NCBI RefSeq assembly: GCF_000195915.1 | Contig: NC_002578.1 | Span: 682,001-746,000 of the forward strand | From: Thermoplasma acidophilum DSM 1728 | Lineage (GTDB): Archaea > Thermoplasmatota > Thermoplasmata > Thermoplasmatales > Thermoplasmataceae | Direction: 5' to 3' | DNA: 64,000 bases | Part shown: piece after piece, positions 1 to 64,000 of the stretch | How the letters are laid out: each line of letters opens with the position of its first letter | Numbering within the stretch: the first letter of the stretch is position 1 | Translations under genes and position numbers: made by a program | Notes under the pieces: model-generated | Seen by the model: only the letters and a program-made list of their open reading frames with translations | Database searches by the model: none | Told to the model about the DNA's origin: nothing

Positions 1-65
1 TGTGCGCACAAATGATCCGGAAGAGGGAAGGCGCATGAATTTATATCACACTGGAATACGTATGC

Positions 66-914
66 ATGGAGCCAGAGATTCTTTTCAGGAAGATCGACGA
101 TCTTGGTGAAGGCCCGACCTATGACGAGAGAAGAAAGCGTGTCTACTGGGTAGATATAAGAGGAAAGAAATTCCACTACCTAAGCCTCGAGAATTCTGAG
201 ATGAAGACGTTCCAATCCATAGGGATGATTTCATCCATCGTTCCAACCGACCGCGACCTGATGGCCGCAACGGTCGATCATGGCCTGTACCTCATAGATG
301 ACGCTGGAAAGCATACGCTCCTGACCGAAGTTGAGAAGGATCAGAAGTCCACGAGGTTCAACGACGGCAAGGCCGATCCCTTCGGAAATTATGTGGCAGG
401 AACGATGGATCTTGAGGAGAAGAGGCCCATAGGTTCCCTGTACGTGCTCACGGGAAAGACTATAAGGCGCATTCTCGAGAACCTCACCATATCAAACGGA
501 ATAGCATGGAATACAAAAAAGAAGGTATTCTACCACATAGATACGCCCAAGAGGAGGGTGGACGCTTACTCATACGATGGCAAGATGAACATAGAGCGAC
601 TGGGCACGGCGGTGGACTTCAGGAACGAGGTTGGGAATCCAGACGGCATGACCATAGATGCGGATGGAAATCTGTGGGTTGCACACTGGGGTGGCAACAG
701 GATAACCATCCATGATCCGGAAAGGCAGAAGAAGATCGATGAGATAATTTTCCCGGCCCAGAACATAACGTCATGCGTCTTTGCGGGCAACGGCCTGCGC
801 GATCTGTATGTCTCGTCTGCATCCAACGGAAATCCGGATGACATGGGGGGAAGCCTCTTCGTAGTGCATACCGATTACGCTGGTTCAAAGACGTTCACGT
901 TCAGCGTGCCATGA
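66..914 (+). CDS. SMP-30/gluconolactonase family protein
   Basis: 282 aa. Six-bladed propeller hydrolase of the SMP-30/gluconolactonase/LRE family; members hydrolyse sugar lactones, here plausibly gluconolactone in the non-phosphorylated Entner-Doudoroff route used by Thermoplasma (inference). Visible family motifs are the N-terminal GEGPTYDE (metal Glu), FNDGKADPFGNYVAGTMD with the Asn/Asp pair near residue 100, SNGIAWN near 145, and NPDGMTIDADGNLW near 195 carrying the catalytic Asp. Full length for the family. An ATG at 62 is out of frame; the ATG at 66 follows a TTTATA box at 40-45, consistent with a leaderless or very short-leader transcript. It converges on argH with no gap. Confidence 0.85.
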   Translation: MEPEILFRKIDDLGEGPTYDERRKRVYWVDIRGKKFHYLSLENSEMKTFQSIGMISSIVPTDRDLMAATVDHGLYLIDDAGKHTLLTEVEKDQKSTRFNDGKADPFGNYVAGTMDLEEKRPIGSLYVLTGKTIRRILENLTISNGIAWNTKKKVFYHIDTPKRRVDAYSYDGKMNIERLGTAVDFRNEVGNPDGMTIDADGNLWVAHWGGNRITIHDPERQKKIDEIIFPAQNITSCVFAGNGLRDLYVSSASNGNPDDMGGSLFVVHTDYAGSKTFTFSVP

Positions 915-2216
915 TCATTCGCTGATATACGCCTCCGCTTTTTCAATGAGATAATCCCATTTTTTCAGGATTTCGCCGTATTTTTTCTCTATCTCCTCCA
1001 GATAGTGCATTTCCACAATATCGACGTAATCCTCCGGCATGTAGCGTTTCAGATCTTGTTTTTCCCTGATCTTTCTTCCGATGTTAGCATAGCTCTGCTT
1101 CCAGTCATGGGTGTTAGCGAAGTCTTCCCAGGCGTTGCCCGTGGCAAATATTGAACCCGGCAGCATCATCGGATCGGTTATTTCAAATCTCAAGCCTTTA
1201 AATAGATCAGGAAGCCGCAACAGGGCCTCCTCAATGTAATTCAGCATGTCGATGTATGAATCCTTGAGCATCTGGAAGTCGCGATGGTAGCCAGAAGTCT
1301 TGTTCATCGTCGCCATGGCCGACATAACCGCGACCGAGGAGGACACAGCTGCCATACCCTGCAGAAGTTCAAGGTAATCCGGATTTCTTTTGTTTGGCAT
1401 GAGTGAGCTGCCCGTGGTGAATTCATCCGATAACGATACATAGCCATCCCTGTAGTATTCGATCAGATCCATGGCTATCCTAGAGAGTGTTATCGATAGG
1501 CCGGCGATGGAATTCGAGATCTGCATGATGGTGAACTGGTAGAGGGATGAAGCAATCATCGGATTTTTCAAAACTGGGCCGATCCCAAGCATCTCGGACA
1601 TGACTTTCAATTTTCCAGAATTGGGGCTGCCGTATCCAGATCCATAACCATACGGAAGGACCGATGCATCAGCAAGCGATCTGTCGATGGATCTGATGGC
1701 CAAAGCCAGCGAATTTTCTATGTAGTTTGAATACGTTGCCGCTGTAACAGGCATGGCAGGCATGAAGTGCGTTGTACCTGGCAGCAGGCCCTTCAAGTCC
1801 GCGCCTTTCAGTACCTTGATGGAATCCAGCAGGATCGATATTATGCTGTGGCACCTTTCGATGGTGAACATAAGGACGTTGGCATGAACCTGTTCGTTCC
1901 TGGAGAGGAAGAGGCGAACATTGCGGCCCATATCCCCGCACCTCTCAATGACTGCGTTTTCGACAGCGGTGTGGGCATCCTCCTGTTCAGGATCTATTTT
2001 CGGGCTGTCCTGGAGAAGCGATATAAGCGAATTGATGATGCATTTTGATTCCGCCTCCGTGATGAGTCGCCTCTGTGCCAGATCAAGATGATAGGCTATC
2101 AACGATAGGATCTCGTACTTCATCAGGTATATTTCAGCCTCAATGTCCCGCTTTACGAATGCCACGGTGGAATCCGCATTCTGATCCCTCTGGATCCCTC
2201 CCGACCAAAGCTTCAA
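915..2216 (-). CDS. argH: Argininosuccinate lyase
   Basis: 433 aa. Fumarase/aspartase-superfamily enzyme that splits argininosuccinate into arginine and fumarate, the last step of arginine synthesis. Evidence: the superfamily signature GSSLMPNKRNP at residues 269-279 (catalytic Ser loop) and a TTHFMPAMPVT segment at 148-158 that corresponds to the THLQ.AQP catalytic-His motif. The usual LQ.AQ is replaced by FMPAM, a modest divergence. It lies 26 nt downstream of argG on the same strand, so the two are probably one transcription unit. It ends tail-to-tail and directly adjacent to the gluconolactonase gene. Confidence 0.92.
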   Translation of the reverse strand: MKLWSGGIQRDQNADSTVAFVKRDIEAEIYLMKYEILSLIAYHLDLAQRRLITEAESKCIINSLISLLQDSPKIDPEQEDAHTAVENAVIERCGDMGRNVRLFLSRNEQVHANVLMFTIERCHSIISILLDSIKVLKGADLKGLLPGTTHFMPAMPVTAATYSNYIENSLALAIRSIDRSLADASVLPYGYGSGYGSPNSGKLKVMSEMLGIGPVLKNPMIASSLYQFTIMQISNSIAGLSITLSRIAMDLIEYYRDGYVSLSDEFTTGSSLMPNKRNPDYLELLQGMAAVSSSVAVMSAMATMNKTSGYHRDFQMLKDSYIDMLNYIEEALLRLPDLFKGLRFEITDPMMLPGSIFATGNAWEDFANTHDWKQSYANIGRKIREKQDLKRYMPEDYVDIVEMHYLEEIEKKYGEILKKWDYLIEKAEAYISE

Positions 2217-2242
2217 TTCCCTTCACCTTTCATAGCCGCACA

Positions 2243-3451
2243 TCAGAATTCGACCGAAGAACCCTGCACCTCCTTTACCATCTTCGGATTCCTGTTGTGA
2301 GAATGCACCGTGGCATTTCCGTATATATCTATGAAGCCCTTGGACGCCCTCTGATCAAAGGCCATTGAACTGTAGTTGATCAGATCCTTGCTGTAAAGGA
2401 AGCTGTTCCCCCATGCACCTTCTATGTACATTATGCCGTGGGACATCCTGATCTTGATCTCGCCGCTGATGTCCCTGTTGAATTCGGCCTCAGCCGCATT
2501 CACAGCGTTCATAACAGGATCATGCCATAGCCCACCGTAGACAAACTTCGCGAACTGCCAGTCCATGTTCATCTTGACCTCGGCCTCGTTCCTGTTAAGT
2601 ATCAGCGATTCGAGATACCTGTGCGCATGGGTGATCACCGTTGCTGCCGGGCATTCGTAAACCTCATGGCTCTTGAGGCCAACAACCCTGTTCTCCATGT
2701 GATCGATGAGGCCTATGCCGCTCGATCCTGCCAAGGTGTTAAGAAAAACTATGAGATCCGCGAGTTTCATTTTTTCACCATCAATTTCACTCGGTATGCC
2801 ACCATCGAATGCAATTTTTAGTGTATGTTCCGCATTAGCCTTCCATGGAGGCACAACCCATTCATAGACATCCTCAGGTACGCCCTTGCCGATATCTTCA
2901 AGATCCGGGCCTTCAACAGACCTTCCCCATATATTCTCATCTATTGAGTACTTGCCATCGAGCTTTACCGGTATTCCGTGCGTTTTTGCATACTCAACCT
3001 CATCCTTTCGCATCATGTTCCATTCGCGTACGGGTACAAGAACCTGCATTGACGGGTCAAGGGCCCTGATGGATACCTCAAACCTGACCTGATCGTTGCC
3101 CCTTCCCGTGGATCCATGAACGATGTATTTTGCACCGATCTTCTGTGCATATTTCACCGCCTTTTCAGCCATAAGCGGCCTTGCGAGAGCTGTTGAAAGC
3201 GGGTAGCCTTCATAGCTCCCGTTTGCCATTATTGACTTCGCTATGAATTTTTCAGCAAACTCATCCTTTGCATCGTGGACGAAGACAGGATCAGCCCCGA
3301 GCATCCTTGCCTTTTCCTCTATGGCAACCAGATCGCTGTTGCCCACGTTGAGCGTGAGCGTAGCAACATCCATCGACAGATTTTCCTGGATCCATTTGAT
3401 CATGACCGATGTATCAAGTCCACCTGAATACAGAAGAAGCGCCTTGTCCAT
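2243..3451 (-). CDS. argG: Argininosuccinate synthase
   Basis: 402 aa. Couples citrulline and aspartate using ATP to make argininosuccinate. An N-terminal PP-loop (LYSGGLDTS, residues 7-15) and the family block TGRGNDQVRFE are clear. The frame could be extended three codons to a TTG at 3460, but the ATG at 3451 is preferred: a TTTATA box lies 26 nt upstream of it on the minus strand, the spacing expected for a leaderless transcript. It is divergent from an ACT-domain regulator, with 120 nt between starts. Confidence 0.94.
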   Translation of the reverse strand: MDKALLLYSGGLDTSVMIKWIQENLSMDVATLTLNVGNSDLVAIEEKARMLGADPVFVHDAKDEFAEKFIAKSIMANGSYEGYPLSTALARPLMAEKAVKYAQKIGAKYIVHGSTGRGNDQVRFEVSIRALDPSMQVLVPVREWNMMRKDEVEYAKTHGIPVKLDGKYSIDENIWGRSVEGPDLEDIGKGVPEDVYEWVVPPWKANAEHTLKIAFDGGIPSEIDGEKMKLADLIVFLNTLAGSSGIGLIDHMENRVVGLKSHEVYECPAATVITHAHRYLESLILNRNEAEVKMNMDWQFAKFVYGGLWHDPVMNAVNAAEAEFNRDISGEIKIRMSHGIMYIEGAWGNSFLYSKDLINYSSMAFDQRASKGFIDIYGNATVHSHNRNPKMVKEVQGSSVEF

Positions 3452-3571
3452 GGCGAACAATTTATATTATGTATAAACAATTTTTCCTTCATATTGTGAA
3501 AATTAGCATAAAGTATACTGTTTTTCTAGACAATATGCAATAATTTATATTCCTTATTAATATTTCATATT
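3452..3571. promoter_or_regulatory. Divergent promoter region of argG and the ACT-domain regulator
   Basis: 120-nt AT-rich spacer. The minus-strand TATA element (TTTATAC, 3471-3477) serves argG. The plus-strand TTTATATT at about 3543-3550 lies about 25 nt before the regulator ATG. Between them is a perfect separated inverted repeat, CATATTGT at 3490-3497 and ACAATATG at 3530-3537, a candidate operator pair for an autoregulating, arginine-responsive regulator. The repeat is seen directly; the regulatory role is inference. Confidence 0.5.
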
Positions 3572-4156
3572 ATGGATAGAAAATTAAAGGGAAGCGTAGA
3601 AGAGAAGACGCTTGAATACCTTAGGAAAAGGCCGGAGATATACATGGCATTGAGCACGGGCATAGTCAATCTCAACGGCCTGGCCGCACTCATAAGCAAA
3701 GAGAACGATGGCATGAACCAGCTGTCCATACGATCCGTGCTGCAGAAAATGATCAGGGATGGCCTGGTGTCAGATTACAGGAAATCCACGGACGATCTTC
3801 TTAAGCGCAGCAAGGTAACACTTCAGGACAAGGTTTCTGTCATAACATCTAGGCGGAAGATCGATATCGATTTCCTTTCCGTAACGTTCCTGACGGATTC
3901 GGTTGTCTACATAGTTGATGAGACAAGGGCGAAGAACATTCCGAAGGATGCTTTGATAGAGAGAAACGTGAGCCTCATCCACATTTTCTCTCCTCCGGAA
4001 ATAGTTACGACACCGGGCTTCGCCATGAACGTTGTCCAGAGGATATACGCCGCAAACGTGAACATACTGCAGCTGATTTCATGCTCCAACGAAACAATGA
4101 TCGTGGTCAACAGGGACGATGCAATAAGTGCCTATTCTGCACTGACATCCTATTAA
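3572..4156 (+). CDS. Predicted amino-acid metabolism regulator with ACT domain (COG2150-like)
   Basis: 194 aa. The N-terminal 70 residues look like a helical DNA-binding segment. The C-terminal about 65 residues (from SLIHIFSPPEI to the end) resemble an aspartokinase-type ACT ligand-binding domain: beta strand, a TPGFAMNVVQRIYAANVNILQ helix region, then strand NETMIVVNRDDA. This matches predicted archaeal regulators of amino-acid metabolism. Divergence from argG suggests it senses an amino acid and controls arginine synthesis (inference). ATG start with a leaderless-type TATA spacing. Confidence 0.65.
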   Translation: MDRKLKGSVEEKTLEYLRKRPEIYMALSTGIVNLNGLAALISKENDGMNQLSIRSVLQKMIRDGLVSDYRKSTDDLLKRSKVTLQDKVSVITSRRKIDIDFLSVTFLTDSVVYIVDETRAKNIPKDALIERNVSLIHIFSPPEIVTTPGFAMNVVQRIYAANVNILQLISCSNETMIVVNRDDAISAYSALTSY

Positions 4157-4238
4157 CGTAATCTAAGGAATAGTTCTGGCCTCCTATTATGATCGATCGA
4201 TACGGAATGGCGTTCGAAATAATCTTCCACGAATAAGT

Positions 4239-4285
4239 GAAGTTAATTTAAAAAAATTTAAGTAAACTTCATCATTACTTCCCTT
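4239..4285 (+). promoter_or_regulatory. Promoter and candidate operator of the cobalamin operon
   Basis: The hexamers GAAGTT (4239-4244) and AACTTC (4265-4270) form an inverted repeat, extended imperfectly inward, around the AT-rich TATA-like AAATTTAAG. The box centre is about 27 nt before the ATG at 4286, so the transcript is probably leaderless. A repeat that flanks the TATA box is a plausible repressor site. The 129-nt spacer leaves no room for a cobalamin riboswitch in a leaderless message. Confidence 0.45.
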
Positions 4286-4918
4286 ATGATAATCGATCTC
4301 AAGATCGACCGCCATCCGCTTGTCTTCATTGGCCGGGGGAGCGAATTTAAAGAGAAGATCAGGAGTTTCTCAAGGGAAGCGTCCGTCATTTACGCATTCA
4401 GCGATGAACGCATTGATCTGCCAAACGCCATCGTTATCTCACAGAGGTTTGAGGATGGAATAGCAAAGGCCATGGAGGTCAGGCCCATAATAACGTTCAT
4501 CTCAACGGAGGACGAGGAACTTGACAGAAGGATAGCCGAGGCTGTTTCACCTTACTCTAGGATGGTCTACGTACCGGACAGGGTGAGCCTCAGCGATCTC
4601 AATCTCTGCGCAATCATCCAGCGCGGGCCCATATACCTTGGCATATCTACAAGAGGAAAGAGCCCGGCGATGACCGTTATGATTAAGAAGAAAATTGACG
4701 CATATATCAAAAAATACTCCATAATTACGGATTACGACGCCATGGCTGTTGATTTCATCTCCAGAAACAGGCAGATGATAATATCATCCGTTTCGGACAG
4801 GAAGCGCAGGAGAATACTCATGTATAAGATCGCGGTCAACAGGGAAATAAGGCGCATGATCGCCGAGAGAACAGGGGATCCTGAATCCATTGTCAGAAGG
4901 ATGATTGAGGATCAATGA
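4286..4918 (+). CDS. Precorrin-2 dehydrogenase / sirohydrochlorin-type (Met8/CysG N-terminal) protein
   Basis: 210 aa. First gene of the corrin operon. Family members oxidise precorrin-2 to sirohydrochlorin with NAD+, and some also chelate metal. Recognised by overall layout: an N-terminal Rossmann-like domain, then STRGKSPAM at about 135 (the CysG S.GG.SP motif), then a basic helical C-terminus. Oddity: the usual GGG.VA nucleotide loop reads as FIGRGSEF, so one glycine and the Ala are not conserved. It overlaps cobA by 4 nt (ATGA), which indicates translational coupling. Confidence 0.78.
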   Translation: MIIDLKIDRHPLVFIGRGSEFKEKIRSFSREASVIYAFSDERIDLPNAIVISQRFEDGIAKAMEVRPIITFISTEDEELDRRIAEAVSPYSRMVYVPDRVSLSDLNLCAIIQRGPIYLGISTRGKSPAMTVMIKKKIDAYIKKYSIITDYDAMAVDFISRNRQMIISSVSDRKRRRILMYKIAVNREIRRMIAERTGDPESIVRRMIEDQ

Positions 4919-5655
4919 AATCGAGAAAATACTATATCGTCGGTGCCGGCCCGGGCGATCCAGGCCTTATCACAGTTCGTGCTGTTAAGGCCATCGCAGA
5001 ATCCGATCTTGTTCTCGTAGACAGCCTGGTCCCAGACGAGATCATAGAATCCGTCTGCGCTGGCAAGCGCGTTTTACGTGTGGGCCACAGGGCATCTGGC
5101 GGCCATTCGGGAATAATCGATAGGATATCGGCGATCCTTGACAGCACGGAATTCAGCGTTGCCTCTCATCTGAAGGAGGGCGATCCTTCTGTATTTTCAC
5201 ACCTGTACGAGGAGATACGGATGATCATGGATCGCGGCATAGAATACGAGGTGATCCCTGGCGTCTCATCGGCCATAGCGGTTCCGGAGGCAGCCGGAAT
5301 TGTACTTACCGGCCGGGGCAGATCAGAATCGTTCACCGTTGTCTCCGCGAGCGATGCTTCAGGAGGCTTCAATGAGGCTGAGATAAGGTCTGCCCTGAAT
5401 GCCTCTGGATCAGTGGTCATAATGATGGGATCGAGGTATCTCGGCAGAATTCGCGATCTTCTTATCGGTATCCGTTACGAATGGCCAATTGCGATAATAG
5501 AGAATGGCACGCGTACGGATCAGAGGGTTTTGGTTTACCGTGATGCATGGCATATTGGCGATCAAGAGATCCGGATGCCGGCCATAATCGTTGTTGGCCG
5601 CATGATCATGGTTGACGGGGTGATAGAGAAGGATGAGGCTGGAATACGAAATTGA
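4915..5655 (+). CDS. cobA: Uroporphyrinogen-III C-methyltransferase (SUMT)
   Basis: 246 aa. SAM-dependent tetrapyrrole methylase that methylates uroporphyrinogen III at C2 and C7 to give precorrin-2, the branch point to siroheme and cobalamin. The motif VGAGPGDPGLITVRA near the N-terminus, the LKEGDPSVF region at about 85, and the EVIPGVSSAIAVPE block at about 115 match SUMT. Family length. It overlaps the upstream gene by 4 nt and the downstream cbiC frame by 23 nt. Confidence 0.9.
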   Translation: MKSRKYYIVGAGPGDPGLITVRAVKAIAESDLVLVDSLVPDEIIESVCAGKRVLRVGHRASGGHSGIIDRISAILDSTEFSVASHLKEGDPSVFSHLYEEIRMIMDRGIEYEVIPGVSSAIAVPEAAGIVLTGRGRSESFTVVSASDASGGFNEAEIRSALNASGSVVIMMGSRYLGRIRDLLIGIRYEWPIAIIENGTRTDQRVLVYRDAWHIGDQEIRMPAIIVVGRMIMVDGVIEKDEAGIRN

Positions 5656-6412
5656 TCTGGAACCTGGCAGAGTAAGCATACGATCAGGCGGTATGGCCGA
5701 ATTCATAAATTCAGGCGATCGCAAACTGTCTCCGGAGAAGCTACGGATCAGAATATTAGATCTTATACATGCGGAGATCGCCAATGAGATGGCGGCTGCC
5801 GGCGAGGAATACAGCAGCGATAAGATAGAAGAAAGAAGCCTCGCCGCAATCGATTCCATGATCGATCCAGATATCAGCGGCCCAATGCGCCATATCGTTG
5901 TTAAGGCGATCCATGCTGCAGGTGACTTCGCTATAGCTCCACTGATCAGATACAGCGACGGTTTCTTCAAATCCATGCTTGCAAAGCTCAAGGAGGGCTG
6001 CACCATAATATGCGATAGCGAGATGGTGCGTGCCGGAATATACTCCAGGCCTGTACTTGAAAGGAACAGGGTGGTTTGCTACCTTAACGATGTCAGATCT
6101 AAGGAGATGGCGGATGTTAATGGAATAACAAGATCTGCGGCTGGGATCAGGATCGCAATGCAGGATCACAGGAATTCTGTGATAGTGATCGGAAATGCGC
6201 CTACAGCCTTGTTGGAAGCCATGAGGATGATAGAGGAAAATGGCTGGTACGACATACCCATCGTCGGCATTCCCGTTGGGTTCATCAACGCGAGCAAGGC
6301 TAAGGAGGGTCTCGTTTCCAGCCACATCGAATACATATCGGTTGAGGGTCATCGCGGCGGAAGCCCCATCGCCGCATCGATAGTCAACGGTTTTGGGAGG
6401 TTTTTGGCATGA
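5633..6412 (+). CDS. cbiC: Cobalt-precorrin-8 methylmutase
   Basis: 259 aa. Moves the C11 methyl group to C12 to give cobyrinate. Family landmarks are near the C-terminus: GNAPTALLEAM, a PVGFINASKAKE segment and EGHRGGSPIAASI. The catalytic His candidate is in KAIHAAGDF near residue 90. The ATG at 5633 lies inside cobA; a later ATG at 5693 is possible, but the residues before it (MRLEYEIDLEPG) read as genuine coding sequence. It overlaps cbiH by 4 nt. Confidence 0.9.
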   Translation: MRLEYEIDLEPGRVSIRSGGMAEFINSGDRKLSPEKLRIRILDLIHAEIANEMAAAGEEYSSDKIEERSLAAIDSMIDPDISGPMRHIVVKAIHAAGDFAIAPLIRYSDGFFKSMLAKLKEGCTIICDSEMVRAGIYSRPVLERNRVVCYLNDVRSKEMADVNGITRSAAGIRIAMQDHRNSVIVIGNAPTALLEAMRMIEENGWYDIPIVGIPVGFINASKAKEGLVSSHIEYISVEGHRGGSPIAASIVNGFGRFLA

Positions 6413-7161
6413 TCGGAACGATATACATCGCGGGCATAGGACCCGGCGACCCTGACCATATGACACCGGCTGCTGAAAAAGCTCTGTCGTCATGCGAAGT
6501 CATAATCGGGTTCACGCTTTACATTTCCTTCCTGAGAGACAGATTCCCAAATGCAAAGTTTGAATCGAGCGGCATGACGAATGAGCTTGCAAGGGCCAGG
6601 AGAGCCATAGAACTGGCTGAAGGTGGAATTACGGTTGGGCTGGTGTCAAGCGGCGATGCCGGCATATACGGCATAGCAGCGCCTGTCCTGGAGATGGCGG
6701 AGAGGAGGAAGTCGGAGGTGAAGATCGAAATCATACCGGGCATATCGGCTTTATCCTCCGCTGCTTCTCTGCTTGGTTCGCCCCTTACCAATGACTTTGC
6801 TGTCATAAGCATGAGCGATCTTTTGACGCCGCTTGACACGATAATGAAAAGAGTGGAGGCGTTTGCCAAGGCTGATATCGTCACCGTGATCTACAATCCG
6901 CGCGGATCCAGATTTCCAGACAATATTCGGAAGGCCGTAGACATATTCTTGAGGTACAGGAATCCGGAGACCGCAGTCGGGATAGTGAGAAATGCATACC
7001 GGGAACGACAGTCCGTGACGATAACAACACTCTCGAATCTGAATATCGAGGATATAGACATGCTCACCACGGTGATAATTGGAAATTCTGAGACATTCGT
7101 CTACAGGAACATGATGGCAACGAGGAGGGGCTACGGCCGAAAGTACGCGATAGACAGATGA
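6409..7161 (+). CDS. cbiH: Cobalt-precorrin-3 C17-methyltransferase
   Basis: 250 aa. SAM-dependent methylase that performs ring contraction in the anaerobic pathway. N-terminal IAGIGPGDPDHMT, SSGDAGIYGIAAP at about 85, EIIPGISALSSAAS at about 110, and a YNPRGS...VGIVRNAYR block (residues 163-197) are specific to CbiH/CobJ. A strong GGGAGG ribosome site at 6395-6400 precedes the ATG by 8 nt. It overlaps both neighbours by 4 nt. Confidence 0.92.
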   Translation: MIGTIYIAGIGPGDPDHMTPAAEKALSSCEVIIGFTLYISFLRDRFPNAKFESSGMTNELARARRAIELAEGGITVGLVSSGDAGIYGIAAPVLEMAERRKSEVKIEIIPGISALSSAASLLGSPLTNDFAVISMSDLLTPLDTIMKRVEAFAKADIVTVIYNPRGSRFPDNIRKAVDIFLRYRNPETAVGIVRNAYRERQSVTITTLSNLNIEDIDMLTTVIIGNSETFVYRNMMATRRGYGRKYAIDR

Positions 7162-8252
7162 CGCAGTCAAATCCGTTTCAGCAGTACGGCATAACCAGCG
7201 GCCTGGCAGCAGCTGCTGCAGCAAAGGCGTCTGTCCTGGCCGCCATGGGCACGATTTCGGACTATGTTGGTGTACCGACACCAATAGGCCTAAGGATCGA
7301 GGTCAAGGTGGAGATGATGAAGCAGATCGATGCAAGATCCGGCATAGCGGCCGTGAGAAAGTTCTCCGGAGACAATCCAGATACGCTCAATGGTGCGCTC
7401 TTTGAGAGCAGGGCAGTCATCCGCGATGATGGATTGATAAACATCTTTGCTGGAGAGGGTATAGGTGTAGCGGTATCCGATGGGTTGCCGGTGAGGAGGG
7501 GCGATCCTGCGATAAATCCAGTCGCGAGGATGATGATAGAGAACGCGGTCAGGGAGGTCTCCGGATCCGCCGGCTTCGATGTATACATCTCCGTTCCGGG
7601 TGGCGAGGATCTCGCCAGAGACACGATGAACCCGAGGGTTGGCATATCAGGTGGAATATCCATACTCGGAACCACCGGAATAGAGGAGCCAGTATCTGGC
7701 CCGGATTATGAGGCGCATATCGAGTACCTGCTGCAAACGGGGAGATGTGTCAGTACCGTAGCGGTCATGTGCCCGGGCAACACCGCTATGAGATTTGCAG
7801 AATCCTATCTCAGGCTGCACCCTGCGTCATTCATCCTAACGGGCGATCGCATCGGATCGGCCATCGAGATGGCCATAGAAAAAGGATACAGGGAGATCGT
7901 GGTGTTCGGTCTGCCCGGAAAGCTCGTGAAGATGGCGGCCGGAGTGATGAATACGCACAGCCGCATTGCAGACGCCAGGTTTGAGACGATTGCAGCATAC
8001 GCCGCGTTGAATGGAGCTGACAGGGATACAATATCGAAGATACTGTCATCGAACACGGTGGAAAGTGCCTTCGCCGTTCTCAGAAGCATTGGCCTACTGG
8101 ATTCTGTGGCCGGCGCAATCGCCAGCCGCATCGTAGAGAGGCTTCGATCCCCTGTATGGCAGATCCGCAGAATTCTCCTGCGTCATGATAGATTCAGACG
8201 GCAGGCCATACGCGTATCACCTGTCGCAGGGCATATCGAAACTGGTGAGTGA
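7158..8252 (+). CDS. cbiD: Cobalt-precorrin-5B C1-methyltransferase
   Basis: 364 aa. Transfers methyl to C1 in the anaerobic route; CbiD is absent from the aerobic pathway, so it marks the route used. The N-terminal YGITSGLAAAAAAKA block is the CbiD TTG..AAAAKAA motif; GISGGISILGTTGIEEP at about 160 and the GLPGKLVKMAAGVMNTHS segment at about 250 are also family-typical. It overlaps cbiH by 4 nt. The 3' end overlaps the GTG that opens the longest cbiT frame. Confidence 0.92.
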   Translation: MTQSNPFQQYGITSGLAAAAAAKASVLAAMGTISDYVGVPTPIGLRIEVKVEMMKQIDARSGIAAVRKFSGDNPDTLNGALFESRAVIRDDGLINIFAGEGIGVAVSDGLPVRRGDPAINPVARMMIENAVREVSGSAGFDVYISVPGGEDLARDTMNPRVGISGGISILGTTGIEEPVSGPDYEAHIEYLLQTGRCVSTVAVMCPGNTAMRFAESYLRLHPASFILTGDRIGSAIEMAIEKGYREIVVFGLPGKLVKMAAGVMNTHSRIADARFETIAAYAALNGADRDTISKILSSNTVESAFAVLRSIGLLDSVAGAIASRIVERLRSPVWQIRRILLRHDRFRRQAIRVSPVAGHIETGE

Positions 8253-8254
8253 GG

Positions 8255-8857
8255 ATGGAAGGAGAAAATTGGGTATATGAGGTTCGTGGCATTCCGGACG
8301 AGTTTTTCCAGCGAAGCGAAGGAATACCGATGACGAAGAGGGAGATCCGGATCATCAGCCTCTCCGATCTAAGGATCAGGCCGGGTATGCGCGTGATGGA
8401 TATAGGATGCGGATCCGGTTCCATGACCGTGGAGATATCAAACATCATCGGAGAAAATGGATCGGTCACTGGCTTAGACGTCAGCGGGGAAGCGGCCGAT
8501 CTCACGATGAGAAACTGCAGGAACCTATGTAGATTCAGCAATTACAGGATCGTGATCTCGGATGTTTACAAGTACGATTCGGACGAAGAATTCGATGCTG
8601 TCTTCGTCGGCGGTGGAACAGCTAGGATCCACGATCTCTTCGAGAGGATAGAAAGGATGGTTCACCACGCATCCAGGGTGGTTGTGAATGCAATACAGAT
8701 CCACACTGCCTACCTATCTCTGGAGGAGATGAACACACGTGGATACTCCGGTGTTAACATAACGCAGGTGATGGTGAGCAATGGCATGCGGACGTCCGAG
8801 GGCTATGCCATGATAGCGAGAAATCCCGTGTTCATAATTTCAGGTGATGCCCCATGA
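8255..8857 (+). CDS. cbiT: Cobalt-precorrin-6B (C15)-methyltransferase, decarboxylating
   Basis: 200 aa from this start. Class I SAM methyltransferase that methylates C15 and decarboxylates the C12 acetate side chain. VMDIGCGSGSMTVEIS (about 48-63) is motif I, and DAVFVGGGTARI (about 113-124) is the family-specific post-I block. The frame extends two codons to a GTG at 8249, but GGTGAG at 8244-8249 sits 5 nt before the ATG at 8255, so that ATG is chosen. It overlaps cbiL by 4 nt. Confidence 0.9.
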   Translation: MEGENWVYEVRGIPDEFFQRSEGIPMTKREIRIISLSDLRIRPGMRVMDIGCGSGSMTVEISNIIGENGSVTGLDVSGEAADLTMRNCRNLCRFSNYRIVISDVYKYDSDEEFDAVFVGGGTARIHDLFERIERMVHHASRVVVNAIQIHTAYLSLEEMNTRGYSGVNITQVMVSNGMRTSEGYAMIARNPVFIISGDAP

Positions 8858-9540
8858 TGATGCACGTTGTCGGCCTTGGACCAGGCGACCCGGATTATGT
8901 AACGGTAAAAGCGATAGAGACGCTCAGGAACAGCGATGTTATATTCGTCCCAGGTTCATCCTCGGACAGAAGCCTTTCGCGTCGTCTGATCAGCGATCTG
9001 GCTGCGAGGCATGGCTTTCCAAGCCATCAGGATATAATCGATCTTGAATTCCCGATGACGCGTGACAGGGATCTCAATCAGCGCGCCTGGAGGTCTAACG
9101 TATCTAGTATAGCGGATGCTGTGTCTTCTGGAAAGAAGGTATCGTACGCTGTGCTTGGCAACCCGACCTTCTACAGTACGTTCAGCAACATACTGGATAG
9201 CATACGGGGCATGGGCATCGAGATCAGATTCGTGGCGGGCGTCAGCTCTCTGGACGCCTGTTCATCCGTTGCGGGCATGAACCTCGCAAAGGGTGATGAA
9301 AGCATAGCCATTCTCACCTACACGGACTTCATGAAAAGAGGATCTCTCAACTTCGATACCGTGATCGTGATCAAGGTGCCATCCGGATCCTCAGCCATCA
9401 GGGAGGCCAGGCATCGCTTTCCGGAATTTTCGGTATCGGTATATGCTAGGAGATGCACGATGGCGGATCAATTGATAATGGACAGGCCGGGAGATGATGC
9501 GGGAGACTATTTTTCGATGCTGATATTGAGGAGGAATTGA
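8854..9540 (+). CDS. cbiL: Cobalt-precorrin-2 C20-methyltransferase
   Basis: 228 aa. Tetrapyrrole methylase acting at C20. Motifs: HVVGLGPGDPDYVTVKA at the N-terminus, VLGNPTFYSTF at about 105 (CbiL-specific), and VAGVSSLDACSS at about 127. Three consecutive ATG codons occur at the start; AGGTGAT at 8842-8848 is best placed for the first. The next gene begins 2 nt after its stop. Confidence 0.9.
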   Translation: MMMHVVGLGPGDPDYVTVKAIETLRNSDVIFVPGSSSDRSLSRRLISDLAARHGFPSHQDIIDLEFPMTRDRDLNQRAWRSNVSSIADAVSSGKKVSYAVLGNPTFYSTFSNILDSIRGMGIEIRFVAGVSSLDACSSVAGMNLAKGDESIAILTYTDFMKRGSLNFDTVIVIKVPSGSSAIREARHRFPEFSVSVYARRCTMADQLIMDRPGDDAGDYFSMLILRRN

Positions 9541-9541
9541 A

Positions 9542-10318
9542 ATGGCAAAGGTGTACATAATAGGTGCAGGGCCAGGGGATCCAGATCTCCTGACGGTTAA
9601 GGCCAGACGCTTGATAGAGTCGTGTGATGTCATAATATATGCCGGTTCGCTGGTAAACCCGGAGATATTGAAGCTGGCCAGGCCAGGATCGGAGATCCAC
9701 AACAGCGCAGAGCTGAACATAAACCAGATAATGGACATAATAAAGGATGCCTATGAAAGGGGGCTGGATGTTGCCAGAATACATTCAGGCGATCCGCACA
9801 TATACGGTGCACTGAAGGATCAGACCTCATACCTTGAGGCCCTTGGCATACCCTATGAAGTCGTGCCAGGGGTCAGCGTACTGACATCTGCTGCAGCCTC
9901 GCTGGGTATTGAGCTTACTATGGATGGAATATCGCAGGCCGTAATCATAGCCCGGGGTTCGCTCCGCATACCCGTGCCGGATCGGGAGCAGATAAGAAAA
10001 CTGGCAGAGCATGGCAGCACGATGGTCATTTTCACAGGCATACACATAATAGACAGCATAGTGAAGGATCTGATCGATGGAGGCTATAGCCCGGATACAC
10101 CTGTCGGAGTGGTGTACAGATCAACATGGCCGGATGAGATCGTCATAAAGGGCAGGCTTTCAAATATCGCAACGCTCGTCCACGAGAGGAGAATATACCG
10201 GACTGCGCTAATAATAGTGGGCGATGTTGTGGATCCAAAGTTTGTGAAGCACAGCAAGCTCTATGACCCAGAATACGTGCACTCTTTTCGCGGTGTTAAA
10301 AATGGCCATGATCGATGA
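9542..10318 (+). CDS. cbiF: Cobalt-precorrin-4 C11-methyltransferase
   Basis: 258 aa. Methylates C11. VYIIGAGPGDPDLLTVKA, IIYAGSLVNPEIL (about 33-45), RIHSGDPHIYGAL (about 80-92) and EVVPGVSVLTSAAASLG are characteristic of CbiF/CobM. A strong GAGGAGG site at 9529-9535 precedes the ATG. The 3' end overlaps the start of the cbiG-cbiE gene. Confidence 0.93.
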   Translation: MAKVYIIGAGPGDPDLLTVKARRLIESCDVIIYAGSLVNPEILKLARPGSEIHNSAELNINQIMDIIKDAYERGLDVARIHSGDPHIYGALKDQTSYLEALGIPYEVVPGVSVLTSAAASLGIELTMDGISQAVIIARGSLRIPVPDREQIRKLAEHGSTMVIFTGIHIIDSIVKDLIDGGYSPDTPVGVVYRSTWPDEIVIKGRLSNIATLVHERRIYRTALIIVGDVVDPKFVKHSKLYDPEYVHSFRGVKNGHDR

Positions 10319-12002
10319 GATCAGAAGAATGCTCGTGGTATCGATATCCAAGAGGGGATCCGAAGTTGCATCGCGCATCTCCACAGTAATGAGGTCTCGC
10401 GGGCATATAGTGGATGCTTTCTGCAGGTATCACGTAGATGGCTGTGATATATTAAGCGATCCAGTCAAGGTGTTTCTTGCGGATAACCTGCGCAGGTACG
10501 ATGCGGCGGTGCTTGTGATGTCCCTTCCCGGATTTTACAGGATATCTGCGGATCTCATGATAGAGAAGAACCATGACGTTCCCGTGGTTGTGGTGGACGA
10601 TGCAGGAAGGTTTGCGGTTGCTGCCTCTGCCGGTCATGCCGGCGGTTCAGACGAACTTGCCGCTTATATAGCTGGCATAATCGATGGCCAGGCGGTGATC
10701 ACAGACGGCATAGAATCAGGTGGAAGAGTCTCGGTCGAAAAAATCGCAAGATCGTTGCTTGCGACGATCGCAAACCCGGAATGCATCATACCGGTCAATG
10801 CAGCGATAGCCAACGGCGAACACGTGCCTGTGATATTCCGATCGAAAAAGAGATCGATGCTACGCCGCCTCTTTGCAGAAAGCTCGGATGAAAAACACGG
10901 TTATGCCATAGTGCTGGCTGACGAGCCGGGAGAGGATGCGAACACCTGCTACCTGATACCGGACGATATCTCCATAGGCATCGGCTTCAATAGCAGTGCA
11001 GATGCTGAACTTATATCCGCGTGCCTTGAAAGATTCCTTGAAGAGGCCGGGCTGGCATGGGAAGACATCGACTACGTTTCCAGCATCAAGGATCTTCCAG
11101 ACGTATCGATAATAAGAAAAGGCACGAGGTTTGTGAAGTTCGATCCCGCCGATATCAGGGACATTGACCCGGAGATGCTGACGCACGTATCGGATAAAGC
11201 GAGAGACGTATTCGGTGTACCAGGTGTGGCTGAACCATGCGCAATCAGATCGCTCGGCCCTGGTTCGAAAATATTCCTGCCGTTCAGATCATGCGGCAGA
11301 TCCGTGACGCTGGCCGCGGCGAGGCGCAGAAAATTATTTTCCGGCCACATTTCGTTCATAGGCGTCGGGCCATCTGATCCGGATCTGATGACGATGAAGG
11401 CGAGAAGGGCCATTGTTGCATCCGATATCGTTGCCGGATACCAGATGCCTCTAGATATAGCGAAGAGCATGCTGTGGAACAAGCCAAAGGTCGTATTCCA
11501 CTGGAAGGAACAGCAGAGATATGTGGACGAGGTCATCGATCTCTACGAAAAAGGATACAGAATAGCCTATCTCTTCACTGGCGATTCGTGCTTCACGGAA
11601 TCGGAGCTCATAAGGCGGTTCACCTCAAAATGCAGAAATTTTGACATAATACCGGGCATCAGTTCTGTACAGGCCGCATCCAGCATAACTGGCATGGCGA
11701 TAGAGATGGCCGGCATCATATCCTTCCATGTGACGGGGGATATCGAGGATCGGAAGGCGGATCTTCTCAGAACGATTTCGGAGAGGAAGAGAGCGATAAT
11801 AATACCGCGCCCGTACGACTTCATGCCAAAGGACATCGCGAAGTTCCTCACTGATAGGGGTTTTGGTGATCTTCCTGCGGTTGTCATAGAAAGAGCAACG
11901 GCAGCTGATGAGAGGCGGACAGCTTCATTCCTCAAGGATCTAATCGGATCAGATTTTTCGGATATCTCCATAATGGTCGTGGGCAAACCCGTCATTGCAT
12001 AA
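10302..12002 (+). CDS. CbiG-CbiE fusion: cobalt-precorrin-5A hydrolase / cobalt-precorrin-7 C5-methyltransferase
   Basis: 566 aa from this start. The N-terminal about 350 residues are CbiG, which opens the delta-lactone and releases acetaldehyde: SAGHAGGSDELAAYIAG at about 120 is its signature, with the CbiG C-terminal domain following. From HISFIGVGPSDPDLMTMKA (about 361) onward it is a tetrapyrrole methylase of the CbiE type (FTGDSCFTESELI, IPGISSVQAASS). CbiE is more often fused to CbiT; here CbiT is separate. The frame runs 13 codons further upstream to 10263, but GGTG at 10292-10295 favours the ATG at 10302. Last gene of the operon. Confidence 0.87.
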   Translation: MAMIDEIRRMLVVSISKRGSEVASRISTVMRSRGHIVDAFCRYHVDGCDILSDPVKVFLADNLRRYDAAVLVMSLPGFYRISADLMIEKNHDVPVVVVDDAGRFAVAASAGHAGGSDELAAYIAGIIDGQAVITDGIESGGRVSVEKIARSLLATIANPECIIPVNAAIANGEHVPVIFRSKKRSMLRRLFAESSDEKHGYAIVLADEPGEDANTCYLIPDDISIGIGFNSSADAELISACLERFLEEAGLAWEDIDYVSSIKDLPDVSIIRKGTRFVKFDPADIRDIDPEMLTHVSDKARDVFGVPGVAEPCAIRSLGPGSKIFLPFRSCGRSVTLAAARRRKLFSGHISFIGVGPSDPDLMTMKARRAIVASDIVAGYQMPLDIAKSMLWNKPKVVFHWKEQQRYVDEVIDLYEKGYRIAYLFTGDSCFTESELIRRFTSKCRNFDIIPGISSVQAASSITGMAIEMAGIISFHVTGDIEDRKADLLRTISERKRAIIIPRPYDFMPKDIAKFLTDRGFGDLPAVVIERATAADERRTASFLKDLIGSDFSDISIMVVGKPVIA

Positions 12003-12261
12003 ACGGATCAAAAACCCATCGTATTTTTCTAACAGAACGCATCACTTGTATGAACGATACGCCGGTTACGATCATTTGCGCTGGCATATACCATGATACT
12101 GCGATGTTTCGTTGCATTGACCGATGAAACCTTCGCCCAATTGCTTATCCGCTGACGTGGATTTACATTGAATCTTATCATAAATTGGATCGCTTTGATA
12201 CGAATTTAGTAGCAGAATTACGAAAACAAATATTTATGTATGAGGATAATTTCATCCGGCT
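12003..12261. promoter_or_regulatory. Operon boundary with APC permease promoter
   Basis: 259-nt spacer. An ATTTTTCT T-rich stretch at about 12021-12030 may end the cobalamin transcript; it has no strong hairpin. Near the far end, ATATTTATG at about 12229-12237 lies about 27 nt before the permease ATG, which has no Shine-Dalgarno, so the permease message is probably leaderless. No gene is seen in between. Confidence 0.45.
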
Positions 12262-13698
12262 ATGGCGTATCGGGAGGATTCTGAAGCAAGAAAATTGGGC
12301 ACGTGGGATCTGGTCTTTCAGGGCCTGGGTCAGATCACGCCTATAACGATATTGTCGGGCCTCATAGTGAGCATCGTTGGGCTCTCAGGAATCAATGCAC
12401 CCCTTGCAATGCTCATTTCTTTCGTTGCTGTGGTACTGGCTGCGAACACGATATATCAGTTCTCAGGCATAATCAGCCATGCTGGAGGATACTATGCTTA
12501 CGTTGAACATGGCCTTGGCAGGCATGTGGGCAAATTCACAGGCTTGCAGTACCTGCTGTACCAGGCGTCAAATCTTGCTCTTGAGTATCTAATCGTAATA
12601 TGGGGATTTTCAAAATCTCTGAACTACGCGTTCGGTACATCCCTTCCGGTTTGGTCTGGTATGGTGTGGATGGGATCGATGATGGCCCTTTCCTACGTGC
12701 TCATGAGGAGAGGCGCAAAACCATCCCTCAGGCTCGCACTGATACTCGGATCGATACAGATTGCATTTGTTGCCATATTGTCGATGATAATCATACCGTC
12801 CGCTGATGATAACACGGTGCAGGCATTCATTCCGTCCTCCGGTTCTGGATGGACTGGCGTCTTCCTAGGATTCATAGTTGGCGGATATCTTGCATTCGCC
12901 GGCTATGGATCTGTTGTGCCGATGGGGGAGGAGGCGAGATCTCCAAGGAAAACCATAAAGAAGGCCATAATAGCAATTGTGGTGATGGCTGGAGCGATCT
13001 TTGTCCTGGGATCCTATGCTATGGTAGTGGGCTTCGGACTAAGCAATCTAGGAAACTTCTCCTCTTCGATCATACCTGGCCTGATAGTGGCGAGGCGCTT
13101 CACCGGCCTTGCAGGTGCCGTTATATTCATCGTTGTGAGCACTTTTCTCTCAACTTACGGTACAGTCATCGGCATGGGAACGCCAATGACGCGAGTCATG
13201 TACGCGCTTGGAAGGGACAGAGTGCTTCCTGGATGGCTGGGCAGGATCGATGGACGTGGAGTGCCGGCAAGAAGCATCGACATGACGTATGCAATATCTG
13301 CAGTTTCAGCTGCGATGCTCGGTACCTACTTTTACCTCGCAGATGGCTTTTACGCAGGCCTTTTCTATGCATGGGCAATATTCGGAACCATAGCAACGCT
13401 GTCCACGCTGCTGATACACATACTGACGAATACATCGCTATCAGTATCCTCTGTGAAAAGGCGATCTGGAAACTTCATCTTCTGGATCGCTTTGCCATCG
13501 CTGACCACCATCCTGATGATCACGGCGTATTATTATTCGTTGATCGGCATGACCATGCCGTATCTCATCGCACCCATTGTTTTTGCAGCCTGGATAGTGA
13601 TATCAGCGCTTATACTCATGGCCAGGAAAGATGAATATGCCAGTATCGATTTCTCTCCTTCAATGGAACACATGGGTGCAGGTACGGGTGATGAGTGA
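12262..13698 (+). CDS. APC superfamily amino acid/amine permease
   Basis: 478 aa with about 12 hydrophobic segments. N-terminal LGTWDLVFQGLGQITPI followed by a long hydrophobic stretch and a GGYYAYVEHGLG segment in TM2-3 are typical of APC-type amino acid/polyamine/organocation carriers. Integral membrane protein; the substrate cannot be read from sequence. Its stop overlaps the amidohydrolase ATG by one base, so the pair is probably an uptake-plus-hydrolysis unit. A second APC permease of the same length lies at 24300. Confidence 0.85.
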   Translation: MAYREDSEARKLGTWDLVFQGLGQITPITILSGLIVSIVGLSGINAPLAMLISFVAVVLAANTIYQFSGIISHAGGYYAYVEHGLGRHVGKFTGLQYLLYQASNLALEYLIVIWGFSKSLNYAFGTSLPVWSGMVWMGSMMALSYVLMRRGAKPSLRLALILGSIQIAFVAILSMIIIPSADDNTVQAFIPSSGSGWTGVFLGFIVGGYLAFAGYGSVVPMGEEARSPRKTIKKAIIAIVVMAGAIFVLGSYAMVVGFGLSNLGNFSSSIIPGLIVARRFTGLAGAVIFIVVSTFLSTYGTVIGMGTPMTRVMYALGRDRVLPGWLGRIDGRGVPARSIDMTYAISAVSAAMLGTYFYLADGFYAGLFYAWAIFGTIATLSTLLIHILTNTSLSVSSVKRRSGNFIFWIALPSLTTILMITAYYYSLIGMTMPYLIAPIVFAAWIVISALILMARKDEYASIDFSPSMEHMGAGTGDE

Positions 13699-15107
13699 TG
13701 CCCCTGGTCTTCGATACCCTGATCACGAATGCAAGGATATTCGGCCATGAGGATGCAGACACGATAGCCATAGACAGAGGAAGGATAGTGTACGTCGGCA
13801 GGGATCATGGCTTGGAAGCTAAGAATACCTTCGATCTGTCAGGCGGATACGTTCTGCCGGGCTTCATAGATTCCCATGCACATCTTCTGAGCACAGGACT
13901 CGAACAGACAAGGCTAAACCTTTTCGAATACGAGGCTAAGATCGAGGCCATAGATGCCATAAGGAGATACGCTGAGAAGCACGATAAGGTTGTGGCCTAC
14001 CGCTGGGATGAATCCAGGTGGAGGGATGATCCAACATACATCACGGCCTCGGATCTTGACGGCATAGTTAAGCCGGTGGTTGCTTTCCGGCGGGATGGCC
14101 ACATGGCCGTTGCTAACGATCAGGCCATGAGATCGATCGGACAGCACAGGCCAGACGGCATATTCAGGGAAGAGGACATGCAGATGCTTGATCCGCTGGT
14201 GAAACCTGGCGAAGAGGAATACGTTCAGGCCCTGCAGACCGCAATAGGTATATCTGCATCGCTCGGTATAACGGGCGTGCGCGACATAGTTGATCGGGCG
14301 ACATACGATGCTTACAGAAGGATAAAGAGCAATGTTAGGATATTCAAGGTCATATACGCAGAGGATCTCTTTGCCGGTTTCGGATCCGATCCGTCTGACT
14401 GGGGCGTCAAGACGTTCCTCGACGGGTCGCTTGGAGCGAGGACTGCGGCACACGAAGGTTGGGACACGAAGAATCTGAAGATGAGCGAGCAGCAATTCGA
14501 GAGGTTCTGTGAGGGGACATGGTCCAGAAACCTGCCGGTTGCGGTGCATGCGATCGGAGATCTGGCCGTCAGGGTGGCCGCCGAGACCATGCACAGGCAC
14601 GCTGGAAGGCAGAGGAACTCGATAGAACACTTCGAGCTTGTCGAGGACGGTGTACTCGATATCATAGACGCGAATACCATTGTATCTGCACAGCCCAATT
14701 TTCTTGAGTGGGCGGGCCATGGCGGCATGTATCAGGACAGGCTGGGCGAATCATGGCTTTACCGCAATAATCCATACAGGGATATACTCGATAAGGGCCT
14801 GAAACTGGCCTTCGGTTCCGATTCAATGCCCCTCGGTCCCATGTACGGAATACATTACGCCGTGAACAGCGAATTCAGCCAGCAGCGCATAACGTTTGAT
14901 GAGGCCGTACGTTCGTACAGCGAAGCTGGATCATACCTGATCGGCGCTGAAAACTGGATCGGGAGGATAGAAACGGGATACTCCGCGGATTTCGCCGTCT
15001 TCAATGAAAGGAATATTGAGGACAGGAGGAGGTTAAAGGAAGCGAAGCCGCTGATGACCATCGTTCATGGAAACACGATATACGATGCATCTAGGGTTGA
15101 TTCCTAG
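13698..15107 (+). CDS. YtcJ-like metal-dependent amidohydrolase
   Basis: 469 aa. Amidohydrolase-superfamily protein of the COG1574/YtcJ type. VLPGFIDSHAHLLSTG at about 50-65 holds the HxH metal motif; FLDGSLGARTAA at about 235, HAIGDLAV at about 280, SAQPNF and FGSDSMPLGP near 375 are the remaining metal/catalytic landmarks. Cytoplasmic TIM-barrel hydrolase of N-acyl or cyclic amide bonds; substrate unknown. A GTG three bases upstream is also in frame; GGTGATGAG supports the ATG. Coupled to the APC permease, which may import its substrate. It overlaps the convergent gene at 15091 by 17 nt. Confidence 0.82.
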   Translation: MPLVFDTLITNARIFGHEDADTIAIDRGRIVYVGRDHGLEAKNTFDLSGGYVLPGFIDSHAHLLSTGLEQTRLNLFEYEAKIEAIDAIRRYAEKHDKVVAYRWDESRWRDDPTYITASDLDGIVKPVVAFRRDGHMAVANDQAMRSIGQHRPDGIFREEDMQMLDPLVKPGEEEYVQALQTAIGISASLGITGVRDIVDRATYDAYRRIKSNVRIFKVIYAEDLFAGFGSDPSDWGVKTFLDGSLGARTAAHEGWDTKNLKMSEQQFERFCEGTWSRNLPVAVHAIGDLAVRVAAETMHRHAGRQRNSIEHFELVEDGVLDIIDANTIVSAQPNFLEWAGHGGMYQDRLGESWLYRNNPYRDILDKGLKLAFGSDSMPLGPMYGIHYAVNSEFSQQRITFDEAVRSYSEAGSYLIGAENWIGRIETGYSADFAVFNERNIEDRRRLKEAKPLMTIVHGNTIYDASRVDS

Positions 15108-15441
15108 ATTTCTCAAAATCGTATATTGCCTTATCGAGTACCGTTGATATCTGCGGCCTTATGACCAGAAAGTGGTAAGCCTCTGGATTAGTGGCCTTCT
15201 TCACGTGCTCGATCCTTTTATTCTCCGAATCAAAATCTATGAGGCCAGGCGCCAGCTCCCCCTTCGTCAGCGTTACGAACATTGTAAGTTCTTCTCCATC
15301 GCTCATCGCAGGCGTATAGTAGGACAGATAGCCTTTGTAGGAATAGACCGTGGCTATGTTCCTCATAGCCATGGCGAAGCCGGCGGACAGGGACATCAGC
15401 AGATCTTCAGGCGTCTCCATGTATTCATATTCAAACTTCAT
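15091..15441 (-). CDS. Conserved-looking hypothetical protein, 116 aa
   Basis: No family recognised. 116 aa, soluble, mixed composition, begins MKFEYEYMETPEDLL and has a Ser/Ala/Met-rich helix at 15-30. A TTTTTTATCC element about 26 nt upstream on the minus strand fits a leaderless promoter, which supports expression. It ends 17 nt inside the convergent amidohydrolase gene. Nothing in the sequence points to a catalytic site. Confidence 0.6.
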   Translation of the reverse strand: MKFEYEYMETPEDLLMSLSAGFAMAMRNIATVYSYKGYLSYYTPAMSDGEELTMFVTLTKGELAPGLIDFDSENKRIEHVKKATNPEAYHFLVIRPQISTVLDKAIYDFEKSRNQP

Positions 15442-15484
15442 GGGGATTGAAATTTCAGCATGGATAAAAAATTATGCCATGGAA

Positions 15485-17236
15485 TCAGTGATCCTTCATA
15501 AAGCGAATCGTTTCCATGTACTGCCTTCTTATATGTTCCTTTTCCGTGAATCCATGGCCCTCCCTGGGGAAAACGATCATGCGTACCTCGCAGTTCTTCT
15601 CCTTGAGGAACCTGTAAAATTCATAGTACTGGCCTATGGGTACGTATGGATCCTTGATCCCATGCATCAGGAGTGTGGGCGTTTTCGGTTCATGCATTAT
15701 CCTTATGGGTGAGTATTCATCGTACTTTTTGAATGCCCATGGATCGGCATCCATGTGGAGCCTGTCCCAGAGATGGAGGTTGCTCACTCCGTGGAACGAC
15801 ACCCAGTCCGATATGCCGAAAAGCGAAACTGACGCTCTGAAGATGTCTGTCTTCATAACTGCCAGCGCAGACATGTAGCCGCCGTATGATCCACCGGTTA
15901 TGTATATCCTGTCCGTCGCTATCTTCCCTGTATTTTTCAGGAATTCTATTCCGGAGATCACGTCATCGAAGTCTTTTCCGCCGAGGTCACCCACGTTCAG
16001 CTCTGCGTATCGCCTGCCCTTCCCAACGCTTCCGCGATAATTCGGCGCAAAGACGTTGAATCCGTATCCAAGGTATATGGATGTGCGGTCAAGAAACGAA
16101 GCGTAGGAGAACGAGGTGGGGCCTCCATGGATGTATACTATCAGCGGATTCTTCGGATCGATCAAACGCAGGATGCCATAGAGATCCTCCCCGTCCTTAG
16201 CCTTCCATTCAACGATCTCTGCAGGATAGGGTGAGACCCCATCAAGATGGGAATTTATGGATGATTTTGTTTCTGCATCCCTAAGCAGATGTATTTCCGG
16301 GGGATCTGCGGGTGAAGAGAAAGCGAAGGCGAACGCATCCGCGGCATGATCAAACGATGGCGAATATACCGGATAAACCGCACCCATGCCGGACCAGATG
16401 ATTTCCCCGCTGTCCAAGTTTCTTATTCGGAACGTCGTCCTGTCATTTTCAAGGGCAAAGACCGCGTTATCGCACAGGATCACGTGGGAATAGCTGCTAG
16501 TTGATCCCTCCGTTATATTCCTGGCGGATCCATCATAGAGAATGATATCGCCGGATATTACGCCGCGGTCGCTCATCACCGATTCGAGAAACGCTGATCT
16601 CTTTCCATCCGTGGTTATCTTTCCTATCTGCCTCTTGCCTGGGTCGTAAATGATCTCCGGATCCTTTCCAGGGACTATTCTGTACACCTTCGAGGCGTAC
16701 CAGCAGCTCTCCTGCGGGCATTTCGAAGCTACAGTATATATTACACCATCTGATGATGAAAATTCCCAGATCTGTAGATTATCCGTTATTTTCTTTATGC
16801 CAGAGCTGTCCATGAGATAGAGGTTCGTGAACGGATCCTCCTCTTCAAAGAAATAGGCATCATCCTCCTTTTTCTTTGTCTCCATTGTGCCTGTAAAGAG
16901 AGGCTTGCCTGACATGAAGCTTATGGATGATACCTTCATGCCGGTATCGTATTTTACCGGCATTCCGGATTGGCTCAACACTACTATCTCGTTTCCTTCC
17001 GCGAATACGGCGCTCCCATCATCGGAAAAAGATAGTGAATGAAGGCCGTAGCCATCGTATCTGGCCAGGATGTTGAATTTTTCATCGAACATGTACACGA
17101 TCTTCCTGAACTCTTTCTTTCTGTACTCCCTGAAATTGTCTGATACAATCGTTCCAACGATCTTTCCATTCTGTGCGATCTTCACTTCCTCTATATTCCT
17201 AAGGCCTAGAATATCATCGACAGTCTGATCTCGCAT
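15485..17236 (-). CDS. S9-family serine peptidase (acylaminoacyl-peptidase / prolyl oligopeptidase type)
   Basis: 583 aa. Residues about 1-330 form a beta-propeller-like domain; about 340-583 are an alpha/beta hydrolase. The nucleophile is in GGSYGG (Ser450), the acid in HGIKDPYVP (Asp529) and the base in EGHGF (His561). HGGPTSF at 370-376 is the oxyanion loop and NYRGSVGKG the conserved downstream block. No signal peptide, so probably cytoplasmic, acting on short peptides downstream of the proteasome/tricorn (inference from lineage). Single-gene unit. Confidence 0.9.
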   Translation of the reverse strand: MRDQTVDDILGLRNIEEVKIAQNGKIVGTIVSDNFREYRKKEFRKIVYMFDEKFNILARYDGYGLHSLSFSDDGSAVFAEGNEIVVLSQSGMPVKYDTGMKVSSISFMSGKPLFTGTMETKKKEDDAYFFEEEDPFTNLYLMDSSGIKKITDNLQIWEFSSSDGVIYTVASKCPQESCWYASKVYRIVPGKDPEIIYDPGKRQIGKITTDGKRSAFLESVMSDRGVISGDIILYDGSARNITEGSTSSYSHVILCDNAVFALENDRTTFRIRNLDSGEIIWSGMGAVYPVYSPSFDHAADAFAFAFSSPADPPEIHLLRDAETKSSINSHLDGVSPYPAEIVEWKAKDGEDLYGILRLIDPKNPLIVYIHGGPTSFSYASFLDRTSIYLGYGFNVFAPNYRGSVGKGRRYAELNVGDLGGKDFDDVISGIEFLKNTGKIATDRIYITGGSYGGYMSALAVMKTDIFRASVSLFGISDWVSFHGVSNLHLWDRLHMDADPWAFKKYDEYSPIRIMHEPKTPTLLMHGIKDPYVPIGQYYEFYRFLKEKNCEVRMIVFPREGHGFTEKEHIRRQYMETIRFMKDH

Positions 17237-17310
17237 GCATAGAATAGGTGCAGAACATATTTAACATGTTTCTGTCGCTTGAGTCTATTGTACTAAGCGG
17301 TGTGCGATGA

Positions 17311-17661
17311 TCACAGAATGTACAGCCAGTAATACACGTTCGACGCTTTTAATATACCCAGATCACTGAATAATGGTATCGTAGTGTATGTGCCCTTAAC
17401 CAGAACGTAGGATCCAACGGCAGGCGCAACGCCCTGATAGTATACGGTGACATTTGTCGATCCGGTGTTAAGTATGAATATTGAGAAATTGGATTTCTCA
17501 AGCTCACTCGTTATCTTGCCCTCAATATAATAGGTATCTCCAGACTTCATGTCCGCAGGCGATGTCGATACCAGCAGAGGTACTATGCCGTAGATTATTA
17601 TCGCTATCACGATAACAACAGCTATGGCCTCTGCTGTCCTGATCTTCATGCTTGCCGTCAT
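17311..17661 (-). CDS. Membrane-anchored OB-fold-like (CcmE-like) small protein
   Basis: 116 aa. One N-terminal hydrophobic segment (residues about 10-32, AEAIAVVIVIAIIIYGIVPLL) followed by a short beta-rich domain with the pattern YYIEGKITS...FILNT....VTVYYQG....VGSYVLVKGTY. This resembles the OB-fold of CcmE-type periplasmic proteins, but no heme-binding His motif is present. Probably anchored with the domain outside the cell. Function unknown; the OB assignment is by pattern only. Confidence 0.55.
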   Translation of the reverse strand: MTASMKIRTAEAIAVVIVIAIIIYGIVPLLVSTSPADMKSGDTYYIEGKITSELEKSNFSIFILNTGSTNVTVYYQGVAPAVGSYVLVKGTYTTIPLFSDLGILKASNVYYWLYIL

Positions 17662-17696
17662 ATGAGATCGTTAATTAATGTTTGTGTTGTCTTCGT

Positions 17697-18101
17697 CTAG
17701 TCATCGATGTGACTTCGATTCATGATCTGATCGCCGCGAACGCTGGAACAGAAATCCTCGAAATCGTCCCATCCCTCAAGGATCTCCTTGATCACAGCTG
17801 CACCGTTGAGTTCGCTCTTGGATGCAACTAGAAGGGTCAGGTTCTCAACTTTTCTAAGATCCTCAAGCTGTTTCTTACTGCACAGCTCCTTCCTGTACCT
17901 CTTTCTGAATTCATCCCATTTTTCCGGATCGTGAGAATACCATCTCCTGAGATCATCGCTGGGCGCCAGATCCTTTGCCCACAGATCCATCTTCAGATCC
18001 TCCTTTTTGATGCCTCTAGGCCACAGCTTCTCTACAAAAACTCTGTAGCCATCATCACCCGAATACTGGTCGTAGACCCTCTTGATTCTAATGGCTGCCA
18101 T
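17697..18101 (-). CDS. DUF488 (YeaO-like) protein
   Basis: 134 aa, full length for DUF488. Diagnostic segments are IRIKRVYDQYSGDDGYRVFVEKLWPRGI (KRVYD..D.G.RVLVDRLWPRG in the family), DLWAKDLAPSDDLRRWYSHDPEKW, and a RYRKEL helix. Molecular function is not established for this family. A short gap follows to the acyl-CoA synthetase on the same strand. Confidence 0.85.
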   Translation of the reverse strand: MAAIRIKRVYDQYSGDDGYRVFVEKLWPRGIKKEDLKMDLWAKDLAPSDDLRRWYSHDPEKWDEFRKRYRKELCSKKQLEDLRKVENLTLLVASKSELNGAAVIKEILEGWDDFEDFCSSVRGDQIMNRSHIDD

Positions 18102-18128
18102 ACACCACTCACTTCATTCGGAATATCC

Positions 18129-19676
18129 TTACTTTCGATCCGTTCTGAGATCCCCCTTCTCCAGCATGGCCCTGAGCGTCTTTTTGTCGATCTTTCCCGT
18201 GCCGGTCATGGGCATGCTGTCCACAGGAATAAAGCGATCAGGAATCCACCAGTCTCTGATTAAGCCTTTGTTGGAAAGATCCTTCAGGTACGACCTGATG
18301 ATTTCGTCATTTACGGTGGCACCGCTTCTTGTCCGGTAGATCGCAACAGGCCTTTCTATCCATTTATCGTCATGAACACCTATTACAGCGACATCGCCTA
18401 TATCGCCTATTTCGGAGATATAGTATTCGAGAAGTGCGCTTGGAATGAATTCTCCGCCGCTCTTGATCAGATCCTTTATCCTGTCCCTTATCCTTATCTT
18501 GCCGTCCTGCGTGAATTCTGCGGAATCGCCCGGATAGAACCAGCCGTCCCTGTATGCCCTTTCCTCCTGAACATTGAAGTAGCCCTCTGGTATCCATGGA
18601 GATCTGAATTTGATTTCGTTGTTTTCTCCCTCCACCTCGAAATCCGTGAATACCAATGGAGTTATGGCGTTCACCGCATCAGCATTTCTTTCCGATAGGC
18701 TTCCGTTTATGTTCGAAGTTCCTATTCCTGCTGCTAGTCCATCGGTGAATCCGTAGATCCCGGTCAGCTCAATCTGATGATCGGAGGCGAAGTTGAGTAT
18801 GCCCGACGGTATTGCTGATCCGCCTATGAGTATCTTCATACCGTCCAGAGAGTTCCTGTCCCAAGAGATAAGGGCATTGAACATCGTCGGAACCATGCTC
18901 ATCCAGGTTACGCCGTTTCTCTTTATGAGATCCGATGTGGATCCTGGGTCGAATCTTCCTCCTACCACGTAGCTGGCCCCTATGAGCGTTGATATGTAGA
19001 GCGTTCCCCAGGACCAGAGGTGAAAGAACGGAATCAGCGAGAATACGGTATCCGAAGAAGCCAACCTTGCCGGGCCTGGAAAAGCAGACAGATTGGTCTC
19101 CATGGCCCATATGGTCAGCACTATATCTCTGTGCCTGTACCTCACGCCCTTGGGCTTGCCAGTGGTGCCGCTGGAAAAGAGTACCGACGCTATCCTGTCC
19201 TCTTCCAGTTCCGGCAGACCAGCATTCCCAGGCTTATGATCGGTGCTCTCATCAAACACTTCCTTGGTGCTCCTGATATTGTCTTCCTTGACGATGCCGG
19301 AAGTTTTCACGGCGTCAGCAAGCCTGCCGAAATCTGCCGAATACAGAAGATAGCTGCTTTGAGCTTCCTTCATGGAGGACATCACCTGTTCAGGCGGTTG
19401 CCTGACATCCACTGGATGAAGTACGTTTCCTGATAGCGGTACCGCATAGAGCAGCGTGGCGAAATTTAGAGTATTCCAGTCCATCACTGATACGGTTCTG
19501 TTTTCTCCAAGATCCCTGTGAAGCTCTTCCGCTATGGCTATGACTCTGTCATAGAATTCTCCATATCCGATGCGATCCTTTCCATCCGTCAGAAAACCGT
19601 TATGGGTGGTTCGCAGTGTTTTCAGAAAGATCTTATCTAGAGTCAGACCTTTGTTGTGCAGCCTTGTGTGTTCCAT
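18129..19676 (-). CDS. Acyl-CoA synthetase (AMP-binding, ANL superfamily)
   Basis: 515 aa. Activates a carboxylate to an acyl-adenylate and then a CoA thioester. VLFSSGTTGKPKGVRYRH (about 188-205) is the ANL P-loop, YGFTDG at about 315 the adenine motif, GWFYPGDSAEF the conserved Asp motif, and TGTGKIDKKTLR near 500 carries the catalytic Lys. Layout is like medium/long-chain fatty acyl-CoA ligases; the chain length of the substrate cannot be read. Divergent from a metallo-beta-lactamase gene. Confidence 0.88.
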   Translation of the reverse strand: MEHTRLHNKGLTLDKIFLKTLRTTHNGFLTDGKDRIGYGEFYDRVIAIAEELHRDLGENRTVSVMDWNTLNFATLLYAVPLSGNVLHPVDVRQPPEQVMSSMKEAQSSYLLYSADFGRLADAVKTSGIVKEDNIRSTKEVFDESTDHKPGNAGLPELEEDRIASVLFSSGTTGKPKGVRYRHRDIVLTIWAMETNLSAFPGPARLASSDTVFSLIPFFHLWSWGTLYISTLIGASYVVGGRFDPGSTSDLIKRNGVTWMSMVPTMFNALISWDRNSLDGMKILIGGSAIPSGILNFASDHQIELTGIYGFTDGLAAGIGTSNINGSLSERNADAVNAITPLVFTDFEVEGENNEIKFRSPWIPEGYFNVQEERAYRDGWFYPGDSAEFTQDGKIRIRDRIKDLIKSGGEFIPSALLEYYISEIGDIGDVAVIGVHDDKWIERPVAIYRTRSGATVNDEIIRSYLKDLSNKGLIRDWWIPDRFIPVDSMPMTGTGKIDKKTLRAMLEKGDLRTDRK

Positions 19677-19782
19677 GTTCTATAGATAAATGATATCATA
19701 TATCAAATTTTGCAAATCAATATAATAGGATAGCATATCAATAAATCAATTATCATAACATATAAATAATTTACAATCAAAA
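19677..19782. promoter_or_regulatory. AT-rich divergent promoter region (acyl-CoA synthetase / MBL protein)
   Basis: 106 nt, strongly AT-rich. It holds a perfect 10-bp palindrome ATGATATCAT at 19690-19699 followed by the partial repeat ATATATCA, and a TATAAATA at about 19761-19768 upstream of the MBL ATG. The palindrome lies just before the acyl-CoA synthetase start and could be an operator; this is inference. Confidence 0.4.
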
Positions 19783-20751
19783 ATGTTATCAATCGAACGC
19801 CAATGTCAGTGCATGCAATTGCTCATAGAAACATTCACAGTGCCAATCGAGATAAGGGCACTCAAGACTGCCAATATATACAGGCTCGAAACCGATGATT
19901 CTGCATTCCTGATAGATTCAGGCATGTCCGATAATTCAATCAAATCCATAGAACAGAACCTTAAGAAGATCGATTTTGTGTTTATCACGCACCTCCACAT
20001 CGACCACCTTGGGGGCGTCCTCTATCTCCATGAAAAATACGGCATACCGGCATACATGAATCATCTTGATCTCGATCTGATCATGAACGCCAATGAGGAT
20101 CGCGATGGATACATAAAGAGGCACTCAGAGATCTTCAGGGTCAATGGAGTCCCGCCATCGATGGTTGAGGAGATAATAACCATGCATCCTGTGATACGGT
20201 ACTTCGATTACTATTCGAAGTTGGATTTCGTTCAAGATTACAGGAAGATAAACGCCTCCGGTATTAAATTCGTAGAGGTGCCTGGCCACAGCCCTGGATC
20301 AACCGCGGTCTACATCGAGGATAGCCGCGATCTCTTTGCAGGGGATCATATACTCGACAGGATAACACCCAACATCGCCGTTTATGGAGATGAGGACGAT
20401 CTTGGAAATTATCTGGAAAGCCTCGAGAAGGTCAGGGCCATGAAGGTGGATCGGATTTTTCCGGGCCATGGAAACGTGATAACAGAACCTAAGATCCGAA
20501 TCGATGATATAGAGAAGCATCACCATGACAGGATGCGTGCCATCATCGCTGCCCTGAAGTCGCCCAAGACAGCCTACGAGGTTGCAAGGGACATAACCTG
20601 GAGCAAGGGCAGGAAGATGGATACGATGAACTTCATGGAGAGGAACTTTGCCATACTGGAAACGGTATCGCACCTCAAGCACATGGATCGCAAGGGCATG
20701 GTCAGGCGGATCGAGGAGAATGGAATAATTAAATATTCATACATACAATAA
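19783..20751 (+). CDS. Metallo-beta-lactamase fold hydrolase
   Basis: 322 aa. HLHIDH (residues 70-75), VPGHSPGSTAVYIE, FAGDHIL and FPGHG give the five metal-binding motifs of the MBL superfamily; the C-terminal about 70 residues are a helical extension seen in LACTB2-like members. Thioesterase or hydrolase activity is plausible given the divergent acyl-CoA synthetase, but the substrate is unknown. Start is uncertain: ATG 19783 is only about 20 nt after the TATA box, and an in-frame ATG at 19813 is a reasonable alternative. Confidence 0.8.
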   Translation: MLSIERQCQCMQLLIETFTVPIEIRALKTANIYRLETDDSAFLIDSGMSDNSIKSIEQNLKKIDFVFITHLHIDHLGGVLYLHEKYGIPAYMNHLDLDLIMNANEDRDGYIKRHSEIFRVNGVPPSMVEEIITMHPVIRYFDYYSKLDFVQDYRKINASGIKFVEVPGHSPGSTAVYIEDSRDLFAGDHILDRITPNIAVYGDEDDLGNYLESLEKVRAMKVDRIFPGHGNVITEPKIRIDDIEKHHHDRMRAIIAALKSPKTAYEVARDITWSKGRKMDTMNFMERNFAILETVSHLKHMDRKGMVRRIEENGIIKYSYIQ

Positions 20752-20763
20752 TTGCATACCGCA

Positions 20764-22071
<1,308 letters not shown>

Positions 22072-22307
22072 CATGGATCGAAATCAACAAAGAATATATA
22101 CCAATTAATACTCATTTTTGATTTTCACCAAAACGACAATTTTTGTAGTTAAATATAAGAATATTTTACAAAATACGTATACGCTGTATACGATAGGGCT
22201 ATAACATTGTATCTTGTAATGCTAATCGCCAAACTACGTTATTAGCAGAGGCAGAGACAAAACAGTTTTAATATTCCATACTTTTATAGTGTTGGTGAAT
22301 TCAAAAG

Positions 22308-24128
22308 ATGCTGTCGGTTGAGAAGGAAAAATATCCAAACATAAGGTTCGCCAGTGACTTTGAAATAAGTGAAAATGCTCCATTTAAGAGTGTTGATGAG
22401 TTTGTTAATGAAATGGGCCATCTCATAAACGAGGACATGCTTGTTATAAGGGTAACAGAAAGCCTATGCCCAGGCTGTGTTGACGAGGAGAAGTTCGATC
22501 AGATGAGGATCCCTGCCATAGTGTATGAAGAGGGTGGCGAGGTCAAGCTCATAAAGGAATGCCCAGAGCACGGCGTTACGGTTGAGAAATACTGGGAAGA
22601 CTACGAGATGTTCGAGGAGGCAAAGAAGTGGCAGGATCCGGGCGTGAAGATACTGAATCCTAACGTTGCCTATTATGCTTCAAAGATCGTATGCCCGACA
22701 CACTGCGGTCTCTGCGTCAAACACAAATCCCACACGGGTCTCGGAAATATAGTTGTTACGAACAGGTGTGATCTCTCCTGCTGGTATTGCTTCTTCTACG
22801 CAAAGGAGAATGAACCCATTTACGAACCAACGCAGGATCAGATAAGAATGATGCTGCGCCGCATGAAGAATGAGAAGCCTGTAGGGGCAAACGCCGTCCA
22901 GATAACCGGCGGAGAGCCAACGATGAGGGACGATATAATCGATATAGTCAGAATAGCCAGGGAAGAGGGCTACGATCATGTCCAGCTCAACACGAACAGT
23001 GTCAGGGCTGCCTTCGACCCAGACTTCGTGAGAAGGGTCAGAGAGGCCGGTTCAAACGTCATATACACCAGCTTCGATGGCCCTACACCAAGATCGAATC
23101 CGAAGAACTTCTGGGAGATACCTGCTGCCCTGGAGAACTACAAGAAGGCACCGCTCGGTGTCGTCCTTGTTCCGACCGTCATAGGCGGAGTCAACGATAT
23201 GTATCTGGGCGATATCATAAGGTTTGGGCTTTCGAATATAGACGTGGTCAGGGCAGTCAACTTCCAGCCTGTGAGCCTGGTGGGCAGGATGCCGGACAGG
23301 GCAAGGGCCAAGCAGAGGATAACCATACCGGGAGCAATAAAGAAGATCGAACAGCAGACGGATGGCCTCATAGGCAGGGAGGACTTCTTCACCGTGCCGT
23401 CTACAGCATCGGTTTCCAATTTCGTGGCTGCGCTAAAGGGCAGGCCAACATACAAGCTATCGATACACTACGCCTGCGGTATGGGAACATACCTGTTCAA
23501 GGATGATGAGAAGGTCATACCAGTCACGAGGTTTGTCGATGTGAAGGGAATGTTCGAGTACATCCAGAACCTTGCAGACGAGATAGGAGATTCAACGTTC
23601 AAGAGCCTCAGGAAGGTTGAGAGCACTGCAAAGCTGCTGTACAACCTCAAGAAGTTCGTAGACTATGAGAAGGCGCCGAAGGACTTCAAGCTGAAGGACA
23701 TGGTTTACAACGCATTCACAGAGGGTGATTACCACGGTTTGAAGGCGTTCCACTACAAGTCTATGTTCATAGGCTTCATGCACTTCCAGGACCCGTACAC
23801 GTACGATGTTGATCGTGTGGAGAGGTGCGATATCCACTATGCGATGCCGGATGGCAGAGTGATACCGTTCTGCGCATTCAACGTCATACCTGAACTCTAC
23901 AGGGATTCGACTCAGAGAAAGTATTCGATCCCTGCGAAGGTATACGAGGAGAAGACCGGAAGGAGCCTCAAGAAGGAGAAGTATTTCAGGGAGTACAGCC
24001 TTGAGGATAAGAAGAGGATCATCGCCTTCTACGAGAGGAGCATAGGCAGGAAGCTCACCGAGGAGGAGATAGGCCAGAAGCTTGAGGATCCTGTCCCTGT
24101 GATATCTTCGCAGAACCCAGACATGTGA
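22308..24128 (+). CDS. Radical SAM protein of the tetraether lipid synthase (Tes) family
   Basis: 606 aa. The radical SAM cluster motif CDLSCWYC is at residues 154-161, with extra Cys sets that fit additional metal sites: C54/C57 (CPGC), C85 (KECPEHG) and C129/C133/C136 (VCPTHCGLC) followed by KHKSHTGLG. ITGGEPTMRDD (SAM contact) and QLNTNS follow. This arrangement matches the MJ0619/Tes family, shown in methanogens to join two archaeol chains into membrane-spanning GDGT lipids. Thermoplasmatales membranes are tetraether-based, so the role fits; paralogues with other roles exist. Preceded by CTTTTATAGT (about 22281-22290) and GGTGA at 22295-22299. Stands alone. Confidence 0.78.
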   Translation: MLSVEKEKYPNIRFASDFEISENAPFKSVDEFVNEMGHLINEDMLVIRVTESLCPGCVDEEKFDQMRIPAIVYEEGGEVKLIKECPEHGVTVEKYWEDYEMFEEAKKWQDPGVKILNPNVAYYASKIVCPTHCGLCVKHKSHTGLGNIVVTNRCDLSCWYCFFYAKENEPIYEPTQDQIRMMLRRMKNEKPVGANAVQITGGEPTMRDDIIDIVRIAREEGYDHVQLNTNSVRAAFDPDFVRRVREAGSNVIYTSFDGPTPRSNPKNFWEIPAALENYKKAPLGVVLVPTVIGGVNDMYLGDIIRFGLSNIDVVRAVNFQPVSLVGRMPDRARAKQRITIPGAIKKIEQQTDGLIGREDFFTVPSTASVSNFVAALKGRPTYKLSIHYACGMGTYLFKDDEKVIPVTRFVDVKGMFEYIQNLADEIGDSTFKSLRKVESTAKLLYNLKKFVDYEKAPKDFKLKDMVYNAFTEGDYHGLKAFHYKSMFIGFMHFQDPYTYDVDRVERCDIHYAMPDGRVIPFCAFNVIPELYRDSTQRKYSIPAKVYEEKTGRSLKKEKYFREYSLEDKKRIIAFYERSIGRKLTEEEIGQKLEDPVPVISSQNPDM

Positions 24129-24156
24129 TCTGATCAAAATCAGATCGATATTTTTT
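24127..24156 (+). terminator. Hairpin plus T-run terminator after the Tes-family gene
   Basis: GATCTGAT (24127-24134), loop CAAA, ATCAGATC (24139-24146) is a perfect 8-bp stem with a 4-nt loop, followed by GATA and six T residues (24151-24156). The stem starts within the stop codon. It looks like an intrinsic terminator. Confidence 0.65.
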
Positions 24157-24299
24157 GTAATTCTCTATTTATATTTAACCTGGTTTGCTTCTATATATTT
24201 CCCTTGCTGTAATAGCTATTCTTTCGTTTGAATTGATATGAATTAAAATTTAAGGATTGCTCTTTATATCACGTTCATGAATGACATACCGGTGATCTT

Positions 24300-25736
24300 T
24301 TGAGTGAAGAGACATCCTTAAAGGGTAAGGAGCTTGGTCTATGGACGCTTGTCGCACTATCAATGGGATCCATATATCCTCTCGCCTTTGCAGTATCCAA
24401 TGGGGCAGGCGCAGTCGTGTATGCCGGCTTTGCCGCGCCGATAGTGCCGATATTCGCGGCACTAGCCATCCTGCTGGTTTCGGTTCCCGCACTGATGTTC
24501 TCCAAACATGTGAGCTTTGCCGGTGGATACTATGGCTTTGCCGAGAAAGGATTCGGCCCTGCCACAGGAAAATATGTTGCGCTTGTTAATCTCTTCTATT
24601 ATATATTGATGGATGTGGTCTCGGTGGTTGCAGTCTCTTACATACTTTCAACCGCGCTTTCAGCGCTTTATGGATACACTCTTCCTCTGGCACTTTACAT
24701 AATAATAGCATTGATTTCCACAGTGCTCATGTTCCTGTTCACAGTCTTCGATATAAGGATATCAGGTCTGTCCGTTCTCATAATTGTGGCTGTGCAGATT
24801 CTGATCGTGCTTATTTTTTCATTTATAACAATAGCCAGGACGCCATACAACAGTGTGCAGGCGTTCAATATAGCCAGAGCACCGGCGGGAATTACCGGCG
24901 TCATGTTTGCCTCGGTTACAGCTGGATTCCTCTTCTTCACAGGGTATGGTGCTCCATTTTACTTTGCCGAGGAGACCAGGACGAGCGAAAGAACAGTGTG
25001 GAGATCTATAATAATATCAATAGTGCTGCTGACGGTTGTCAGCGTCATCGTTACATATGCAGAGGTTGCAGCTGTCGGGCTTTCCAATGCATCTTCTCTG
25101 GCCACTGACTGGAACCCGGCTGTTGTGGCCTTCGGTAAATATATAGGAAGTATAGGGACGCTTGTATTCATAGTGATAGCGCTGATAGGGCAGATCTGGG
25201 CAGGGATCGTTGGCGGAATGAGCGGTGCGAGACTCATATACGCCATGGGGCGTGATAATTTTGTTTTTCCAAGGAGATTTTCAAGAACTCACAGAAAGTA
25301 CAAAACTCCGGTATATGCCGCAGCATTTGAACTGGCAGTCACCGCTCTTTTAACAATCGTTAGTCCTATAGCCCTCGTGCACGTATACGGATACTCACAG
25401 GGCATCTTCTATTCTCTCTTCCTCTTTGGTGCGCTAACAACATTCATGTGGGTCCTTCAGCATCTGATCGCTGATGCCTCATCAGTACCATTCTTTAGAA
25501 AACTTTACAGACGGGTGACTGCAAAGGTTGCAACGTATACTCTAGTGCCAACCATCGCTGCAGCGGCTCTCTTCATATATGCAGACATAACATCATACGT
25601 GGGCATAGGCCAGCCGTATCTGACTGGCCTTTACGTCATATTCGCGCTCTTGATAGGATCACTGGTCTACGTAATATATCTTCATAGCAAGAATAAGCTG
25701 GGCAGTGTACTGCTGAACAGCGAGGAGGTGCAATGA
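24300..25736 (+). CDS. APC superfamily permease (operon with SDR, SelA-like and epimerase genes)
   Basis: 478 aa with about 12 membrane spans. N-terminal KELGLWTLVALSMGSIYPLAF and FAGGYYGFAEKGFG are APC-family features. The start is TTG: an in-frame stop at 24282-24284 excludes anything further upstream, and GGTGA at 24291-24295 is correctly placed. A TCTTTATATC element at about 24260-24269 is the likely TATA box. Substrate not readable; the operon suggests an amino sugar acid or similar compound. First gene of four, overlapping the next by 4 nt. Confidence 0.82.
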   Translation: MSEETSLKGKELGLWTLVALSMGSIYPLAFAVSNGAGAVVYAGFAAPIVPIFAALAILLVSVPALMFSKHVSFAGGYYGFAEKGFGPATGKYVALVNLFYYILMDVVSVVAVSYILSTALSALYGYTLPLALYIIIALISTVLMFLFTVFDIRISGLSVLIIVAVQILIVLIFSFITIARTPYNSVQAFNIARAPAGITGVMFASVTAGFLFFTGYGAPFYFAEETRTSERTVWRSIIISIVLLTVVSVIVTYAEVAAVGLSNASSLATDWNPAVVAFGKYIGSIGTLVFIVIALIGQIWAGIVGGMSGARLIYAMGRDNFVFPRRFSRTHRKYKTPVYAAAFELAVTALLTIVSPIALVHVYGYSQGIFYSLFLFGALTTFMWVLQHLIADASSVPFFRKLYRRVTAKVATYTLVPTIAAAALFIYADITSYVGIGQPYLTGLYVIFALLIGSLVYVIYLHSKNKLGSVLLNSEEVQ

Positions 25737-26518
25737 TGAAGTTGACGAGTGCAAAATACATCTTCGATTTTTCTGGATCTACGGCGGTGGTTACCGGCGC
25801 ATTCCAAGGCATAGGAAAGGCAATAGCCGATGCACTGTTGGATGCTGGTGCCGAAGTTTATGGAATAGACAAGGCATTTCCAGATCATGGTGTTGATGAA
25901 GGCAGATTCCATGGCCTGCATGGCAGCGTTGATTCCCTGGATGACATCGCAAGTCTAAGAGATCGTGTAGCTGAAACTTCCGGACGGCTTGATTTTCTTG
26001 TGAACAATGCGGGTATCTACTTCTATAAGAAAATAGAGGACTCTACGGAGGATGATTATGAAAGGATAACCAGTGTCAACCTGAAGGGTTATTTCCTTAT
26101 GACCAGGGAGTTCCTCCAGCTTCTCAGAAAATCAGATTACCCATCCATCGTGAACATAGCATCGGTGTCCGGACAGCGGCCTGAGGCAGGTCATCCCCTC
26201 TACTCTATGACCAAGGGAGGAATACTTGCACTGACAAGAGCGCTATCTGCCGACCTAGGCATGCTAGGTATCAGGGTAAACAGTGTAAGCCCTGGAAATA
26301 TTAAGACGCCTATGAACGACGAGGACATACTCGATCAGGCTAGGAAGCGTGGCTTGGATCCAGACGAGGTGGAGAGGCAGTATGCTGCTGAAAGCGTACT
26401 TGGAAGACGCGGTGAAGCCGCTGAAGTGGCCTCGGTAGTGCTATTCCTTCTGTCAAAGGGTGCGAGCTATATAAATGGGGCCGATATAGTTGTGGATGGA
26501 GGTCTGCTTCTGGTATGA
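25733..26518 (+). CDS. Short-chain dehydrogenase/reductase
   Basis: 261 aa classical SDR. TGAFQGIG near residue 22 is the NAD(P)-binding TGxxxGIG, NNAG lies at about 90, the catalytic Ser in NIASVSG and Tyr/Lys in YSMTK at about 155-159, and a GADIVVDGG C-terminus is present. NAD preference is suggested by Asp in YGIDKA at the end of the second strand. A GAGGAGG/GGTG-like site precedes the ATG. It overlaps the permease and the SelA-like gene by 4 nt each. Confidence 0.9.
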   Translation: MMKLTSAKYIFDFSGSTAVVTGAFQGIGKAIADALLDAGAEVYGIDKAFPDHGVDEGRFHGLHGSVDSLDDIASLRDRVAETSGRLDFLVNNAGIYFYKKIEDSTEDDYERITSVNLKGYFLMTREFLQLLRKSDYPSIVNIASVSGQRPEAGHPLYSMTKGGILALTRALSADLGMLGIRVNSVSPGNIKTPMNDEDILDQARKRGLDPDEVERQYAAESVLGRRGEAAEVASVVLFLLSKGASYINGADIVVDGGLLLV

Positions 26519-27714
26519 TCGACGATGAGAACAGCATACTGACAGATTTTCTGAAATTCGTACGATCCATGCGGGTTGTCAACGGCATAGGTACAATGAC
26601 ATTTCTCGGAGGAAATACGGTATCCGACGAAATAATTGAATCAATGAAATACGTAAGCGACATATTCATCAACATGCAGGATTTTTCTCGGATCGCTGGG
26701 GAATATATCGCAAGAAGACTTGGCGTGGAGGCTGCATATATAACCGCTGGAGCTGCAGCCGGAACTGTCTTGGGATTAGCGTCCCTCTTATCCCTGAAAA
26801 CAGGGGCAAGATACATCAAAGACATCATTGAGGAGGGCAGGAAGATGGTGGTGGCCGTCCAGAGGCCTCACAAGACAGAGTTCAGGGATCTAATATACAT
26901 GGCAGGTCCTGGCATCATAGAATTTGGAGACGAAGGATACGTATCTGAACAATCGCTTGAAGAAACGATAAAGAAACATGGCAAAAATATACTAGCTGTT
27001 TTGCACTATGAATTAGATCCAATGGATGGTGCGCTTCCGCTGGAGTCGGTCATCAGGATAGCCCATTCATACAATGTACCGGTCATAGTGGATGCAGCTG
27101 CTGAAATACCACCGAAGGGAAATCTCACAAGGTATCTGAAGATGGGCTCCGATCTTGTACTGTACAGTGGAGGAAAAATGCTGGGCGGGCTGAGCAACTC
27201 TGGTCTCATGGTCGGCCGTAAGGACATAATAATGATGGCGCAATCACTTGGGCCATTCAGCGAAGAAAATGGGCCGGACGGAACAAGAGTGTTCATCGGA
27301 AGACCCATGAAGATCAGCAAGGAGATAATTGTAGCTACAGTTGCCGCAGTGGAAAGATTCCTTACATTCAACGATGAGGACTGGTTGAGGAAGCAAAGGA
27401 GCATGGCGGACAATATCGCCAAGATGATATCGGACATAGACCAGGAGATGACCGTGCGGGTCGTCGATCCGGGATGGAACCATCCAAGACCGGTGGCAAT
27501 TCCAAGGGTTGAGATAAGCTTTGAAAATGGTATGTCAGCGGATGAAGTATGCTCAAGATTGAAGAACTTCCGCGTTCCCATATACACTTACTCCTTAGAC
27601 GGCAAACTGTATCTGAACCCTCAATGCCTTAAGGAGGACGACGTGCCCATAATAATAGACGGCCTTTCAAGCATCGTGCGTGCGGAGAAGGGAGAGACGA
27701 GATGGAGGAACTGA
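26515..27714 (+). CDS. SelA-like PLP-dependent enzyme (glucosaminate ammonia-lyase type)
   Basis: 399 aa, fold-type I PLP enzyme. NGIGTMTFLGGN at the N-terminus, TAGAAAGTVLGLAS at about 83-96 (cofactor phosphate loop), a VDAAAEIPP Asp motif at about 191, and YSGGKMLGG at about 219 with the PLP lysine place it with proteins related to L-seryl-tRNA(Sec) selenium transferase. No selenocysteine machinery is nearby. Non-Sec members include DgaE-type D-glucosaminate-6-phosphate ammonia-lyases, so a lyase acting on an amino sugar acid is the better guess. It overlaps the epimerase gene by 13 nt. Confidence 0.75.
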   Translation: MIDDENSILTDFLKFVRSMRVVNGIGTMTFLGGNTVSDEIIESMKYVSDIFINMQDFSRIAGEYIARRLGVEAAYITAGAAAGTVLGLASLLSLKTGARYIKDIIEEGRKMVVAVQRPHKTEFRDLIYMAGPGIIEFGDEGYVSEQSLEETIKKHGKNILAVLHYELDPMDGALPLESVIRIAHSYNVPVIVDAAAEIPPKGNLTRYLKMGSDLVLYSGGKMLGGLSNSGLMVGRKDIIMMAQSLGPFSEENGPDGTRVFIGRPMKISKEIIVATVAAVERFLTFNDEDWLRKQRSMADNIAKMISDIDQEMTVRVVDPGWNHPRPVAIPRVEISFENGMSADEVCSRLKNFRVPIYTYSLDGKLYLNPQCLKEDDVPIIIDGLSSIVRAEKGETRWRN

Positions 27715-28529
27715 GGTCTGGATCATCGGTCTGCAGGGTATCACGCAGGGGAGCCTTTGTATCCTCGCTGAGGATCTCGAACATGGAGATACTCAAGAGA
27801 TCCTCAGACAGATATGCCACGCATGGCGGAATGGCCATTCTCATTCCATACGCTGACATAGTTTCTGATGGTACATATACCTGGCATGGCAGAAGATACC
27901 AACTTCCTAGAAATGCTGGATATGAGGGAAACTTTACGGACAGTATACACGGCCTGGTTAAGTCTGCTTATTTTTCTATAATATACAAGGACGTAGATTC
28001 GATTCTGCTGAAGTACGCCCTTGAAAGATCGGGATATCCCTCCAGACTAAACATATACGTGAATTATGCTGTCCAACATGATTCTCTGGGCACCGTCATC
28101 TCTGTGGAGAATACTGGAAATAACGAAGCACCGCTGGTCTGTGGATCTCATCCGTATTTCCTTTACAGAGATTTCTGGTTCATCAAATTCTCGAACAGCG
28201 CAGTGAGGCTTTTCTCTGGCGGCGATCTTTCATTGCGAAAAGATGAAAGTGTGAACTTTCTGACGAAGAAGATTGAGGGCTATTACGATGATTCGTTCTA
28301 TAGTGATGGCATGATCCTTCTTGTATCTTCGGACAGAATGATTGAGCTGGATCGGAGATCCATGCCTTACTTCGAGGTCTATGATGGGAAATATGCGGAA
28401 AGAAGATCCCTTGCAGTAGAACCCATGACCGGTGCGCCCAATGCTTACAATAATAAAATAGGCCTGATCGACCTCAAACCTGGTGAGACATTTCTGTGCG
28501 GCTTCGACATCAGGGTTGCATCAATATGA
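27702..28529 (+). CDS. Aldose 1-epimerase-like (galactose mutarotase fold) protein
   Basis: 275 aa. GGMAILIPYAD, a HG dipeptide near residue 87 (catalytic His), CGSHPYF at about 147 (second His) and AVEPMTGAPNAYNN near 245 (Glu base) match aldose-1-epimerases. Interconverts sugar anomers. Last gene of the permease-SDR-SelA-like operon, and the gene that ties the operon to carbohydrate rather than plain amino-acid metabolism. Confidence 0.82.
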   Translation: MEELRSGSSVCRVSRRGAFVSSLRISNMEILKRSSDRYATHGGMAILIPYADIVSDGTYTWHGRRYQLPRNAGYEGNFTDSIHGLVKSAYFSIIYKDVDSILLKYALERSGYPSRLNIYVNYAVQHDSLGTVISVENTGNNEAPLVCGSHPYFLYRDFWFIKFSNSAVRLFSGGDLSLRKDESVNFLTKKIEGYYDDSFYSDGMILLVSSDRMIELDRRSMPYFEVYDGKYAERRSLAVEPMTGAPNAYNNKIGLIDLKPGETFLCGFDIRVASI

Positions 28530-28636
28530 TCGGATGCCTTCGTGGTATATATATGATATTTAACCGGATCTATAGATTTAGGAAACATATTTAGCAGGAT
28601 GCTAAGCATTTAAGTATAGAATTATATTGATCATAT

Positions 28637-29308
28637 ATGCCCATTAAATATGAGATGTTGTCTGGAATAAGGCTGGTCAGAGCCAAGATCACATACCTTC
28701 ACGATAGCTGTACCTTCAATTTCATCAATGAAAACATGAGTGTCAAGCTGTTATGGAGCGTTCCCTACCGGGGAGACCGGATGATAACCTATGAGAGCGT
28801 TTACCCGATCCAATCCAAGGATGTTGCAAAATTGATCATAACGAAGGTTCGCAATAACCCAAAGACACTGTCTGTATTCGACCGTTCTATCAACGGTAAA
28901 ACACTTTTTATAGGATATTTGGAGTACAGCGATAATTCACCATTTTATTTGAGCAACAGAGTTGGAACAATATTCTACGATGAATATACAGGTACTGGCG
29001 GGGACGTTATTTCAATGATAACAACGGCAGACAACTTCGATCTTATAAGGGAGGATCTCTCTGTATACGGCAAGATAGTCCATCGGCAGGTTCAGGAAAT
29101 TGAGGCAGAGTCGATCAACGGCCCGCCCAGGCTCACCGAGATGCAGGAAAAGGTGCTCAGAAACGCCTTTGAGATGGGATTCTTCAACTATCCTAAGGAT
29201 GTGCATTTGAAGGACATTGCGCAGAAAATCGGGGTATCCGCAGTATCAGTTGATCAGTATTTAAGGGAGGCCCAGCGCAAGCTCATAAGGGCATACCTAA
29301 ATGGATAA
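28637..29308 (+). CDS. HTH_10 (bacterio-opsin-activator-type) transcription regulator
   Basis: 223 aa. The C-terminal about 55 residues (LTEMQEKVLRNAFEMGFF...LKDIAQKIGVSAVSVDQYLREAQRKLI) are an HTH_10 DNA-binding domain, an archaeal family. The N-terminal about 160 residues are a beta-rich putative sensor without a clear family. Its position just after the permease/SDR/SelA-like/epimerase operon makes it a candidate regulator of that operon or of the S45 acylase downstream (inference). Confidence 0.82.
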   Translation: MPIKYEMLSGIRLVRAKITYLHDSCTFNFINENMSVKLLWSVPYRGDRMITYESVYPIQSKDVAKLIITKVRNNPKTLSVFDRSINGKTLFIGYLEYSDNSPFYLSNRVGTIFYDEYTGTGGDVISMITTADNFDLIREDLSVYGKIVHRQVQEIEAESINGPPRLTEMQEKVLRNAFEMGFFNYPKDVHLKDIAQKIGVSAVSVDQYLREAQRKLIRAYLNG

Positions 29309-29997
29309 TCACATGCGATATGCCATTTCCGGTTAGACGCATGTAACGAAGACAGAGTCCTAGATTTCGATATGCTTCATAGGTCCGATATTATATCTGT
29401 CAAAGTGTATAAAGATCCTGCATTATGTTGGTTCGTAGAATTCATAGTGGGGTTCTAGCGCAATGCGCCTTTGTAAAATATTTCTCGATAGAAGCCATGC
29501 GAATATCCCCATCATGCTTGTATGATTTTGCATTATCAGAATCTCATCTTTTGCGGCCGATCGATATCTTGCAATCTTCACAGCGTTCGTTTCTCCTCTC
29601 TATCTTCTTCCATTATTTGTTCAAGCATACCGCGTTTTGATCTTCAATTCATCGTAACCAGTTAACTATAGCTTGCCAATACATGGTGCGAACAGCATCT
29701 CAGCCTTCGGGGTTCTACTGTCATTCATACCGTATAGATCGAAATGCCCGATTGCATGAATCCATGTTATAATCCGCATGGCAAATAATTTTCTTATGGG
29801 CATATCTTCGTTGATGAAGCGCATGCGAGCATAACCTCTGCCTTATCCTAAAAGCCTTTAACCAGACGTTTAGGGCTATTCACTTCAATGTTCCACGTGT
29901 TCAGCCGTAGACTGTAAAGAACATTGATGCATCAAATTGAAAAGGTTTTGTGCTTAATATGTAACTGATCCTAACATTTTAAGCAAATGATTATATC
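29309..29997. other. 689-nt intergenic region without a convincing gene
   Basis: No RNA gene or clear coding region is seen. On the minus strand, 29423-29581 is open from a GTG for about 52 codons (ends YEFYEPT), and a neighbouring frame at about 29580-29640 reads GMLEQIMEEDREEKRTL before a stop. These could be the remains of a decayed gene or chance. The plus-strand 71-codon frame at 29425 overlaps them and lacks family features. AT-rich sequence near 29952-29996 should contain the S45 acylase promoter. Confidence 0.35.
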
Positions 29998-32511
29998 ATG
30001 GTTTTCAAATCAATACTTATGAAAAATTCTATTTATCTTATAATCGGTGCAATTATAGTTGTTCTCATAGTGGTCATCGGCTCCATAACGCCATTGATAT
30101 CACTGCTGAATCCTGAAACGGGAGTACCCAGAAATGCGTCCAATCTGATCATAGGGAATGAGACAATACAGATCCCAGGACTTCAGCACGACGTAACCAT
30201 AATACAGGATAGATATGGAGTGTACCACATCTATGCACAAGATAATCATGATCTGTTCCTGGCTCTGGGATTCATTCAGGCAAAGAACAGGCTTTTTGAG
30301 CTGGAGCTCTTTAAATTGACCGCAATGGGTGAGTTGGCCAACATGCTTGGATCTGGATACTACAATTATGATAGATTTCAGACAATGACCGGTGCGCCTT
30401 TGACCGCGCAGAGGGACTGGAATGCCATCGTAAGCAATATGAGTGTGAACAGTACCGATTATCTCACATATCAGGCTGTCACGGCTTATTCGCAAGGCAT
30501 CAATGATTACATAAATTACTCGGAGTCCCACAATCTGCTACCATTCGAATTCAATCTGCTTGACTATAAGCCTGGATACTGGTCCCCTGTTGATACATTC
30601 GCGGTTCAGGAATACATGATACAGACGCTGGAATTCAGCGATGACTCAATTCTTTATTCCCTGCTTTCATACAAGATTGGAAGCCTGGTAAATGATCTCA
30701 TAACCCCATTTTCGCCCATACCTCAATTCTACTATGGAGGCTATAACGGAACCCCAAATCAATACGTGCTTTCGATGTCAGAAAACACCTATCCTATTAA
30801 TGCTACCGTTGCATCTCTAGCCGTAAGTATTGCAAAAATGTGGGATCCTCTGCACCTGTTCCCACCGAATCCAACTGATCACAGCAATGAATGGGTTGTT
30901 TCTGGAAACAGAACTGCAACAGGAAAGCCAATTCTTGTTGGAGGCCCTGTCTTGGGATTCTCTCTTCCATCGATCTGGTTCCAGGTTCAGCTTGTTGACC
31001 CACACTTTGACGTTTATGGTGTGGTTTTGCCTGGAGCGCCGATAATAGTCATAGGATATAACGAACACATTGGCTGGACGTTGACAGATACCCAGGCAAT
31101 CTCATGGGGAACATTCTTCTTTGTTCAAAATGTGGTGAATGGAACATACCTGTGGAACGGAACATACCAGCCAGTTAAATCATACATTGTAAATGGCTTT
31201 AGGGTAAACTGGACAAACCTTGGCCCCATACTGGATCAGAACGGATCTACGGCAATAGTTATGGACTGGCTTGGAAACATGTTCACAAACGATATCGGTG
31301 CAATCTTAAACATTATGAATGCAACAAACTGGAAGCAATTCTCCTCGGATCTGGAGATATGGAAGGCACCATATCAGAACTTTGCCTTTGCTGACATCAA
31401 TGATACGATAGCGGATATATCGCCTGCCTACTATCCAATATTTTCATCTACAAACGCAGTACCCTATAATCCAAACGCGATAATGCCAGGCAACGGCACT
31501 CAGTATATAAGCGGATCAATACCGTATTCCATGGTGCCCCACGCCGTCAACCCCAGTGATGGATTCATAGTGAGTTCAAATCAGAGACAGGTGGGCCCAG
31601 CATACCCATATTGGTTCGGTGATACGATGACTCCTTCGCCAGGATTCAGGGCTATGCTGGAGGAATCCTACCTTAGGACGCACACGGATCTGACAATCAC
31701 CGACATGATGAATCTCCAGAGCCACAATTATACGGACTATGAGGCAGTTATGGCCGTTCCATACATGCTGAAATACATGGCCGGATATCAGAATGCAACG
31801 GTGGAATCTGCATTATCAATGCTGAGTTCTTGGAACTACAGCATGGACGTCAATTCCAGGGCTGCAAGCGTCTGGTTCTTCACCTACATGTACCTGTTTA
31901 ATGAGATATTCCATACGTTCTTCAAGGATCACGGCGTATTTCCTGAATACAGGGACATCCTGAACGTGACAGGTATGGGTGGAAGTTTTCCGAACAGCAT
32001 AGGTATAGCATCCTTCGATCTTGACATGGCCCATATGATCATCAATGACAGCGCGTATCCTTTCTCAAATCAGAGCATGACGAACCTTACAGCATCAGCG
32101 ATGATAAAGGCTATGGATTACCTTGAGAGCGAGTATCCGAGCGGAAACTATACGTGGGGTCACTTTTATGGATTCGTATTTCCTAGTCTCCTTGGTATAA
32201 GCCAGCTTAGCGTTGGGCCGCTGCCGAGAGGTGGAGACTACAACACACCGAACGATGCGTCTGGCGTTGGCCCGTATAACTGGCCCAGCGGCGGGCAGAG
32301 CTTCACGATGATACTCAATTTTGCAAATCTATCAGATTCGTACGGCGTTTATCCAGGTGGCCAGAGCGAGAATCCAGCCAGCCCTCTCTACTCAAATTAC
32401 ATCAATTACTGGATTAACGGCGAATACCTACCGCTGATCTTCTATCCGTCTGCCTCATCATTTCCATCTAAAAGTATAATGGATACAACGACTCTCGAGG
32501 TGATTCAATGA
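29998..32511 (+). CDS. Membrane-anchored S45 (penicillin amidase-like) Ntn hydrolase
   Basis: 837 aa precursor. One N-terminal membrane segment (about residues 12-36) exports or anchors it. The alpha-subunit-like part has DRYGVYHIYAQD and GFIQAKNRLFELE; autocatalytic cleavage is expected before S296 in HSNEWVVSG, the SN.W.. nucleophile motif of penicillin/AHL acylases; the beta-subunit-like part runs to the end. Many NXS/T sites occur, as in secreted archaeal proteins. Cleaves an N-acyl amide; the substrate is unknown. It overlaps the next small membrane protein gene by 4 nt. Confidence 0.88.
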   Translation: MVFKSILMKNSIYLIIGAIIVVLIVVIGSITPLISLLNPETGVPRNASNLIIGNETIQIPGLQHDVTIIQDRYGVYHIYAQDNHDLFLALGFIQAKNRLFELELFKLTAMGELANMLGSGYYNYDRFQTMTGAPLTAQRDWNAIVSNMSVNSTDYLTYQAVTAYSQGINDYINYSESHNLLPFEFNLLDYKPGYWSPVDTFAVQEYMIQTLEFSDDSILYSLLSYKIGSLVNDLITPFSPIPQFYYGGYNGTPNQYVLSMSENTYPINATVASLAVSIAKMWDPLHLFPPNPTDHSNEWVVSGNRTATGKPILVGGPVLGFSLPSIWFQVQLVDPHFDVYGVVLPGAPIIVIGYNEHIGWTLTDTQAISWGTFFFVQNVVNGTYLWNGTYQPVKSYIVNGFRVNWTNLGPILDQNGSTAIVMDWLGNMFTNDIGAILNIMNATNWKQFSSDLEIWKAPYQNFAFADINDTIADISPAYYPIFSSTNAVPYNPNAIMPGNGTQYISGSIPYSMVPHAVNPSDGFIVSSNQRQVGPAYPYWFGDTMTPSPGFRAMLEESYLRTHTDLTITDMMNLQSHNYTDYEAVMAVPYMLKYMAGYQNATVESALSMLSSWNYSMDVNSRAASVWFFTYMYLFNEIFHTFFKDHGVFPEYRDILNVTGMGGSFPNSIGIASFDLDMAHMIINDSAYPFSNQSMTNLTASAMIKAMDYLESEYPSGNYTWGHFYGFVFPSLLGISQLSVGPLPRGGDYNTPNDASGVGPYNWPSGGQSFTMILNFANLSDSYGVYPGGQSENPASPLYSNYINYWINGEYLPLIFYPSASSFPSKSIMDTTTLEVIQ

Positions 32512-32900
32512 AAAACTTATATTCTGCTCTGATCGTGCTGGTCATCAGCCTTGCTCTCACGTTGTTGTTCCTGTATTCAGGATTTTGGTATGGTGTTATC
32601 ATTGCAGGCCTGTTATCTACAGCCTTTGTGAGTATGAGACCAATTTACTCCATTGCATTGTCCACGGTAGTCTCCATGGCTGCCTTCATTATCTTCGAAA
32701 TTCCTCTGCTAATGGCCGGTCTGCTTCGATTGATGTATTATGTGGGGGCGATAGCAGGAATTAATGGTTCTTTATTGGTGATACTGGCCATACTACTGGA
32801 CGGAGTGATGGCCCTTGGCGGATCCTTTGTAGGGGTATTCATAAACAGATCCATCGTCCGCAGGAAAACTGGCAGATACAATTCCGAAGTAAAAATTTAA
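32508..32900 (+). CDS. Small membrane protein, 130 aa, coupled to the S45 acylase
   Basis: Four hydrophobic segments (about 5-27, 30-50, 52-72, 80-110) and a basic C-terminus (NRSIVRRKTGR). No recognised family. The 4-nt ATGA overlap with the acylase gene indicates translational coupling, so a role in acylase placement or in transport of its product is possible but unproven. Confidence 0.65.
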   Translation: MKNLYSALIVLVISLALTLLFLYSGFWYGVIIAGLLSTAFVSMRPIYSIALSTVVSMAAFIIFEIPLLMAGLLRLMYYVGAIAGINGSLLVILAILLDGVMALGGSFVGVFINRSIVRRKTGRYNSEVKI

Positions 32901-32939
32901 TAGCGATGGTCTTAAAACGGAAAAATCATATAATTAATT

Positions 32940-33563
32940 TTACAATAATTTTCTTCCGAGTTCGGTGAGCTTGAACACATATGGTATATTGGATCTCCCA
33001 GTACCTTTTCTAACCACTATATTGAGAGTCTCCATGTGCTTCAATCTTCTTGACATAGCCGACCTGGAAAGATTGAAGATCTTAGACAGTTCGGTTATGG
33101 TCTTTTCTCCTTCTCCAAGTTCAGAGATGAGTTCGAAGTATCTTTTCTGATATATCTTTATCCTCTTCAATTTCTTGATATCAGTGACGATAACCTTTTT
33201 CTCCTCTTTATCAAACGCAACCAAGAGGGCATCCTTTATGAAGGCATGCACCGCAAGGGCAGAAAGCATGATGCCGTGTCCGGATCCTACGTTGACCCAT
33301 TTTGGAGTGCCTTCTAGTTCGCATATTTTTTCAAGGATAAGATACACCTCAAAAAAGTTCGAAACATCATCCACTGTTATTATTTCTAGGTTCAGATCCA
33401 TCTCCTTCAGGCAGCTCTCAAGTTCGCCGTAATAGTCCGGTCTTTTTCTTCTGGATGATGTGATCAAGAATATCTTGTTCACCTTTGGCGCCCCTCCCGT
33501 TAAGAGATCAACCAGTACTTCGGCTTCGTCCAAAATCGACAGTGCGTATGATCCTATCATCAT
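32940..33563 (-). CDS. CARF-HTH transcription regulator (Csa3-like)
   Basis: 207 aa. Residues about 1-125 have a CARF/Rossmann-like layout: strand KIFLITSS, helix, strand LEIITVDD, then WVNVGSGHGIMLSALAVHAFI at about 88-108, which corresponds to the glycine-rich ligand loop of CARF domains, then strand ALLVAFD. Residues about 142-207 are a winged helix (ITELSKIFNLSRSAMSRRLKHMETL). Csa3 proteins regulate CRISPR loci through cyclic oligonucleotides, but no repeat array or cas gene is visible here. Divergent from a YedE-type transporter. Confidence 0.68.
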   Translation of the reverse strand: MMIGSYALSILDEAEVLVDLLTGGAPKVNKIFLITSSRRKRPDYYGELESCLKEMDLNLEIITVDDVSNFFEVYLILEKICELEGTPKWVNVGSGHGIMLSALAVHAFIKDALLVAFDKEEKKVIVTDIKKLKRIKIYQKRYFELISELGEGEKTITELSKIFNLSRSAMSRRLKHMETLNIVVRKGTGRSNIPYVFKLTELGRKLL

Positions 33564-33670
33564 CTTTTAATATCTGCGAAAATAATAATTTCATCTTATG
33601 TTGCAAAAAATATAGTAAAAAATTGCACATAAACTTAAGATTATTATATTACTTATATTTTTAATTCTGT
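33564..33670. promoter_or_regulatory. Divergent promoter region of CARF regulator and YedE-type transporter
   Basis: 107 nt, strongly AT-rich. TTATTATATTA at about 33641-33651 lies about 25 nt before the transporter ATG; ATTATTATTTTC read on the minus strand (about 33579-33590) lies at similar distance from the regulator. No good palindrome was found by eye. Confidence 0.4.
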
Positions 33671-35068
33671 ATGTTCAGCAATGTGAATAAAACTACCTCC
33701 GCAGAGGCCGGTAAATCAGCATTCTGGGCTATGTCTATTTTTTTGCTTCTGCTGTCGATCATGCTGCTTGTTCTTGGATTGTACTATCAGATAGTTCTGC
33801 ATCACACTCCAGCGCCGCTCTTGCTCGGGATAGCTGCAGGATTCGGACTCGGTACACCCCTGGAAATATGGAACTTCAGTGATCCAGACACTCTGATGCG
33901 GGTCATGGCGTTCCAGGATCGTTTTCTGATAGTATGTTTTGGCTTTTCTATTGGGCTTGGGGCCATTCTTCTCTATCTATTTGCAGCCATACCTGGGGTA
34001 TCTCCGCATTATGGTATAAAGGACTTCTTTGTTTTCGGGGTCGTTGTTGGCGGACTGCTTTTCGGTGTTGGTGTTGGCCTCGCCGGTTACTTCCCAGGCA
34101 CAATATGGATTGCGCTTGGGCAGGGAAGAAGAGACGCCATATATGCCGTGTTTGGAGGCCTGCTCGGCGCGCTCACCTGGTCGCTCATATTCGGAGCAGC
34201 GAGAGGATTCTTCTGGAACACGTTCAATTATGGCCCAATTACGTGGTACTCAATATTTGGAATAAAGAGCCATCTGGAAATATTTGGCACAAGTCTGATA
34301 TTCGGAGCAATACTTCTCGGTATGTTCCTGTTTTTGCCTCGATATCCGAAACAACCTGTCAAAGAGTCATGCGGTTTTCACCTTGCCGGAAAGAACAACA
34401 AAGTGCTGACATTCGATGACATGATCGACGACGAGAACAAGAAATATCCAGATCAGAACCAGTATCTCATAAGGCTTACCAACGAAAGCAGCATAAGAAA
34501 TGCCAGGAGCATAATCGTTCTTGGCATCGCTTTTACAGTGATTGCAGTCGCTGTTATTCTTCTTAGGCAGATATTCGGTGAATCGACAACCTATTCTTGG
34601 ATAGGTGCGCAGCTTTTTTATGCCGTTAATCCTCAATATGCGGCTTCAAATCCATACTGGAATTTGTTTGGTGGGATGCACATAGTCAACGGAAAGCCAA
34701 TAGACCTGCCGTTCAGTGAGATTGGTTGGGAGCCTTTCAGCGATCTGGGAACATTCCTGGGAGGATTGATCTCTTCGATATTCATATCCAAGCGGTTCAT
34801 GAAGTTCAAAAAGCGTGTTCCGTTGGTCTGGGAACACAGATTCGGCCCGAGCGATAAGAAGAGATTCGTCGGGTCGTTCTTCGGTGCCTTCCTGGTGCTC
34901 TTTGGGGCGAGGATGGCAAATGGATGTGCGTCTGGGCATGTGCTTTCCGGTAATATACAGATGGCCATATCCAGCTTTGTATTCCTCATGGCCGTCCTCA
35001 TAGGATCATGGCTGACTCTGTACTTTGTCATGGGTCTAAAATTAAACAGTCGCGGATACAGAAATTGA
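33671..35068 (+). CDS. YeeE/YedE-family membrane transporter (sulfur-compound type)
   Basis: 465 aa with about 10 membrane spans and a soluble loop around residues 230-275. The C-terminal ANGCASGHVLSGNIQMA is the conserved NGC.SGH motif of the YeeE/YedE family, whose Cys takes part in thiosulfate or sulfur-atom import; an earlier GLAGYFPGT at about 140 aligns with the first-half repeat but has no Cys. Divergent from the CARF-HTH regulator, which is its likely controller. Confidence 0.8.
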   Translation: MFSNVNKTTSAEAGKSAFWAMSIFLLLLSIMLLVLGLYYQIVLHHTPAPLLLGIAAGFGLGTPLEIWNFSDPDTLMRVMAFQDRFLIVCFGFSIGLGAILLYLFAAIPGVSPHYGIKDFFVFGVVVGGLLFGVGVGLAGYFPGTIWIALGQGRRDAIYAVFGGLLGALTWSLIFGAARGFFWNTFNYGPITWYSIFGIKSHLEIFGTSLIFGAILLGMFLFLPRYPKQPVKESCGFHLAGKNNKVLTFDDMIDDENKKYPDQNQYLIRLTNESSIRNARSIIVLGIAFTVIAVAVILLRQIFGESTTYSWIGAQLFYAVNPQYAASNPYWNLFGGMHIVNGKPIDLPFSEIGWEPFSDLGTFLGGLISSIFISKRFMKFKKRVPLVWEHRFGPSDKKRFVGSFFGAFLVLFGARMANGCASGHVLSGNIQMAISSFVFLMAVLIGSWLTLYFVMGLKLNSRGYRN

Positions 35069-35206
35069 TATCATAATCTTTTTATATTTTCTAATATTAA
35101 TGCATTTGTTGGAAAGATGAATTTACGCGAATGCTAGATTGATTTTATCCTTTTCATAATTGTCGCGATGGATCTGCGCATTTCGATCCTACAATGAAAA
35201 TTTTTT

Positions 35207-35632
35207 ATGGATTCTGATGATAACCGCACGTTGAGCTACGAAGTCGTTGATCATGAGAGCGATATCGGCGTTATCGTCTACGGAAAGACCTATGAAGAGC
35301 TCTTTTCGAATGCAGTTTACGCGATGGCCGATCTGATAGTGGATGTTTCTAGGCTCAAGGAAAACAGAAAGATGCATGAGGTAATCACAGGAAAAACTCC
35401 CGAAGATATAATGGTCAATCTGCTTTCTCGTGTCCTTTTCTATCTAGATACCTATTACATTCTGTATTACCGCATAACATCGAAATACAGCGATGGTGAA
35501 TTAGACGCATATTTTTACGGTTCGGAGATTCCCGAAGGCATTGAGTACAGGAACGTGATCAAGGCCGTAACTTACAGTGATCTTGCCGTTAAGCCTGAAG
35601 AGGGTTATGCAAAAATAATATTTGATCTATAG
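35207..35632 (+). CDS. Archease
   Basis: 141 aa, usual length. YEVVDHESDIGVIVYGKTYEELFSNA at the N-terminus is the archease signature (DHTAD.G) with its Ca-binding Asp; the VIKAVTYSDLAV C-terminal block is also diagnostic. Archease activates the RtcB RNA ligase in tRNA splicing and repair. Its partner RtcB is not in this window. An ATG at 35194 is out of frame. Confidence 0.9.
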   Translation: MDSDDNRTLSYEVVDHESDIGVIVYGKTYEELFSNAVYAMADLIVDVSRLKENRKMHEVITGKTPEDIMVNLLSRVLFYLDTYYILYYRITSKYSDGELDAYFYGSEIPEGIEYRNVIKAVTYSDLAVKPEEGYAKIIFDL

Positions 35633-35667
35633 TCAGCAGCTCGTAGCATTCTCAGCAGACAATGTGA

Positions 35668-36789
35668 TTATTTCACTGAAATGTTAACGTTGATACCTTT
35701 CTTCTTCATGTTGTTCACAAGATACTCGAAGTAATTTTGGGTTTTTCCCAGAATCTCCGGAAAGACAATTCCAGAGGTTATTTTACCATTGCTGGATAGG
35801 AACTCTGCGGTTATGCTGGCTGGCAAGGATGTGGCCATGTCCATCGCCGTCCTTTTGCGTGATGAGTCGTAGCCGGTCTGCATCTCCGCAGTTCTCGTCA
35901 CTTCTCTTCCCAGCTTTGTCCCGGATACCTCTACCTTCATGAGTACAACATCTTGAATGTCCGGCCTGAAAAGCTTCTCCATGAAGATCTGTTCCGATAT
36001 CTCGAACATCGTGAGGTTGCATCCATCCACCTTGATCCTGTCGAAATAACCAAGATCTCTGATCGCTGCCATCTTCTCGGCATGCCCCGGATACCTTATG
36101 GTTTTCTCAAACATTTCACCGGTGCATTTAATGTTCCTGATTAGGCTTCTGAGGCCATCGGTGTAGAATGCCTCCATGTCAGCATAGTTTCCAACACCAA
36201 TACGCTCTATCCCGGACAATGCTGGCACATGATCCTCCGTGCCATTCCTTACGATCCGCACGGGTCTAGTGTATTCGTCGATGAGGCCTTCAACTGACCA
36301 GGTTATGGTGTAGTCAAGTGGCGGAACAGGCTTTTCAGGAATTCCACCCACGTATATCTTCACGTTCCTGATCTGGTCAAGATCCGCAGAGAAGTAGCCA
36401 ACTATGGCGTTGGTCAGCCCAGGCGCAAAGCCCATATCAGGTACGATGATAGTGCCTGCCGATTGAGCGATACCGTTAAGATCGTATGGATCTTCCTCCA
36501 TGTAAGATACGTCCACAACGATCTTGCCCATCTTCGCCACATTCTTGAGAAACTGCATGCCGATACTTCCAGGGAGGGCGCTTACAGATGCATCGTAATC
36601 ATTGAGCATGCGATAAGCGGATCTGTCCATTACGTCGAATTCCCTAGTCCTGATCTTCGGGTTCCTGCCCCTGATCCTGTTCAGCGATTCCCTGCTCTTA
36701 TCTGCAATTTCCACTTCATGCCCATCTTCTAGGAGGTTCTGGGCTATTCCGCTGCCTATGTTGCCTGCTCCTATGACGATAAAATTCAT
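35668..36789 (-). CDS. Saccharopine dehydrogenase-family oxidoreductase (lysine dehydrogenase-like)
   Basis: 373 aa from this start. FIVIGAGNIGSGIAQNL is the N-terminal NAD(P) motif; MGFAPGLTNAIVG at about 120 and a YTITWSVEGLIDEY block at about 160 match saccharopine-reductase/L-lysine-dehydrogenase proteins. Probably oxidises a lysine-type amino acid; specificity is not fixed by sequence. The open frame begins two codons earlier at a TTG (36795); the ATG at 36789 has an ATTATTTAG promoter element about 24-28 nt upstream and is preferred. Confidence 0.78.
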   Translation of the reverse strand: MNFIVIGAGNIGSGIAQNLLEDGHEVEIADKSRESLNRIRGRNPKIRTREFDVMDRSAYRMLNDYDASVSALPGSIGMQFLKNVAKMGKIVVDVSYMEEDPYDLNGIAQSAGTIIVPDMGFAPGLTNAIVGYFSADLDQIRNVKIYVGGIPEKPVPPLDYTITWSVEGLIDEYTRPVRIVRNGTEDHVPALSGIERIGVGNYADMEAFYTDGLRSLIRNIKCTGEMFEKTIRYPGHAEKMAAIRDLGYFDRIKVDGCNLTMFEISEQIFMEKLFRPDIQDVVLMKVEVSGTKLGREVTRTAEMQTGYDSSRKRTAMDMATSLPASITAEFLSSNGKITSGIVFPEILGKTQNYFEYLVNNMKKKGINVNISVK

Positions 36790-36847
36790 ACGCAAATATA
36801 CGTAAAATGTCTAAATAATACTTCTCATCCCCGTAATAATGGATACA

Positions 36848-37507
36848 TCAGCTTTTTCCTTGGCTTTTGCTCCTCACAGCTCTCGGATCGAAGAAGCCGA
36901 TCCAGAGCAGCAAAATACCAATGAATTCAGCATAATAGAGAAATGCCGGAAACTTTGCAATGTAGAGCGTTCCTGCAATGCTGACAACTATGACGCCCAG
37001 GATGATCGGTATTAACCTGCAATTTCTGTTCCTTCTGTAGCTTATCACCGCCATGACTATGATTACGATGGCTGCTGGGAAGGTTATCAGCGATGAAGCT
37101 ATCGTATCGTTGATTGGCAGAGGGCCGAAGACGACATAGTGGGCTATTATGTGCTGAACTGGAAAAAGTATCAGCGAAGTGATGAGATACAGGGAAGCCG
37201 CAGCCGAGTATACATAATAGTACCTGATCCATCGCCCGGTGGCCAGGTTTGCAGATCCGAAGGAGAGGAAGAGGACCAGCTCTGCTACGGCGAAAAGGTA
37301 TATCCTTATGAGCGGCTGATTGAATACTCCATAGGCAAATATCACTTCAAGAAGCACTGAGAAGGCAAAGAGCCACATTCCTATAGACCAGTATAGCGGG
37401 GACGATTTGCGGCTCCTCAAATAGTTCATGGAGAGGAACACTGAGAGGATCGCCGAGAGGATGAAAATCAGTATCGTGGACGCTATTACCGTTTGCTGTA
37501 CATCCAT
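36848..37507 (-). CDS. Seven-span integral membrane protein of unknown function
   Basis: 219 aa; about seven hydrophobic segments with short loops and a basic C-terminal tail (FFDPRAVRSKSQGKS). Size and topology recall small archaeal sensor-type membrane proteins, but there is no retinal-binding Lys in the last helix (it reads EFIGILLLWIGFF), so it is not called a rhodopsin. Family not recognised. It may share a transcript with the downstream dehydrogenase. Confidence 0.65.
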   Translation of the reverse strand: MDVQQTVIASTILIFILSAILSVFLSMNYLRSRKSSPLYWSIGMWLFAFSVLLEVIFAYGVFNQPLIRIYLFAVAELVLFLSFGSANLATGRWIRYYYVYSAAASLYLITSLILFPVQHIIAHYVVFGPLPINDTIASSLITFPAAIVIIVMAVISYRRNRNCRLIPIILGVIVVSIAGTLYIAKFPAFLYYAEFIGILLLWIGFFDPRAVRSKSQGKS

Positions 37508-37651
37508 GCACCATAATGGCTCCCGCGGTTATAACGATTGTTTGATCATAGGCATTATGGGAATATATGATATCTTTAAGATCAAATATACTGTGCATTA
37601 TATACATATATCATGCAAAATCAATAAATAGATCTGTGTCGTTGATAGATC

Positions 37652-39064
37652 GTGGAAGAAGGAAAGGTTGTTCAGGTTCATAAAAGTGAAACGAAGAAAA
37701 GCCAGGTCAGATGGGTCATCGTATCTCTTCTCTTTCTTGCAATACTGTTCAATTACGCGGACAGGGAGATATGGATAGTCTCGGAGCCGGCTTTTGCATA
37801 CAGCTTTGGCTGGTCTCATTCTGCTACGGCGCTCACCGCAACAGCTGTTCACAACATTTCGCTGATACTGTTCTTTTGGTCTCTGTCCTATGCGATCTTC
37901 AACTTCCCGGGTGGCTGGATCGTTGACAAGCTCGGCCTGAGGAAGTCGATGGCGACCATGTTCGCCATCTGGTCCGTATTCACGGCGTTGACAGCGGCCA
38001 CGTTCAATTTCATCAGCATGGTTATCGTACGAGTGATTATGGGCGCTGGAGAAGGGCCAGTTTGGCCCATAAATTCCAAGGTCGTAAAAGGATGGGCAAA
38101 CAGATACGATGAGTCCAAATCGTTTACGCTGGCCGGTGCTGGGCAGGCTGTCGGCCCTGTTATCGGCCTGATCGCCGGTGGAATTCTGGTTACAATGTTC
38201 GGATGGCCGGCAGCATTCATTCTGTTCGGAGTACTTGGACTGATATTTGCTGCCATATGGTATTTCTATGTCAGGGACAGGCCCGCTGACGATTCGAAGG
38301 TTAACAGTGAGGAGCTGGCGTACATCAGGGAAGGAAAGACCGAAGAAGAGAAAGAGGAAAAGGTTCTTCCGTCAGGTGTTAGCTGGAAGATGGCTGCGAA
38401 GATGATCTTCGGCACGCAGGCCGGCTGGGGCACGTTTCTTGTATTTCTCTCATTCGGATACGTTCTCTTCACGTTCCTGTACTGGCTTCCGCCGCTGATG
38501 TTTTCAACCTTCGCCCATACCGTGGAGAAGAGCGGTCTCTATTCTGCTGCCATAGATGTGGCGCTGATAGCAGGTTTTCTCGGTTCCGGGCCTTTCAACG
38601 ATGGCTTGCTCAGAAAGTTTCCTGATAACAAGCCGCTTGCAAGGAGGCTAGGCGCCATCATACCGATGGTTCTGATGATAATCATGGTCGGTCTCTCTTA
38701 CTTCACGGGGAAGGCGCACAACCTTCTTGGAACTGCCATATTCCTCGGCATAGGCAGCGGGCTGATGAACCTGACGGTCGGATCGTGGGCAGTAAATGCT
38801 GTGGATCTTGCACCTGCCGGCACATCTGCGACGGTGTACGGCATATACAACGGTTCGCTGAACCTTGTCGGTGCTTTCAATTCCATTATCGAGGGTGCGC
38901 TGTTCATAAAATATGGGCCGGTTCTTGCCTTTACGAGTTCAATAATATTCATGCTAATGTTCCTTGGAGGATACCTTGGCCTCATAAGGAAGAAGACCTG
39001 GGAAAGGGCCATGGCGTACAAGGAGCAACTTTCAAAGGAAGCATATGCATATATGAAGGAGTGA
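37652..39064 (+). CDS. MFS transporter (anion:cation symporter-like)
   Basis: 470 aa with 12 predicted membrane spans. [11 protein letters not shown] after TM2 is the MFS D-R motif, and [19 protein letters not shown] in TM4 is typical of sugar-acid/ACS-type transporters; a charged central loop lies at about 205-245. GTG start at 37652, with CAATAAATA at about 37621-37629 fitting a leaderless promoter. Five nt before deoC, so probably co-transcribed. Confidence 0.85.
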
Positions 39065-39068
39065 GACA

Positions 39069-39809
39069 ATGAAGTACAGCATCGAGCAGGTTATGCGTCT
39101 GGTGGACCACAGTGGATTGAAGCCGTATCTGACGGAGAAGGATATTGCAAGGCTGATCGAAGAGGCTAAGGATATGGGAAATTATGCCGTGTGCATAGAA
39201 CCCATCTATGGAAAATTTGCAAAGGAATATCTCGATGAAAAACGATACAAAGTCAAGCTTGATGTGACGATCGATTTTCCCTTCGGTTCCCTTGCCACAT
39301 CCTCAAGGAAGAAGATCATAGAAGATTCAGATTACGCTGATGAAGTCGATATCGTCGTTCCGATGGGATACGTGAAATCGCATCGCTGGGATTACGTCGA
39401 TCAAGATTTAACTGACGTAGTTAAGATAGCAAAGGATCACGATTTGGTGATAAAGATCATAACCGAGGATGGTTATCTGACGCAAGACGAGAAGGATAGA
39501 CTCTACAGATCCGTGATCAGGGCGAAACCGGATTTCATTAAGACGAGCACGGGTTTTGCTAACAAGGACTATTGCGCTTCTCTTGGAAACGCAGCTGGAG
39601 CAACGCCGGACAATGTGTCGCTTATGTCCAGGATAGCGGAAGAACTTGGATCGGATATAGGAATAAAGGCGGCTGGCGGCATTCACACCTATCGGGAGAT
39701 CGAGAGCATCATCGATGCCGCTAAGAGGCCTATCGATCCGGAAAAATTAAGGATCGGCATGAGCGGAACAGGAAAGGTCTTCGAAGAGATGAAGAAGATA
39801 AAGAAGTGA
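39069..39809 (+). CDS. deoC: Deoxyribose-phosphate aldolase-like class I aldolase
   Basis: 246 aa. DeoC/FbaB-type TIM barrel: [11 protein letters not shown] at the N-terminus, [10 protein letters not shown] at about 65, Schiff-base K158 in [10 protein letters not shown], and a second Lys in [14 protein letters not shown] at about 200. Cleaves 2-deoxyribose-5-phosphate to glyceraldehyde-3-phosphate and acetaldehyde. Pairing with an MFS carrier suggests catabolism of an imported sugar or sugar acid. Confidence 0.88.
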
Positions 39810-39954
39810 ATCAAAGAACAGACGATGACGTATTTTTTAAATAAACATTTTGTGCAAAAATTTTTCAATTGAAAACTTACCTTTGGTGATAGTAGATACT
39901 ATACAATACAGGTTTAGTATAAAATTATATCTGCATTGTTGATATCAAGATATA

Positions 39955-41013
39955 ATGACAGATCCGGATATTGGCGACAGCCAGGACCATGCAAACATAA
40001 TATCGATACTTCAGGATCTCGGTCTTACGGAAAATGAATCCAGAGTGTACATATTGTTGCTTGAATACGGAAGCATGGCCGCACAGGATATACTGCGATA
40101 TCTGCCGCTGAGGCAACCACAGCTGTACGACATAACCTCTAGCCTCGAGAGGAAGGGTTTCATAAACGTTCTCCTAGGGCGCCCCAAGAAATATGAAGCC
40201 ATAGATCCCGAGGCAGTTGTGGAGGCCAGAGAACAGATTCTGAGCCGGAACAGGCGCTACTTTCTGACGTGGGCAAATCGGGCTATGGAAACCAGACGCG
40301 AGACAACCGCTCTGATCAATGCCAAAAATATAAGGAGCGTCATCAACAATTCCATAGATCTGATAAATGAGACGGAGAAAACTTTAGAGATAGAGACAAC
40401 ACAGGAGCTGTTTGCATACATCAGGGAACCCATTCTGAGGAAGATAAGGGAGGGATGCCGCGTTGAGATCCTCTTCTTCGGTACGGATGTCGATCTGGAA
40501 AAAGTGCAGAATCAGTTCACGGATCTCGATGTGGATGTGAGGTATGTTTCTCCCGGGCAGTTCTTTACGGTGATTTCTGATGAGAAAAATTCGGTATTTA
40601 TGCCTCGTAGCGTCGCCATGAACACAGATATAGAGAGATACGGATATGTGATAAGGGATAAGGACATGTCATGGTTCATTACACACAATTTCTTCGTTGG
40701 ATGGTACAGGGGAAATCGGATAAAGGATCACTCCGTAGTCGCTCCATATACTTACCATTCTCAGAGAATACTCATAAGCGATCTGAAGAGGATCTTTGAC
40801 CAAAAAGGCAGGGTGCACGGGGTATTGGAAGGTATAGTGCGTTCCACCGGCGATCGTTTTACATCCGAAGGAGAGATCTCTGAGATCAATTCTGATACGG
40901 AGATCATAAACTTCGTGTTCAAGACTGATAGAGGGGAGTATACCGTTGGCGGTTACGATTCCCAAATAGAGGACATAGTTATGAAGTCCTTTACTGTTGC
41001 ATCGTTTGGCTAA
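39955..41013 (+). CDS. TrmB-family sugar-responsive transcription regulator
   Basis: 352 aa. N-terminal winged helix (LGLTENESRVYILLLEYGSMAAQDILRYLPL, about 22-52) followed by GRPKKYEAIDPEAV, the hallmark linker of TrmB proteins; the C-terminal about 230 residues are the sugar-sensing TrmB domain. TrmB proteins control maltose/trehalose ABC transporters in archaea. It converges on exactly such a locus (41052-47635), so it is the likely local regulator. Confidence 0.87.
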   Translation: MTDPDIGDSQDHANIISILQDLGLTENESRVYILLLEYGSMAAQDILRYLPLRQPQLYDITSSLERKGFINVLLGRPKKYEAIDPEAVVEAREQILSRNRRYFLTWANRAMETRRETTALINAKNIRSVINNSIDLINETEKTLEIETTQELFAYIREPILRKIREGCRVEILFFGTDVDLEKVQNQFTDLDVDVRYVSPGQFFTVISDEKNSVFMPRSVAMNTDIERYGYVIRDKDMSWFITHNFFVGWYRGNRIKDHSVVAPYTYHSQRILISDLKRIFDQKGRVHGVLEGIVRSTGDRFTSEGEISEINSDTEIINFVFKTDRGEYTVGGYDSQIEDIVMKSFTVASFG

Positions 41014-41029
41014 GAGCTAAAAATATTGC

Positions 41030-41049
41030 CGTGATCCTCGTGGATCACG
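41030..41049. terminator. Bidirectional hairpin between convergent genes
   Basis: CGTGATCC (41030-41037), loop TCGT, GGATCACG (41042-41049): perfect 8-bp stem, 4-nt loop, in the 38-nt gap between the trmB-like gene and the convergent glycosidase gene. AT-rich sequence flanks both sides (AAAAATATT before, ATCATAAAAT after). Likely terminates both transcripts. Confidence 0.6.
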
Positions 41050-41051
41050 AA

Positions 41052-42779
41052 TCATAAAATGAAATCATAATACTTATTGCGGAATCTGACATTTTTCAGA
41101 GTAGCACCGCCTGGCATCAAGCTCGAATTGAACGGCTTGGAAATCAGCCGCCCGCCTTCGGAGTGGATGCCGAAAAAACCCTCCACAATCGATTCTATGT
41201 ATATGGCTGCAGACCATGCCTGCAGGTAGCATCCCTGAGGGTTGTTGCTTATCTCAGGGTATGCACCCGGAGAGAATAATCCAAGGGATCTGTCCAGCAT
41301 TTTGAAATATCTGGCCGCATTCTCGGCGTCCCCATACCTGATCGATCCCAGCACAAACATTCCGGTGTTCACCGGCATGGAATTCCCACTGGCATCAACA
41401 ACGATTCCAGATGAGCTGGAAATACGTGATAGGCCGCCTCCATCTGAAACGAATTTTCTGTACTGATCGATGCCTGCAATACCTGTGTAGAACGGAATTA
41501 TTGACGTCCAGAAGCCAAGGTCAACGGGAACGCCGTCCACTATCCTATTTGCAAACGTTCTTCTTTCCGACATCCAGAATGATTGTACCGTCTTCCTGAG
41601 TGCGTCTATGGCCTCAGTTGGCTTAACCGCGTCGGCAATCCCTCCGAACGCCTCCTGATCCATATCCATGACCTTCTGAAGCTCCATGAGGGACATGATG
41701 GTGAATGAAATCGTATCTATGTCTACGCCCTCTCCAGCTTTCGGATCCTCCATTATCCCTCTGCCCTGGAAACCATGAGCGAAGAGGTAGTTGAAGGATT
41801 CAGATGCGATAGTGGCCAAATGCCTCATCTCTTCCGTATAACCTGCCCATTCTGCGTATTTGAAAACTGCGTATGGAAAAAGCGCTGTTTCCTCCAGATC
41901 GCCGTCGTTGTAGACCTTTCCACTGGTCAGTATCTCATGCGGTATCTTTCCTGATTTGCTGTATCTAGCAAGTATATTGAGAGATCCGAAAGCAAGCTCG
42001 AAGAGCCCAGCATCCAGGATGCCGTTGAAAGAGAGAAGGGTGTCGATCCCGAAATACCATGGAAAATCTGGATGGCCAGCGGTCAAGCCGTATCCAGTTT
42101 CCTGATTTATCAGTGAAAGCCTTATCAGGTTATCCTTCGCTGTCCGAAAGTTCTCACCTATCTGTCCTCCTCCCCGAAGCAATGAAAACCTGTCAATGTC
42201 TCTGTATCTATTAACCCGGATCGGCGGTCGATGCGAATGCAGGCATGCGGATGAAATTCTCAGTGAAGACTTGCCGTCAGCAAGAAGTGATAATCGCCCG
42301 TTTTCTATGGAAAACTCGGAGGAGGCGGCTATTCTGAGGCGAGTTTCAGGGAACATGTGGCTATATATGATTGCCGAACGCCTGTTCACCTTTATTCTCG
42401 TATCGTTTACAGTGTACCAAACAGTCTCTGGGTGAAGTTCTACGATAAGCTTCCTGACGTCATTAGAAGCGTTTTTGACCGCGATCTCAAAATCATTGTC
42501 ATCCTGGAATGAAATTTGAAGTGTTGTTCCATAGAATTCGAATCGAGCTTCAGAATATCCAATTTCCGCGTGCGCTGGTTTGAAAACCGTCTTGCCGTCG
42601 CTGACATATATATTCTTCAGCACACGCAGAGGCGGATACCAGAGGCCGTTCATCTCGCCTCTCTTGTGGTATCCCATTCCGTCTGGTCGGAGGTCCAGGT
42701 AGCCTATGTAATAAGCGTAGTTGGACGATATGGTGAATGGCCTGTGATTCGGATCTTCGATTTCAATCGTATTTCTCAC
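41052..42779 (-). CDS. Glycogen-debranching-enzyme-like glycosidase (second copy)
   Basis: 575 aa. N-terminal beta-rich domain (about 1-210), then an (alpha/alpha)6 barrel of the amylo-alpha-1,6-glucosidase/GDE type: FPWYFGIDTLLSFNG at about 240, SGKIPHEI at about 275, DTISFTIMSL, and GVPVDLGFWTS toward the C-terminus. It overlaps the upstream 648-aa paralogue by 4 nt; the shared motifs W/YFG.D and GRIPHE/GKIPHE indicate tandem paralogues. Cytoplasmic hydrolysis of imported oligosaccharide is likely. Confidence 0.75.
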   Translation of the reverse strand: MRNTIEIEDPNHRPFTISSNYAYYIGYLDLRPDGMGYHKRGEMNGLWYPPLRVLKNIYVSDGKTVFKPAHAEIGYSEARFEFYGTTLQISFQDDNDFEIAVKNASNDVRKLIVELHPETVWYTVNDTRIKVNRRSAIIYSHMFPETRLRIAASSEFSIENGRLSLLADGKSSLRISSACLHSHRPPIRVNRYRDIDRFSLLRGGGQIGENFRTAKDNLIRLSLINQETGYGLTAGHPDFPWYFGIDTLLSFNGILDAGLFELAFGSLNILARYSKSGKIPHEILTSGKVYNDGDLEETALFPYAVFKYAEWAGYTEEMRHLATIASESFNYLFAHGFQGRGIMEDPKAGEGVDIDTISFTIMSLMELQKVMDMDQEAFGGIADAVKPTEAIDALRKTVQSFWMSERRTFANRIVDGVPVDLGFWTSIIPFYTGIAGIDQYRKFVSDGGGLSRISSSSGIVVDASGNSMPVNTGMFVLGSIRYGDAENAARYFKMLDRSLGLFSPGAYPEISNNPQGCYLQAWSAAIYIESIVEGFFGIHSEGGRLISKPFNSSLMPGGATLKNVRFRNKYYDFIL

Positions 42780-44722
42780 TTCCTTGCACCATCTGAGGCC
42801 GCAATTTCTGCATCCCTTAGTACAGGGCCATTCTCCGAGAACACCAAATCATACAGTTTTCCTCTCCAGGGGAGACGATACAGCTTCACCGTCTTCCATC
42901 CGTCAGGCAAATGGTATCCTCCTCTGAATTCGGAAGGATCGAAGGACAACGGATCGATGTTAAGCATACCCTGCAGAACTGAAAGCAGAAGCATGGATGA
43001 GGACCATCCCTGTGCAAACTGCCCGGTAGGCTGCGGCATCATAGCATCGTAAGTTTCGTTGATCCTTCCGGGATCGTCAGCAGAGAAGGCCAGATCAACG
43101 AACGTCCTCATCTGGTTAAAGGCCAAGTCCGGCAATCCGTTCTTGTACGCAGCGATTACAAACCATCCTGTCATGAGGGGCCAGACTGTACCCGTATGAT
43201 AGCCACCATCGTACATCGGATCGTAAACTGACATGGATCTTATTCCCCATGGCGTCATCATACCTGCCGAAAGATCCTTTATCCTGCTACGGATGGCCTC
43301 ATTCCTCATGAATATTCCAGGCACAAACTGCATGGCGCTTCTTATTTCGTGATATTCCATGTCCACGAAATCAACGCTGTTCGCGCCGGCGAAGAAGGTT
43401 GACATGTACCTGTCTCTGATCTTCTGGTATTCGTCATAGCCGAATCTGTAGCCGAAAATGCGGAGTACCTCGATCCACAGTGCATTGACATCGACCGTTT
43501 TCCCGTTCCTGATGTTTGCCCACGTTTCCGGCCAGCCTATCAGCCCGCGCCGGAAATCATTCTCTATCAGACCATCGCCGTCCGTATCGCAGCTCGCTAT
43601 GAAATCGAAGACCTTCTTCAGGTGACGTTCTTCGAAGCGTGATCGATCCCAATTCTCCATTGACGCGCTGGCAAGAAGCCAGAGCGGGCTGCTGTCGATC
43701 GACATGTACATGGTGTTGAATTTCGTTTCGCCAATGGTGTATCCCTGATCTCCGTCATCCGCCAGGCCTATTTCGTGCGGTATTCTGCCATCATCAGAGT
43801 ATTTCAGTAGCATATTCGTGTGTTCGTATGTCAACCCTGCCAACCCGACCATATTGGCGGCCAGGGCCATCCACAACCCGTCCCTTCCGAAGAACCATGA
43901 GTATACGGGGAAACCTGCAAACCAGCCGCTGCCCCTAGAGGTCTTGGTGTAAAACTCAAGCATATCATGCTTTGCCCAGAGAAAGGCCTTGTTGAACCTA
44001 AAGTCAGGGGTTTCAAGCACGGCAACGTCTGCGATGCTTTCATGGTATCTTATTGTGGATTCGATGCTATCCGCTTCTTCGCTGATATCATCGGATATCA
44101 CAATTTCCGCATCGTGCAGATCATGTATTCTTATCATCACTTTGTCCGCGCAGGCTTCCATAACAGCACGATCAGCGCTGCGGATGGAAATGCATGTTCG
44201 CGATATTTCTGATGAAATGCAGGCGGTGTTGCCTTCGATCCTTGGATTGAAAGTCTCACCCGATGCATGAGATGGCCAGGCGATCGTGTGCCCCACCTCC
44301 AGTTCAAGTTCCAGATCAGCCTTATCCGCTGCAGCGATCTGTATGTGCAGGGATCCGTCCCTCTCCGAAATGTAATCTATTCTGTCAAGGCCCTCGTACT
44401 GCCTGTATATGTAGCCGAGACCCCTGATATACTTTCTGAATGCATCAGAGAACCGTCTTCCGTTCACCGTGCCGTCAAGCGAGGAGATGTGGCTGACGCT
44501 ATCCTTCCAGTAGCCTACCCTTGATCTGTGCATATCCGATCTGCGTATTGTTCCGTTCATGTAGGCTATGAAGTGCGCCTTTGATCCCTTCACCATGGTG
44601 TAGCTGTAAGATTCAAGCGGTCCAGACGGCACCCTTATCCAGTGCCACATGTCCCTGTGATTATCCTCTTCGGTCAATCCACGGATCTCCTCAATCAGCC
44701 TTCTTGATCTCTCTGGAAGCAC
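42776..44722 (-). CDS. Glycogen-debranching-enzyme-like glycosidase (first copy)
   Basis: 648 aa from this start. GDE/glucoamylase-type barrel: YSWFFGRDGLWMALA at about 280, DGRIPHEIG, FNTMYMSIDSSPLWLL, a DTDGDGLIEN loop, WPETWAN, and GTVWPLMTGWF in the C-terminal third. The open frame starts at TTG 44731, but GGAGGT on the minus strand sits 8 nt before an in-frame GTG at 44722, so GTG is preferred. The start lies inside the 3' end of the malK-like gene (translational coupling). Confidence 0.78.
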   Translation of the reverse strand: MLPERSRRLIEEIRGLTEEDNHRDMWHWIRVPSGPLESYSYTMVKGSKAHFIAYMNGTIRRSDMHRSRVGYWKDSVSHISSLDGTVNGRRFSDAFRKYIRGLGYIYRQYEGLDRIDYISERDGSLHIQIAAADKADLELELEVGHTIAWPSHASGETFNPRIEGNTACISSEISRTCISIRSADRAVMEACADKVMIRIHDLHDAEIVISDDISEEADSIESTIRYHESIADVAVLETPDFRFNKAFLWAKHDMLEFYTKTSRGSGWFAGFPVYSWFFGRDGLWMALAANMVGLAGLTYEHTNMLLKYSDDGRIPHEIGLADDGDQGYTIGETKFNTMYMSIDSSPLWLLASASMENWDRSRFEERHLKKVFDFIASCDTDGDGLIENDFRRGLIGWPETWANIRNGKTVDVNALWIEVLRIFGYRFGYDEYQKIRDRYMSTFFAGANSVDFVDMEYHEIRSAMQFVPGIFMRNEAIRSRIKDLSAGMMTPWGIRSMSVYDPMYDGGYHTGTVWPLMTGWFVIAAYKNGLPDLAFNQMRTFVDLAFSADDPGRINETYDAMMPQPTGQFAQGWSSSMLLLSVLQGMLNIDPLSFDPSEFRGGYHLPDGWKTVKLYRLPWRGKLYDLVFSENGPVLRDAEIAASDGARK

Positions 44723-45809
44723 CGTAATCAACCTCCTTTACTATCGATCCGCTCTCCCTGTCGTAGAGATATATCGTGCCGGGTTTCACCTTCAAATGTA
44801 TGGATTCTCCGTTGCGCAGATCTCTGAGATTTGCAGGGATCTCCTCTTTGGGAATGACCGCCCTGATGGGCGTATCACCGATCTTAACGTGCACCTCGGC
44901 GTTAAGGCCGGAATTTATGAAATAGTCGAATGAAGCAGATATGCCATCATGATCGGATAGGCCTATCAGCTCAGGCCTTATGCCGATGAACATCTTGCCC
45001 TCTGGTATTTCATCATCAACTTCCAGGTATCCAGAATTCATGACGTCTATCCTTGTACCTCCTGATTTCTCCTCGGCGTCGCATTCAAGAATGTTCATTG
45101 GGGGATTTCCTATGAATCCAGCTACAAAAACGTTCGCGGGGTGATCGTACAGTTCATCAGGAGTTCCGAGCTGCATTATCTGCCCCTGGTTGAGGACAAG
45201 TATCCTGTCCGCAAGCGCCATCGCCTCATCCTGATCGTGGCACACGTAGATTATGGTCTTCTTTACCTTCTCATGGAATGATCTTAGCTCACCGAGCATC
45301 TCCCGCCGAAGCTTGGCATCAAGGTTCGATAGCGGTTCGTCCATCAGAAAAACCGAAGGATCACGAACCATGGCCCTTGCGATACCAACACGCTGCTGTT
45401 CACCGCCGGATAGCTGTCTCGGGTATTTCTGCAGATGCTGGCTTATGTGAAGCATCTCTGCAACGTCACTAACCTTCTTCTTGATCTCATCCTTTGGAAC
45501 GTGCTTGATCTTAAGATTCAGTGAGATGTTGTCGTATACGGTCATATGGGGATAGAGCGCGAAGTTCTGGAAGACCATGGCAATGTTCCTGTCCGATGGA
45601 TACAGATCCGTTACATCATTGCCATCTATGAGTATCCTGCCATCATCGATTGGTATCAGGCCGGCTATGCTTCTAAGCAGCGTTGTCTTTCCACTTCCCG
45701 AAGATCCGAGGATGACGAAGAACTCTCCGTCTTCCACCCTCAGGTTGAAATTCTTCAATATGTACTTGTCTCCATATCTTGCTGTGAGATTCTCTATTAT
45801 AACGCTCAT
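44691..45809 (-). CDS. Sugar ABC transporter ATP-binding protein (MalK/MsmK type)
   Basis: 372 aa. Walker A GSSGSGKTT (35-43), Q-loop QNFALYPHM (81-89), signature LSGGEQQR (133-140), Walker B VFLMDEP (153-159), H-switch CHDQDEA, then an about 130-residue OB/TOBE regulatory domain typical of CUT1 sugar transporters. Energises the MalF/MalG-like permeases encoded directly upstream. Confidence 0.93.
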   Translation of the reverse strand: MSVIIENLTARYGDKYILKNFNLRVEDGEFFVILGSSGSGKTTLLRSIAGLIPIDDGRILIDGNDVTDLYPSDRNIAMVFQNFALYPHMTVYDNISLNLKIKHVPKDEIKKKVSDVAEMLHISQHLQKYPRQLSGGEQQRVGIARAMVRDPSVFLMDEPLSNLDAKLRREMLGELRSFHEKVKKTIIYVCHDQDEAMALADRILVLNQGQIMQLGTPDELYDHPANVFVAGFIGNPPMNILECDAEEKSGGTRIDVMNSGYLEVDDEIPEGKMFIGIRPELIGLSDHDGISASFDYFINSGLNAEVHVKIGDTPIRAVIPKEEIPANLRDLRNGESIHLKVKPGTIYLYDRESGSIVKEVDYGASREIKKAD

Positions 45810-45813
45810 GCTT

Positions 45814-46689
45814 TCACCTTGAATAATTCATGGATATGCCGCTGATGAAGTACTTCTCGAAGACCACGAATATGACGATCGTAGGTATCATCGTGAGTAT
45901 GTTCACCGTCATCATCTGATTCCAATATATCTGCGTCCCGTTTGCCCCCTTGAAGAAGTTCAGCACCAGAGGAAGGGTGAACATGTTCAGGCTGTGCACC
46001 TCCATAAGCGGCCAGAGGAAGTTGTTCCAGGATCCTATGAAGGAGAATATGGTTGCCGCCGCTATGGCCGGTTTGGCCATGGGTGCACTGACCCTGAAGA
46101 ATATCTGCCATGGCTTCATGCCATCTATCTTTGCTGCAAGCTCAACCTCCTCGGGGATGGTTAGGAAATACTGCCGCATTATGAAAACGTCCAGGGCGGA
46201 AGCGATCTGCGGGAGTATCAGTCCCTGATAGGTGCTGAGCCAGTTCAGATCGAGCATGAAGACATAGGAAGCTATCGATATGACGGGGAATGGTATCATC
46301 AGCGTTGCGAGGACTGCATAAAACATGTAATCCCTTCCTGGGAATTTCAGCCTTGCAAATGCATAGCCCGCAAGCATGCCAACGAACACGCTACCTGCCA
46401 CAACGCAGATCGAAACGAAAACACTGTTGAAGTACCACAGCGGAAAGTCACCGAAACCCCAGACCGTCCTGAGGTTCACTATGAAGTAGGATATGCTGGT
46501 CTGGCTGAAAGGATTCATATTCGGTGGAAAATTGGCAAATATGCTGTCCCTGAAGGCCTTTATGACTGTCCAGTAGAATGGAACAAGGTAAACTATAGCC
46601 AGAAGTATTGACACCACGTAGATCAGGTAGGTCTTGACGCTCTCTCCTGCACTTATGCGTCTCCGTCTTCTGAATTCGGTTCTGAGCAT
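45814..46689 (-). CDS. Sugar ABC transporter permease (MalG type)
   Basis: 291 aa, six membrane spans. The EAA loop ELAAKIDGMKPWQIFFRVSAPMAKP at about 190-215 contacts the ATPase. The N-terminus is basic (RTEFRRRRRIS). It sits 4 nt upstream of the ATPase gene and 1 nt downstream of the MalF-like gene. CUT1-family partner permease. Confidence 0.92.
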   Translation of the reverse strand: MLRTEFRRRRRISAGESVKTYLIYVVSILLAIVYLVPFYWTVIKAFRDSIFANFPPNMNPFSQTSISYFIVNLRTVWGFGDFPLWYFNSVFVSICVVAGSVFVGMLAGYAFARLKFPGRDYMFYAVLATLMIPFPVISIASYVFMLDLNWLSTYQGLILPQIASALDVFIMRQYFLTIPEEVELAAKIDGMKPWQIFFRVSAPMAKPAIAAATIFSFIGSWNNFLWPLMEVHSLNMFTLPLVLNFFKGANGTQIYWNQMMTVNILTMIPTIVIFVVFEKYFISGISMNYSR

Positions 46690-46690
46690 T

Positions 46691-47635
46691 TCACCACCTC
46701 CTCTCAGTTATGACCCTTCTCTGTGTTATGGTTAACACGAGGATTATGACGAAGAGAACGAATGAAGCTGCGGCGGCCAGCCCTATATCACCAACGTACA
46801 CGAAGGTTCTGTTGTATATGTACATCAAGGGCACGTACGTTGCCCTTGCCGGTCCGCCATCGGTTATAACGTATATCTGATCAAACAGTTGCATCGCGCC
46901 TGTCAGGCCGAGGATAACTACTAGTATGGTTGAAAATCGCATCAGAGGGAAATAAACATAACGGAATCGCCTGAGACCTGACTTCAAGCCATCGATCTTC
47001 GCGGCATCCATGACCTCCTGCGGTATAGCCTGAAGGCCGGCCGAGTAAACTATCATGAAATACGGTGCGGTTGTGAATATGTTCATGGCCATTATGGCAG
47101 GGAAAGCATATACCGTGCTGAAAAGCCAGTTGTGCGGTGGTATTCCGAAGAATGACAGGAAATAGTTGACGAGTCCGGTGTTCGAAAATACCCATATGAA
47201 TATTATGGACATGGACACCGGGGATACCACAGCAGGAATGAACACTATGGCCCTGGCAACCCTGCTTATCTTCGATGCAGTGTTGAAGAGAAGCGCGTAT
47301 CCAAAGGCGAGGAACGTCTGAACGGTCACCACAACGGCCGTGTATATGAGCACGTTTATCAGGGATTTTATGAATGCCGGATCCCTTATAACGTAAAGAT
47401 AATTGGAAAAGCCAACGAAGTGGATATCATGAAAGAATGGATCGTAATGAAACAGGCTTATTGCAAATGAATAAATTGCCGGGAAGAAGGTGAAAACAAT
47501 CACAAAAATCATGAGTGGGATCACGAAGATTATACCGGTTGTTCTCTCCGGATCCCTCTTCTTCTTCTTCCTTTCCCTCACATTTATCTTTTCATTTCTG
47601 TACAGATTTGACTCCACAGACCTCACCGGGGTCAC
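46691..47635 (-). CDS. Sugar ABC transporter permease (MalF type)
   Basis: 314 aa with six membrane spans after a charged N-terminal segment (NVRERKKKKRDPERT). The EAA loop EVMDAAKIDGLKSGLRRFRYVYFPLM is at about 222-247. It overlaps the chimeric upstream ORF by 4 nt. The spacing is what one would expect after a solute-binding-protein gene, and the upstream ORF indeed ends with binding-protein sequence. Confidence 0.9.
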   Translation of the reverse strand: MTPVRSVESNLYRNEKINVRERKKKKRDPERTTGIIFVIPLMIFVIVFTFFPAIYSFAISLFHYDPFFHDIHFVGFSNYLYVIRDPAFIKSLINVLIYTAVVVTVQTFLAFGYALLFNTASKISRVARAIVFIPAVVSPVSMSIIFIWVFSNTGLVNYFLSFFGIPPHNWLFSTVYAFPAIMAMNIFTTAPYFMIVYSAGLQAIPQEVMDAAKIDGLKSGLRRFRYVYFPLMRFSTILVVILGLTGAMQLFDQIYVITDGGPARATYVPLMYIYNRTFVYVGDIGLAAAASFVLFVIILVLTITQRRVITERRW

Positions 47636-49293
47636 AGTGTAGACGTTCCCTTAAGGTTTGCATTGGTCTCGTTGATTATCTGGTCGTAGGCCTGCGTTGG
47701 CGTTATCTTGCCAGCGAACAGATCAACTATTATGCTATGGGCAGCGCTCTCAGTTGCCTGGAAGTTCGTTGTATTGTAGTTCCAGCCATAGGCATGCGGG
47801 AACTGCTCACCCGCGAAGCTCTGTATCGGGAAGTTGGTCTTGTACCAACTGCTATCAAGTATGGCTGTCCTTGACGGCAAGGCGAGGCCTTTTGATACCC
47901 ACTGCTTCTCTCCGCTCGGTCCGGTGAAGAACATCACGAACTGTTCAGCGATCCACTTCTGCTGCGGTGTGAGATGGCTGTTTATGGCCAGGCCTCCCGG
48001 AGTTATGAAGTTTAGCGGATCATCTATCCTGAAATACTGTGCTATACCGTTCTTGCTCCAGCCGACGTCTGTTATCAGCGATATCGATCTATCCTCATCG
48101 ATCAACTCCTGTAAAACGCGTATGACGTAATTTGGCTTTATTCTGCCACTGCCCATCTCGCATCTCATGAAATCGTCATAATAGCCATCAAGCCCCTTTC
48201 TGAACTCGGAATACCAGCCTGAATTCTTCCCTGAGCGGACATGCGATCGATGCTTCAGTTCATCAATAATTTCAGATACGGTGGCCTTTGCATCACCCTG
48301 GAGGAACATGTCCTCGGGGTAATCCTTTGATCTTTCTTTTTCGTCGATATCTATGCGCAGCAGATCGGTCTTGCTGAAGTCAAAGGTGTATCCTTCGATC
48401 CAGGAACTAGAGTTCACCTCTCCGAATCTCGTGCCCACAGCTATTATCAAATCAGACTCAAGCGAAGCCTTGTTTGCATATGGATTGCCCCACCCGCCTA
48501 AAAACCCAAGAGATCTCTCATTGTGCTCGGGGAAGGTTCCCTTACCTCCCATGGTTGTGGCTACAGGGGCATTAAGCAATTCCGAAAGCTCCTCGATCTC
48601 CTTACCTGCTTCTGATAGCCTGACACCGCCACCTGCAAGTATCAGTATCTTCTCATGCTGAAGGATGAAATCGACTGCTTTCCTTATCGTTTCACGGTCA
48701 GGCGCAAACCTAGATTCATTCAAACTGTGCTTTGCAGTGAACAGGCCATACTTGTCGGTCTTTAAAGCGAATATATCCATCGGCACGTCAACTAGCGAGA
48801 CGCCTGGCCTACCGTCAAGTGCAATAGAAAATGCACGGTCCATTATCCTCTCTATATTCTCAACATGGTTTATCCTCCATGCCCTCTTGGCGAACGGAAC
48901 GTAGACGAGATACTGTGAAAGATCAGTGACCTGGTTTATCTCCTGATGCGGCCCTGCCCCTTCGTAAACAGATGGGGCATCTCCGGATATCACGATGAGC
49001 GGCGATGAATCAAGTGCTGCGGTGGCAACACCGGTGGTGGCGTTGAGGAGTCCTGGGCCAATGTGCGTTATGACAACGCCTGGTTTGTGGGAAGCGCGGA
49101 AATAACCGTCAGCGGCATGCGCTGCTATCTGCTCATGCCTCACTGCAACTAGCTTGATCTTCGTCTTCCTTATGGCCTCGTACAGGCTCAGTATCGTGTG
49201 ACCGGTGAGGGTGAAAACGTACTCAACGCCATTCCTTTCCAGGTATTCGGCTATGATGTCAGCTCCGGATTTGATATCTTTTTCAGACGCCAT
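47632..49293 (-). CDS. Chimeric ORF: ThDP-dependent (acetolactate-synthase-like) enzyme fused to sugar-binding-protein C-terminus
   Basis: 553 aa. Residues 1-436 are a ThDP enzyme: PYR domain with the activating Glu (E54 in VRHEQIAAHAADGY), GPGLLNATTGVATA, central domain with TTMGGKGTFPEHN, and the opening of the PP domain (LITDVGWSKNGIAQYF...FITPGGLA). The PP domain then stops before the GDG...N Mg/ThDP motif. Residues 437-553 switch to a CUT1 solute-binding protein: INSHLTPQQKWIAEQFVMFFTG, LALPSRTAILDSS, FQATESAAHSIIVDLFAGKITPTQAY. The join falls at GGLA, a string plausible in both families. The product should be inactive both as a decarboxylase/synthase and as a binding protein. Best read as a deletion fusion or an assembly join. 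Confidence 0.85.
   Translation of the reverse strand: MASEKDIKSGADIIAEYLERNGVEYVFTLTGHTILSLYEAIRKTKIKLVAVRHEQIAAHAADGYFRASHKPGVVITHIGPGLLNATTGVATAALDSSPLIVISGDAPSVYEGAGPHQEINQVTDLSQYLVYVPFAKRAWRINHVENIERIMDRAFSIALDGRPGVSLVDVPMDIFALKTDKYGLFTAKHSLNESRFAPDRETIRKAVDFILQHEKILILAGGGVRLSEAGKEIEELSELLNAPVATTMGGKGTFPEHNERSLGFLGGWGNPYANKASLESDLIIAVGTRFGEVNSSSWIEGYTFDFSKTDLLRIDIDEKERSKDYPEDMFLQGDAKATVSEIIDELKHRSHVRSGKNSGWYSEFRKGLDGYYDDFMRCEMGSGRIKPNYVIRVLQELIDEDRSISLITDVGWSKNGIAQYFRIDDPLNFITPGGLAINSHLTPQQKWIAEQFVMFFTGPSGEKQWVSKGLALPSRTAILDSSWYKTNFPIQSFAGEQFPHAYGWNYNTTNFQATESAAHSIIVDLFAGKITPTQAYDQIINETNANLKGTSTL
47986..48000 (-). other. Fusion junction in the ThDP enzyme/binding-protein chimera
   Basis: Coding strand reads CCGGGAGGCCTGGCC then ATAAACAGC: Pro-Gly-Gly-Leu-Ala of the ThDP enzyme runs directly into Ile-Asn-Ser-His of the binding protein, in frame. 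A GGLA string is usual in both parent families at these positions, so the exact crossover base lies within this short shared stretch, as expected for recombination or misassembly at microhomology. Confidence 0.7.
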
Positions 49294-49380
49294 GATAAAA
49301 GAAACGGAATTCTGTTAATATACTTGTTATCTAATGCATTAAACTTAGAAAATATGAAAAATAAAGGTTTAATACTGTCC

Positions 49381-50694
49381 CTAAGACGGAACAGCTTTTT
49401 TAAGCAGCAGCGGGCGATACTTCGTGAATACGACTGTACCGACGAAGTAGACGATGCCGATGAGCACAAACATGTATATGCCGGGCGCATACTTGTGCGT
49501 GACGGATAACAGAGCTCCAAAAGCCAGTGGCACTATTATGCCCCACAGCGTCTCCCAGAACCCTATGTGTCCGCCCCACTGACCGGCATACTCCTTTGGT
49601 ACCAGGAAGGAGCTGACAGCCCACTGGATTCCAGACCACCTCAGGAAGAAGAAGGTCACAGCCAGTATCTCCACGGCGAGTATCGGGGATCTTGCAAGTG
49701 CCGTAGCCAGCAGACCGAAGGTCACGCCAAGTGAACTCACGGTGAAGCCTATCTTCATGCCCGTATTCGGTCCGCGCGTCCTGTTGATGTAGTCTATGAC
49801 GAAACCGCCAGTTATCTCTCCAATGAAGCCAAAGCCCCATATCAGTGCTGTATACGCCAGGGTGAATGTGAGCGTAAAGTGCCTTGCTTCGTACAGATAG
49901 AGTGGTAGCCATGTAAGCAGGCCGAAGAATATGCCTGCCTGCGCTCCGAGACCCATCATGGATCCCCAGTAATCACCGGTTCTGAACCAGGCTGAAACAG
50001 GTGCCTTTGTCTGTTCAACGGCCTTCTCCTGATTTGATCTGATGTATTCAAGCTCTTCCTTGCTGATCTTTGGGTGCTTCTCAGGTGTATCGTACAGTAT
50101 GAATATGAGCCCGAAGGAGAGCAGAATCGTCAGGGTACCGCTGATGAGCAGTGCGTATCTCCAGGCGACGCCCGGCGGTATAATGAGATCAACACCAAGA
50201 AGCAGAAGAGAGCCTAGTATTATACCGACGTTCACTCCGCTGTCGCCTATTGTACCGCTTCTGGCCTTTTCCTGCCTCGGCATCCACTCTGCGGTTATCT
50301 TTGTGACCCCTGGAAAGCCGACCGCCTCCATTACACCTAAAAATACCCTTGCAATGACCAGATACGCAGCAGAAAAAGCACCTGCCGTTGCCGCCTGCAC
50401 GGCACCCCATCCGATCCCGAATCTCGTCACCGCAAGCCTGGAACCGTAGCGATCCAGTATGTATCCCACGACCGGATTCATTATGAGGTATCCGTAGGTG
50501 AACCCATCACCGATTGCAGCCTGCAGTATTGGACTGAGATGGAATTCCGTCGTGAGCACTGGAAGAGCTGACGTGACCAATCCCCGGTCTATGTAGTCGA
50601 ACGTTATGAAGCCGAAGACCATGAGGACAATCGTCCATCGTATGTGCCCTACTGGCCTGTTCACATTCTTAACATCTGATATGTTTTCAGCCAT
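49381..50694 (-). CDS. MFS transporter, ACS (sugar acid/anion) type
   Basis: 437 aa, 12 membrane spans. FITFDYIDRGLVTSALPVL in TM1, GYILDRYGSRLAV (MFS loop motif) and RVFLGVMEAVGFPGVTKITAEWMPRQEKARS in TM4-5 are typical of the anion:cation symporter family (hexuronate, glucarate, tartronate). It lies 87 nt upstream of the chimeric ThDP ORF on the same strand, suggesting that the original ThDP enzyme worked on a compound imported by this carrier. Confidence 0.87.
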   Translation of the reverse strand: MAENISDVKNVNRPVGHIRWTIVLMVFGFITFDYIDRGLVTSALPVLTTEFHLSPILQAAIGDGFTYGYLIMNPVVGYILDRYGSRLAVTRFGIGWGAVQAATAGAFSAAYLVIARVFLGVMEAVGFPGVTKITAEWMPRQEKARSGTIGDSGVNVGIILGSLLLLGVDLIIPPGVAWRYALLISGTLTILLSFGLIFILYDTPEKHPKISKEELEYIRSNQEKAVEQTKAPVSAWFRTGDYWGSMMGLGAQAGIFFGLLTWLPLYLYEARHFTLTFTLAYTALIWGFGFIGEITGGFVIDYINRTRGPNTGMKIGFTVSSLGVTFGLLATALARSPILAVEILAVTFFFLRWSGIQWAVSSFLVPKEYAGQWGGHIGFWETLWGIIVPLAFGALLSVTHKYAPGIYMFVLIGIVYFVGTVVFTKYRPLLLKKAVPS

Positions 50695-50945
50695 ATTCTA
50701 ACATGGAGCAAGCTTTATTTAAATCCCATTTCAAATACATTAGAAGAAATGACAGATAGAATGTTCAGAAAAAATATGATGAAAATATCCAAATTTAAAC
50801 TGTCCTTTATGAAGAAGATGCGAAGTCCAATTACTCGGATGCAGATGTAGCGATCTTTATGAATAGTCAGCGGTGACACGGATCATCATGCCATCGGTAC
50901 AGTTTTCACTTAGATTGCGCTAGTTATTTGTGATGATCTGCCTGA
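50695..50945. other. Intergenic spacer upstream of the MFS gene
   Basis: 251 nt of AT-rich sequence. TTTATTT/AAATCC-type elements close to 50710-50725 should form the minus-strand promoter of the MFS gene. No gene, RNA or repeat is apparent. Confidence 0.35.
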
Positions 50946-51113
50946 CTATCTTACCACGGCAATATAGATCTGGTCATCTTTCTGATAGAAACCTATAATG
51001 TCCCCTTGGTAAGCATCAAGCATCTTTGCTATCCTGCGTGTGAGCGATATTCTCAATGTGCTGTTTGTTAATGTGGCCTTGCTGGTATCTATTAATTTCC
51101 CTTCATGAGCCAT
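50946..51113 (-). CDS. Small AbrB/SpoVT-like (swapped-hairpin) protein, 55 aa
   Basis: 55 aa, starts MAHEGKLIDTSK. The segment STLRISLTRRIAKMLDAYQGDIIGFYQKDDQIYIAVVR follows the AbrB pattern: beta strand (LRISLTRRIAKML aligns with VTIPKKVRELL), helix, GDII.FY, acidic turn, terminal strand. A TTTTAATA box 28 nt upstream of the ATG suits a leaderless transcript. AbrB-fold proteins are DNA-binding regulators or antitoxins; no toxin gene is seen next to it. Confidence 0.7.
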   Translation of the reverse strand: MAHEGKLIDTSKATLTNSTLRISLTRRIAKMLDAYQGDIIGFYQKDDQIYIAVVR

Positions 51114-52095
51114 TTTCTGGGATCCATAGAATGTATTAAAACATTATTATATTATATAATGTTTACAATAAAAAAATAATGCAACAGTTATAATAGTTGC
51201 AAGAGTTGACATTTTGATATGAATCTTTTTGCCTTAAGGCATTGCATAGTTGCCGTCATAATGATAATGCCAATTTACAGCATAGATTTGGATGTTCTCC
51301 ATCTATTTGGTACGATTAATCATGACAGGGCGATTTTGGGATTCCTCAATAATTCGATGTATAAATGATTAGTAAGGAGCCTGAGCGAAGGGATCAAGGG
51401 CAATACTGTATGCTACTGTTTACTGGTACAACCATGAAGATATTTCGCCGTAGGTCTTTTGATGCACGAAGAGATAGGGAAAAGCAATGACCAATGACTG
51501 GCTTCACTGTCAATTGGGAGATCAGTTGTTTGGCAACTTCATAAGGGCACTACTGTGATTTTGCATTTTTCTAAATATATACTGTGAAGGTTGAGTGTGA
51601 ATAAATTATATTTTATCTTCATTTAATATTATCATTCCTAGGGTAAACTCCATATGATAATAGAATAATTCCACAAAAAACATAGATTCAGGTTCATATA
51701 CGCAGGAGCTAATGACTCTTTCCTAATACAATGGATAACTTCTAATATCCCGAAAATCGAATGGAAGAGTCGCTAAAGAACTTGGAAATCTTGATCAATA
51801 GAGTTAGATCTTTTATTCACTTTATATTCATGTTCTTGCATATATGACCCTTGTTAATTTAAGAATACTTTTCTAGCTCTGACAGAAACTTATTCTCACA
51901 AGTGCTTCAAGAATGTCTTATCGTTCATTATCCTGTCAGCTATGTAATTTAATTTATTTTTGCAGATCTAGGCGCCTCCTAAATTACCTAAGACAAATAT
52001 TTTACAACGATAGCTCAGCATTGGAGCTTTTCATAAGAATTTGAATTCCTAATCTGCTGTGATAAAAACTTAATATGACAGTAATATAAACAGAC
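51114..52095. other. 982-nt AT-rich region without a convincing gene
   Basis: This is the boundary into the glycan island. A 49-codon plus-strand frame at 51219-51368 (starts MNLFALRHC, hydrophobic centre) has no family match by eye and is not called. Many short frames are interrupted, as in decayed DNA. The last 35 nt hold ACTTAATAT at about 52068-52076, a TATA-like box about 25 nt before the epimerase ATG. Confidence 0.4.
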
Positions 52096-52875
52096 ATGAA
52101 AATTCTGGTGACTGGCAACAAAGGCTTCATTGGCGGACATATATATAATTATTTGAAAGCAAGGAATTATGAGGTATATGGATATGATATTGGCGATACA
52201 TTGGAGGACGTCAAATATGATTTTATAATCCACATGGCCGCAAGGGGATTGATAAGATTATCCAAGGAATACCCTTATGAATACTTTCAGGACGGGTTGG
52301 CCCTTACGATGAAATTTCTTGAACTTGCAAGAAAGAACAATTCTATGTTTATTTTTCCATCATCGGGTTCAATAGAAAATCCAACGAATCCATATTCTCT
52401 TGGTAAGAAACAAGCGGTTGAATGGATAAGATTATTCAACAAATTGTATAACCTAAATTATTTCATATTGAAATTCTTCAACATATATGGGGAAAATGCC
52501 AGGAAGGGTGCAGTATATCTCTTTACAAGGGCGGCACTCACAGGAGAAACAGCAACTGTTTACGGAGACGGTTCCCATGTGAGGGATTATTTATACGTAG
52601 GAGACGTCGTAAAGCTTGTGGAAGACATAATAAATGGTCGTCTCAATAGTGGAGAATATGAGGTAGGTTCCGGCATTGGCACATCTGTCAATGAATTGAT
52701 AAGTCTTATAGAAGATGTGACAAAAAGGAAAATAAAGTTTATTCGAAAAGACTACGTAGTCGATGAGGCCGATAATCTAGTAGCAAAAAATACAGTTATC
52801 AAGCGTCCATTACCGTTGAAAGAGGGCATTGAAAGAGTAATGCAGTGGATAAAGGAAAGCGAAATTAAGGCTTAA
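52096..52875 (+). CDS. NAD-dependent epimerase/dehydratase (nucleotide-sugar SDR)
   Basis: 259 aa, short for the extended-SDR family (about 310). ILVTGNKGFIGGHIYNYL is the NAD motif, HMAARG the third conserved block, and NPYSLGKKQAVEW (about 98-110) contains the catalytic YxxxK; GDGSHVRDYLYVGDVV is the sugar-nucleotide-binding segment. Probably a UDP/dTDP-sugar 4-epimerase or dehydratase that feeds the neighbouring glycosyltransferases. First gene of the AT-rich island. Confidence 0.85.
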   Translation: MKILVTGNKGFIGGHIYNYLKARNYEVYGYDIGDTLEDVKYDFIIHMAARGLIRLSKEYPYEYFQDGLALTMKFLELARKNNSMFIFPSSGSIENPTNPYSLGKKQAVEWIRLFNKLYNLNYFILKFFNIYGENARKGAVYLFTRAALTGETATVYGDGSHVRDYLYVGDVVKLVEDIINGRLNSGEYEVGSGIGTSVNELISLIEDVTKRKIKFIRKDYVVDEADNLVAKNTVIKRPLPLKEGIERVMQWIKESEIKA

Positions 52876-53015
52876 TTTGATTGTAAGAAAATAATGCAAC
52901 ATTGGAATACTCAAGATAAGCCTAAACATCTGGAAACCATTAAATATCTAGATGGATGATCTGGGCTACATAATATCATCTAGACAGGAAGAACAAAAAG
53001 ATTGGGAGGTATTGA

Positions 53016-53819
53016 ATGAGCAAAACAGTATGCGTAATAAACGACTATTATAATTCTCCATTGGTATCTAAAGCCATTAACAGCGCCATGAACCAGGTTG
53101 ATGGAATAGTGGTGGTAGGTTCTCCTGGGAGAAATTTGGAAATTGAAGACGAAAAGGTAACATTTATCCAGAGTCAAATATCTGATGTGGGAAAGAGATA
53201 TTTCATTGGTCTTGAAAAAATAGATGCTGATTATTATTTTCTGCTTGACTATGACGACATATTCCTATCAAATAAAGTAAATGCCCTCAAGCGTGTTTTC
53301 GAAAATGGAAAGGGCGGCGCTGCAAAAGAATCCGAATACTACAATCCGTCTTTAAATTACATCAGTAATGTCATAAGAAATCGCATCGATTGGCATATTT
53401 CAGAATATTCTTTTGATGCTGATTTTAAGAAATACCTCCTGAAATTCGTGGAAAAATATTCTATACCAACCCACGTGAGCTTTGATAAGATACTTTTCGC
53501 TATAATGCTGAATTATGGTAATATGCACGTTGTAAACAGCAAATTGACTGAAATCGTTTCACACGGCGATTCAAGGATGCATGCAAAAAGGAAAAGAAAG
53601 TTTTACAGCGAGACCTATAAGGTTTTTGAGAAGTTTAAAAGTATACCGGATCTTAACCAAAGCTGCAGGCAGTATGTTGAATACACTTATGATCTGAACC
53701 GTTACCTGTCTGAACCTACGAGGGAAAATTATGAACATTTGTTGGCATCTGGAAAATATCCTATTCCTCTGTATAAGCGACTCTATTATAAATACTATTC
53801 AATAATGAAGCCCGAATGA
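53016..53819 (+). CDS. Family-2-like glycosyltransferase
   Basis: 267 aa. GT-A-like: N-terminal VCVINDYYNSPLVSKAINSAMNQ (nucleotide-binding strand-helix), then DADYYFLLDYDDIFLSNKV at about 69-87, whose Asp cluster corresponds to the metal-binding DxD region. The central part (SEYYNPSLNYISN) is not family-typical, and no membrane segment is present. Probable cytoplasmic transferase for surface glycan assembly. Confidence 0.65.
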   Translation: MSKTVCVINDYYNSPLVSKAINSAMNQVDGIVVVGSPGRNLEIEDEKVTFIQSQISDVGKRYFIGLEKIDADYYFLLDYDDIFLSNKVNALKRVFENGKGGAAKESEYYNPSLNYISNVIRNRIDWHISEYSFDADFKKYLLKFVEKYSIPTHVSFDKILFAIMLNYGNMHVVNSKLTEIVSHGDSRMHAKRKRKFYSETYKVFEKFKSIPDLNQSCRQYVEYTYDLNRYLSEPTRENYEHLLASGKYPIPLYKRLYYKYYSIMKPE

Positions 53820-54119
53820 CCGTCCATCTAAGTGAAACAATTAGGTAGATGATCCGACGTTTATCATCGTCAGGGTAATGAACGAAGTATTATGTTTGTT
53901 CGTTCATCGTTTTTAAAGAGATTAATGTTTCCAAAAAAGCACTTTGATTGCATGCCGCACTATATATGATATGGCTTTATAGACTTTAGAATTTAGGCGG
54001 AAGATTTACTGGTATATACCGTGAAATATGTGCAGAACACAATCTGCCTTCGAAGACATGAGAAATATGGCATGTATATACAGTAATATTATTATTATAA
54101 ATTATTATAATCCTTTTCG
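53820..54119. other. 300-nt spacer with an inverted repeat
   Basis: No gene. ATGAACGAA (53878-53886) and TTCGTTCAT (53899-53907) form a perfect 9-bp inverted repeat with a 12-nt loop, followed by CGTTTTTAAAG, 58 nt after the preceding stop. It could terminate the glycosyltransferase transcript. The AT-rich block TTATTATAAATTATTATAATCC at about 54092-54113 is the probable promoter of the next gene. Confidence 0.5.
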
Positions 54120-55271
54120 ATGAGAATAGTATTCTGTACGTTGGCCGATTTAAGAACTGGCAGAGGTGTTGAAAATGTAATACTTAACCTTATTAAATAC
54201 CGACCAAGCGACATACAGATACTTCTTATACAAACGGATCGATTGCCTAACAAGCGAATTTCGAATGATTACGTGCAGGAGGTTCTTAGGGAGATTGATA
54301 TAATTACGATCCACAGGCATGGGATTCAATCTAGAAACAAATTCATGAAACTCTTGGAAGAATTCTTGATAAGACCTGCCATTCTTGACTATAGGCAAGC
54401 CATTAAGGAAGGTAAGTTCAAAAATTTAGGTCATATAGATCTTGCATATCTTTTTTACAATCATTATTCGATCTTCTTCAAGGGATATAAAATACCAATA
54501 ATAGGTGGAGGTCATACAGATCCACTTAAAAATCCCAAGATGTTTTTAGAGAAGAATCTCAAAAACGTATTATATTATCTATTATATTATAAAATATATT
54601 TTAGAATATACTTTAAATATTTAAATGGTTATCATGCTTTTCCCAAAGACGCTGATATTTTCCAATATTTGAAATTCAAATATGAAATGGTATTGCCCAT
54701 TGGAACAGATACGTCGATCTATCATCCAGATTTCGAGGACAGGCATGGTAAGGTAACTTTTTTCTTCAATGCCGCCCTGACTTATAAGAAGGGATTGGAT
54801 ATAATATTACCAATGCTAGATATGCTTGGCGACATCGAAATAGAATTCCATATAGCAGGATCGGGAGAACTTGAGGATGTGATTAAGCATCAGAAGAAGG
54901 TTGTATATCACGGTGTACCGAGTAATGATGAACTGTCGCGATTATACAGGTCATTCGATGTCTTTGTCTATCCAAGCAAGGAGGATTATTTTCCGCAAGT
55001 TGTCTTGCAAGCCCTGGCATCTGGAATGTATGTTCTCGCTGGTGATTTTTTAAGAGGCGTTTTTGATGAATTCGAAGGAAAGTATCTTGAGTATGTGGGC
55101 ATGAATCCCGAGGCTTTTGCCAAGAGGATAAATGAAATTTTGAAGAATCCTGAGATCATCGATCATGATAAGAAGCTTGAATTTGAATATGTTAAGGAGA
55201 ATTACGATTGGTCAGTAATAGCCAAAAGGTTTTATGATTATTTGAAGGAATTTGTCTCGCTAAATAAATAA
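54120..55271 (+). CDS. Family-4 glycosyltransferase
   Basis: 383 aa GT-B protein. N-terminal VFCTLADLRTGRGVENVILNLIK; C-terminal Rossmann domain with FFFNAALTYKKGLDIILPML (about 217-236), HIAGSGELEDVI, YHGVPSNDELSRLYRSFDVFVYPSKEDYFPQVVLQALASG, in which the family-4 E.FP..VLEA motif appears with Asp for Glu. No membrane span. Likely adds a sugar to a lipid-linked glycan. Confidence 0.85.
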   Translation: MRIVFCTLADLRTGRGVENVILNLIKYRPSDIQILLIQTDRLPNKRISNDYVQEVLREIDIITIHRHGIQSRNKFMKLLEEFLIRPAILDYRQAIKEGKFKNLGHIDLAYLFYNHYSIFFKGYKIPIIGGGHTDPLKNPKMFLEKNLKNVLYYLLYYKIYFRIYFKYLNGYHAFPKDADIFQYLKFKYEMVLPIGTDTSIYHPDFEDRHGKVTFFFNAALTYKKGLDIILPMLDMLGDIEIEFHIAGSGELEDVIKHQKKVVYHGVPSNDELSRLYRSFDVFVYPSKEDYFPQVVLQALASGMYVLAGDFLRGVFDEFEGKYLEYVGMNPEAFAKRINEILKNPEIIDHDKKLEFEYVKENYDWSVIAKRFYDYLKEFVSLNK

Positions 55272-55319
55272 TTGTTATTCTTAAAAAAAATAAAATATAC
55301 AGAGGCAATGCTAAGATGA

Positions 55320-56444
55320 ATGAGGATTGCAATAGTCGTACCGTATCTGGCTAAGGTGGAGGGTAATAAAATAGCACTTATACTTGCATCAAAGTTGGCT
55401 AAAAATAATGAGGTTTTTGTAGTATCCTATGCTGTTAAGGATAGCATAATAGATGAAGTAAATTCCCTCATATCGCCGGCTAAATTCTTTTATCAAAAGG
55501 CGATAAGCAATGGTAGATATGGCATTAGATTTGCCATAAAATATCAGTTATTAAAGGGCGTTGATAGGAAAATGGCAAATCTCCTGAAAGCATTGATGCC
55601 GCTGGACATATATCTGGTTATTTCGAACGAAGGTCACTGGATCCCAATATATTTTGACAAAGCGTATGGTACTAAATCTGCACTGGTCGTTATGGAACTA
55701 CATGATCATGGATTCATATCGGCGGGAAACGATCCCCTTAGATTTCCTATTCTGAGAACTGTTCTTGCATCTCCAGCCTATGGTCTAGCAAAGGTTATTG
55801 AATATAAAAGATTCAAATCGTTTGACATTTTATTTGCCAATTCAAAATGGACCCAGATAGTCTTTCAGTATCTCTATGGCCTTCCAGTGTCTGGTATCTT
55901 ATTCGGAATAGACACCGAAGTGTTCAAGCCAACCCCCTCCAAGTTTTCAGAAATGAATTTTATAGCGGTGCCTACAATAAGCCTGAAGAAGGATTATTAT
56001 GGTAGACGGCTCATTTCAAAATTGGCGAAGGATGGTATTCCGCTTTTGTCCTACGGTCCGATAAAGATTGAAGGGGTTAAACATCTGGGCTATCTGAGTC
56101 AGGATGAGATGGTCAAGATTTTATCTGCGGCAAAGGCAACCTTATTCCTTTTCAATTATGAGGCCTTGGGTCTCATTCCCTTCGAAAGTCTCGCATGCGG
56201 AACACCCGTTATAACATATCCGAAGCAGGGACCACTTGTGGAACTAAGTGATAATCCGAACGTTATATATTTCAGAGAGTACGAAGAATTACTGAAAAAT
56301 TGTAGGCTTCATCTGAATTCAGCCAAGGATGAAATGACTATTAATAAATGCAGAGAATCTGTTTTAAAATACGATATTTCTAAAGTTTCTGTGGATGTTG
56401 AGCAACTATTCCAGACCATAATTTTCAATAAAAACAAATCATGA
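55320..56444 (+). CDS. Glycosyltransferase, GT-B (family 4-like)
   Basis: 374 aa. Starts RIAIVVPYLAKVEGNKIALILASKLAKNNEVFVVSY. The C-terminal half holds FANSKWTQIVFQYLYGLP, GIDTEVFKP, LGYLSQDEMVKILSAAKATLFLFNYEALGLIPFESLACGTPVI, the family-4 donor-binding block with E276-like Glu residues. It lies 48 nt after the previous glycosyltransferase, probably in the same transcript. Confidence 0.84.
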   Translation: MRIAIVVPYLAKVEGNKIALILASKLAKNNEVFVVSYAVKDSIIDEVNSLISPAKFFYQKAISNGRYGIRFAIKYQLLKGVDRKMANLLKALMPLDIYLVISNEGHWIPIYFDKAYGTKSALVVMELHDHGFISAGNDPLRFPILRTVLASPAYGLAKVIEYKRFKSFDILFANSKWTQIVFQYLYGLPVSGILFGIDTEVFKPTPSKFSEMNFIAVPTISLKKDYYGRRLISKLAKDGIPLLSYGPIKIEGVKHLGYLSQDEMVKILSAAKATLFLFNYEALGLIPFESLACGTPVITYPKQGPLVELSDNPNVIYFREYEELLKNCRLHLNSAKDEMTINKCRESVLKYDISKVSVDVEQLFQTIIFNKNKS

Positions 56445-56595
56445 TTGTTATTAGTCCTTTCAATTTTTTATTACCGATATATGTTTTGTCTTGGCATTAC
56501 TAGCATACAGCTTTTTATATTTGCAAAAAATGCCTGCTTTGAAACACATCTTCTTTGCGCGCTTATGGATTTATGGCCATTCTTTCATCGAGCTA

Positions 56596-57786
56596 TTAGG
56601 CCATTATTCGTACGGTCTTGTGATCGAATGCGTAGTTGCCGTATTTTGTATATTCTAAAGGATATTTCCTCTCGAACATGTCCGTTATGACGTCCCTGCA
56701 CTCATAGAACCCATTATTGATCGGAGAGAGCATTTCTCGTTTAATTAGGCTAATCTCAGATAGGTTATATTCATGATGTTCTCTTCCGATGGAAGTGAAT
56801 CGATTATCTTGATCCTTCTCCTGATCTCCTTGTTAATCCTCTCGATTATGTTCGTTGAATGTATTGATCTTTTGACGGACCTTGGGAATTTGCAGTATTC
56901 TAGAAGTACTCCTAAATTCTTTCCTATGATGTAAATTGGTTTCATATACTCCGGTAACCATTTGCTCTTGAAGTCATTTAATCTCCTGATCGATTCATCC
57001 TTCGATCCGGAGAGAAATATTCCCTTAAGATCGGTGTCCGCTTCATCCCTGTCCGATACCCGTATCTTGGATTCAAAATTTCTTGATGCATGTACCGTGC
57101 ATAATTGAAAGTCCGATATCGGATATATCTGCCTCATCTCCTCTTATATGCCCGGAAGAATGTCCGCTAAGAAGAGAAGGGGTTACTCCACTCCTCTTTC
57201 ATGGAGGTCGATCAGGGCATTTCTGTAGGCAATATGGTTTTCCACCGGATTAATGTAAAAGCCTAGGCTCTCATAATGTCTAGATTCGCTTATGCCCATG
57301 GCGAATATCGTACATTCCTTCTGTACTGTATCTCTTCAAAGGGAGAAGAACATGGCATCCAGGAATATGGCGATATACCTTTTATCAAGGGATCGCTTCT
57401 TTCACTTCTCTATTTCCGGTAACGTTATATCGGTTATGCGCGATATGGTCGATCTGCTGTATTTACTGTGTAACAATTCTTCAAGTATCTCTGCCATCTT
57501 CCTTGTGGATATGCCTTTGGAATACCTCGATAATATCAGATCCTCTATTCCGATCGATTGCTGGTACTATCCGGACAGTGTATGGAATTCATCATTACGG
57601 TCCCTTTGTACATTCAGACCATCTATTTTTCCATACTTCCTTATGAGATCCCCTTCATAGTATCCGTTATGTTTTCCACCATTCTTCTCTAAAAATGCCT
57701 GTATTTCTCCTTCATCAGAGATTCCATGAACTCGTTTGCTGTCGTCCGTACTATCTCAAATATCTTTGTCCGTACATTCTATCCAT
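56596..57786 (-). pseudogene. Decayed IS256-family (mutator-type) transposase
   Basis: Translated on the minus strand in pieces, most of an IS256 transposase is recognisable: FLEKNGGKHNGYYEG, RYSKGISTRKMAEILEEL, YIAIFLDAMFFSL, YINPVENHIAYRNALIDLHERGVE, FQLCTVHASRNF, and STNIIERINKEIRRRIKIIDSLPSEEN near the C-terminus. The frame is broken by several stops and at least two frameshifts; the longest intact piece is 56745-57137. After LRLA it shifts frame and continues (MLSPINNGFYECRDVI...) to a stop at 56596. Not functional. Confidence 0.85.
56788..56834. repeat. 47-bp direct repeat, copy 1
   Basis: Starts GATGGAAGTGAATCGATTAT and is identical, in the same orientation, to 62709-62755. Both copies encode the KEIRRRIKIIDSLPS part of an IS256-type transposase on the minus strand. 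Confidence 0.85.
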
Positions 57787-57822
57787 TATTCACTCCTTGT
57801 CAGCTCGAATGAGTATCCTTGA

Positions 57823-57842
57823 TTTTTTCATGAATTTTGTTT
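57823..57842. repeat. IS256 remnant end, inverted copy at 62554-62573
   Basis: TTTTTTCATGAATTTTGTTT is an exact 20-bp reverse complement of 62554-62573, and weaker similarity continues beyond it (ATGAT...CATGATTTCC). It lies just outside the 5' end of the decayed transposase and is probably the element's terminal inverted repeat. Confidence 0.65.
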
Positions 57843-57915
57843 TATGATCGCATGATTTCCTTAATCAAAATTCGTGCCATTATCTATATATTTTGCGACA
57901 TCATCACATACATAA

Positions 57916-58742
57916 ATGAATATCAGAACGCCTACTAAGAAAATAGCTGAGTTCATAGAGCCATTTCAAAATATGTTTAAGAATGTCTCATGGAAATTAA
58001 AAGAACATTCAGAGTTAAAAAAATATGGGATAGATCATAATATATTACTAGATGTTGTTTCTAGAGAAAGGAGAAAAATTTATTTTGATTATTGGAAAAA
58101 TCTACCAAAATTAGTGACATCATCGTTGGGCTTAAAGTTTACAGACGGCACCCCCGTAGATGCATTGTATGAGGTCTTTATAGAAGGAATTTATGATGTA
58201 GATGGGTTCAGGCCCAAGATGGGTGACGTGGTAGTAGACGTGGGTGCAAATTACGGTGATAGTTCAATATGGTGGGCCAAAAAAAATTCGGAGCAAAGGT
58301 AATAGCCTTTGAACCATTAGCTGATGTATTTCATGAACTTGAGAAAAATATTCGGATAAATCACGCTGATGTGATTGCATATAATGTTGCATTGGGAAAT
58401 GGCAATTTTATCAATGGTAGTAAACAAGGGAACATGTTTGTTGCCGGAGGGCAAGCAAAGATACAGACTTCTAGGCTTGATGATTATACATTTGATCGTC
58501 TAGATTTATTGAAGATCGATGTTGAAGGTTTTGAACACGATGTCCTTTTAGGTGCTAGGTCCACGATATCAAAATTTAAACCGAAGATAATAATAGAAAC
58601 CCATTCTGTTGCGTTAAGAAAATTGTGTCATGAATTTCTTATATCACTTGGCTATTCTCTAAGCCTTGAAGGTAGGACTATTAGAGCCCATTCACCAGGA
58701 ATGGATAAAGTCACTAATCTTTTCTATTCTCCAATAATATAA
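57916..58742 (+). pseudogene. FkbM-family methyltransferase, frameshifted at an A8 run
   Basis: Two frames, 57916-58302 and 58269-58742, together make one about 275-aa FkbM methyltransferase. The first ends just after GDVVVDVGANYGDSSIWWAKK (SAM motif I); the second carries on with FGAKVIAFEPLADVFHELEKNI, SRLDDYTFDRLDLLKIDVEGFEHDVLLGA and the C-terminus. The break is at eight A residues (58279-58286): nine would restore the frame as WAKKKFGAKV. Either a recent mutation, slippage-tolerated expression, or a sequencing error. O-methylation of a glycan is the likely original role. Confidence 0.8.
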
Positions 58743-59173
58743 TAACAGTTTAGAAGGGATTATCTGAATTACGTCTTCAATAGGCAAGACTTATAGTATC
58801 GTAGTCAATGCGTTTTCTCTAATGTATGCTAACGTTGCATATATTATAATGATCATTACATATAACTCATTGAATAATTAGATCATAACGCAAGATAGGA
58901 GCGATTCGATTCGTATGTCAACATTGACTGGTGATATCTTCATTAGTTTGCATTAATGAGGATGGAGGTATGGTATTATGAGTGATAGAGAGAACATTCA
59001 TTAACATTGATAAAGCATTATATGTACATAAAAAAGAGAAGCATGGAAAACTGCTAAGAAATGGAATATAGTATACTCATCGCATTAGCGGGTTTCATAC
59101 AATGATGTTATTGATTATATTGTATGAATGAAATTAGATACGTATGAATATATCAACATATTAAAAAACTCAT
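58743..59173. other. 431-nt AT-rich spacer, no gene seen
   Basis: Between the broken methyltransferase and a convergent glycosyltransferase. Only short frames with frequent stops on both strands; no repeat or RNA structure stands out. Likely decayed DNA of the island. Confidence 0.35.
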
Positions 59174-60151
59174 TTATAGATCTTTATAATATTTTATCAT
59201 ATTGCTAATAAATCTTTCCTTGGTATATCTACTCTTTATTTTAGATTCGAACCTATTTAGCATTTCTTTTCTATTTTGAATAGCGTATTCAATTCCGTCC
59301 AAAATGCTAACTTCATCCTTTTTGACGTAAACTGCAGAATCGCCCAGCAATTCTCTAAATACTGCAATATCGCTGACAACTGCGGGCGTACCACAAAATA
59401 AAGCTTCCAATGGCGGATATCCAAAGCCCTCATAGTCCGATAATCTTATTAATACTGAGGCTCTATTATAAAGTTTTACGAGTTCCTCTGTCGATATCCC
59501 AGAATAGTTTTCGTCAGCCCTGACCTCCTTACCTATATGAATATGATAATATCTCCCGTTTACGATTTTATTCACTAGAATATTGTTTTTATGTATGCCA
59601 TCCCCAACCGTTAGCACCGTTTTTTCATCTTTGTTAATTGACTCTAGTTTCCTAAAAATTGGATCTATATAATTATATATCACAGATATATTATCGGCAT
59701 CATAACCATCAGCAATTAGATCATTCTTCGTTTGCTCCGATATTGAGATTATATTTTTAAAAGATCTATATTTTCTGACTATTTTTTTAGAGAGCCTTTG
59801 CATTTTATTTTTTTCCCATTTGTAGTAAGTATCATGTATTGTAATTATGCTTTTGCTTTCATATTCTGAACCTAAATAGAAGAAAGGAGACAATAAATGT
59901 GGGAATTTTCCCTTATAGTACTTCTTTAATATTGATCTAGAAAGATATACGTTAAGCAAATAACCATTTGTTATGGGTGGATAGTAACCATAAATTTTCC
60001 TTCCTGCATAATCCATATCCTTATAGCGTTTATCCATCACTAATGATAATATGTTCTTTCCTAGAACAGCTTCCATTCTTTTGGCATATTCGCCTAATCC
60101 ATTTGCTAGGGGAAGATTGTTAATTCCAATGATTTTATCTATGTTGACCAT
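59174..60151 (-). CDS. Family-4 glycosyltransferase
   Basis: 325 aa from this start. GT-B: an N-terminal NLPLANGLGEYAKRMEAVLG loop, SIITIHDTYYKW, NIISISEQTKNDLI, then C-terminal VLTVGDGIHKNN, LYNRASVLIRLSDYEGFGYPPLEALFCGTPAVVSDI with the E.FG.P.LEA donor motif. The frame begins at GTG 60160, but GGTGA sits 5 nt before the ATG at 60151, which is preferred. It is on the strand opposite to the other glycosyltransferases, indicating rearrangement or separate acquisition. Confidence 0.87.
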   Translation of the reverse strand: MVNIDKIIGINNLPLANGLGEYAKRMEAVLGKNILSLVMDKRYKDMDYAGRKIYGYYPPITNGYLLNVYLSRSILKKYYKGKFPHLLSPFFYLGSEYESKSIITIHDTYYKWEKNKMQRLSKKIVRKYRSFKNIISISEQTKNDLIADGYDADNISVIYNYIDPIFRKLESINKDEKTVLTVGDGIHKNNILVNKIVNGRYYHIHIGKEVRADENYSGISTEELVKLYNRASVLIRLSDYEGFGYPPLEALFCGTPAVVSDIAVFRELLGDSAVYVKKDEVSILDGIEYAIQNRKEMLNRFESKIKSRYTKERFISNMIKYYKDL

Positions 60152-60280
60152 TATATTCACCTTTTCTTGCCCTGATACATATATTGTATAACGCTTTATC
60201 TCCTTTTCGAACTTTTATATAGGTATGAATATTCAAATACTATAATTTATATAATAATTAAGGCGTCTCGGCTTTTCAAA

Positions 60281-61117
60281 ATAGTCAGACTAACGCGGAA
60301 CATTACTAATAGAATTAGAATACTGGGATATACCCAAGAAGCATATCCCATTGATAATGGATATCATAATATTATTTTGTTTAATGATCGGAAGAAAAAG
60401 TATATTGACAGGCAGATGGTTAAAATTCTAATGCCACTGCAGATCTTCTGAATATCCTACAGATCCTCCAGGATATTCGTCCTTACCCATAAGAAAATCT
60501 TGATTTTGTAGGAATCAGCGAAATATTGTCATTACAGACATTATCAAAGAGGACAAGGAAGTTCGATTTGCATGCAATCAACAAAGAGATCGCTTCCCTT
60601 TATTCTATGAGAGAATGCGCCGCCATTTGTCCGTTCAATACACACATGCAAGTATTCCACTGCCATGGGAAAGGGTGTATGGATTACTTATAAGGATCCG
60701 TACAGCGGGTGGTCAAAGAAAACGAAAGGATATTCATACGGAAAGAAGTGTCACATGTCTTTGGACGTGTATTCGCACCTTATCATGGAGTGGATCTTTA
60801 CCAGAGGTAATATCCATGATTCCCGTGCATCGCACAGGCCCATCGATTCCCTCAGGAACTTCGCATACTTAATTGCAGATTAAGCTTATGATACATCCGC
60901 GATATACGATTACATATTCGAGACACTTGGATGGGGGATATAACGTACATTCTCCGTACTTAAGGGTATAATGAACGCTGAGAACATCTGGTATATGAAG
61001 AACAGAGATCACGATACAGCGGTTGCATTAAAGGCGGTCGCTTACAACATCATGATTATATCGAAAAGGACGGGAGAAATGGCGAGGGAGATAATGAAAA
61101 TCGTCGTTCGCTAAAAT
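60281..61117 (+). pseudogene. Decayed DDE transposase (IS4/IS5-type)
   Basis: Fragments on the plus strand in shifting frames: SKRTRKFDLHAINKEIASLYSM, then GKGVWITYKDPYSGWSKKTKGYSYGKKCHMSLDVYSHLIMEWIFTRGNIHDSRASHRPIDSL (60665-60883), then after a stop AYDTSAIYDYIFETLGW, and INAENIWYMKNRD-like sequence with VALKAVAYNIMIISKRTGEMAREI to a stop near 61114. The YGKK.H...D and NIHDS blocks and the C-terminal AYN helix are DDE-transposase features. At least three stops or frameshifts; boundaries approximate. Confidence 0.72.
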
Positions 61118-61366
61118 ATGGGACGCCCTATCTACGATGAGATAGACAGGCTGACAGAGAAGAAATAGAATCTATGTGCATAAGATTCCTCCGTCTTAAT
61201 GTAAAAAAGAATGTAATCGATACCATAAGGCTCATTAAGAATCAAAGTATCGCTATACTGTCAGATAAACTTTTTTCATCGAGGACGATATATTGAGGTA
61301 GTGTTGTATCTATGACCTATTCTATTGAAAGTATGTTTATATGTAAATAGATGATTCTAGACGCAT
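61118..61366. other. 249-nt spacer after the DDE transposase remnant
   Basis: Short open stretches (for example FLRLNVKKNVIDTIRLIKNQ) may be more of the mobile element. No intact gene; the promoter of the next glycosyltransferase is in the AT-rich last 60 nt. Confidence 0.3.
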
Positions 61367-62392
61367 ATGAAAGAATACCGAAGGAAGAAAATTGTTCTTA
61401 TAAAATGGTTTTTCGGCGAGCCAAGAACTGGTGGGGACAAGGTCTTTCAAGAGATTTTCCGTGCTTTAAAGGAATCAGATAATTTTCAAGTAACCATGAT
61501 CGAACCATTTTTTAAGGTTACACAAGGATCACCTTATGCAATAAGATTTATCAAATTTGCTATTTTTAGGTTATATAGTAATTTATTGGCTCAATTTCTT
61601 ATTAAGAAAGGTGTCATAGTTTATACCGGCTCTAACGCAGGTAACTTTCAATATCAACAACCACCTTCAATCGGAAAAAATAAAGACAAATTTAATGCTA
61701 TTTCTTCTATATTCAACTTAGTGATAAAAGTCATCGATAATCTAAGCATCTTCAATAGAAAATCTATAATCCTAGCAATATATAATTCCAAGTTTACTAT
61801 GTTAAAATATAGAATAGCAGATGCAAAATTTCATATAGTTATTTACCCAGGTTTATTACCCGAGATACCAAAAGTTATTTTTAACGAAAAAGAAGATATA
61901 ATAATAACAATATCAAGAATCGATCCAGACAAGTCGTTAGAAAATCTTCTTGAAATCATTCCAAATGGAGACGAAAACCATTATATAATAGGGTATCTAG
62001 CAGACAAACAATATGCAGAATTTTTGCAGAAAAACTTGAAAAATTCTCATTTCATTTTCAATGCAACGGATAAGCAAAGAAATGATCTCCTAAGGCGGGC
62101 TAAAATTTTAATCCATCCAGCGATGTATGAAGCAGCAGGAATTGTATTTATGGAGGCTATGTCTTATGGGGTGATTCCAATAGCACACAATTCCGGAGGG
62201 GCTCCTGAGATAGTCCCAAAACAATATCTTTACGATAGTCTCGCTGAGGCAAGAGAGAAAATCAAGAAGTATCTTTCAGAGTACAATGAAACACATTTTA
62301 ACGAACTTAGGCGAGAAGCTTCTAGATTTCTGATTAGCAAATTCCATGAATCCATTGAATCGGCTTTTACAGAATGTTTTATAAAGAACTAA
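61367..62392 (+). CDS. Family-4 glycosyltransferase
   Basis: 341 aa. GT-B with IVLIKWFFGEPRTGGDKVFQEIFRAL at the N-terminus; IITISRIDPDKSLENLLEIIPN (about 183-204), FIFNATDKQRNDLLRRAKILIHPAMYEAAGIVFMEAMSYGVIPIAHNSGGAPEIV in the donor domain, where the E.FG..EAMA motif reads EAAGIVFMEAM. Strongly AT-rich (AAA/ATA codons), unlike the housekeeping genes in the first 50 kb. Confidence 0.86.
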   Translation: MKEYRRKKIVLIKWFFGEPRTGGDKVFQEIFRALKESDNFQVTMIEPFFKVTQGSPYAIRFIKFAIFRLYSNLLAQFLIKKGVIVYTGSNAGNFQYQQPPSIGKNKDKFNAISSIFNLVIKVIDNLSIFNRKSIILAIYNSKFTMLKYRIADAKFHIVIYPGLLPEIPKVIFNEKEDIIITISRIDPDKSLENLLEIIPNGDENHYIIGYLADKQYAEFLQKNLKNSHFIFNATDKQRNDLLRRAKILIHPAMYEAAGIVFMEAMSYGVIPIAHNSGGAPEIVPKQYLYDSLAEAREKIKKYLSEYNETHFNELRREASRFLISKFHESIESAFTECFIKN

Positions 62393-62553
62393 AACGGCAT
62401 ATATCAAAATGAAAAATGATTGGAATGATCAAAATTCGCAGAATATTCATGAAAGAATTACTTAAAAAACTATATGGATTCCATAGAGAGGAAACGATAT
62501 TCAAAAAAGTGACAGTGTCCTATATTTTGTGTAGGAATCATGGGAAAATCATG

Positions 62554-62573
62554 AAACAAAATTCATGAAAAAA
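62554..62573. repeat. IS256 remnant end, inverted copy of 57823-57842
   Basis: AAACAAAATTCATGAAAAAA, exact reverse complement of the 20 bp at 57823-57842. It marks the 3' end of the truncated element. Confidence 0.65.
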
Positions 62574-62708
62574 TTAATAATACCTCGTCTGAAACATGTC
62601 CGTTATGGCGTCCTGGGCTTTACGGAATCCCCTTTATGGATCGTACGTACACCTGTTCGTTGAGTTCGGCCACCCTCAGGTATATTATTCTTCATTGCAT
62701 TCTCCTCG

Positions 62709-62755
62709 GATGGAAGTGAATCGATTATCTTGATCCTTCTCCTGATCTCCTTGTT
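62709..62755. repeat. 47-bp direct repeat, copy 2
   Basis: Identical to 56788-56834, inside the truncated IS256 fragment. Perfect identity in otherwise decayed copies suggests relatively recent duplication or strong homology available for recombination. Confidence 0.85.
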
Positions 62756-62824
62756 CATTTTTTGATGATGTAATACCAGATTGCGATGAAATAGTAAACA
62801 AATAAATCCATATAAGAGGATAAT

Positions 62825-64000
62825 TCATTGTACGTCTTTATTTTTTCCAGAAGCCAAGAACGATATAAACTTTTTGACAACTGATGCAGATTCTGGAAAA
62901 AGTGATCCCAGAAAGAGCTCTTCGTCTCTTTTTATTAGCCTAGTCGCCTTGATCATTCCCATATATGTAAGAGCTCCAATCAAGATGTATGGTACAAGAA
63001 GATAGAGAGCAGTTCCAAAATGAACTTCGAGAAATACTACGATTATGACCATAACGATTGACGAAATCCATATCTTCGTTAATCCCATCATATCTGTTCT
63101 GAAAAGGCCTGTCTTCTTGGCGTAATAATATACAACAATGAAAGAAGCCGCATACACCGATGAGAATCCAATTGAAGCACCTTCTATGCCAAACCTCGGT
63201 ATAAGTAGGATCGAAAAAACAAGATTGCTGGCAAGAGCAGCGCTGCTTGAATAGATGAAGACTCTCGTCTTCCTAACTGCGGCTATGAGCTGCGTCATTA
63301 CATTGCTTGTTATGAAAATAGCGGAGGATATAGACACAATAGAAATGGCATCGGCTCCTTCCTCGTAATACCTTCCTGCGAGAAGCACTATGATCATCCT
63401 TGAAAGCGCCGCAATTCCCAAGGCAGCTGGAACATATACAGCCGAAACTACCACGGTAGCGATCGCCGTTCTGGATCTTATATTCTCTCGATTTCCCATG
63501 CCATAGAATTCGGAAAATTTCGGAAGCATTATGTTGTTCAGTGGAGAAACGAGAAACCCTATGGAAGTTGCGATGAGTAGTGCAAAATTGTAAATGGCTA
63601 GCGATGAAAGTGGCATAAGTCCGGCAACTATGAATCGATCCGTATAGCTTGCACCGTAGCTAATTATCGATGATAAAAGAACTGGAATGGAAAATTGAAA
63701 TAGTAGTGATGGGGTCAATTTCCGTGGTGTGCCCCTGTAATTCCTTGTAGACGTTATTATGAAATACAGATACATGAATACGCCAAAGAATATGCCCGCA
63801 GTCCATCCGATTATCAAATACGTAAGGGACTTAAAAAAGAATCCCATCATCAATGCAATTGAATAATAGGTTACCCATATGATTATGTTCATCAATCCGG
63901 AAGTCCTGAAGAGCTGCAGACCAAGAGCGGCGCCGTTTAGTATCCCGAATAGCACATTTCCAACAAGAACCAGGCTTAGCAATCTGATCAGATTGGAATA
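62825..64000 (-). CDS. Wzx/RfbX-like polysaccharide flippase, N-terminus beyond the window
   Basis: At least 391 codons, open to the window edge (YSNLIRLL precedes the first in-window start-like codon, a TTG at 63982, so no start is called). About 10-11 membrane spans are visible. SYGASYTDRFIVAGLMPLSSLAIYNFALLIATSIGFLVSPLNNIMLPKFSEFYG (about 120-175) is the oligosaccharide-flippase pattern, with a second half IPRFGIEGASIGFSSVYAASF. Translocates lipid-linked glycans across the membrane, the natural partner of the cluster's glycosyltransferases. Codon use is less AT-rich than in the neighbouring genes. Confidence 0.83.
   Translation of the reverse strand, partial: YSNLIRLLSLVLVGNVLFGILNGAALGLQLFRTSGLMNIIIWVTYYSIALMMGFFFKSLTYLIIGWTAGIFFGVFMYLYFIITSTRNYRGTPRKLTPSLLFQFSIPVLLSSIISYGASYTDRFIVAGLMPLSSLAIYNFALLIATSIGFLVSPLNNIMLPKFSEFYGMGNRENIRSRTAIATVVVSAVYVPAALGIAALSRMIIVLLAGRYYEEGADAISIVSISSAIFITSNVMTQLIAAVRKTRVFIYSSSAALASNLVFSILLIPRFGIEGASIGFSSVYAASFIVVYYYAKKTGLFRTDMMGLTKIWISSIVMVIIVVFLEVHFGTALYLLVPYILIGALTYMGMIKATRLIKRDEELFLGSLFPESASVVKKFISFLASGKNKDVQ

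Follow-up and report, generated by a model that had tools for sequence, protein, structure and literature searches.

An in-frame chimera of a ThDP-enzyme gene and a sugar-binding protein gene in Thermoplasma acidophilum DSM 1728, probably formed by a recent deletion

At the head of a sugar importer operon in the genome of Thermoplasma acidophilum DSM 1728 (G000 in our genome set), a single open reading frame begins as one protein and ends as another. How did parts of two genes come to share one frame, and what has become of the proteins and operons they belonged to? The locus was analyzed within a window of 64,000 nucleotides of contig NC_002578.1 (positions 682,001 to 746,000), in which the frame occupies 47632..49293. 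It lies on the minus strand and runs through 553 codons with no internal stop, uninterrupted as described in the initial annotation, which named no strand.

Pfam matches are confined to the first part of the frame: TPP_enzyme_N (PF02776) covers residues 9-122 (E=4.7e-39) and TPP_enzyme_M (PF00205) residues 203-341 (E=8.1e-37), with no C-terminal TPP domain and no Pfam match past residue 341. A protein search of 40 related genomes divides the frame cleanly, residues 1-437 retrieving ThDP enzymes and residues 433-553 the end of solute-binding proteins (SBPs). The former are 86% identical to a 596-aa ThDP enzyme of the same-genus genome G003 (open frame of 601 codons), and residues 432/433-553 are 87-93% identical to SBP C-termini of same-family genomes, the tail reaching 93-94% with the congeneric G003 and G001; the open frames of the SBP homologs matched by the tail measure 440-448 codons in several genomes. 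Codons 1-436 (47987..49293, minus strand) thus represent the first three quarters of a ThDP enzyme gene of acetolactate-synthase-like type, assigned by Pfam and by identity to G003. This part encodes the PYR domain, including the conserved VRHEQIAAH segment with the catalytic Glu, and the central domain. The remaining 117 codons and stop (47632..47985, minus strand) are the 3′ quarter of a CUT1-type sugar SBP gene, identified by the C-termini of the G003 and G001 proteins; they correspond to 117 of 440 residues (27%), the C-terminal quarter that had been proposed. Alignment to the intact G003 enzyme, which continues ...TPGGLATMGFAPGAALG...VVGDGGFSST...NNW..., places the switch before the GDG...NN cofactor motif, again as first described, and this motif is replaced in the fusion. 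On the SBP side, the full set of signal or membrane anchor and both lobes is lacking, the last 117 residues alone having been retained.

The hybrid is expected to be inactive both as an enzyme and as an SBP, because it is missing the cofactor-binding C-terminal domain of the former and, from the latter, the anchor, the N-lobe and the greater share of the ligand-binding part. The diphosphate-binding PP domain is needed by all ThDP enzymes of the acetolactate-synthase-like class, and both proteins have very probably been destroyed by the fusion. The earlier suggestion of a membrane-recruited ThDP-domain protein found no support, as the SBP membrane anchor falls in the deleted part. It is most improbable that the 553-aa product has an established function as a hybrid, for example in regulation or as a scaffold. 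A frame open over 553 codons with no excess of non-synonymous change would suit such a role, but the architecture occurs in 0 of the 40 genomes searched, the protein has lost the cofactor domain, the membrane anchor and the ligand lobe, and AlphaFold2 modeling of the whole ORF was of low confidence from residue 402 on, with pLDDT below 50 for residues 402-512 and a mean of 57, a weak indication given the shallow, 10-sequence alignment. A conserved family with this architecture is ruled out: none was found in the 40 related genomes or in GTDB and viral contigs, where the scans reach no further than close relatives and that of GTDB may omit G000 itself. The closest named relatives in the GTDB contig scan were Thermoplasma sp. 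KMA_Bin19 and Thermogymnomonas acidicola JCM 13583.

When residues 1-436 and 437-553 were searched separately, relatives proved to carry both parents as separate full-length genes in different operons, as predicted. A complete ThDP enzyme is present in four other genomes and measures 593-600 aa where its frame is unbroken (593 aa in G027, 596 in G003, 600 in G009). On contig C32 of G003 it is the second gene of an MFS-ThDP-ALDH cassette that neighbors genes for ADH, a cupin, a type II dehydroquinase (aroQ) and a regulator-like (HTH) protein, and the cassette is found, whole or in large part, also in G010, G009 and G027. Its distribution together with these neighbors is patchy, with differing contexts in the four genomes (L020:2700-10105, L021:5633-13074, L034 and L035). 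The copy in T. acidicola JCM 13583 (G010) shows broken frames resembling assembly errors; across L021 and L022 of this genome, genes that are otherwise conserved contain many doubled bases, seen as extra PP/GG residues, as well as interrupted frames, which suggests sequencing errors in that assembly. The SBP parent, 440 aa with a hydrophobic N-terminal anchor, lies directly upstream of malF-malG-malK in G001, G003 (contig C35, order SBP-MalF-MalG-MalK), G004 and G022, and a 452-aa version stands in the same order in G015. Besides SBP, MalF, MalG and MalK, the sugar operon of these relatives includes two genes that probably encode glycosidases; a TrmB-like gene is found at the end of the cluster away from the SBP.

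T. acidophilum DSM 1728 keeps the whole of this sugar operon minus the 5′ part of the SBP gene, and of the cassette it keeps the MFS gene and the 5′ part of the ThDP gene alone. The MFS transporter gene (49381..50694, minus strand), first in the cassette, is D-galactonate-transporter-like (Pfam MFS_1; TIGR00893 below cut-off) and 93% identical to its G003 counterpart. The latter sits directly upstream of the intact ThDP gene. Just upstream of it, GC content falls abruptly from about 0.50 to 0.32-0.38 (about 50750-54000 in the window and beyond) in a region holding sugar-nucleotide and glycosyltransferase-like ORFs, which is probably a surface-polysaccharide island. On the other side of the fusion, all on the minus strand, follow a MalF-type permease gene (46691..47635; Pfam BPD_transp_1; 90% identity to G003 and G001), probably starting at an in-frame GTG at 47626 as used in relatives, a MalG-type permease gene (45814..46689; BPD_transp_1) and a MalK-type ATPase gene (44691..45809; ABC_tran), the last two conserved in the relatives' operon; the permease pair and ATPase of the importer are thereby present. 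Next come an amylo-alpha-1,6-glucosidase-like (GDE_C) gene (42776..44731, minus strand), assigned by Pfam and conserved in the operon, and a second, putatively glycoside-hydrolase-like gene (41052..42779, minus strand) found at the same position in G001, G004, G015 and G022. These glycosidase-like genes (41052-44731) are 52-68% identical to those of G001 and G003, versus 90-93% for MalF and MalG, indicating much faster divergence. The far end of the cluster is occupied by a TrmB-like sugar regulator gene (39955..41013, plus strand; NCBIfam TrmB models E=7.3e-25, below the equivalog cut-off) at a conserved position.

The junction itself can be located to within a few bases. DNA of G003 aligns to G000 as two blocks, the sugar operon of contig C35 up to 729,994 and the cassette of contig C32 from 729,987, so that the blocks overlap by exactly 8 bp (G000:729987-729994, window 47987-47994, minus strand), which read GGCCTGGC on the coding strand. 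Past the breakpoints, neither G003 locus has a DNA match in G000. Codon comparison shows that these bases encode Gly-Leu-Ala in the same phase in both parent genes, within the enzyme context ...TPGGLATMG... and the SBP context ...NVGLA(I/V)NSH...; the peptide spanning the junction lies around ...FITPGGLAINSHLTPQQK. The switch had first been placed at Gly-Gly-Leu-Ala. At the same register, the ThDP gene of G010 and the SBP gene of G004 share exactly 8 bp, and those of G009 and G001 share 9 bp, the microhomology in each case being deduced from relatives' genes and not from the actual parents. Identity of at least 8/9 at a random in-phase codon triplet pair has a chance of about 2e-4. Since the shared word stands in the same codon phase in both genes, an in-frame join is automatic and needs no further coincidence.

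The pieces that the hybrid lacks were sought in the rest of the genome. The C-terminal 160 residues of the ThDP enzyme and the first 320 of the SBP have no ortholog elsewhere in G000, where the best matches to the ThDP C-terminus are paralogs at 30-37%, and no reciprocal product is present. A reciprocal rearrangement by inversion or translocation is ruled out by this absence of the partner fragments. The cassette's HTH, aroQ, cupin, ADH and ALDH genes are likewise absent from G000 or represented by paralogs at 25-42% only. With separate parents in relatives and the missing pieces gone from G000, the proposal that a deletion fused two operons in frame is supported.

We consider it probable that the front of the ThDP gene and the end of the SBP gene were fused when this lineage or strain recently underwent a deletion whose ends were joined at 8-9 bp of microhomology. 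The ancestral chromosome would have carried the enzyme cassette followed by the SBP operon, with both parents intact, and the deletion would have ended in the GGCCTGGC shared by the ThDP gene of the MFS-ThDP-ALDH cassette and the SBP gene of the TrmB-linked importer operon, the in-phase Gly-Leu-Ala word yielding an in-frame hybrid. Such an event would have removed the enzyme's cofactor domain together with the SBP anchor, ligand lobe, promoter and putative TrmB-type operator, and left malFGK behind the enzyme promoter and without a receptor. Counting the 3′ end of the ThDP gene and the promoter and 5′ portion of the SBP gene, the deletion would measure at least about 1.6 kb; it would be larger had ALDH and the other cassette genes been situated in the interval. 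Archaea have been seen to carry out microhomology-mediated end joining accompanied by deletions (PMC7776575).

The supposed ancestral order, in which the cassette precedes the SBP operon, was seen in no relative; the two occupy different contexts, on separate contigs in G003 and about 139 kb apart in G010. Because of this, a direct illegitimate insertion or replacement has to be weighed, as it gives the same product: incoming MFS-ThDP DNA would have been joined straight into the SBP gene and would have taken the place of its 5′ part. We regard this as unlikely. It would suit the patchy occurrence of the cassette in unrelated contexts in G003, G009, G010 and G027, a transposase-like ORF pair, possibly transposase remnants, close to the cassette in G010 (L021:3588-4498), and the AT-rich island adjoining the cassette remnant in G000. 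However, the G000 copy stops inside the ThDP gene, at a point that bears no trace of an integration boundary, and integration is no simpler than deletion.

The age of the deletion can be approached through the substitution pattern, for which dN alone is usable, dS being about 2 or saturated. The ThDP part has dN of 0.039-0.045 on the G000 branch versus 0.045-0.051 on the sister branch, and the SBP tail 0.018-0.033 versus 0.016-0.031; for the MFS, MalF, MalG, MalK and downstream genes, dN on the two branches is equal. No relaxed selection on the G000 branch was thus seen in any part by this comparison, nor was accelerated evolution after the fusion. If a pseudogene had evolved neutrally for more than a few percent of the G000 branch, excess dN should be visible. 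The lack of such an excess indicates that the fusion is recent and possibly strain-specific or, should the record be faulty, not real.

The last of these readings, in which a gap was closed by a chimeric clone and the record lacks several kb, appears quite unlikely. All parts still look fully constrained, as if nothing were broken, and a chimeric ligation could plausibly have taken place at the junction, whose shared word contains GGCC (a HaeIII site) and which reads AGGCCT (a StuI site) once fused. Against this, a collapse needs a shared repeat and only about 8-9 bp are common, the genome is one closed contig of 1,564,906 bases (99.94% complete), and the missing sequence appears nowhere else in G000, so that a gap would have to have been bridged by a chimeric clone. 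The assembly collapse offered as an alternative in the initial annotation therefore retains a low weight, made unlikely by a repeat at the join of at most about 8-9 bp, and we infer that the fusion arose in the living cell and not during the sequencing project. A literature search returned no description of the fusion locus or of the original sequencing method; for T. acidophilum 122-1B2, DNA and RNA reads are publicly available (PMC6877293, GEO GSE127728).

A recent deletion, as preferred here, would also bear on how the remaining genes are controlled. Upstream of the fusion, the ThDP gene promoter region (49294..49380, minus strand) is conserved with G003 and G010 and includes TTTAATGCATTAGATAACAAGTATATTAACA at 49313-49343. 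The SBP promoter of relatives contains a conserved TACT...AGTA inverted repeat, TACTAATAnnAGTTAGTA, found with 0 mismatches upstream of the SBP gene in four genomes and absent from the window and, at ≤2 mismatches, from G000. As the SBP promoter region is gone and that of the enzyme is kept, malFGK and the two downstream genes would be expected to be transcribed from the enzyme promoter; at the level of sequence, the earlier idea of a transporter under a foreign promoter is thus supported. The regulator-like gene of the ThDP cassette has no ortholog in G000. In G003 and G001, the TrmB-like gene is preceded at a distance of 54 bp by a 2-mismatch copy of the SBP-promoter repeat (L019:474-491 and L032:2384-2401), which suggests that this gene may be autoregulated there; the copy upstream of the TrmB-like gene in G000 (39955-41013) is degenerate, TACAATACAGGTTTAGTA. 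Conceivably, the deletion was a selected promoter capture: the hybrid, expressed from the enzyme promoter, would be retained because its translation sustains expression of malFGK and the downstream glucosidase genes under new regulation, and it might also keep some residual function of its own. We hold this to be very unlikely.

No complete cognate SBP was found beside MalF/MalG/MalK, as had been noted, and substitution by another SBP locally is ruled out, none being encoded near the operon. The only other SBPs of G000 (PF13416/PF01547) are two, at 119.5 and 142.2 kb, some 590-610 kb away, and the one at 119.5 kb adjoins its own permease pair. The malFGK importer is expected to be left without a receptor, which would entail a loss of sugar uptake through it. 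If the fusion is real, the reference genome of a model archaeon would carry a hybrid pseudogene annotated as one ORF, and an importer without a receptor, together with a cassette cut to a transporter and an enzyme stub, would represent mutant physiology that is not typical of the genus.

In comparison with AHAS-like ThDP enzymes (TIGR00118; PDB 7u25, 1ybh, 6lpi), residues 8-437 of the fusion align with the PYR and central domains (E=6e-55 against 7u25; TIGR00118 is the best NCBIfam match), whereas the SBP tail stands in place of the PP domain with the GDG...NN motif of acetolactate synthase; the G003 homolog, although intact, itself scores below the TIGR00118 equivalog cut-off. The intact SBP homolog matches CUT1 sugar SBPs (SBP_bac_8; PDB 5f7v, 8art, 6rjy), from which the fusion differs by the loss of about 320 residues at the N-terminus, among them those of the membrane anchor and N-lobe. 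The operon of the relatives resembles the TrmB-regulated maltose/trehalose (TM) operon of Thermococcales (PMC4158304) in its SBP-MalF-MalG-MalK-glucosidase order, its TrmB-like gene and the TACT...AGTA inverted repeat before the SBP gene. TrmB sites are reported as TACT-N3-AGTA and TACT-N7-8-GAGTA (PMC4158304), and the repeat of the relatives, a candidate operator, has a spacer of 10 bp rather than 3; G000 has lost the SBP-promoter copy and retains a degenerate one upstream of trmB. As a deletion-made chimeric pseudogene, the locus is a further instance of a known and mechanistically ordinary type of mutation, and a clean case of it, with an in-frame join through in-phase codon microhomology that the absence of decay dates as recent. 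In outline, it can be likened to the deletion-derived gene fusions of M. tuberculosis, where neighboring or distant genes are joined into one chimeric ORF (PMC7671302); compared with these as outlined there, the present case differs in being archaeal and in having its join within an in-phase microhomology of 8-9 bp.
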